From assembly GCA_002712305.1 (NCBI GenBank), contig PATE01000025.1:1-30861 (forward strand): a stretch of 30,861 bases of DNA. The letters are read 5' to 3'. The DNA is from Gemmatimonadota bacterium. GTDB taxonomy: Bacteria; Latescibacterota; UBA2968; UBA8231. The position numbers were made by a program, and so were the translations under genes. Positions within the stretch are counted from its first letter, which is position 1. Every line of letters begins with the position of its first letter. A model generated the notes under the pieces. The model had not been told where the DNA came from, made no database searches, and worked only from the letters and a program-made list of their open reading frames with translations. This document shows positions 1 to 30,861 of the stretch, piece by piece.

Positions 1-582
1 GGTCGACCCCCCGGATTGATCTCCGAAATCGTGCATAAGCTCTTATTGCACAGAGTGTTCCCCTACTTTAGATTTGGCCGCTGGCACCATCGTTCCCGGC
101 GCGATGTGGGGTGGGTAACGGGGGCCTGTTTCATGGTTCGACGTGAGGCCGTCGATGGGGCGGGACCTCTCGATGACTCCATGTTCATGTGTTATGAAGA
201 CCTCGAGTGGTGCATGAGGCTGCGTGGGGCGGGTTGGAACATCGTATATGACCCTGCCAGCACCGTGATTCATCTGGAGGGACGCAGTATCAACCAGCGG
301 TTTGGCGAGATGCTCGTCGTCAGCCAGCAAAGTCTCTTCTACCTCTTCGACAAACACTTTGGTAGTATACGCCTGTATGTACTGCGGTTGTTCACTCTGA
401 TTGAAATGGTCCTGCGCAGTGCCCTGTGGACGTTGTTGTGGATCTTACGACCCACTTCACGCGTCGAGGGAAGACGGCGACTGGGTGCATATCGCACCAT
501 TTTCCGCCGCACGTTGACGGACCGGGCTTACTGGGCCCCGGCCCGCTCTGTTGTCACGCCATCGCAGGCCGCCCAAAACTGA
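1..582 (+). CDS. Glycosyltransferase family 2, C-terminal part (5' truncated by window edge)
   Basis: The frame is open from the first base, so the gene begins before the window; the TTG at 16 is only the first possible start inside it. The visible part matches the C-terminal half of WbbL/rhamnosyltransferase-like GT2 enzymes. It shows a VTGACFMVRREA segment, then GPLDDSMFMCYEDLEWCMR, whose acidic ED pair is the usual catalytic-base region, then a GWNIVYDP...VIHLEGRS segment with the family's late His. A hydrophobic stretch near residues 120-145 probably associates with the membrane, and the tail is basic. The enzyme should transfer a nucleotide-activated sugar onto a lipid-linked or glycan acceptor at the inner face of the cytoplasmic membrane. 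The stop lies within the 5' end of the next ORF or just ahead of it, consistent with one operon. The sugar specificity cannot be read from this fragment. Confidence 0.88.
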   Translation, partial: GRPPGLISEIVHKLLLHRVFPYFRFGRWHHRSRRDVGWVTGACFMVRREAVDGAGPLDDSMFMCYEDLEWCMRLRGAGWNIVYDPASTVIHLEGRSINQRFGEMLVVSQQSLFYLFDKHFGSIRLYVLRLFTLIEMVLRSALWTLLWILRPTSRVEGRRRLGAYRTIFRRTLTDRAYWAPARSVVTPSQAAQN

Positions 583-1753
583 CGAGAAGATCCCCTTGGA
601 AGATCGCATCCGACTGTTTCGCCCCGCCTTTGGTGATGCCGAAAAGGCCGCCTTGTGTGACACCATCGACAGCATGTGGGTCGGCAGAGGGCCACAGAGC
701 ATCGCTTTTGAAGAGCGTTTCGCAGGATTCGTTGGAGTATCCCACGCGGTTGCGCTCAATTCGGCGACGGCGTCCCTGCATCTGGGTCTGTTGTGTGCAG
801 AAGTGGAGGGCCAGGAAGTCCTGACCAGCTCCATGACATGGGTGTCCTCCACCGAGTCGATTCTGTTAGCCGGTGGTCGACCCGTGTTCTGCGATGTAGA
901 GGAGGATACGCTCAACATCGATGTGGAGGACATGGAGCGGAAGATCACGCCCACGACCCGTGCCATTGTCGTCACGCACTACGGGGGTCAGGCCTGTGAC
1001 ATGGACCCGATTCTGGATCTGGCGCGCGCCCATGGTCTGACCGTCATCGAGGACGCGGCCCACGGATGTGGGGGCGAGTACAAAGGCCGCAAACTCGGCA
1101 GTCTCGGCGATATCGGCTGTTTCAGTTTCCAGGCGACCAAGAACATGACCACCGGCGACGGTGGGATGATGGTGACCAATGACGATGCTATCGCCGAGCG
1201 CGTGCGCAAGTTGCGCTGGTGTGGGATTACGAAACCCACGTGGGAGCGATTCCGACCCGGGCAATTGAACCGATCATGGGTTTATGAAGTCGAAGAGGTG
1301 GGCTACAAGTACGAGATGAATGATCTGGCCGCCGCGCTCGGACTGGCGCAGATGGATCGTCTCGAGCAGAGCAACCTGCGACGCCGTGAGTTGATGGAAC
1401 GCTACCGGGACGCTTTTGCTGACCTGCCCCAGATCGCCCCCCTGGCTGCTCGTGATTTTGCACTCAGCTCGTGTTACAACGCGGTGATCCGCGTCGACCA
1501 TCGCGACGAACTATTTGCCCATCTCGACAATGACGGCATCGACAGCAATGTCCACTTCTATCCCAATCATCTCTACAAGATCTTCCGACCCTATACGACC
1601 CGATTGCCGGTGACCGAAGAGGTGTGGAAGAAGATCCTGTCGATTCCTCTGCATCCATTGCTCACAGATTCGGAGCAGGCGCGTGTGATCGATAGCGTCC
1701 GTGCCTTCGTCGAGGGCGCACAGGAGACGTCGACCCACGCCGCCGCCGGCTAG
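551..1753 (+). CDS. DegT/DnrJ/EryC1/StrS-family PLP-dependent sugar aminotransferase
   Basis: Full-length (about 400 residues) fold-type I aminotransferase of the family that aminates keto-sugar nucleotides, usually using glutamate as donor, to make amino sugars for surface glycans. Visible signatures are the N-terminal FRPAFGDAE segment, the NSATASLHLGL cofactor-phosphate region, IEDAAHG (Asp168, expected to contact the PLP ring nitrogen) and FSFQATKNMTTGDGG with the Schiff-base lysine near residue 197. The start is uncertain. TTG at 551 overlaps the preceding glycosyltransferase by 32 bases, while an in-frame TTG at 596, 13 bases after that gene's stop, gives a protein beginning close to where family members normally begin. 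Neither has a convincing Shine-Dalgarno sequence. Its place among glycosyltransferases suggests it supplies an amino sugar to the polymer; a dehydratase role, known for a few relatives, is less likely because the lysine is present. Confidence 0.93.
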   Translation: MSRHRRPPKTDEKIPLEDRIRLFRPAFGDAEKAALCDTIDSMWVGRGPQSIAFEERFAGFVGVSHAVALNSATASLHLGLLCAEVEGQEVLTSSMTWVSSTESILLAGGRPVFCDVEEDTLNIDVEDMERKITPTTRAIVVTHYGGQACDMDPILDLARAHGLTVIEDAAHGCGGEYKGRKLGSLGDIGCFSFQATKNMTTGDGGMMVTNDDAIAERVRKLRWCGITKPTWERFRPGQLNRSWVYEVEEVGYKYEMNDLAAALGLAQMDRLEQSNLRRRELMERYRDAFADLPQIAPLAARDFALSSCYNAVIRVDHRDELFAHLDNDGIDSNVHFYPNHLYKIFRPYTTRLPVTEEVWKKILSIPLHPLLTDSEQARVIDSVRAFVEGAQETSTHAAAG

Positions 1754-1764
1754 TCGCCGACGCG

Positions 1765-2859
1765 TTGCGAGCATTCTTCGTCACCCAATACGGGGCACTG
1801 GCAGCCAGCAGCAGGACACGTGTCCTGCAGTATCTGCCCTTCCTGCGTCAGCAGGGGATCGATGCGGACGTCCTCACGGTTCTGCCCGATCACGCCATCT
1901 CCGGATCCCAACTCGACGTTCGACGTCAGCCTCTGCGCAAGACGCTCTACTACCTGTGGGCGGCCTGGCGCACATGGTCGTGTGGTCTGCGAACCTGGTG
2001 GCATGGCCGCAGTCGCGACCTGCTGTTCGTGCAGAAGGTCATCTTCCCTCCGCCCATCCGGTGGCTTCTTCGCCACATGTCGACGCCCGTCGTCTACGAT
2101 TTCGACGATGCCATCTTTACGACCGAAGTCAGATCAGGTCACTGGCTGGCGCGGGTGAAGGAGAGCCGCAACGCTAGTGGCGTGCCGGCCATGCTCGGCC
2201 TGGCCGATCTAGCCGTGGTCGAGAACGAGTACACCGCTGAGTTTGCCCGCCAACACTGCGATGTCCTACAGATCACCGGTCCCATCGACACCACACCGTA
2301 TGCGGAGATTCGGTCGCGTGTAGCGGACACCGATCCATTCACGGTGGGCTGGATCGGGTCTGGATCGACGGTTGCCTATCTCGAGCTGATCGCTCCCGTT
2401 CTGCAGCGACTGGCCCGTGAGCTGAACCTGCGTTTGCTCGTGGTGGGTGCCCAGTTTGAGCTCCACGGCGTCGATGTGGAATGCAAGCCCTGGGCGCTGG
2501 AGCAGGAGGCGACAGATCTGGCTCGGTGCCACGTCGGTGTGATGCCCGTGCCGGACGATCCCTGGACTCGAGGCAAGGGGGGCTACAAACTGCTGCAGTA
2601 TATGGCTTGTGGTCTGCCTGTGGTGACACACCCCATTGGGATCAACACGGTCATCGTCGAAGAGGGGCTGACCGGGTATCTGGCCCCGGACGAAGATACC
2701 TGGGTCTCACGATTGACCCAGCTGGGTGAGGATCCGGATCTGCGTCGGCAGATGGGCGAGCGCGGCAAAGCGCGAATCGAAGAGTCGTATGCGCTGCATA
2801 CGCAGCAACCACGGTTGCTGGCAGCCCTTCAGGGGTTGATGGATCTGGCAGGCCCATGA
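1765..2859 (+). CDS. GT4/GT1-like glycosyltransferase (GT-B fold)
   Basis: A 364-residue protein with a GT-B layout. The N-terminal acceptor domain has TRVLQYLPFLRQQGIDADVL and a VVYDFDDAIF segment. The C-terminal nucleotide-binding domain contains VGWIGSGSTVAYL and a sugar-nucleotide motif near residue 270, GGYKLLQYMACGLPVV. In that motif the first Glu of the classical E-x7-E pattern is replaced; this variant is common in related proteins of polysaccharide loci. The start is TTG at 1765, 11 bases after the aminotransferase stop; no better start or clear ribosome-binding site was seen. It should add one sugar to the growing lipid-linked oligosaccharide at the cytoplasmic membrane. Its stop overlaps the next gene's start by four bases (ATGA), which suggests coupled translation with the deacetylase. 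Donor and acceptor are unknown. Confidence 0.9.
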   Translation: MRAFFVTQYGALAASSRTRVLQYLPFLRQQGIDADVLTVLPDHAISGSQLDVRRQPLRKTLYYLWAAWRTWSCGLRTWWHGRSRDLLFVQKVIFPPPIRWLLRHMSTPVVYDFDDAIFTTEVRSGHWLARVKESRNASGVPAMLGLADLAVVENEYTAEFARQHCDVLQITGPIDTTPYAEIRSRVADTDPFTVGWIGSGSTVAYLELIAPVLQRLARELNLRLLVVGAQFELHGVDVECKPWALEQEATDLARCHVGVMPVPDDPWTRGKGGYKLLQYMACGLPVVTHPIGINTVIVEEGLTGYLAPDEDTWVSRLTQLGEDPDLRRQMGERGKARIEESYALHTQQPRLLAALQGLMDLAGP

Positions 2860-3746
2860 CGGTGCTTAAGAACGCCTTCACTGTCGACTTCGAGGACTGG
2901 TTCCAGGGGATCGAACTTGATCCGGCCACCTGGGAAGCCTGCGAAGATCGGCTTGCGGTGGGGACTCTGCGCCTGTTGGATCTGCTGGGGGAGGCCAACG
3001 TCCGAGCCACCTTTTTCATACTGGGGTCGGCGGCGGCCACCGCACCGGATCTGGTAAAGGAGATCGCCACCAAGGGGCACGAAATCGGATCCCACGGTTA
3101 TGGCCACGAATTCGTCTATCGCCTTGGCAAAGAGGCATTTAGGGAGGATCTGGAGAAATCACTGGAAATCCTGGATCGGCTCGTGTCTCAACCCGTTCGA
3201 GGCTACCGAGCGCCCTATTTCTCGATCACCCCGGGCTGTGAATGGGCCTTCGATGAGATGGCCGCCTGCGGTCTCTCCTACGATTCCAGCGTATTTCCAG
3301 TGCAGAACTATCGTTACGGCGATCCGCTGGCACCACGCTGGTTGCACGAACGGGGCTCCGGGATAACCGAATTGCCCCCTTCCACATGGCGCTGTGCAGG
3401 TCGTAACATCCCCGTCGCTGGGGGTGCCTACTTCCGTATCTTTCCTTATACTCTAACCCGATTTGGTCTATTGAAGGCCAATTCCGCAGGTCATCCGGCG
3501 GTATTCTACATCCATCCCTGGGAGTTGGATCCCCAACATCCCCGGGTGCCGGTACCGCGTCGGGTTGCTGTGACCCACTATTGGAACTTGAGGGCTACCG
3601 AACCGCGTCTGCGACGCCTGCTGGCGGACATGCCGTTTGCATCGGCAGCGGAAGTGATTGAACAGGTTGGCCAGTTCCAAGGGCCTACCCACCTGCCCGG
3701 GCCAGATGGCTCGAGGGTTGGTGGTTCTGGTCCGTTGACCGGGTGA
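2856..3746 (+). CDS. Polysaccharide deacetylase, DUF3473/XrtA-associated type
   Basis: A 296-residue NodB-fold (CE4) deacetylase. The start of the fold is FTVDFEDWFQ (Asp11 and Asp14), followed by ATFFILG, then GHEIGSHGYGHEFVYRL with the metal-binding His80 and His84, and RGYRAPYFSI with Arg118. The C-terminal third (FYIHPWELDPQHPR, then HYWNLR) matches the DUF3473 extension typical of deacetylases found in exosortase A/PEP-CTERM exopolysaccharide loci. The enzyme would remove N- or O-acetyl groups from the polymer or its precursor. No signal peptide is visible, so it is probably cytoplasmic or acts on lipid-linked precursor. The ATG overlaps the upstream stop, and its own stop overlaps the next start (GTGA). 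No exosortase gene occurs in the window, so the XrtA link rests on family resemblance alone. Confidence 0.92.
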   Translation: MTVLKNAFTVDFEDWFQGIELDPATWEACEDRLAVGTLRLLDLLGEANVRATFFILGSAAATAPDLVKEIATKGHEIGSHGYGHEFVYRLGKEAFREDLEKSLEILDRLVSQPVRGYRAPYFSITPGCEWAFDEMAACGLSYDSSVFPVQNYRYGDPLAPRWLHERGSGITELPPSTWRCAGRNIPVAGGAYFRIFPYTLTRFGLLKANSAGHPAVFYIHPWELDPQHPRVPVPRRVAVTHYWNLRATEPRLRRLLADMPFASAAEVIEQVGQFQGPTHLPGPDGSRVGGSGPLTG

Positions 3747-4408
3747 GGCGATTGAGCGTACCTGCGGAGCATGCGGTTCGTCGGTATTTCGACGGCGAGG
3801 CGGAGAGATTCGACGCCATTTACGACGAGGACAAGAGCCTGTCGCAGAAGTTCGTCGACTCCCTGTTCAGATCAGTCATCCATCGCCGGGTCGCCCTGAT
3901 GCTGGAGTGGTGCGGCGACCTGACAGACAAACGTGTCCTCGATGTGGGAACCGGCTCGGGACGTTATGCCGTCGAAATGGCCCGTCGAGGTGCACAGGTG
4001 GTCGGTCTCGATTTCGCACCTGCCATGGTGGACATGGCAACGGAGGCGGCCCAGAAGGCCGGTGTTGCTGATCGCTGCCATTTTGAGGCGGCAGATTTCC
4101 TTGAGTGGTGTGCTCCACATCACTTCGATATCAGTGTGGGACTTGGATTTTTCGACTATACTGCCGATTCGCGCCCATTTCTGGCGAAAATTGCGGAGGT
4201 TACAGAGGGGCAGGGCATTTTCAGTTTTCCCATGCGCTGGCGTTTTCGGACGCCAACTCGCTGGATGCGCCTGAAATTGCGTGGTTGCCCCGTCTACTTT
4301 TACGGTGAGCAGGAAGTTCGCGAGCTCACTGGCAGGACCACGGGTTGGGGTGACATACGACTGGAGCGGCTCAGTCGCGACTTTCTGGTGAATGTGCACA
4401 GCGGCTGA
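3743..4408 (+). CDS. Class I SAM-dependent methyltransferase
   Basis: A 221-residue Rossmann-type methyltransferase. Motif I is clear (KRVLDVGTGSGRYAVEMARRG, centred on Asp67 to Gly73), followed by VVGLDFAPAMVDMA, whose acidic residue at the end of strand beta-2 binds the SAM ribose, and a CHFEAADFLEW segment matching motif III. The substrate-binding C-terminal part is short and not diagnostic. The start is GTG at 3743, whose last two bases form part of the deacetylase stop, so translation is probably coupled. In this locus the likely job is O- or N-methylation of a sugar residue, or capping of the chain end, but small-molecule methylation cannot be excluded. A 66-base spacer separates it from the epimerase that follows. 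Confidence 0.87.
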   Translation: MRRLSVPAEHAVRRYFDGEAERFDAIYDEDKSLSQKFVDSLFRSVIHRRVALMLEWCGDLTDKRVLDVGTGSGRYAVEMARRGAQVVGLDFAPAMVDMATEAAQKAGVADRCHFEAADFLEWCAPHHFDISVGLGFFDYTADSRPFLAKIAEVTEGQGIFSFPMRWRFRTPTRWMRLKLRGCPVYFYGEQEVRELTGRTTGWGDIRLERLSRDFLVNVHSG

Positions 4409-4474
4409 CAGATTCAGAATGGCTGAACGACAAGAGTGCCGCTGAGGTCTGATGCGGGGACGAACGGACAAACG

Positions 4475-5443
4475 ATGAAGGTTCTGATCACAGGTGGGGC
4501 AGGTTTTATCGGATCTCACCTAGCTGAGCGACACCTCTCGATGGGGGACGAGGTCGATATCATCGACAACCTGTCGACGAGTGACATGACCAATGTTCAA
4601 CACCTGGAATCTCACAAAAACTGCAATTGCGTCATCGACGATATTCTCAATGTCGATGCCATGCGAAAGCTTGTTTCGGGCTGCGACCTGATCTACCACC
4701 TGGCGGCAGCCGTGGGCGTTGAATACGTCTTGCAGAATCCACTTCAGACGCTGACGACGAACATCCGTGGCACCGAGATCGTTCTGGAACTGGCCAACGA
4801 ACAGAAGAAGCGCGTTGTCCTGCTGTCGACCTCTGAGATCTACGGGAAGAAGAACGGCCACGTTCCCTTCCGGGAAGACAGTGACCGCATCCTCGGTCCC
4901 ACGACGGTGGTACGCTGGAGCTATTCCACGACCAAGGCCGTCGACGAACTGCTCGCCCTGGCCTACTGGCGCGAGAAGCGATTACCGACGACCATCGTGC
5001 GACCCTTCAATGTCATCGGTCCGCGGCAGACGGGTCGCTACGGTATGGTCGTGCCTCGTTTTATCCGGCAGGCCCTGCTCGGCGATCCAATCACCGTATA
5101 TGACAATGGTGAGCAGACCCGATGCTGGACCTACATCGACGATGACGTCGATGGTCTGATCGCGCTGGCTCAGAGCGAAGAAGCAGCAGCGGGCGAGATT
5201 GTGAACCTGGGATCGAATTTCGAGAGCAGCATCAAAGACCTGGCAATCAAGATCAAAGAGCAGACAAATTCAGACTCCGAGATCGCGTTCATTCCCTTCA
5301 GCGAGACTCGACGCAACGGTCTCTACGAAGATCTCGTTTACCGCGCTCCCGATCTTGAGAAGATCCGCACCCTCGTCGGGTACGACCCGAAGGTTGATCT
5401 CGACGAGGCCCTGCGCCGGATCATCGAAGACTTCAAGAAATAG
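4475..5443 (+). CDS. NAD-dependent sugar-nucleotide epimerase/dehydratase (extended SDR)
   Basis: A 322-residue extended short-chain dehydrogenase. It opens with KVLITGGAGFIGSHLAERH, the NAD-binding glycine motif, followed by the acidic DIIDNLST that selects NAD. The catalytic region has LLSTSEIYG and a YxxxK pair in WSYSTTKAVDE (Tyr150, Lys154 with this start). The run AAAVGVEYVLQNPLQT and the internal RPFNVIGPRQTGRYG resemble UDP-glucuronate decarboxylases and related epimerases, so a UDP-sugar substrate is likely but not proved. ATG 4475 was chosen because the fold begins at once; a GTG at 4436 would add 13 residues that look like non-coding leader. It is the last gene of this plus-strand block and is followed by two hairpins. 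Its product probably feeds the glycosyltransferases or the aminotransferase of this locus. Confidence 0.92.
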   Translation: MKVLITGGAGFIGSHLAERHLSMGDEVDIIDNLSTSDMTNVQHLESHKNCNCVIDDILNVDAMRKLVSGCDLIYHLAAAVGVEYVLQNPLQTLTTNIRGTEIVLELANEQKKRVVLLSTSEIYGKKNGHVPFREDSDRILGPTTVVRWSYSTTKAVDELLALAYWREKRLPTTIVRPFNVIGPRQTGRYGMVVPRFIRQALLGDPITVYDNGEQTRCWTYIDDDVDGLIALAQSEEAAAGEIVNLGSNFESSIKDLAIKIKEQTNSDSEIAFIPFSETRRNGLYEDLVYRAPDLEKIRTLVGYDPKVDLDEALRRIIEDFKK

Positions 5444-5453
5444 AAGGTCGCCG

Positions 5454-5474
5454 AAGGTCGCTGCGCGACCTTTT
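5454..5474 (+). terminator. Probable rho-independent terminator after the epimerase gene
   Basis: A perfect 8-bp stem (AAGGTCGC at 5454-5461 with GCGACCTT at 5465-5472), a TGC loop and a short run of four T (5471-5474). It lies 10 bases after the epimerase stop and ahead of the convergent SixA-type gene. The T-run is short, so efficiency is uncertain. Confidence 0.6.
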
Positions 5475-5475
5475 C

Positions 5476-5494
5476 GCCATTGCTGCGCAATGGC
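5476..5494. repeat. Second perfect hairpin between the convergent genes
   Basis: GCCATTGC (5476-5483), loop TGC (5484-5486) and GCAATGGC (5487-5494) form a perfect 8-bp stem with the same three-base loop as the preceding hairpin, one base further on. It may reinforce termination for either convergent transcript. Confidence 0.5.
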
Positions 5495-5512
5495 CCGAGG
5501 ATCGGCTATCTC

Positions 5513-6010
5513 TCACTGCTCCTCAATCGCCTTCAACAATCTCGGAATCAGATAGAATCTCAATTGTCCTGCCCCGCGATCGATCCGGATCCAGTCGCTG
5601 GCGCCGAAATCGATGCACGCCACACCGGCGGTGGGAAGGCCGACCTGGGCACCACACAATTGGCCGATCCACTCCTCCATCCCCGGATTGTGGGCGATGA
5701 CCAGAACACACTCCGCCCCTGAGCCGTTGGCCTCCAACGTGCTGTGCAGGGCGGCCGGTGGCGCCAGATACAAGCCCTCGTCGTACTTCACTTCCGGGGC
5801 CGACAGGAACGGCAAGACGCCCTCGGCCGTCTCTCGAGCACGATGTGCTGCCGAACAGAGCACCAGGGTGGGCGTCGTGCCGGCGGCGATGGCCCGACCC
5901 ATCCGTGCCAAATCGCCTCGACCGCGCTTGTTCAGCACCCGGTCGAAGTCCTCCTGACCGGCCACGGACCAGTCAGATTTCGCATGTCGCATGACGATGA
6001 GTGTCTTCAC
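5513..6010 (-). CDS. sixA: SixA-type histidine phosphatase
   Basis: A 165-residue member of the histidine phosphatase (phosphoglycerate mutase-like) superfamily. The N-terminal LIVMRHAKSDW carries the RHA signature (Arg8, His9, the phosphorylated His). It is followed by LNKRGRGDLARMG, LVLCSAAHRARETA with the conserved Ser-Arg environment, and IAHNPGMEEWIG with the second catalytic His. The length and RHAKS variant fit the SixA branch, whose E. coli member dephosphorylates phosphohistidine in phosphotransfer proteins. Here the substrate is unknown and no histidine kinase is nearby. The start is GTG at 6010, since the reading frame begins directly with the beta-strand; AAGGA about 10 bases upstream may be the ribosome-binding site. 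It converges on the epimerase gene and diverges from the YjbQ-like gene, so it is probably a single-gene unit unrelated to polysaccharide synthesis. Confidence 0.88.
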   Translation of the reverse strand: MKTLIVMRHAKSDWSVAGQEDFDRVLNKRGRGDLARMGRAIAAGTTPTLVLCSAAHRARETAEGVLPFLSAPEVKYDEGLYLAPPAALHSTLEANGSGAECVLVIAHNPGMEEWIGQLCGAQVGLPTAGVACIDFGASDWIRIDRGAGQLRFYLIPRLLKAIEEQ

Positions 6011-6048
6011 GAGAGGTTTTCCTTGGTTGCCTGCGATTTTACCCGGAT

Positions 6049-6083
6049 CTATCTTGTAGACCGGGCCTATTTTGTAGAACCGG
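6049..6083. promoter_or_regulatory. Imperfect direct repeat in a divergent intergenic region
   Basis: CTATCTTGTAGACCGG (6049-6064) and CTATTTTGTAGAACCGG (6067-6083) are near-identical copies 18 bases apart, between the divergently read SixA-type and YjbQ-like genes. The position suits a tandem operator or paired promoter elements, but no standard -35/-10 pair could be assigned with confidence. Confidence 0.3.
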
Positions 6084-6143
6084 CACGCCTGTCAGCGCAA
6101 ATCGTCTCCCTTCCCCAAAGTTACCTCCCCGCCCCACGAGCAT

Positions 6144-7214
6144 ATGTCTGAACCGCTAGAGGTAACCGTCGACATCGTGCCCTCGTCACGATACGAGTTG
6201 ATCGATGTGGCGCCGCGAGTTCGCGAGCAGGTCGGCGACGCGCTCAATGGCTATCGCAAGGTGCTCTACTGCTCTCATCATACGACGGCGGGGTACCTCG
6301 AACAGGGTGTCACTTCTCGACTGGGCACAACCGATGCGCAGTTAGATCCTTTCTTCAAATTCTTTCAGCAGTTGTTTCCGCACAATGCGGGCTACCACCA
6401 CGACCAGATGCAGCTGCGAGACGAATTGTCCGAGCAGCAGAAGGCGTGCGAGCCGGTCAATGCGGATTCGCATCTGACCTTTATGGGAGCGGGGCTGAAG
6501 AATTGTGTCACCTATCTGAATCGTCCCGATGAGTCCGTCTACTTCGTCGAACTCGATGGCGTCTACAACGATGTGCATCGCCAGCGTCGAACGACGGTTC
6601 TCGGTTTTGATGGCGAAGACATCGTGCACCGCGAGCGCATCCAGGTGCCTGTCGCATCCGATCATCTCATCGAATCACACAATCTGAAGGACCGTCGCTA
6701 CGGGTTGTTCCCCCTGTTCGAGGAATGGCTCGATCGCTACGGGATCGAAAAGGGGCGAATCGACATTCGTCTGGCGCCGGAAGAGCGCGATGTGGGGTTG
6801 ACGGTGAACGAGTACGAGACGCTCCTGGTGCGGAACGATCTGCCCGAAGTGGTGCGTGATCCTCTTCGATACATGGTTCGTCGAGGGCGTAATCTGTTGA
6901 AGGATCCGGGCGCGATCCCAGAGAAGACGCGGGACTACGCGACCTATGACCTTATTCATCTCTACAACGAGATGATGGAACACCTGCCTTTCGGCCGTTC
7001 CGTCGTCGACAGGATCGTGGCGGTCATGTCGACACCTGCGGCACTCATGCTGCGTCTCAAGCGCAATGTATCTCTGCTGGTTTCCGATGGCGGTGGCAAG
7101 ACGAATGGGGGCCGCATCGTGCAGGGTACGTACCAAACGCCGATCCTGGTTCAGCATCATAAACCGGCAGATGGCGTGTGCCAGATGGATGTGACGCTAC
7201 GTCGTTTCCAGTGA
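6144..7214 (+). CDS. Tandem YjbQ/UPF0047-like protein
   Basis: A 356-residue protein, more than twice the about 140 residues of YjbQ (UPF0047), a small trimeric family for which weak thiamine-phosphate synthase activity has been reported. Residues 1-160 align by eye with a whole YjbQ domain: CSHHTTAGY (45-51 region), the FFKFFQQLFPHNAGYHHD helix, NADSH (106-110), and an ending that resembles the last strands but lacks the usual GTWQ. Residues 165-356 look like a second, diverged copy: VGLTVNEYETLLVRND (217-232) corresponds to the segment after the family His, which is absent here, while GRIVQGTYQ (323-331) restores the GTWQ-like signature. The start ATG at 6144 has only a weak GAG upstream. 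The gene stands alone and ends in a strong terminator. A single YjbQ domain with a large insert is an alternative reading. Confidence 0.75.
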   Translation: MSEPLEVTVDIVPSSRYELIDVAPRVREQVGDALNGYRKVLYCSHHTTAGYLEQGVTSRLGTTDAQLDPFFKFFQQLFPHNAGYHHDQMQLRDELSEQQKACEPVNADSHLTFMGAGLKNCVTYLNRPDESVYFVELDGVYNDVHRQRRTTVLGFDGEDIVHRERIQVPVASDHLIESHNLKDRRYGLFPLFEEWLDRYGIEKGRIDIRLAPEERDVGLTVNEYETLLVRNDLPEVVRDPLRYMVRRGRNLLKDPGAIPEKTRDYATYDLIHLYNEMMEHLPFGRSVVDRIVAVMSTPAALMLRLKRNVSLLVSDGGGKTNGGRIVQGTYQTPILVQHHKPADGVCQMDVTLRRFQ

Positions 7215-7280
7215 CGTTACCGCTCGTCGATCTGCCATCTGACGCGTCGCCCATAGCCGATCTGTCTTCTGCGTCCGGTC

Positions 7281-7314
7281 GGCCTGGAGCCAAAACTCCC
7301 GGCCCCTTTTTTTT
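7281..7314 (+). terminator. Rho-independent terminator after the YjbQ-like gene
   Basis: GGCCTGGAG (7281-7289) pairs with CTCCCGGCC (7296-7304) with one mismatch and a CCAAAA loop, followed by eight T (7307-7314). It separates the YjbQ-like gene from the phosphomannomutase gene, whose start is only about 20-30 bases on. Confidence 0.88.
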
Positions 7315-7343
7315 AGACCTTCACCGCAACGAATGTGACTGTC

Positions 7344-8687
7344 ATGCGTGTCGATCCTTCGATCTTCAAGGCGTACGACATCCGGGGAATCTACCCCAGC
7401 CAACTCGATGAAAACACCGCCAGAGGCGTTGGTCGCGCCTTTGCAACGTATCTGAAGCCTGCCCAGGTAGTGGTGGGGCGCGACATGCGCCTCTCCAGTC
7501 CGGCCGTGTGCGCGGCTTTGCTCGAAGGCCTGACCCAGCAGAAGGTGAATGTCATCGACATCGGCATGGTCAGTACCGACCAGTACTACTATGCCTGTGC
7601 CACGCTCAATCTACCCGGGCTGATGGTCACTGCGTCGCACAACCCACCCGAATACTGTGGGTTCAAGATGGTAAGGAAGATGCCTTATTTGCTGTCCGGC
7701 GACGAAGGGATCCAGGATCTGCGGCGGATCATCGAGACCGACGACTACGCCAACGCTCCAGGCGAAGGGCGTATTGAGCAACGTGATCTGAGCGCCGGAT
7801 TCGTCGACTGTGTCCTGGGTCTCGTCGACACCGAACGAATGCGCCCCCTCAAGGTGGTGGCCGACGCAGGCAATGGCATGGTGGGGCCCATCCTCAAACG
7901 GGTCTACGATCGATTGCCCGTCGATCTGGTGGGAATGTATCTCGATCCAGATGGATCGTTGCCCAATCACGGGCTCGACCCGATGAAACAGGAGAATCGG
8001 GATGAACTGGAACGTCGTGTGGTCAGCGAAAACGCAGCGATTGGTTTTGCCTTTGACGGCGACGGGGATCGCTTCTTTGCCGTCGATGATCGGGGTCAGT
8101 TCGTTCCAGGAGACTTTCTCACGGCCCTGATGGGCTGCTACATGCTCGAGTGCGAACCAGGAGCCAAAGTGATCTCTGACGTTCGCTGCTCGTGGGTCGT
8201 GCGTGATCGGATAGAAGGAGCCGGGGGTCGTTCACTGGTTGAGCGTGTGGGCCATTCCTTCATCAAGCCCCGAATGTTCGAAGAAGAGGCGATCTTCGCA
8301 GGTGAATTGTCGGGGCATTACTACTTCCGAGATTTTTTTGGTGCCGACTCAGGCATCGTGCCCTCGCTGATTCTGCTGCAGATGTTATCGGATCGCGGTG
8401 GCGAATCGCTGTCTCGCCTGCTGTCCTCGATCGAGGATCGATACTTCATCTCCTGGGAGATCAACTCGCGCGTCGAGGATCCGCAGGCCAAACTCGAGGA
8501 GTTGGCCCGCCGATATGGCGATGGCCGACTGGAGCAGATCGACGGGATCTCCGTGTCCTACGAAGATTGGCACTTCAACGTGAGGGCCTCCAACACAGAA
8601 CCCCTGCTGCGGCTGAATCTGGAGGCGCTGACCCAACAGCGCATGGAAGACAAGCGCGACGAGGTTCTGGCGATCATCCGCGCTTGA
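7344..8687 (+). CDS. Phosphomannomutase/phosphoglucomutase
   Basis: A four-domain alpha-D-phosphohexomutase of about 447 residues, typical for PMM/PGM (ManB/AlgC type). Motifs appear in order: FKAYDIRGIYP at the N-terminus, VVGRDMRLSSP, the phosphoserine loop TASHNPPEYCGFKM, the metal loop FDGDGDRFFAVD, the sugar-binding GELSGHYYF, and the phosphate-binding RASNTEPLLRL near the C-terminus. All catalytic motifs are intact. It interconverts hexose-6-phosphate and hexose-1-phosphate in the cytoplasm, feeding GDP-mannose or UDP-glucose synthesis. ATG 7344 is preferred; a GTG nine bases upstream (7335) is the alternative, and neither has a clear ribosome-binding site. It opens the second block of the polysaccharide locus directly after the upstream terminator, so a promoter must lie inside or very near the terminator or its readthrough must matter. 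Confidence 0.95.
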   Translation: MRVDPSIFKAYDIRGIYPSQLDENTARGVGRAFATYLKPAQVVVGRDMRLSSPAVCAALLEGLTQQKVNVIDIGMVSTDQYYYACATLNLPGLMVTASHNPPEYCGFKMVRKMPYLLSGDEGIQDLRRIIETDDYANAPGEGRIEQRDLSAGFVDCVLGLVDTERMRPLKVVADAGNGMVGPILKRVYDRLPVDLVGMYLDPDGSLPNHGLDPMKQENRDELERRVVSENAAIGFAFDGDGDRFFAVDDRGQFVPGDFLTALMGCYMLECEPGAKVISDVRCSWVVRDRIEGAGGRSLVERVGHSFIKPRMFEEEAIFAGELSGHYYFRDFFGADSGIVPSLILLQMLSDRGGESLSRLLSSIEDRYFISWEINSRVEDPQAKLEELARRYGDGRLEQIDGISVSYEDWHFNVRASNTEPLLRLNLEALTQQRMEDKRDEVLAIIRA

Positions 8688-8715
8688 TGATCCTTCAACA
8701 CGGGTCTTCTGGCCA

Positions 8716-9978
8716 GTGAACTACGCTCGTGGCCTGTCGGTCACCGCCCTGGCTACGGGACTGACCTTCGCCCTCGGTTTCGCCAACCAGGCCTTGCTGG
8801 CTCGGATGCTCGGCGAGGAAGGACGCGGTGCCTTGGCCGCCGTGGCGACGACGGTGTTGCTGGCCACCCTCGTGATAGGTGAATGGGTTAACCGGGGAAA
8901 TACCTTCATCGCCGGCCATCAGCCCACACGCGCTTCCAGCTTGCTGAGTCTCACCCTTGTCTGGACAGCCCTGCTGAGTGTCGTGTTTGCCATTGGGCTG
9001 TGGCTTGCCGGACCGTGGCTGGCCGCAGCGATCTCCGACCAACTATCAGAGAGTCTCTCGGTGCCCGTCCTGTGGTGGGCGGGTGTATTAACGATTCTGC
9101 TCGTCGTCCAGCGTGGGGCGCAGGCGATTCTTCTGGGCCTCGATCGACTCCGGCTCTACAACGTCGTTCCCGTCCTCTTCATCGTGGTCTATCTGGGCGG
9201 CAACGCACTGTTGGCCGCCACCACTGCGACACCAGACGTTCTCCACGTGCTGGGTGTCTGGTGCGTGGCCGTCGCTCTCTCCGGGGTCGTCGCCATCGCT
9301 GCGTGCGGTCGCCCGGTCCTTTTAGATCCACGCCCATTGCTGCGTCAAACCGCTAAGGTGGGGTCGCGGGGCGCCGTGTCGGCAACGCTCGTGTTCCTCA
9401 TGTTTCGCAGCGTCATCTATCTCGTAGGCGCCCTGATGAGTTTAGAGGCCCTGGGGGTCTTCACGATCGCCGTCATCATCGCGGAGATGATCCAACGGTT
9501 GCCCAACATTGCCGGAACGGTGTTGCTGCCGAAGGTGATGGCGGGGCAGGACGCAGATCATACGATGAGTCTGCGAATCGGCCAGATCACGCTGGCCCTG
9601 AGCCTACTGGCCTCGGCGGCGGTGGTCCTGTTTGGCCGGTTCTTCATCACCGTCGTGTTCTCTGCCCCCTACGCCGGCGCATACGAACCGCTCTGCCTGA
9701 TGTTGCCCGGACTCGTCGCCTCGGGTTTCGCTTCGATTCTCAACAGCAAGCTCGTCGCCACAGGTTATCCGCCCGTGACCCTGTGGGCACCCGCCGTCGC
9801 CCTGGTGCTGAATGTGGGCCTCAACTACCGGCTGATTCCAGATTGGGGGTTGGCGGGCGCGGCGACCTCGACGTCCGTCGCCTACATCTTCTGGGCCGTC
9901 GCCATCACCGTGGCGTATCGGCAACACACCGGACTGCAGTGGCACCGATTGCTTGCCACCTCGGCGGACCACCGGTAG
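8716..9978 (+). CDS. Polysaccharide flippase, Wzx/MATE-like
   Basis: A strongly hydrophobic protein of 420 residues with about twelve predicted membrane spans and short loops. The N-terminus (LSVTALATGLTFALGFANQALLAR, then LGEEGRGALAAVAT) is typical of oligosaccharide flippases of the MVF/MATE fold, where the first helix pair is followed by a G-x-G region. Such proteins move lipid-linked repeat units from the inner to the outer face of the cytoplasmic membrane. The GTG start at 8716 is 28 bases after the mutase stop. It directly precedes the O-antigen ligase/polymerase gene, as expected of a Wzx-Wzy pair. Flippases diverge rapidly, so the substrate cannot be predicted. A lipid II flippase is less likely in this context. 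Confidence 0.88.
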   Translation: MNYARGLSVTALATGLTFALGFANQALLARMLGEEGRGALAAVATTVLLATLVIGEWVNRGNTFIAGHQPTRASSLLSLTLVWTALLSVVFAIGLWLAGPWLAAAISDQLSESLSVPVLWWAGVLTILLVVQRGAQAILLGLDRLRLYNVVPVLFIVVYLGGNALLAATTATPDVLHVLGVWCVAVALSGVVAIAACGRPVLLDPRPLLRQTAKVGSRGAVSATLVFLMFRSVIYLVGALMSLEALGVFTIAVIIAEMIQRLPNIAGTVLLPKVMAGQDADHTMSLRIGQITLALSLLASAAVVLFGRFFITVVFSAPYAGAYEPLCLMLPGLVASGFASILNSKLVATGYPPVTLWAPAVALVLNVGLNYRLIPDWGLAGAATSTSVAYIFWAVAITVAYRQHTGLQWHRLLATSADHR

Positions 9979-9987
9979 CTTCGCGAT

Positions 9988-11421
9988 ATGACCATTCTGC
10001 CCTCGGCGAACGAGCGCTTTGATCTGCGCTGGTTCGCCCTCTTCATCGGGTTCCAGCTGCTGGCGGTCGTCGCCGCGATCTGGCTTCCACACAAGCTTCT
10101 GCTCGCCGCTGGAATCGTACTGCTGAGTGGAGTCTATCTGGTGGCTGTGTTGTTATGGCCCTGGATCATTGTTCCCGCCATCGTCGCCACCACCGCTCTC
10201 GACATTACGGGTCAGCTGATCAAGGAAACGGGTCTGGGAATTCCCGTGACAGGTTTCCACCTGGCTTTTGGTCTGATGATGGTGGGCCTGCTGACCAACA
10301 CCTTCCTCCGACGACGCGAGATCTTCCCCACCTTTGAGCTCAAAGGGCCGCTGTTTGCCCTGTGGGGGATCATGCTCCTGTCCCTCACCTATACACCCGA
10401 AGCAGCCTTCGTGGATGGGACGATCGGTGTGTTCCGCACCCTGTTCCTCATCGCCTTCCTGTACGGCACGCAGATGATGATCGACTCTCGCCGTGCGATG
10501 AACCTGGTGGTCATTTCCATGAGTGCCGCGCTCATCGGCGGGGCGCTGCTGGCGGTGGTCCAGATTCTGACGGAGCGCTTTTATCTGCCTGCCAGTTTCG
10601 TCATCGCCGTCGGCGCCAATGCGCCGCGCGCTACGGGAACGTTCCACAATCCCAACACTTTCGGCACCTTCCTGATGGCGGGCAGTATATTCCTGCTCGG
10701 CATCGCGTTGTTCGGGGGGTTGTCCCGAACACTGCGGGGCTGGCTGCTGCTGGCGACGGCGGCCGGATTCGGCGGCCTCGTGGTCACCTTCAGTCGGGCC
10801 AACTGGGTCGCCGCCGCCGTCGGCATCGGTGTGGTCCTGTTTCTCGCCAAGAAACTGCGCTATGCCATCTATGCTGCCGTGATCGGCCTGCTTGCGGTGA
10901 TGGCCGTCAAGGAATTCGTCCCCTTTGCCGAGCATATCTACCAGCGGCTCATGTCGATTTTCACGCTCTTTGAGCAATTTGGACAGACGGGAAGAGCGAG
11001 CAGTTCAGCACGGGTCTATTTCGCCCTGGCGGGCATGGAGATGTGGCTCGACAGCCCACTGTTTGGTACCGGTTGGCGTTCGTTCCCCGTACTCTTTGAT
11101 CTCTACAAATCGCCGGAATTTCCCCACTGGGTGCCGACGAAGGAATCCCACACGCTCTTCGCCAACATTCTTGCCGAATTGGGTCTGGTTGGATTGACGG
11201 CGGCGACCTGGCTCGTGGCGCGCACGCTGCGCCGCGGATGGACATCGATGAATTCGACCGATGATCCCTATCTGCGCGGCGTGATGTGTGGTCTCTTATC
11301 GCTGTTCATCGCCTTCCAGGTCAGTCTGTCCTTCACGGCTGACTTCAGCAACAACTTCCTGTGGTTCTTCACGGGGATGATCTTCGCCGTCGCCCAGCTG
11401 ATCGATCGCTCCACGACGTGA
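9988..11421 (+). CDS. O-antigen ligase/polymerase family membrane protein (WaaL/Wzy-like)
   Basis: A 477-residue polytopic protein with about eleven to twelve hydrophobic spans and a large loop in the second half. The Wzy_C/O-antigen ligase signature is visible. GTFHNPNTFGTFLMAG is the middle motif. The loop after GRASSSARVYFALAGMEMW leads to DSPLFGTGWRSFPVLF and ESHTLFANILAELGLVGL, which contains the conserved His of the family. These enzymes work at the periplasmic face, either polymerising lipid-linked repeat units or joining a glycan to an acceptor. The two roles cannot be separated by sequence, but pairing with the adjacent flippase and the initiating transferase favours a Wzy role. ATG 9988 is 9 bases after the flippase stop; the stop overlaps the next start as GTGA. 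Confidence 0.9.
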   Translation: MTILPSANERFDLRWFALFIGFQLLAVVAAIWLPHKLLLAAGIVLLSGVYLVAVLLWPWIIVPAIVATTALDITGQLIKETGLGIPVTGFHLAFGLMMVGLLTNTFLRRREIFPTFELKGPLFALWGIMLLSLTYTPEAAFVDGTIGVFRTLFLIAFLYGTQMMIDSRRAMNLVVISMSAALIGGALLAVVQILTERFYLPASFVIAVGANAPRATGTFHNPNTFGTFLMAGSIFLLGIALFGGLSRTLRGWLLLATAAGFGGLVVTFSRANWVAAAVGIGVVLFLAKKLRYAIYAAVIGLLAVMAVKEFVPFAEHIYQRLMSIFTLFEQFGQTGRASSSARVYFALAGMEMWLDSPLFGTGWRSFPVLFDLYKSPEFPHWVPTKESHTLFANILAELGLVGLTAATWLVARTLRRGWTSMNSTDDPYLRGVMCGLLSLFIAFQVSLSFTADFSNNFLWFFTGMIFAVAQLIDRSTT

Positions 11422-12569
11422 AGCTGCTGATCCTCAGTCATCTTTATCCGCACAGAGCGTCCCATACGAGCGGAATCTTCGTCCACCATCAGGCGACGAC
11501 GTTGGCCACCCGTGCGCAGGTGCAGCTCGTGGCGCCCACGCCCTGGTGGCCACTCCCCTGGGGCATCTGGGGTCGTCGAAGCCACAGCCCGAGACACGAA
11601 CAGGTGGGCGGGGTCGATCTGCACCGTCCGCGTTTTCTCGCGTTGCCACGCCGCCTGCGCTTTCATCGGCAGTGGCGCGGATACGAGGCGGCCGTGCGTC
11701 GTGTCGTAGACGAACCACCGGATCTGATCCACGCCCACTGTGCCTATCCCGACGGGTATGTAGCGCAACGGTTGGGCAAGTTGTGGGACTGCCCCGTCTA
11801 CATCACCGTGCACGGCTACGATATTCACGAGCTCCCCGCGCTGAATCCACGATGGAAAATGCTCGTCAGCGAAGCCCTGGCCGGGGCAGACCGAGTCGTG
11901 ACTGTCAGTGATGAGCTGGCCGGAGGCGCCATGGAATTGGGAACCTCTGAATCGGCCGTACTGCGTCTGCCCAATGGCGTCGATTGCGATCTGTTCGCGC
12001 CACGGACGCCGAAGCAGAGGCGTGTGCCCCAGATTCTTTACGTCGGTCGATTTCAGGACGCCAAAGGCATGAGTGTGCTCCTCGATGCGCTCGAACTGCT
12101 CAAGGATGGCAAGCGCCAGTTTCGTCTTCGCTGTGTCGGTGGTAACGCACTGCATCCGGCTACCGAATACGAGCAGCAGGCACGTCGTCTGGGGCTTGCG
12201 GAACTGGTCCGCTTCGATGACGAGGTTCCATGGCTGCAGATCCCACAGGTGATGGCCGGAGCAGATCTGCTCGTGTTGCCCAGCTTTTCGGAAGGCATGC
12301 CGCTGGTTCTGCTCGAAGCGATGGCCGCAGGCCTACCTGTGGTGACGACACGCTGCGGCGGTCCATCGGAAATCGTCGACGACGCGTGGGGAGAGCTGGT
12401 CGAACCGGGAGATGTGGCACAACTGGCAGGGGCACTGGCACGCGTTCTGGACCGCCTCTCAGACTACGATCCGGTCGTCCTGCAACAGCGCGCTCGACAG
12501 ACCTACGATCACCGAGCCCTGGCAGATCGTCTCTTCGACGACTACGAACAGATTCTGGCAGCCCACTGA
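11418..12569 (+). CDS. GT4-family glycosyltransferase
   Basis: A 383-residue GT-B glycosyltransferase. The N-terminus (KLLILSHLYPHRASHTSGIF) and the IHAHCAYPDGYVAQRL segment are typical of the acceptor domain. The C-terminal domain has LPNGVDCDLFAP, ILYVGRFQDAKGMSVLLDAL and the classical E-x7-E nucleotide-sugar motif in SEGMPLVLLEAMAAGLPVV (about residues 290-309). GTG 11418 was chosen because it overlaps the upstream stop (GTGA) and the protein begins directly with the first beta-strand; an upstream GTG at 11361 would add residues encoded inside the preceding gene. It acts on the cytoplasmic side, extending the lipid-linked oligosaccharide. The stop codon directly abuts the ATG of asnB, so all three genes are very likely co-translated. 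Confidence 0.93.
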   Translation: MKLLILSHLYPHRASHTSGIFVHHQATTLATRAQVQLVAPTPWWPLPWGIWGRRSHSPRHEQVGGVDLHRPRFLALPRRLRFHRQWRGYEAAVRRVVDEPPDLIHAHCAYPDGYVAQRLGKLWDCPVYITVHGYDIHELPALNPRWKMLVSEALAGADRVVTVSDELAGGAMELGTSESAVLRLPNGVDCDLFAPRTPKQRRVPQILYVGRFQDAKGMSVLLDALELLKDGKRQFRLRCVGGNALHPATEYEQQARRLGLAELVRFDDEVPWLQIPQVMAGADLLVLPSFSEGMPLVLLEAMAAGLPVVTTRCGGPSEIVDDAWGELVEPGDVAQLAGALARVLDRLSDYDPVVLQQRARQTYDHRALADRLFDDYEQILAAH

Positions 12570-14474
12570 ATGTGTGGCTTGTGCGGCATCGTGCAGCCTT
12601 CGGGTCGCCCCGTCGACAGAAATCGTCTCGAACAGATGCGCGACAGCATGCGCCACCGTGGACCGGATGACGAAGGGCTACGCATCGATGGCCAGGTTGG
12701 CCTCGGTCACCGACGTCTCAGTATCATCGATCTGACCGAGGCGGGGCGCCAACCCCTGGCCAACGAAGACGGCTGCCTTCATCTCGTGTTCAATGGTGAG
12801 CTCTACAACTACGTCGAGCTCGGTGCTGAACTGCGTCAGGCGGGGCATCGATTCGCCTCCCAGACCGACAGCGAAATCGTGCTCCATGCCATTGAAGAGT
12901 GGGGGATCGAGGGGGCGCTTCCCCGATTCGTTGGCATGTTTGCCTTCGCCGTGGCTGATCACAACGCCCGGCAGCTGCTGCTGGCGCGAGACCCCCTCGG
13001 CATCAAACCCCTCTACTACAAGACCAGTGAATCGCCAGAGGGTGAGTTCCTCTTCGCCTCCGAGCTGCGCGCTCTGTTGCGAGCGGGTGTGGAGGCGACT
13101 CCCTCCCTGCCAGCGATCTATGACTTTCTGTCGCTGGAGCGCTTCGATCACGACGACACGACATTCTTCTCCGGGATTCATCAGCTACAGCCCGGTCACT
13201 TTCTGCGTATCGAGTTCGACACCCCCTCGCGTGTGCAGCAGATGCCCTATTGGGATCCCAGGCCGGAAACGGCGCGGGCACGGTACGACTACGACCAGCC
13301 TGTAGAGACCTTTACCCACCTGTTCGACGACAGCGTTCGGCTCCAACTGCGCAGCGATGTTCCGGTAGGGGTATTTCTCAGCGGCGGTCTCGATTCCAGT
13401 GCCATCGTGGAAGCGGCGACACGGCAGAGCACGCAGTCGCTGCAATCTTTCTCAGTCAATTTCGACGATGATGGCTTCGACGAGACGGCCTTCGCGTCAC
13501 AGGTCGCCGACACATTTGGGACGCAGCATCATCGTTTGACACCAGATGCCGGTGTGCTGAGACAGGAGCTGGCCTCTTTCGTCGAAGCGCAGGAGACGCC
13601 GACAAATGGTCCCGGACCGTTCTCCGAGTGGTGTGTCGCACAACTGGCTGCGCAACATGTGAAGGTGGCCCTCAGCGGCCAGGGACCAGATGAGATGCTG
13701 GGGGGATACCATCTGTATTTCCTGCCGTATCTGCACGCTCGACTACGACATCGAGACGAAGAGGGACGACGCGTCGGCATCGGTCGTGTCGCCGGTGAAG
13801 CGCGTCGAATTGGTGCGCTGACGGGCAGGAGCCCCGCGATCTATCTGGCGGCCGCGATCGGGGCACGGGGGGATGGATTGCGTCGCCGACTCAAGCAGAC
13901 CCGAGCCCGTCGGCTGATGCAGCCAGAGTTGCTGAACTACGCGGCCGAGGTGACACCGGTGCAGCAGGACTGGCCCGGAGATACGGCACTGGACAGAGCC
14001 CTGGCAGAAGCCCTGTTAGGCTGGGGGCTGCGACGGCTTCTGCACTACACCGATCGCAGCACGATGGCCGTCTCTCTCGAAGCGCGCGTGCCTTTCCTCG
14101 ACCATCGTCTCGTCGAGTTCTGTTTCGGTCTGCCGTATCACACGAAAATCCGTGAGGATCGCAGCAAGTGGATTCTGCGCGAGGCGATGAGCGATCGGTT
14201 GCCAGCGCAGATCGTGGAGCGGCGGGACAAGAAGGGGTTCCCCACACCGGTGGGTCGCTGGTTGCGCGAGAGCGAGGATTTCGTCCGCGATCACCTGGCA
14301 CCATCCATGGTGGGCCGACGAGGGCTGCTGCGCGAGGCGACGGTGGCACGACTCCAGCGGGAACACTTCGCAGGCGATAGGGATCACGGTTGGGCTTTGT
14401 GGCGCCTGCTGAACCTAGAACTGTGGTATCAGGCTTTCGTCGACGGTTCGGGGTCGCCGATCAGTGCCGTGTAG
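12570..14474 (+). CDS. asnB: Asparagine synthase-type glutamine amidotransferase
   Basis: A 634-residue AsnB-type enzyme. The N-terminal class II glutaminase domain starts MCGLCGIVQ, with Cys2 as the nucleophile after Met removal, followed by MRHRGPDDEG, GLGHRRLSIIDL and LVFNGELYNY. The C-terminal synthetase domain has the ATP-pyrophosphatase P-loop VFLSGGLDSS (about residue 270), ALSGQGPDEMLGGY and ARVPFLDHRLVEF. In biochemical terms it hydrolyses glutamine and transfers ammonia to an AMP-activated carboxylate. Copies inside polysaccharide loci, including an exosortase-A associated subfamily, are thought to amidate uronic acids or amino-acid substituents rather than make free asparagine; that is an inference here. 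The ATG immediately follows the upstream stop. Its last 46 bases overlap the 3' end of a gene on the opposite strand. Confidence 0.93.
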   Translation: MCGLCGIVQPSGRPVDRNRLEQMRDSMRHRGPDDEGLRIDGQVGLGHRRLSIIDLTEAGRQPLANEDGCLHLVFNGELYNYVELGAELRQAGHRFASQTDSEIVLHAIEEWGIEGALPRFVGMFAFAVADHNARQLLLARDPLGIKPLYYKTSESPEGEFLFASELRALLRAGVEATPSLPAIYDFLSLERFDHDDTTFFSGIHQLQPGHFLRIEFDTPSRVQQMPYWDPRPETARARYDYDQPVETFTHLFDDSVRLQLRSDVPVGVFLSGGLDSSAIVEAATRQSTQSLQSFSVNFDDDGFDETAFASQVADTFGTQHHRLTPDAGVLRQELASFVEAQETPTNGPGPFSEWCVAQLAAQHVKVALSGQGPDEMLGGYHLYFLPYLHARLRHRDEEGRRVGIGRVAGEARRIGALTGRSPAIYLAAAIGARGDGLRRRLKQTRARRLMQPELLNYAAEVTPVQQDWPGDTALDRALAEALLGWGLRRLLHYTDRSTMAVSLEARVPFLDHRLVEFCFGLPYHTKIREDRSKWILREAMSDRLPAQIVERRDKKGFPTPVGRWLRESEDFVRDHLAPSMVGRRGLLREATVARLQREHFAGDRDHGWALWRLLNLELWYQAFVDGSGSPISAV

Positions 14475-15571
14475 AACTCGACCAGGGGTGGTATCTGCGA
14501 TGACCACGAGTATCGATCGTGAACCGCGTGCAGACCGCCGGCCCGGCATCGCTGCCACACCTCGTCATCGGTGAGAAGTTGCTGCAGCGTGTCGACGATG
14601 GTCGAGATATCATGGGGATCGACGGCATAACCACACGCCGCTTCCTCTACGATCTGCCGCCACAAAGGCACATGACTGCACAGGACGGGCACGCCGGCGA
14701 GCATGTATTCGAAGAGTTTGGTGGGCAGCGAGTGGAGGTAGTTCGGCTCGGGTTCGAGCAGAGCCAGGCCAACTCGCGCATCTTTGAGGTGGGCATGGGC
14801 CTGCACAGGGGCGAGGCGACCCGTAAATTGGATGATCTGGCCCAGGTCGTGGTCCTCGACAAACCGACGAGCCTTATCGGCCTCGCCGGACACATTGATC
14901 GGGCCCACAAGCTTGAAGCGAACGCTGGGGATCGCTTCCTTGATTTGCCGGGCGACCTCCAGCATGGTGAACAGCCCGCGACGCTCCGTCAGCGTCCCCA
15001 CATAGGTGACGACGGGTTCGGGGGGTGGAGCAGAACCACCGTCTGGTAGTGACTCGCTGGCGGGGTAGTTGAGGACGGTCGTGCGGTGTCGATGTGAATA
15101 GGCGGGGTCATAGCCGGATTCGGCCAGAACCAGGCCGTCCAGCACGCCCAGGGACCATCGCTCAAGGCGCCGGTACACTCTCGCTATCCAGGGTCTGCTC
15201 CAGCGCGGCAACCATTCTTTCATGCCGATCTGGGCAGGCATGTCTTCGTGCATGTCGTAGACAACACGGCGGCCAAGAAGCTTGAGCGTCAGGCCGAGAG
15301 GAAGAAGCTCGGGATCGTGGATGACATAGATGCGGGCGCGCACTCGCAAGGCTCGCCCGATCATGAGCAAGGCCCCGAGAAACCGCGTCAGCCGGAATCG
15401 GTGGCTGGCGACAGGCCGAATCTCCACCGTGTCATCTGGGGGCGCATCCGTCTCAGCCCGAGCCACGACGGTCACGCGGAAGCCGGCGGCGGCCAGAGAG
15501 CGAGCCTGTTTGTGGTAGATCCGGCTGTCGTAAGCGTAGTGAACGGTTGAGAGCGCGCAGATGTCGACCAT
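14429..15571 (-). CDS. GT4-family glycosyltransferase, antisense to the surrounding cluster
   Basis: A 380-residue GT-B glycosyltransferase read against its neighbours. Typical elements in order are VHYAYDSRIYHKQARSLAAAG near the N-terminus, YVIHDPELLPLGLTL, VVYDMHEDMPAQI, YVGTLTERRGLFTMLEVA at the start of the C-terminal domain, and LPTKLFEYMLAGVPVL as the nucleotide-sugar motif. The domain set is complete, so it should be active in extending or branching the polymer. ATG 15571 gives the expected first beta-strand (VDICALSTVHYAYDSR). It diverges from the carbamoyltransferase with a gap of about 45 bases and converges on asnB with a 46-base coding overlap. It therefore has its own promoter, probably sharing the short divergent region 15572-15616. 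Confidence 0.92.
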   Translation of the reverse strand: MVDICALSTVHYAYDSRIYHKQARSLAAAGFRVTVVARAETDAPPDDTVEIRPVASHRFRLTRFLGALLMIGRALRVRARIYVIHDPELLPLGLTLKLLGRRVVYDMHEDMPAQIGMKEWLPRWSRPWIARVYRRLERWSLGVLDGLVLAESGYDPAYSHRHRTTVLNYPASESLPDGGSAPPPEPVVTYVGTLTERRGLFTMLEVARQIKEAIPSVRFKLVGPINVSGEADKARRFVEDHDLGQIIQFTGRLAPVQAHAHLKDARVGLALLEPEPNYLHSLPTKLFEYMLAGVPVLCSHVPLWRQIVEEAACGYAVDPHDISTIVDTLQQLLTDDEVWQRCRAGGLHAVHDRYSWSSQIPPLVEFYTALIGDPEPSTKA

Positions 15572-15616
15572 CGATGAGAAGTCTGCCGCCCACCCCGAGG
15601 ATTGTCAAATCAATCG

Positions 15617-17332
15617 ATGAGTGAAACCCGAATCGATTTGGGTGTCTTTGACGGCCACAATGCCGCCGCCTGTCTGAGTATCGACGGGCGGGTGGTGGCG
15701 GCCTTGCAGGAAGAACGGCTTACGCGTCTGAAAAACGACGTGGGGACACCCGTGCGTGCGATCGAGTGGCTGGCCACTGAATACGAACTGGATCTGTCTC
15801 AGATCACCCAGGTTGCCGTCGCGTCGCGTTACGTGGCTCGCATGGAACGACCCGAAGACCTTCTGAAGGGATTCGACCGTCGTTATGAGGGAACGTCGCG
15901 CTATCGTCTGGCAACCTGGCTCGGTCGCCAGGATCGATATCGGAACTGGCGAACCGGTTCACGGATACAACAGCGTACCGAGACGCTCACACGTCTTGGA
16001 TTGCCCCGGGACCGTATTCAGTACTACGACCACCACGAAACCCACGCGGCCACGGCCTATCACGGCCTCCGGCAGGATGATGGAGACTATCTCGTCATCA
16101 CCCTCGACGGTGGGGGCGATGGGCTCAGCGGCTCGGTGTGGAAAGGGGCTGGGGGGCAACTTCATCCGCTCGCGCAGGTCTCTCAACGAGACAGCCTGGG
16201 TGAACTGTATGCCGTGGTCACCCATCTGTTGGGTTTCAAGCCCCTCGAACACGAATTCAAGATCATGGGGATGGCACCCTACGCCGCCGATGAGTATGCC
16301 GAACCTGTGGCGGCGATCCTGCGGCGGTATCTGCGCGTCGAACGCCAGGGGCTACGATGGATCTGCGGCGTGCGTGAACCGATCGCCCAGGTCGGGCGTC
16401 GGCTTGAGAAGGACCTGCGCCGCGTGCGGTTCGATTCGATCTGCGCGGGGCTGCAGAAGTTCACCGAAGAGGCGATGACACAATGGGTCAGCGCCTGGAT
16501 CCAGGAGACGGGACTGCGCCGTGTGCTGGTCGCGGGGGGTGTCTTCATGAATGTGAAGGCGAGCAAGGTGATCTGTGAGCTGCCAGAGGTAGACTTCTTC
16601 GCCGCGTTTCCCTCGTGCGGTGATGAGTCCCTTCCCTTCGGCGCCTGCTATCTGGCCACCGCCGGTCGAGGCGTCATGCCCGACGGTCTCACCCATGCCT
16701 ATCTTGGCCCCGAGGTGGGGCTTGAAGAATCACGAGCTGTTGTGGCCGATGCCGGAGAACGCGTGCACGTCGAAGAGCCGGGCGACATGGCCGATCGCGT
16801 AGCGGAATTGCTCGCCGACGGCCAGATCGTGGCCCGGGCCTCGGGCAAGATGGAGTTTGGTGCACGCGCCTTGGGCAGTCGCTCGATCCTGGCAGACCCG
16901 ATCAATCAGGATGTGGTGCGGGTGATCAACCGCATGATCAAGAAGCGTGACTTCTGGATGCCCTTTGCTCCCGTCGTCCGACGCCAGGAAGCGGCGGCGT
17001 ACTTCCGTAATCCGAAGGATCTACCGTCGCCCTACATGATGAATACTTTCGACTCTACTGACCGGCGAACCGAATTCATGGCCGCCGTGCACAACGCGGA
17101 TCTCACGGCGCGGCCACAGCTTCTGGAAGACGGACAGAATCCGGGCTATGAGGCGATCCTCGATCGTTTTGCACAGCGCACGGGGCGCCATGTCTTACTC
17201 AATACCTCTTTCAATCTGCACGGCGAACCCGTTGTGAGTGGTGCAGCCGACGCGGTAAGGGTGTTGCTCAATTCTGGTCTACGATATCTGGTTCTAGGTG
17301 ACTTGCTGGTGACCAAACGAGGCGCACCTTGA
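15617..17332 (+). CDS. NodU/CmcH-family carbamoyltransferase
   Basis: A 571-residue O-carbamoyltransferase of the NodU/CmcH family, which use carbamoyl phosphate and ATP to place a carbamoyl group on a hydroxyl, often on a sugar. The N-terminal Kae1/TobZ-like domain has LGVFDGHNAAACL, YYDHHETHAATAY with its metal-binding His cluster, ITLDGGGDGLSGSVW, HEFKIMGMAPYA and GGVFMNVKASKVI. The C-terminal carbamoyl-transfer domain has GARALGSRSILADP, KKRDFWMPFAPVV and LLNTSFNLHGEPVV. All landmark motifs are intact. ATG 15617 is preferred over a TTG at 15602, although GAGG at 15597-15600 lies rather far from it. The gene runs into the membrane GT2 through a TTGA overlap, and its neighbours suggest it carbamoylates the polysaccharide repeat unit. 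Confidence 0.93.
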   Translation: MSETRIDLGVFDGHNAAACLSIDGRVVAALQEERLTRLKNDVGTPVRAIEWLATEYELDLSQITQVAVASRYVARMERPEDLLKGFDRRYEGTSRYRLATWLGRQDRYRNWRTGSRIQQRTETLTRLGLPRDRIQYYDHHETHAATAYHGLRQDDGDYLVITLDGGGDGLSGSVWKGAGGQLHPLAQVSQRDSLGELYAVVTHLLGFKPLEHEFKIMGMAPYAADEYAEPVAAILRRYLRVERQGLRWICGVREPIAQVGRRLEKDLRRVRFDSICAGLQKFTEEAMTQWVSAWIQETGLRRVLVAGGVFMNVKASKVICELPEVDFFAAFPSCGDESLPFGACYLATAGRGVMPDGLTHAYLGPEVGLEESRAVVADAGERVHVEEPGDMADRVAELLADGQIVARASGKMEFGARALGSRSILADPINQDVVRVINRMIKKRDFWMPFAPVVRRQEAAAYFRNPKDLPSPYMMNTFDSTDRRTEFMAAVHNADLTARPQLLEDGQNPGYEAILDRFAQRTGRHVLLNTSFNLHGEPVVSGAADAVRVLLNSGLRYLVLGDLLVTKRGAP

Positions 17333-18525
17333 TCGACGAACCGACGACTTTGATGCGCGTCGTCGAATGGCGGGCATGGATCTTCGTGGCGATCGCCGCC
17401 TTTGGCGGCACCGTCTACTCCTATCTGCTGTATCCATGCCTGATGTGGTTGTTCACGTTCTGGCGACGTCATATCGTGCCCTCGCCACCGCAGGACTGGC
17501 CTTCCGTCAGTCTCGTCATCGCTGCCTACAACGAGCAGGACGTGCTGGCTGCCAAGATCGACAACTCGCTGGCGCTGAACTATCCCGGCCCTGTCCAGGT
17601 TGTGGTTGTGTCCGATGGGTCCACGGACTCAACCGAGGACATCGCTCGTTCCTACGAGGGCCGAGAAGGTTATCTGTTTCTCGAGCAACCGCAGAATGCG
17701 GGCAAGACGATGGCTCAGAACGAGGCGGTGAAGCAGGCGACGGGTGACTTTCTCGTGTTCTCAGACGCCAACAGCATCTACGAGCCCGATGCGTTGCAGC
17801 GTCTGCTGACACCCTTCACCGATCCCACAATCGGTTGTGTCTGTGGAGAGTTGCGCTACGTCAATCCACAGCGAGGTGGCGCAGGTCAGGGAGAGGGTTT
17901 CTACTGGCGGTATGAGCAATTCCTCAAACGGCAGGAGAGTCGTCTCGGATCTCTCGTGGGCGCCAACGGCTCGATCTACGCCCTGCGCCGCGAACTGTTC
18001 GAGGAGCTCGACTCTGCCATCATTTCCGACTTCATCATGCCGATTCGCATTCGCCGCAACGGTTGGCGAGTCGTCTATGTGGACAATGCGGTGGCCGTCG
18101 AAACGAGTGCTCCCGGCTTCGACGACGAGATGCGTCGCCGACGTCGGATCGTTGCTCGGTCTGTCTACAGTCTCTGGAAGGAGCGGGGCGCTCTGCTCCC
18201 GCTGTGGTCCTCTTCGGTCTTTGCCTTCGAACTGTGGTCCCACAAAGTCATGCGGTGGCTCGTGCCTGTTTTCCTCCTGATCCTGCTGGTGTCCACGGTG
18301 ATGTTGGCACTGCAGGGGCATCGATTTGGCACCCCGGCGCTGGTCGCCCAGGCTGTGTTCTATTCTCTGGCTCTGTTGGGGGCCATCCTGCCGCGGTCGT
18401 TGGGACGGGTGGGTCTGTTCTACGTGCCCACCTATTTCTGTGCGATCAATCTGGGTGCTCTGCGTGGAATGCTGGGTGCTCTGCGGGGTCAACGACACAC
18501 GGTGTGGAAGCCGGTGGCTCGCTAA
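17329..18525 (+). CDS. Membrane-bound GT2 glycosyltransferase (cellulose/hyaluronan synthase-like)
   Basis: A 398-residue processive-type GT2 enzyme. One N-terminal membrane span (about residues 15-35, VAIAAFGGTVYSYLLYPCLM) leads into the catalytic GT-A domain: SVSLVIAAYNEQD, VVVVSDGSTDSTEDIA (donor-binding Asp), LVFSDANSIYEPDAL (DxD-like), GANGSIYALRRELFEELD and SDFIMPIRIRRNGW (catalytic Asp region). RRRRRIVARSVYSLW takes the place of the QxxRW motif. Three hydrophobic spans follow. TTG 17329 overlaps the upstream stop (TTGA); ATG 17353 would also keep the membrane span. A short 7-residue repeat (LGALRGM then LGALRGQ) closes the C-terminus. It may extend the lipid-linked sugar from a membrane-embedded site. 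Its position next to the initiating transferase suggests an early step. Confidence 0.9.
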   Translation: MIDEPTTLMRVVEWRAWIFVAIAAFGGTVYSYLLYPCLMWLFTFWRRHIVPSPPQDWPSVSLVIAAYNEQDVLAAKIDNSLALNYPGPVQVVVVSDGSTDSTEDIARSYEGREGYLFLEQPQNAGKTMAQNEAVKQATGDFLVFSDANSIYEPDALQRLLTPFTDPTIGCVCGELRYVNPQRGGAGQGEGFYWRYEQFLKRQESRLGSLVGANGSIYALRRELFEELDSAIISDFIMPIRIRRNGWRVVYVDNAVAVETSAPGFDDEMRRRRRIVARSVYSLWKERGALLPLWSSSVFAFELWSHKVMRWLVPVFLLILLVSTVMLALQGHRFGTPALVAQAVFYSLALLGAILPRSLGRVGLFYVPTYFCAINLGALRGMLGALRGQRHTVWKPVAR

Positions 18526-18526
18526 C

Positions 18527-20011
18527 ATGTCACAGGTCTGGGTTCTTGTACTGCTGGCGATCAGTGACTTCGTCGGAATCAATCTGGCGACGATCGCGCT
18601 GTTGTGGATGAAACATGTGGGCGGCACCCTGGAGGCGGTGACGCGCAGCTGGCAGCAGGCGCATCCGGCCAGCTCTCCGCCCTTTGCATATGTCCTGGAT
18701 TTCTATCTCTGGGATGCACTGCCCTTCATCTACGTGATCTGGGCCATTCTCTTCGTCTTTCATGGACTGTATCGCCAACGCCAATCCATGTCTCGCTTCG
18801 ACGAGGCCATCGCCGTGCTCAAAGTCGTCTCCCTCGGCACGGCTCTGCTGTTCATCGCCACCTTCGATCTTCGCGATGTGAGTTTTACCCGTGCTCTCGT
18901 CGGCTCCTACTGGCTCGCTCTGGTCGGTCTTGTCGCGGGTGGGCGCATCGTTGTGCGCACTCTGCAGCGACGACTCATTGCCTCCGGGATCGGCCGATGT
19001 CGGGCCGTCATCGTCGGCGTCGACGAGCGAGGTGAGCGTCTGCTGCAGAATCTGGCCTCCGCGCCTGCTCAGGGCTACGAAATCGTCGGCTTCGTGGATC
19101 CGTCGACTGACCATCTATCGCCAGAACCCTCAGCGGATGAGCCGCAGAAAATCGGCGAGGTGGAGATCCTCGGTGGACTGAAGGATCTTGCCCACATTCT
19201 CGGCAGCCGCAGTGTCGAGGCGGTCCTGATCGCGCTGTCGTCGAACAGCCACGAGGATGTGATGAGAATCGTGGAAGCCAGTGGTGGTCCCGGAACGGCG
19301 GTGAGTTTCTCGATCACGCCGGATCTCTACGACATTGTCACCGGACACGTGCGGACCAGCCAGATCTACGGCGTACCCCTGATGGAGCTCCAGCCGCAGC
19401 TGATGGCCCCATGGGAGGCGGGGTGCAAACGGCTGATCGATATCTCCGTGGCTGTGCTGATTCTGGGAGGTCTGGCGCCGCTGTGGCTACTGACGGCGCT
19501 GGCGATTCGGCTCTCGTCGTCGGGGCCGATCCTATTTCGTCAGGAACGGGTCGGGAGACATGGAAAGACCTTCATGATGTACAAGTTCCGTTCCATGGTG
19601 CTCGAAGCCGAGCAGGGAACCGGGCCGGTGTGGGTGAAGAGTGAGGATCCACGCGTGACGACCATCGGTCGTGTACTGAGGGCGCTGCATCTGGACGAGA
19701 TCCCCCAATGTCTCAACTTCCTCAAAGGCGACATGAGTCTGGTCGGTCCCCGCCCCGAACGGCCCTACTTCGTCGACAAGTTCCAACAGGAGATCCCGTT
19801 CTACATGCGGCGCTTCAACGTCAAACCGGGATTGCTCGGTTGGGCACAGTCGAAGCACGAATTTGATATGGACTCCAGCGATGTGTCGCGCATTGCCGCC
19901 GAACGCCTCGAATACGATCTCTATTACATCGAGAACGCTTCGCTGCTGCTCGATTTCAAGATTATGGTCCGCACGATCTGGTTCGTTCTGGCCGGCAAGA
20001 GCACGCGCTGA
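18527..20011 (+). CDS. Polyprenyl glycosylphosphotransferase initiating exopolysaccharide synthesis
   Basis: A 494-residue polyisoprenyl-phosphate hexose-1-phosphate transferase of the WbaP/WcaJ/ExoY type. It has four N-terminal hydrophobic spans, a cytoplasmic Rossmann-like domain (RCRAVIVGVDERGERLLQN, YEIVGFVD), then the catalytic domain: KRLIDISVAVLILGG re-entrant helix, ILFRQERVGRHGKTFMMYKF, LRALHLDEIPQCLNFLKGDM and SLVGPRPERPYFV. The usual late PGxTGWAQ motif reads PGLLGWAQ. It transfers sugar-1-phosphate from a UDP-sugar to undecaprenyl phosphate, starting the repeat unit. ATG 18527 is one base after the GT2 stop; a frame open further upstream lies inside that gene and is ignored. This is the final gene of the locus, followed by a small structured gap. 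Confidence 0.94.
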   Translation: MSQVWVLVLLAISDFVGINLATIALLWMKHVGGTLEAVTRSWQQAHPASSPPFAYVLDFYLWDALPFIYVIWAILFVFHGLYRQRQSMSRFDEAIAVLKVVSLGTALLFIATFDLRDVSFTRALVGSYWLALVGLVAGGRIVVRTLQRRLIASGIGRCRAVIVGVDERGERLLQNLASAPAQGYEIVGFVDPSTDHLSPEPSADEPQKIGEVEILGGLKDLAHILGSRSVEAVLIALSSNSHEDVMRIVEASGGPGTAVSFSITPDLYDIVTGHVRTSQIYGVPLMELQPQLMAPWEAGCKRLIDISVAVLILGGLAPLWLLTALAIRLSSSGPILFRQERVGRHGKTFMMYKFRSMVLEAEQGTGPVWVKSEDPRVTTIGRVLRALHLDEIPQCLNFLKGDMSLVGPRPERPYFVDKFQQEIPFYMRRFNVKPGLLGWAQSKHEFDMDSSDVSRIAAERLEYDLYYIENASLLLDFKIMVRTIWFVLAGKSTR

Positions 20012-20028
20012 CGAACACAGGCGACGTT

Positions 20029-20074
20029 GGTGTCTCGATGAGACGTCTCAGATGATCTGGACCGCCAGGACACC
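20029..20074. repeat. Palindromic intergenic element between convergent genes
   Basis: A perfect 12-bp palindrome TGAGACGTCTCA (20039-20050) sits next to GTCTC at 20032-20036, which pairs with GAGAC at 20040-20044. An outer GGTGTC (20029-20034) can pair with GACACC (20069-20074). It lies between two convergent genes and could form a terminator-like structure, but there is no T-run on either strand. Confidence 0.35.
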
Positions 20075-20079
20075 CTGAC

Positions 20080-21429
20080 CTACGAAACTCTGACCACAGT
20101 ACCCTGTTCGGCCTGGACGCGAGCTTTCGCCTCGTCAGCTGGAATGCCGAGTTGTGGCCACGCGTCGGGGGTGACGCGTGAGAGTCTCAGCAGCAGTCGG
20201 GACATCTGGGCGGCGTATTCCTTGAGCTCGCGCACGTTGAGCTTGTCCGCCGTGTCCGGGGGCTCGTGATGGTAGTCGGCGTCCGCATGGCGGGCGCGGA
20301 AGCGCCAGCGCCACAGGTGGGCCGCATCGATACCGATACGCAAGTACGGAAAGTGATCGGAGGAGTTGTCTAGCTGGGCCATCACGTGACAGGCCAATCC
20401 ATCTCCCATCGAGTCCAACTGTTCCTGCACCAGACTCCGCAGATGGGGGAACCCCAGAACGATTCCCTTCATCGCTCCCGCTGACAACTCGTCGAGATTG
20501 AAGGCCAACCGCGGACGATGGTCACCGGCGTAGTGCCGGTCGACGAACTGGCGCGCCCCATGAAAGCCCTGCTCCTCGGCGGCGTAGGTGACGAAGTGAA
20601 TCGACCGACCGGGTCTTTGTCCGCACGAGGCTCGCAGTTGACTCAAGACACGGGCCGTCTCGAGTACGGCGATCGTGCCAGACGAATTGTCGTTGCCCCC
20701 TGGGGTACCGAAGACCGTGTCATGATGCCCCCCGAGGACCAGGTCTTCCGCCGGCCACCGGTCTCCCTCGAGCACGGCGTGCACATTGGCACTCTTGACG
20801 ACGGGTGCCTCCGTCCTGACATCGAGGTGTACTCGACAAGACGGGGATCGCCGGATTCGGGCGGCATCCTCCCGCGTTGCCGCGACACAGGGCAAGGGGG
20901 GTTCGGTGAAGTTCGGATCGCGCGCGTCCTGGGCCGAATGGTATTCGTGTCGACCCCCGGACTTGGGGTCCACGACGATTGCGGCTGCAGCACCCGCGGC
21001 GGCAATCTGACGCAACCGGTAAGCAGGTGGCAAGGGGGTGGTAAAGGGCTCATGCGCCAGGGCGACGAGGGCGACGACGCCATTCAAGGACCCCGCTGCA
21101 TCGATCTCTCGTTGCGAGCCGAAACCGACATCCACCACCGGTGCTTCCATGTGAAAACTGGGGCAGCGGATGAAAGGGAGTATGTCGAGGGAGAATCCGC
21201 CCTCCCTTCCCTCGACCGAACATCGTGCCTCTGCTTTGGACCAGGTCCAACTCGTGAACTCAAACTCCTCGACGTCTACCCGATCGAGACCGTATCCCTG
21301 AAGAGTTTTCTCTATATGCTCGATCGTCTGCGACTCGGCATCGGTGCCCGACCAGCGTGGACCGATGGTATCACACAACATCCGCACCTGCTCCTGGATG
21401 CGGGATCCGGTCCAGGCTTCGCCAAACAA
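20080..21429 (-). CDS. M28-family zinc metallopeptidase
   Basis: A 449-residue M28 peptidase with all dinuclear-zinc motifs. GGHHDT (His235, Asp237) is followed by GGNDNSSG (Asp247, bridging), YAAEEQG (Glu285 catalytic base, Glu286 ligand), NLDEL (Asp313) and YHHEPPDTADKL near residue 390 with the last His. A protease-associated-like insert occupies about residues 95-210. No signal peptide is evident, so an intracellular aminopeptidase or dipeptidase is likely. The start is uncertain: TTG 21429 is the only standard in-frame start after the upstream stop, yet the frame continues upstream with plausible protein sequence, so a CTG start a few codons earlier is possible. It is the last gene of a minus-strand operon behind the secreted dehydrogenase and converges on the glycosylphosphotransferase gene. 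Confidence 0.9.
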   Translation of the reverse strand: MFGEAWTGSRIQEQVRMLCDTIGPRWSGTDAESQTIEHIEKTLQGYGLDRVDVEEFEFTSWTWSKAEARCSVEGREGGFSLDILPFIRCPSFHMEAPVVDVGFGSQREIDAAGSLNGVVALVALAHEPFTTPLPPAYRLRQIAAAGAAAAIVVDPKSGGRHEYHSAQDARDPNFTEPPLPCVAATREDAARIRRSPSCRVHLDVRTEAPVVKSANVHAVLEGDRWPAEDLVLGGHHDTVFGTPGGNDNSSGTIAVLETARVLSQLRASCGQRPGRSIHFVTYAAEEQGFHGARQFVDRHYAGDHRPRLAFNLDELSAGAMKGIVLGFPHLRSLVQEQLDSMGDGLACHVMAQLDNSSDHFPYLRIGIDAAHLWRWRFRARHADADYHHEPPDTADKLNVRELKEYAAQMSRLLLRLSRVTPDAWPQLGIPADEAKARVQAEQGTVVRVS

Positions 21430-21470
21430 CCAGCGATCTACGTCAGCACTGACCAGCAGTTTCTCAGGGC

Positions 21471-23825
21471 TTATCTGACCAGCACGAGTTTGCGACTTTG
21501 CACCAGGTCACCTGCCTGCAGTCGATACAGATACACACCACTGGCGACGGCTCGACCCGCCCCATCACGCGCATCCCAATGCGCCCGATACGTACCCGCC
21601 ACGTGTGCGTCGTCGACCAGATCGGTCACGATCTGGCCGGAGAGATTGTAGATCCGCAGTCGGACCCGCTCTGCCGAGGGCACGGCATACTCGATCACCG
21701 TTTCGCTGTTGAAGGGATTCGGATAACTCTGGGCGAGTCGGAATGCTGACGGCGACGCTTCCTCATCGAGGATCGCGGTGCGCGCCGATGCGCCGCGCAA
21801 ACGCACATCGTCCACGTAGATGCGTGCGGCGAAATCACCCCCCAGCGTGACCTCCTGAATCGGAGCGGCTCGACCAAAACGGGACAGAGGGATCTCGATC
21901 TGCTGCCAATCCTTGATTGTTGGATCGACGTATCCTTCTTCGATCAGGTCGATCAGACGGCCACACATGTAGATGTTGAAGTCTTCGCCATTGCGCCAGT
22001 CGAGGGGGCCGGGATGAAAGGCGAAGGTGACTCGGTCAAAGCGGGTTGGATCCAGTGGCTCGGGCGGACGGTAACGCAGGACCCAATCCCAGTCACCAGA
22101 GTTGGTGCGCAACGAAGTCGACACCTCCCCACTGTAGACGAAGAGATCCTCTTGAAGGTCATGCGTGCGATCTTCGAAGAAGGTCTTGTGGATCAGTGTC
22201 CAGTCCTCCGCCAGGACCTCGTCGTAGATGACGAAATCCTCCTGCTGCCGAGTCGGCAGCACGGCGATCTGCCACCCCAGATGCACATCGTGCTCCTCAG
22301 AGGCACCGTGCACACGAACCCGGATCTTCTTCAGTCCAGGGCGAAGATCAGGTGCCGCTACCATGCGGAACTGCAGGCGGAAGTTACCCTCGCCTGTCGG
22401 CACCAATGCAACATCCGCAGGTCCGCCCAATTGGCTCAGATCTGCGGTTGCCATCAAGGGCGAGCCATCCGCTGGGGCCCGTTCGACATGAACCGTCGCA
22501 TCTATACTCAAGGGCGCGCCAATGGCCAATGAGTCCGGCAGATTGTGGCGTCCCCAATCGGCGGCCACCTGCCCATGCTGGATTCGTATGATCACGTAGT
22601 TGTCGCGATCACTGCTGACATAGAGGCTGCCATCGGGTCCGGTGACGATCCCATTCGGACGCCCCCACACGTCTTCCACCTCTACACCTGTCTGAAAGCC
22701 CGTGATGAAGTCGGCGATCCGCGCACGACTGCCATCCGGTTCCGCGAACATGGCCAGGACGGAATACCCCTCGATCGGCGCCAGATACGCGTGACCCGCG
22801 TGCAGGGCAATGAAGCCTACGTGCCGATACTTCGGGGGAAACTGATCATGGTCGTAGAAGTGGATGGCCATAGGCGCAGTATGGGCCGGCACCATCACAG
22901 CAGGGCGCTGCATGGAAGCCACACGCGCTGAATCGGCGGGTGTGATCGGCAGCATGTCGCGATAGTTGGGATTGGTAAAGTCTGCCCAGACCTGATAGCC
23001 ATAGGCGAAGGGGATGCCGTAGAAGCCACCATCGCGAATGACATCGATCCACTCCGGTGGCGCATCAACCCCTTCCTTATCGTGGCCATTGTTCGTCCCC
23101 CACAGTTGCCCTGTGACGGGGTGAATGTCCATGCCGATCAGATTCCGTACCCCCGTGGCATACACACGCCGACCGGTGCCGTCGAGATTGAACTGCAGCA
23201 CCGAGCCACGTTCGGCGCCGTCCACGCGGCATAGATCACAGGGCCAACCGACACCGAGATACATCTTGCCACCTTCTTCGTCGATGACGAGCGTGCGCGT
23301 CGAGTGTGATCCACTGGAGGGGATGTTGTCAGCGAAGATGTGCCGTTCTTCGTAGATACCATCGCCATCTTGGTCACTGTAGCGCAGAATTCGAGGGCGA
23401 TCACCGACATACAGGTCGCCATTATAGAATTGCAGCGAGTGGGGTCGCTCGAAGTTGGTGGCCACCACGATCGATTCGTCGGCGGCACCGTCACCATCGC
23501 GATCGGGCAGTGCGAGAATCTCATCGTCGTTCATGTTGGCTACGTGCAACACGCCATCGTCGTCAAAGGCCATGAATCGAGGGCGATTGAAGTTCTCGAA
23601 GGAGGCAAAAACACTGGCGCGGAAACCGGGCGGCAGATTCAGCGACAGATCCTTGGGCAGATGGTCGAACTGGGGCGGAACGTGCACACGCACAGGCTGC
23701 AGTCCGAGATCGATACGGGGGGTTAGTCTGAATGTCCCCGGTGGATAGTCATCTTGAGCGCTGCCAATGGTGCTCAGAAACAGGACCAGCAGAACGGCGA
23801 GCGTTTTCGAGCGATGCGCATCCAT
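21471..23825 (-). CDS. Secreted GSDH-type sugar dehydrogenase-like propeller with C-terminal sorting domain
   Basis: A 784-residue exported protein. ATG 23825 has GGAGG six bases upstream and gives a classic signal peptide (SKTLAVLLVLFLSTIGSA, cleavage near residue 23). Residues of about 40-430 form a GSDH/sorbosone dehydrogenase-type beta-propeller: LPPGFRASVFASF, PRFMAFDDDGVLHVAN, PDRDGDGAADE, a second calcium-like DQDGDG, VRNLIGMDIHPVTGQLW and the PAHTAPMAIHFYDHDQFPP segment with family His residues. A beta-rich middle part, about residues 550-690, resembles a carbohydrate-binding jelly roll. The last 80 residues, beginning YPNPFNSETVIEY and ending SRKLVLVR, match FlgD-like/type IX sorting domains. 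The protein probably oxidises sugars outside the cytoplasm, perhaps PQQ-dependent, but the cofactor is inferred from the family. It follows the aldolase gene by 25 bases. Confidence 0.88.
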   Translation of the reverse strand: MDAHRSKTLAVLLVLFLSTIGSAQDDYPPGTFRLTPRIDLGLQPVRVHVPPQFDHLPKDLSLNLPPGFRASVFASFENFNRPRFMAFDDDGVLHVANMNDDEILALPDRDGDGAADESIVVATNFERPHSLQFYNGDLYVGDRPRILRYSDQDGDGIYEERHIFADNIPSSGSHSTRTLVIDEEGGKMYLGVGWPCDLCRVDGAERGSVLQFNLDGTGRRVYATGVRNLIGMDIHPVTGQLWGTNNGHDKEGVDAPPEWIDVIRDGGFYGIPFAYGYQVWADFTNPNYRDMLPITPADSARVASMQRPAVMVPAHTAPMAIHFYDHDQFPPKYRHVGFIALHAGHAYLAPIEGYSVLAMFAEPDGSRARIADFITGFQTGVEVEDVWGRPNGIVTGPDGSLYVSSDRDNYVIIRIQHGQVAADWGRHNLPDSLAIGAPLSIDATVHVERAPADGSPLMATADLSQLGGPADVALVPTGEGNFRLQFRMVAAPDLRPGLKKIRVRVHGASEEHDVHLGWQIAVLPTRQQEDFVIYDEVLAEDWTLIHKTFFEDRTHDLQEDLFVYSGEVSTSLRTNSGDWDWVLRYRPPEPLDPTRFDRVTFAFHPGPLDWRNGEDFNIYMCGRLIDLIEEGYVDPTIKDWQQIEIPLSRFGRAAPIQEVTLGGDFAARIYVDDVRLRGASARTAILDEEASPSAFRLAQSYPNPFNSETVIEYAVPSAERVRLRIYNLSGQIVTDLVDDAHVAGTYRAHWDARDGAGRAVASGVYLYRLQAGDLVQSRKLVLVR

Positions 23826-23831
23826 AGGTCG

Positions 23832-23836
23832 CCTCC
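23832..23836 (-). promoter_or_regulatory. Ribosome-binding site of the secreted dehydrogenase
   Basis: GGAGG on the minus strand, six bases before ATG 23825. It decides the start in favour of the signal-peptide Met and against an upstream in-frame candidate at 23930, which lies inside the preceding aldolase gene. Confidence 0.8.
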
Positions 23837-23850
23837 AGGAAAAACCAGCC

Positions 23851-24621
23851 TTACCGGCCAGCGTACGACTTGAGTCGTGTGATGTGCTGTGTGACGGCGG
23901 GCACGCCATAGGCGATGGGGCTGCCCACATTCAGGAAACGATATCCCCAGTCGATCTTCTGTTCGATCTCGTCCACATCGACGAGGGTTGTTCCCACGGC
24001 GATGCCCGATCCCTCGAGCCGTTTTGGCACTTCTTCCATGATGCTCTGAACTTCTGGTGAGCCGGTCTTGCCCATCACACCCAACGAGGCGGACAGATCA
24101 AGAGGGCCTACTAGAATGATGTCGATCTCACCCACCGCGGCAATCGCATCGAGATTGTCCCAGGCCTGTTTCGATTCCAACTGACAGATCAGCAGCGTCT
24201 CGTCATTGGCCGATTGGAGCACCTCATTCCAGTCCTCACCGGCAATCCGTGTCCACATGGGCGATAGACCTCGATTGCCCAGCGGCGGATAGTGTGCGGC
24301 ATCCACGGCGGCGGCAGCCTCTTCGGCCGTGTTCACCTGCGGAATCATGACCAGCACCGCACCCACATCATAGGCCTTCTTGATCAGGGCCGGATCGTTG
24401 TTGGCAACACGGATCATCGGCGCCACACCCCGCTGACGCGCCAGGACCGGGATCGTATCGAGGGCTTCCGAGCCGTAGGGCATGTGTTCGGTGTCAATCC
24501 ACAGAAAATCGATGCCTGTTTCCAGCGTCGGCCCGGCAATATGCGGGGAGAAGGCGGCCAGTCCTGTGCCGAAGACAACCTGGCCGTCGGCGAGTTTCTG
24601 TTTGATCGAATTGGGATACAT
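23851..24621 (-). CDS. HpcH/HpaI-family class II aldolase
   Basis: A 256-residue HpcH/HpaI aldolase/citrate lyase-like TIM barrel, the usual length for 2-oxo acid aldolases such as 2-keto-3-deoxy-L-rhamnonate aldolase. Visible motifs are FGTGLAAFSPHIAG, FLWIDTEHMPYG with its acidic and His residues, a VLVMIPQVNTAEEA segment, CQLESKQAWDNLDAIAAV with the metal-binding Glu, and IILVGPLDLSASLG with the metal-binding Asp. It should cleave a 2-keto-3-deoxy sugar acid or similar hydroxy-oxo acid into pyruvate and an aldehyde, with a divalent metal, in the cytoplasm. ATG 24621 is preceded by AAGGA nine bases upstream. It lies between uppP and the secreted dehydrogenase, which suggests a link to oxidised sugars, though the physiological substrate is unknown. 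Confidence 0.93.
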   Translation of the reverse strand: MYPNSIKQKLADGQVVFGTGLAAFSPHIAGPTLETGIDFLWIDTEHMPYGSEALDTIPVLARQRGVAPMIRVANNDPALIKKAYDVGAVLVMIPQVNTAEEAAAAVDAAHYPPLGNRGLSPMWTRIAGEDWNEVLQSANDETLLICQLESKQAWDNLDAIAAVGEIDIILVGPLDLSASLGVMGKTGSPEVQSIMEEVPKRLEGSGIAVGTTLVDVDEIEQKIDWGYRFLNVGSPIAYGVPAVTQHITRLKSYAGR

Positions 24622-24645
24622 GGAAAGACGTCCTTGGCCTGGTGG

Positions 24646-25479
24646 TTAGCCCGTGCGCAGGCTGATGAGGATGACGGCACCCAGGACGATGCGGTAGATG
24701 GCAAAGGCATGGGTGCCGAAACGTTCGAGAAAACGAAGGAGAAAACCAATACTGACATATCCACTCACAGCGGCCACGGCAATACCGATGGCCAGATTCA
24801 GCAACCCGGTCATACCCGGGTCAGCGGCCATCAATTCCATCAACTCAAACAGACCACTGCCCGCGATCGCCGGCAGCCCCAACAGGAAGGAAAATCGCGC
24901 AGCCTCGGGTCGAGAAAGGCCGACGAACAGGCCCCCCATGATCGTCGAGCCGGATCGTGAACAACCCGGGATCAGTGCCAGGGCCTGGCACCAGCCGATC
25001 AGCTGAATTCGCCAGAAGGTCAGCCGCTCCAGTTTGCGATCACGCTTTCCGATGCGCTCGGCGAGCAACAACAGCAGGGCCAGCACGATGAGGGCCCACG
25101 AGATGATCTCGAGATGGCGCAGTTCGTTTTCGATGTAGTCCTTGAAGCCGAGGCCGAACACGACGATGGGAATCGTGGCTGGCACGATGGCCCACGCCAT
25201 CAGTGAATCGGGGCTGTGGCGCAGATTGCGCTGGGCGATGCCCTGCAGCGCCGCGACGGTCAATCTCTGGATATCCCGGGCAAAGAAGACAAAGACCGCG
25301 ACCAGAGTGCCAAGCTGAATGGCGGCGGAGAAAGCTGCACCAGGGTCCTCCCAGCCGAAGAGCCACGGAACGATGCGAAGATGCGCCGTGGATGAGATCG
25401 GGAGAAACTCCGTCAATCCCTGCACAAGTCCCAGAATCACCGCCTGGAAGGGTGTCATGGGACCTGTTACATCTGTCAC
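24646..25479 (-). CDS. uppP: Undecaprenyl-diphosphatase (BacA/UppP)
   Basis: A 277-residue polytopic membrane protein of the UppP/BacA family, which hydrolyses undecaprenyl diphosphate to the monophosphate and so recycles the lipid carrier for peptidoglycan and surface polysaccharides. The two signature regions are intact: GLVQGLTEFLPISSTAHL (with catalytic Glu and Ser) and IPGCSRSGSTIMGG (with the essential Arg and Ser). Seven or eight hydrophobic spans are visible. GTG 25479 overlaps the stop of the DUF1015 gene as GTGA, which supports this start and coupled translation; ATG 25458 is the alternative. Its presence in a sugar-oxidation operon rather than in the polysaccharide block is unusual, though the carrier it recycles is the one used by the nearby Wzx/Wzy pathway. 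Confidence 0.95.
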   Translation of the reverse strand: MTDVTGPMTPFQAVILGLVQGLTEFLPISSTAHLRIVPWLFGWEDPGAAFSAAIQLGTLVAVFVFFARDIQRLTVAALQGIAQRNLRHSPDSLMAWAIVPATIPIVVFGLGFKDYIENELRHLEIISWALIVLALLLLLAERIGKRDRKLERLTFWRIQLIGWCQALALIPGCSRSGSTIMGGLFVGLSRPEAARFSFLLGLPAIAGSGLFELMELMAADPGMTGLLNLAIGIAVAAVSGYVSIGFLLRFLERFGTHAFAIYRIVLGAVILISLRTG

Positions 25480-26843
25480 GGCGACTCAGTGTCGCCCGCA
25501 AGACGACGACACTCCAGGTAGTATCGCTTCTCTTCCGCTTCTCCGAGGGAGAAGGACTTGCGCGGCAGAGGGCCGTCTTGGAGGATGGTGGGAAATAGGG
25601 CGTGTTTGTCGATGACCTGCGATACGAGCCCCACATTGCCGGGCTGCGAGCCCACCTTGTGCGCCGTCTCGGCGCCGTGGATATAGTCGACCTGAAGTTC
25701 CCCATGTTCGTTGCCGAACCCATTGAGGAATTCCTGCAGGGACACCGCCTCCAGCGAATGAGTGGGCTGATGGACGGTGAGAATGCCCTGGTATGGAGTG
25801 CCGTCCCGCCCCCCGGCGACATACGGCAGATGGTGGTCCTCGCTCTCATCGAGACTGTCGCACATCTGCAGCCAGCGGGATCGGTCGTCGACGGCCTCGA
25901 TTTCAACCTGTGAGCCCTGCTGCCGATAGAAATCTTCCATGGCCGCGAGCAGGGCTCGGTGATCGACGTTGAACACGACCCGATGAATCGGCTCAAAGGT
26001 CAACCCGTCGTCGTGCAGATTGACCAACTCGACCAATGCGTGGCGGGCCGGATGGTCCGCCACATGCTGTAGCCCTCCCGCCTGAGACTTGATCTGTTCC
26101 CAGACCTCCTTGGCCGTGGCGAAGGAATGGTTGCCATCACCCATCGCATAGAGTAGGGGGTCGGTTCCTGAGCCGTTTGACCCAAAACCAGGTGCTGAGG
26201 CCAACGCGCGCAAGGCGGCGATGATCTGCTCGATCAGTGTCGCGTCGGTCACGTGCCAGCCTCGAACCCGACCACCACCAAACATCAACTCCGTGTCGTA
26301 GGCCGTCGGAAGGGGAATCTCGGTCAGCGGCTCGATCACCGTACGCTGCGGATCGTCGATGAGAACCAGAATGTGTGGTGCCTCGACCAGCGCATCCTGG
26401 CGTACTTCGATACGCGGTGGGAGTCGCTCGAGGACGGTTCCTTCCGTCGTCCGGATCAGGGTCGTGGCGTCCTGGGCATAGGAGTATTGCTCCAGGTCGA
26501 GGGCGACCATGAGTCCCCACCGGGAGGGGGCATGTGCCGTCTGCCGATCGACCAACAGGAATCCGGGTTCGCCTTCGACCAGCACATCTGCGTCAAGACA
26601 CGAACGCATGGCCGATCGGATCTGCTCGATTCGAGCGCCACGATTCTCATCGTGTAGATAGACTTCCGGGTAGATGAGTTGCAGACTCGATGGTTCGTTC
26701 CCGACGTGTTCTTCCACCTGCTGCCAGTATTGTGGATCGGATGTGTGCTGATCGCAGGCGATGACCGACCACTTCGCCAGATCGATGTCTGGGCGGGGCA
26801 GCATGATGCGGGGCACGGCGAGCGCGATATCGTCGAAACGCAT
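25476..26843 (-). CDS. DUF1015-family protein
   Basis: A 455-residue DUF1015 protein, a soluble family of unknown biochemical function found widely in bacteria and archaea, often near amino-acid or serine metabolism genes. Its recognisable segments are VPRIMLPRPDIDLAKW at the N-terminus, SVIACDQHTSDPQYWQQVE, LYAMGDGNHSFATAKEVWE (the family's GDGNH motif) and KSFSLGEAEEKRYYLE at the C-terminus. No signal peptide or membrane span is seen. ATG 26843 is preferred because AAGG lies just upstream; an in-frame GTG at 26870 would add nine residues. It is the first gene of the minus-strand operon and diverges from the PhyH-family gene. The GTGA overlap with uppP implies co-expression, but no functional link is known and none should be assumed. 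Confidence 0.88.
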   Translation of the reverse strand: MRFDDIALAVPRIMLPRPDIDLAKWSVIACDQHTSDPQYWQQVEEHVGNEPSSLQLIYPEVYLHDENRGARIEQIRSAMRSCLDADVLVEGEPGFLLVDRQTAHAPSRWGLMVALDLEQYSYAQDATTLIRTTEGTVLERLPPRIEVRQDALVEAPHILVLIDDPQRTVIEPLTEIPLPTAYDTELMFGGGRVRGWHVTDATLIEQIIAALRALASAPGFGSNGSGTDPLLYAMGDGNHSFATAKEVWEQIKSQAGGLQHVADHPARHALVELVNLHDDGLTFEPIHRVVFNVDHRALLAAMEDFYRQQGSQVEIEAVDDRSRWLQMCDSLDESEDHHLPYVAGGRDGTPYQGILTVHQPTHSLEAVSLQEFLNGFGNEHGELQVDYIHGAETAHKVGSQPGNVGLVSQVIDKHALFPTILQDGPLPRKSFSLGEAEEKRYYLECRRLAGDTESP

Positions 26844-26956
26844 AGGGCCTTGGGTGAGGTCGGTGTGCACATGAATGTGCGATCGAGTGTAGCGGCGGTG
26901 TGTAGTGGGGGCAAGGCAAGCGACCTATCTTGAGCGAGGCTTCAAGACGAGGAGCG

Positions 26957-26962
26957 AGGAGG
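26957..26962 (+). promoter_or_regulatory. Strong ribosome-binding site of the PhyH-family gene
   Basis: AGGAGG six bases before ATG 26969. It fixes the start there and not at an upstream in-frame TTG at 26930. Most plus-strand polysaccharide genes of the window lack such a site. Confidence 0.85.
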
Positions 26963-26968
26963 AGACAG

Positions 26969-27742
26969 ATGATCGACGAACAGGACATTCAGCGGTTTCT
27001 AGAGGATGGTGCCTTCACCGTGGACACACCCATCTCGACGGACCGCATCACAGCCGCAGCAGAGGCCCTCGACCGACTGCTTCCCCAAAAGGACGGACGA
27101 CCCCGATCGGGAGCGACGTGCAACTATGACGATCCGGCACTGATCGATCTCATCCAGGATCCCTTCTTTGAGCAAGTCGCCCGACATGTGTTGGACTCGC
27201 CAGCCGTCTATTTCTTCCAGACGGCCATCATCACCGCCTTTCCTCAACCCGGTGTCGAATTCAGTTTCGATCAGCACGTCGATACGCAATACACCCTGAG
27301 TGATCTCGACGGATCGCCGCGTCGCTTGACGTGCAGTTTCTTCCTGTGGTTGTCGGATGTGGCTGCAGATCAGGCGCCGATGATGTATCGTCCCGGCAGT
27401 CACCGACCCCTGGCGGCCCACTGGGAAACACAAACCGACTTGGTCGATGAGATTCCGCGTATCATTGGCATCAAACTCGCCGATCTCCCTGACCTAAACT
27501 ATGCCGAGCCGCAGCCACTGCTGGCCAAAGCCGGTCAGGTGTCGGTGCTGACGACGGGCATGGTCCACGGGGCGTCGGTGAATACGGGTGATACGCCGCG
27601 CAAGGCCATGGTCATCACTTTCCACGATGTGGATGTGCCCGTCGGGTTGCCCGAGGTGCAGGAAGTCACCAAGCGGAAGTACGACGCGATGCTCCGCAAT
27701 ATCCTTTCACCGGAGCGGCGGCACATCGTTCGGCCCAGCTAA
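26969..27742 (+). CDS. Phytanoyl-CoA dioxygenase (PhyH) family Fe(II)/2-oxoglutarate oxygenase
   Basis: A 257-residue PhyH-type non-haem iron oxygenase. The facial triad is visible: His103 and Asp105 in FDQHVDTQY and His200 in TTGMVHGASVNTG, with Arg211 as the probable 2-oxoglutarate anchor. The cupin core between them (TCSFFLWLSDVAADQAPMMYRPGSH) contains the family's substrate-side PGSH segment. Family members hydroxylate very different molecules (phytanoyl-CoA, ectoine, antibiotics, phosphonates), so the substrate is open. The start is fixed by the AGGAGG site. It is a single plus-strand gene, divergent from the DUF1015 operon and convergent with the lactonase gene. PhyH paralogues beside FAD_oxidored and lactonase genes are frequent in Latescibacterota-like genomes, which is a recollection rather than something computed here. 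Confidence 0.9.
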   Translation: MIDEQDIQRFLEDGAFTVDTPISTDRITAAAEALDRLLPQKDGRPRSGATCNYDDPALIDLIQDPFFEQVARHVLDSPAVYFFQTAIITAFPQPGVEFSFDQHVDTQYTLSDLDGSPRRLTCSFFLWLSDVAADQAPMMYRPGSHRPLAAHWETQTDLVDEIPRIIGIKLADLPDLNYAEPQPLLAKAGQVSVLTTGMVHGASVNTGDTPRKAMVITFHDVDVPVGLPEVQEVTKRKYDAMLRNILSPERRHIVRPS

Positions 27743-27841
27743 AGTCAGTCACCACGACCTGGAAGTGCGAAAGTGCTGCTGTGTCCGTCTCCAGTACTGC
27801 CATGTTCCGATGTTGTGCGAGCAGGGCTGAAAGGATGGGCA

Positions 27842-28858
27842 CTAGTCCCGTCGCATGGAGATCACCCACGAGACCGGTCCACAGTTGTAGTGGGTGGCCT
27901 CCGATCTCTCACCCGAGTCCTGATCGATCTGCCAGCGGGTCAGTCGACCCTCTTCGGTGTTACCCGCGGCAAACAGGAATCGGCTGTCCGGGCTGACGGT
28001 GATCGGTCGCGGATTCGGATCGGCTAGCGTCAGACCGGTCGGCTGCAGCGATCCGTCCTCATTGACCATGAATCCCGCAACGCTGTGATGGCCACGATTT
28101 CCTGAAAAGAGAAACCGGCCATTGGGGCTGATGTGGAGTTGGGAAGGGTGGTTGGGCTCGTCGAATCCCTCTTCGGGCAACGAGGTGAGGGTTTCTTTTG
28201 CACTCAGACAACCTGTGGACTCGTCATAGTCCCAGATCGTCACACTCGAGCCCTGTTCACCATTGGTGTAGGCGTAGCGCCCCGACGGGTGAAAACAGAG
28301 ATGCCGAGGTCCCTGACCTGGGGGAGGCGACACCTGTGGTGGGTCGTTGGCTGTCAGCTTCCCGGTGGCTTCATCGAAGCGGAACTGATAGACACAGTTG
28401 GCCTCGTCCACGTGCGGCACGAAAGCAAAACGGTTGCTCGGGTCGGTCTGGATGTAGTGGGCCCGCAGTTCGGTCGGGTTGTGGGAGGTTCGCTGCCCTC
28501 CGAGTGCCCCATCGGTGTCGATGGGATCGGTCGTCGCCATGCCATCCGAGTAGTAGGCGCCAAGCAGAAACCGGCCCGTGTTGTCCGTCGAGAGATGGCA
28601 GGGATTGCCACCCATCTCGGTCTGTCCCGTGAGTGTCAGATCTCCGTCATCACCGATACGGTAGCTGCGCGCCAGGTGCTGACCATCCACCTGGACACTG
28701 ACATACAGATGCTGACGATCCGGCGACACGGCCAGGGGCCCGGGAGGTCCATCACAGGCTAGATCGGACAACCGCCGCAAGTCGCCGGCAGAATCGATGG
28801 CGTCGACGATGACTTTGGGTTCGGGGCCACCGATGCTGGTGATGAGGTAGTCGGTCAT
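27842..28858 (-). CDS. Lactonase-family seven-bladed beta-propeller (6-phosphogluconolactonase-like)
   Basis: A 338-residue propeller of the lactonase/Pgl family (PF10282 type). Repeated blades carry SPDRQHLYVSVQVDGQ, TDNTGRFLLGAYYSDG, HPSGRYAYTNGEQGSSV, SPNGRFLFSGNRGHHSV and SPDSRFLFAAGNTEEG, a spaced pattern of nS-P-n-G-R-F/Y-L/A motifs. The segment GQGPRHLCFHPSGR is a landmark of the family. The likely role is hydrolysis of a sugar lactone, but many paralogues have no proven activity. ATG 28858 is chosen: AAGGTG lies upstream and a longer version, extending to 28942, overlaps the preceding gene. The gap to the FAD gene stop is seven bases and the ribosome-binding site overlaps that stop, so the two are co-translated. 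Lactone hydrolysis after dehydrogenation by the FAD enzyme is a reasonable hypothesis. Confidence 0.88.
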   Translation of the reverse strand: MTDYLITSIGGPEPKVIVDAIDSAGDLRRLSDLACDGPPGPLAVSPDRQHLYVSVQVDGQHLARSYRIGDDGDLTLTGQTEMGGNPCHLSTDNTGRFLLGAYYSDGMATTDPIDTDGALGGQRTSHNPTELRAHYIQTDPSNRFAFVPHVDEANCVYQFRFDEATGKLTANDPPQVSPPPGQGPRHLCFHPSGRYAYTNGEQGSSVTIWDYDESTGCLSAKETLTSLPEEGFDEPNHPSQLHISPNGRFLFSGNRGHHSVAGFMVNEDGSLQPTGLTLADPNPRPITVSPDSRFLFAAGNTEEGRLTRWQIDQDSGERSEATHYNCGPVSWVISMRRD

Positions 28859-28865
28859 CTGTTCT

Positions 28866-30749
28866 TCACCTTTTCCCTGCAGACCAATCAACGATCTGTT
28901 CGCTGACACGGATCTCGCACAGTCGTGCATGGTCGAGACCATGGGTTGTCTCGATGGTCAGCCGTAGTGCATCGATGGTTGGTGTGGAGTCGAAGTTGTG
29001 GATGTTGAGACGCTGATAGTTGTCGGTGATGTGGACGAGGGACTGCCACTGGCCCGAGACCTCCGCCTCCAGTTGATAGGCCTGAATCGTTTCGGGTTGA
29101 GCACAGCCATACTTCATGCGTTCGACGTAGGCGTCGGAATGACTCAGGGTCAGCACACGATGAAGACCCGTATCAAACACGAGTTGGACTCGAGCGACCC
29201 GGACCGACTTGGGCCAGCGCAGTTCCAGCCACGCGGGGAAACCCTGGGCGGCGTCGCTCATCCACCGGTGTGAGCCCGGGTTGGCCACGTCGGGTGCGGC
29301 TCCTCCTTCGCCGTGTACGCTACGGGTCTGACCACTCACGACATTCACTGCTTCACCTCCAGGGACTTCGCTGGAGGCGCGGATCGTGGCCTGAGGCGCC
29401 ACGTCGTTTTCGTCGCTGTTGGTACAGCCGATGAGGAAGGCATCGTCACGCAGAAGTCGTTGTTGGATCGCGCTGATCGCCTTCGCGTCACCCGCCAGCT
29501 GCACCGCCGAACGCTCGTGCAGCGCCGCGAAGGCAGCCGCTGTACCCACGCCCTGGCCGATGACGGCACACGTGGCCATGACACGGGTCGACGAGAATCC
29601 AACGTGGGTCGCTGAAATGTTGCGTCCTGCAAACATCAAATTCTCCACGTTGCTTGAGACACAACTACGCAGGGGGATGTCGTACAGGTGTGGGGGTTTG
29701 GGTTGATTGCACGGAGGCAGATCCACTGCGTCCACACCCTCTGGAGGATGGGTGTCGAGAGACCATCCACCATAGGCAATCGTGTCATCGAAGGGTCGCG
29801 CCGCGAGGATGTCGTTTTCGCTGAGCACATGTTGGCCGACAAAGCGACGACTCTCCCGCTTGCCGGGCAGGAAACCAAACCAGTCTAGGGCCCAGCAATC
29901 GGCGCCGTGGTCGCCATCATTCTTGATGTGATTCCACACGCCTAGCATGATCGCCAGCAGTTCGTCCCGGATGGTCTCGTTGTCCTTCACCGTATTCAGA
30001 ACACCTCCCCATTCGACCCACCAGTAGCCGTATTCGAGGCCGCGATCAACGCCGGGCGCACCGTGGGGCCGTAAGCGAAGGTCGTGCTCCGTGAACTTGC
30101 GAACCCAGGGCGGAGCCACGAAGGGGACGGGGTAGTCGTGTTGTCGCGCCTGAAACAGCAGGGTCGACCCGAGGCGCTTGTTGTCGGCCTCTTCCTGTGC
30201 CTGGGGTTCACCAAATTCCGCCTTGGATTCGCGACCTTCACGAAAGGCCGCGCCCGCCTCTAGTCCGAGTCGGCCATCACCGGTGCAATCGATGAAGAGG
30301 TGGGCTTTGATGTCGAAGCGGTCCTCTGTCGATTGGCGCAGAGCACTGGCTTCGACGATCTGCCCATCAAAGACAGTGGCTCCGTCGACGGCGGTGTTGA
30401 GCATGAGGGTCAAGTTCGGCTCCGCCCGGCACTTCTCGTACAGGATCAGGTCGAGCATCGACGCCGAGCGCTGAGGGTTGCGCAGGCTCGTCTCGAGGCG
30501 GATCTCCTCGAGGATGCCGCCCTCACGTGCTTCGGTGGCGCTTTCAAGGCCGCGACTGCCGGAGGCGTCGGCGCCGACGATGTGCATGCGAACCTCTGAC
30601 GAGGCATTGCCCCCCAGCACGGGTCGATCCTGGCACAGAATGACCCTTGCCCCATTTCGGGCTGCAGCCAATGCGCAGGGTACACCGGCGGGTCCGCCAC
30701 CGGCGACGAGGACGTCGCACTCCAGTTCATGGGTCTGTAGGATGGACAT
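28866..30749 (-). CDS. FAD-dependent oxidoreductase (FAD_oxidored) with discoidin-like C-terminal domain
   Basis: A 627-residue two-part protein. The N-terminal dinucleotide-binding fold has VLVAGGGPAGVPCALAAARNG (glycine motif at residues 17-22), followed by GGNASSEVRM at 47-56, the signature of the PF12831 FAD_oxidored family, LFIDCTGDGRLG, and a late FAD contact, NLMFAGRNISATH, then a helix with MATCAVIGQGVGTAAA. From about residue 470 to the end there is a separate beta-rich part (TIRASSEVPGG, WMSDAAQGFPAWLELRWP, VARVQLVFDTGLH, LCEIRVSEQ) that reads as an F5/8 type C (discoidin-like) fold. No signal peptide or Tat motif is seen with ATG 30749, chosen because AAAGGAG lies upstream and the glycine motif then begins at the expected distance. 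It heads an operon with the lactonase. The substrate is unknown. Confidence 0.87.
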   Translation of the reverse strand: MSILQTHELECDVLVAGGGPAGVPCALAAARNGARVILCQDRPVLGGNASSEVRMHIVGADASGSRGLESATEAREGGILEEIRLETSLRNPQRSASMLDLILYEKCRAEPNLTLMLNTAVDGATVFDGQIVEASALRQSTEDRFDIKAHLFIDCTGDGRLGLEAGAAFREGRESKAEFGEPQAQEEADNKRLGSTLLFQARQHDYPVPFVAPPWVRKFTEHDLRLRPHGAPGVDRGLEYGYWWVEWGGVLNTVKDNETIRDELLAIMLGVWNHIKNDGDHGADCWALDWFGFLPGKRESRRFVGQHVLSENDILAARPFDDTIAYGGWSLDTHPPEGVDAVDLPPCNQPKPPHLYDIPLRSCVSSNVENLMFAGRNISATHVGFSSTRVMATCAVIGQGVGTAAAFAALHERSAVQLAGDAKAISAIQQRLLRDDAFLIGCTNSDENDVAPQATIRASSEVPGGEAVNVVSGQTRSVHGEGGAAPDVANPGSHRWMSDAAQGFPAWLELRWPKSVRVARVQLVFDTGLHRVLTLSHSDAYVERMKYGCAQPETIQAYQLEAEVSGQWQSLVHITDNYQRLNIHNFDSTPTIDALRLTIETTHGLDHARLCEIRVSEQIVDWSAGKR

Positions 30750-30751
30750 AG

Positions 30752-30777
30752 GGCAAGGCTCTCCTTTGCCTGGCAAA
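30752..30777. promoter_or_regulatory. RBS-overlapping hairpin and adjoining inverted repeat upstream of the FAD gene
   Basis: GGCAAGG (30752-30758) can pair with CCTTTGCC (30763-30770) around a four-base loop with one bulged T. The same strand region encodes the minus-strand AAAGGAG ribosome-binding site (30761-30767). Overlapping it, TTTGCCTGGCAAA (30765-30777) is a perfect 13-base inverted repeat. Either an operator or a translation-occluding structure would fit. Confidence 0.4.
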
Positions 30778-30861
30778 GTAGCGCACCCATGAGCTGAGAC
30801 AAGGTTGTCCTTTGAACGAAGCGCGGGTTTTGCAAACAATTGTCTGTCAACGAACGTCAGG

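Follow-up and report, generated by a model that had tools for sequence, protein, structure and literature searches.

Profile comparisons indicate that the protein encoded by the forward-strand gene at positions 6144..7214 (356 codons, ATG start, with same-length homologues) consists of two UPF0047/YjbQ-related modules in one chain, with the signature motifs of the YjbQ domain divided between them; judged by alignment, this division is genuine and, in a set of 72 homologues with identities as low as ∼40%, fixed. The YjbQ domain is very widespread and has no settled physiological function. The gene lies in a window of 30,861 nt (the whole stretch of DNA that was analysed), which is contig PATE01000025.1, positions 1 to 30,861 of the forward strand, in assembly GCA_002712305.1 of a Gemmatimonadota bacterium (GTDB lineage Bacteria; Latescibacterota; UBA2968; UBA8231).

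The tandem protein belongs to a real, so far unnamed protein family that is present in two bacterial phyla, since the same protein recurs at the same length in the host's GTDB family and in Acidobacteriota. The initial annotation had pointed to same-length homologues as a check on the two-module arrangement, and these are indeed found in 24 of the 25 host-family genomes (46 to 100% identity) and, by profile search, in 55 of 396 genomes of Acidobacteriota, where the proteins comprise ∼350 aa wherever the contig is long enough and are always fused. A Thermoanaerobaculales genome, within Acidobacteriota, carries one tandem relative, 45% identical. The sole host-family member without the tandem gene, G040 (locus L041; a 73% complete draft), carries an atypical classic YjbQ. 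No tandem protein was found in the other families of the host phylum, even in a search with a 35-sequence profile, and neither plasmids nor viral contigs yielded a relative; PADLOC returned no match. An in-frame 501-residue extension upstream of locus L023 was dismissed as a spurious GC-rich frame. A description of a two-domain YjbQ was not found in the open-access literature.

A profile of the full-length protein gives two separate, nonoverlapping matches to YjbQ, at residues 8 to 139 and 188 to 351. The N module (residues 4 to 163; 6153..6632, + strand) is recognized by hhalign and by TIGR00149 as a UPF0047/YjbQ homologous domain that lacks the NE and GTWQ motifs. Residues 2 to 168 align with a set of classic YjbQ proteins from these two phyla, the reference used for both halves, with an hhalign P value of 6e-10, which becomes 1.7e-11 when the N module is compared with an enlarged YjbQ profile of 53 sequences. 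Because the alignment reaches the last strand, where VYFVELDG...RQRR of the N module corresponds to YFCEFDGPRxR of YjbQ, the N half is a complete domain. The C module (residues 164 to 355; 6633..7208, + strand), identified by hhalign and by PDB profile matches, is a diverged UPF0047/YjbQ domain without HTT. Its homology is weak from the window protein alone, and the P values, 6e-5 for the alignment of residues 188 to 351 with YjbQ residues 19 to 129 and 1e-4 against the 53-sequence profile, rest on the 72 homologues. The score of the C half against YjbQ, 34.6, compares with 13.4 +/- 2.4 (maximum, 25.6) for 120 column shuffles, with 10.6 for the reversed alignment, and with a maximum of 27.2 among 58 unrelated neighborhood families, from which two larger scores, those of the tandem family itself, were left out. 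When the C-half profile was run against 177,635 PDB sequences, the best two matches were 1vmf (E value of 0.054) and 1vph (E value of 0.094), both YjbQ proteins, with TxNE in register with the C module and GTWQ in register as a weak second segment. Each of these E values is weak; a classic YjbQ query matches only nine PDB sequences, and it is very unlikely that two of the nine would rank first by chance. Local PDB matches to IS605 OrfB (E values of 0.01 to 0.2) were dropped, as they disappeared with deeper profiles. Thus, profile-profile comparison, PDB profile matches, and conservation uphold the earlier proposal of two YjbQ modules, and the halves each match UPF0047 when compared separately, the C half weakly but consistently. 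The direct comparison of the N and C modules revealed no similarity (P value of 0.23), so that a duplication cannot be told from a fusion of two old YjbQ lineages.

Existing family models capture this protein poorly. The window protein reaches the cut-off of no Pfam or NCBIfam model: the Pfam search gave no match, the gathering score of PF01894 not being attained (the best E value among 35 tandem homologues is 1.3e-5), and the NCBIfam model TIGR00149 matches residues 11 to 90 with an E value of 1.8e-4 and a score of 21.2 bits, far below its cut-off of 67.75. Both modules nevertheless align with UPF0047/YjbQ (PF01894 and TIGR00149; structures 1vmf, 1vph, 1ve0, 1xbf, and others), and the tandem chain carries each main signature motif once. 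Classic YjbQ has one module of ∼135 aa per chain, whereas the 356-aa tandem protein has two, and among the 72 homologues HTT, NE, YxH, NxxxH, GTWQ, and DGPRxR are not found together in one module. Also unlike classic YjbQ, the first module has an insert of ∼18 residues between YxH and NxxxH, and the second contains an insert at residues 229 to 303 (∼75 residues; 6828..7052, + strand) that shows as a length difference, is predicted from a low-confidence model to be mostly helical, and carries an invariant YAxYD motif.

Six motifs are near-invariant in classic YjbQ (HTT, NE, YxH, N...H, GTWQ, and DGPRxR), and each of them is near-invariant in one module of the 72 sequences but missing or changed in its partner module, which bears out the complementary signatures described initially. 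The N module contains, all on the + strand, HTTAG at residues 46 to 50 (6279..6293; H46, T48, A49, and G50 conserved at 100%, T47 at 97%), YHHD at residues 84 to 87 (6393..6404; Y84 at 100%, H86 and D87 at 99%), which aligns with YxH, NADSHL at residues 106 to 111 (6459..6476; N106, H110, and L111 at 100%), which aligns with GNxxAH of YjbQ, and DG...RxR at residues 138 to 148 (6555..6587; D138, G139, R146, and R148 at 100%), which aligns with DGPRxR; its signature residues (H46, T47, T48, Y84, H86, N106, H110, D138, G139, R146, and R148) are thus conserved at 97 to 100%. The NE site is replaced by E/D-Q at positions 53 and 54, and GTWQ has given way to variable residues ahead of a conserved PVYF strand. 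The C module lacks YxH and N...H, as well as HTT, in place of which it has ERDVG (residues 214 to 218; 6783..6797, + strand; E214 at 96%). It retains TVNEYET at residues 220 to 226 (6801..6821, + strand; N222, E225, and T226 at 100%, T220 and E223 at 99%), a kept TxNE that aligns with TINE of YjbQ, and GTYQ at residues 328 to 331 (7125..7136, + strand; G328 and Q331 at 100%, Y330 at 92%), which aligns with GTWQ and mostly carries Y where YjbQ has W. The initial annotation had listed HHTT and NADSH segments without a GTWQ-like ending for the first half, where only GTWQ itself is gone, and ERDVG and GTYQ for the second, and all of these are found; the split is more complete than it saw, because the second half also keeps TVNEYE (residues 220 to 225), lost in the first. 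The invariant additions of the C module are E225, T226, D232, Y265, A266, D269, P333, and Q337. Near its end, R346, conserved at 97% in the homologues and replaced by Cys in the window protein (7179-7181), may be a remnant of the Arg of DGPRxR, so that the division of motifs would not be perfectly clean.

Such an arrangement could have arisen if a YjbQ domain was duplicated or if two YjbQ domains were fused. The N module would then have kept the histidine-bearing part (HTT, YxH, and NxxxH) together with the DG...RxR strand, and the C module would have kept TxNE and GxYQ, gained the insert, and acquired invariant residues of its own, with the two motif sets meeting in one functional site, either within a chain or between chains. 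On the simplest reading, each half supplies what the other is missing, and the chain therefore holds one full set of YjbQ residues; to judge from the motifs, a composite active site made from both modules is plausible. We infer that the two-module protein is an enzyme and give roughly even odds to its being a fused, internally specialized YjbQ enzyme whose halves have divided the ancestral site. YjbQ is a trimer, and if its threefold packing persists, N and C modules cannot take turns around a ring of three: either all motifs of a site would come from within the tandem pair, or the assembly would have changed, or the two module types would form separate rings; separate N and C rings would leave no ring with the full motif set. 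A more far-reaching version, in which a former homo-oligomer became an obligate two-domain chain, each domain lost half of the catalytic signature, and the composite site built from both was accompanied by a new substrate and by an assembly other than the threefold ring, has somewhat less than even odds. AlphaFold2 models from three input sequences have pLDDT values of 31.1 for the full protein and 42.8 for the C half, and for the latter, low-confidence model Foldseek and VIA-align gave no trustworthy fold match.

The best-surviving alternative, which we regard as unlikely, is that the N module with its His residues forms the active site alone, perhaps in a three-module ring, and that the C module is structural or regulatory and has a binding site of its own. 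Every conserved histidine of the signature falls within the N module, N modules packed in threes would require no composite site, and several invariant residues of the C module (E225, T226, D232, YAxYD, and Q337) are foreign to YjbQ. However, the N module is devoid of the invariant GxW of YjbQ, and the C module keeps precisely the YjbQ motifs that the N module has lost (N222, E223, G328, and Q331), which would not be needed in a purely structural domain. The two halves are also equally conserved (mean majority frequency in the 72 sequences of 0.62 for the N half and 0.63 for the C half), so that the C half is no decaying relic. This similarity and the invariant polar residues N222, E225, T226, D232, D269, Q331, and Q337 disfavor the suggestion, made in the initial annotation, that the second half is merely structural.

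It is highly improbable that the protein combines one YjbQ domain with an unrelated C-terminal domain whose GTYQ and TVNE resemble YjbQ motifs by chance. The C half of the window protein on its own matches no family, and individual C halves reach an E value of only 0.0063 in Pfam, but the commonest match of these halves is to PF01894 (6 of 35), no other family matches them better, the profile tests link the C half to YjbQ, and the two matching segments are collinear and conserve the positions of the motifs.

Another proposal with very little probability, marginally less than the preceding one, is that the tandem protein serves as the thiamin-phosphate synthase of its host, replacing ThiE. According to PMC11551756, which cites Morett 2008, overexpressed E. 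coli yjbQ compensates for the loss of thiE; with that E. coli protein the tandem form has distant homology and the HTT, YxH, and NxxxH residues in common. In PMC7954711, the function of YjbQ is listed as unknown. A search of the 25 host-family genomes, which are drafts and in some cases far from complete, took in ThiE, ThiC, ThiG, and ThiM. ThiE was not found, apart from one marginal match of 27.7 bits in genome G058, consistent with the proposed replacement. However, ThiC was not found either, nor was ThiM above the cut-off, and ThiG gave only partial matches, none covering more than about a third of the profile. With ThiC, full-length ThiG, and ThiM missing, the substrates of the synthase are probably neither made nor salvaged. 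ThiC and ThiE are present in the searched sister families of the host class. E. coli YjbQ is a promiscuous thiamin-phosphate synthase, whereas the family that hosts the tandem protein appears, from its gene content, unable to make thiamin, and the lack of these enzymes makes thiamin-phosphate synthesis by the tandem protein unlikely. Least probable of all, and excluded on the basis of sequence, is the main alternative of the initial annotation, one YjbQ module carrying a large insert, in which GTYQ, a motif absent from the N half and found only at the C terminus, would be the missing N-module strand: residues 8 to 139 and 188 to 351 each align independently with most of the YjbQ profile, the N half, whose global alignment takes in the last strand and DG...RxR, already has the GTWQ-bearing strand, and the C half contributes a helix, a TxNE strand, and terminal strands of its own.

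In the host family, the tandem gene is flanked by a divergent gene for a SixA-type histidine phosphatase (5513..6010, - strand; PF00300) and a codirectional downstream gene for a phosphomannomutase/phosphoglucomutase (7335..8687, + strand; PF02878-02880 and PF00408), both conserved in synteny and followed by genes for a flippase, an O-antigen ligase-type protein (polymerase), and glycosyltransferases. This order is seen in nearly all host-family genomes examined (window positions 5513-8687; loci L051-L069). A His-phosphatase is linked to polysaccharide genes in this family. Window positions 1-20011 hold a large polysaccharide biosynthesis cluster with glycosyltransferases, a flippase, and a member of the O-antigen ligase family; asparagine-synthase-like and carbamoyltransferase-like proteins and an initiating sugar transferase were also named there by eye from sequence. 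In Acidobacteriota, the neighbors of the tandem gene vary and no polysaccharide linkage is seen, the one exception being locus L027, where an O-antigen-ligase-like gene lies 13 bases downstream. The neighborhood, not being conserved in Acidobacteriota, was dropped as a functional clue for the whole tandem family, and because of this variation the envelope-polysaccharide link is local and suggestive only. From gene order, the best guess for the host-family substrate is a phosphorylated small molecule tied to envelope polysaccharide synthesis, probably something other than thiamin phosphate.

In an unrooted maximum-likelihood tree, the proteins of the host family cluster in a single, fully supported group amid the diversity of Acidobacteriota. 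This grouping and the absence of the protein from the other families of the host phylum make a single transfer into the host-family ancestor likely, as far as an unrooted tree can tell. The sole copy in genome G061 (locus L070, G061:C80) is, unlike those of its genus mates, of the Acidobacteriota type (46% identical) and located outside the polysaccharide locus. It groups with an Acidobacteriota sequence (100/100) and would therefore represent either a second transfer or a contaminating contig; this draft genome has 10% contamination. The idea that the tandem form generally replaces classic YjbQ was abandoned, as classic YjbQ, counted by hand in Acidobacteriota, is equally frequent in genomes with the tandem protein (45 of 55) and in the others (273 of 341).

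The tandem family is a clean example of how, within one protein, complementary loss followed a duplication or fusion, and it has been retained across two phyla. It also provides a direct way to probe the YjbQ active site: a YjbQ variant of this kind has two separately mutable signature halves and would show which motifs must cooperate.
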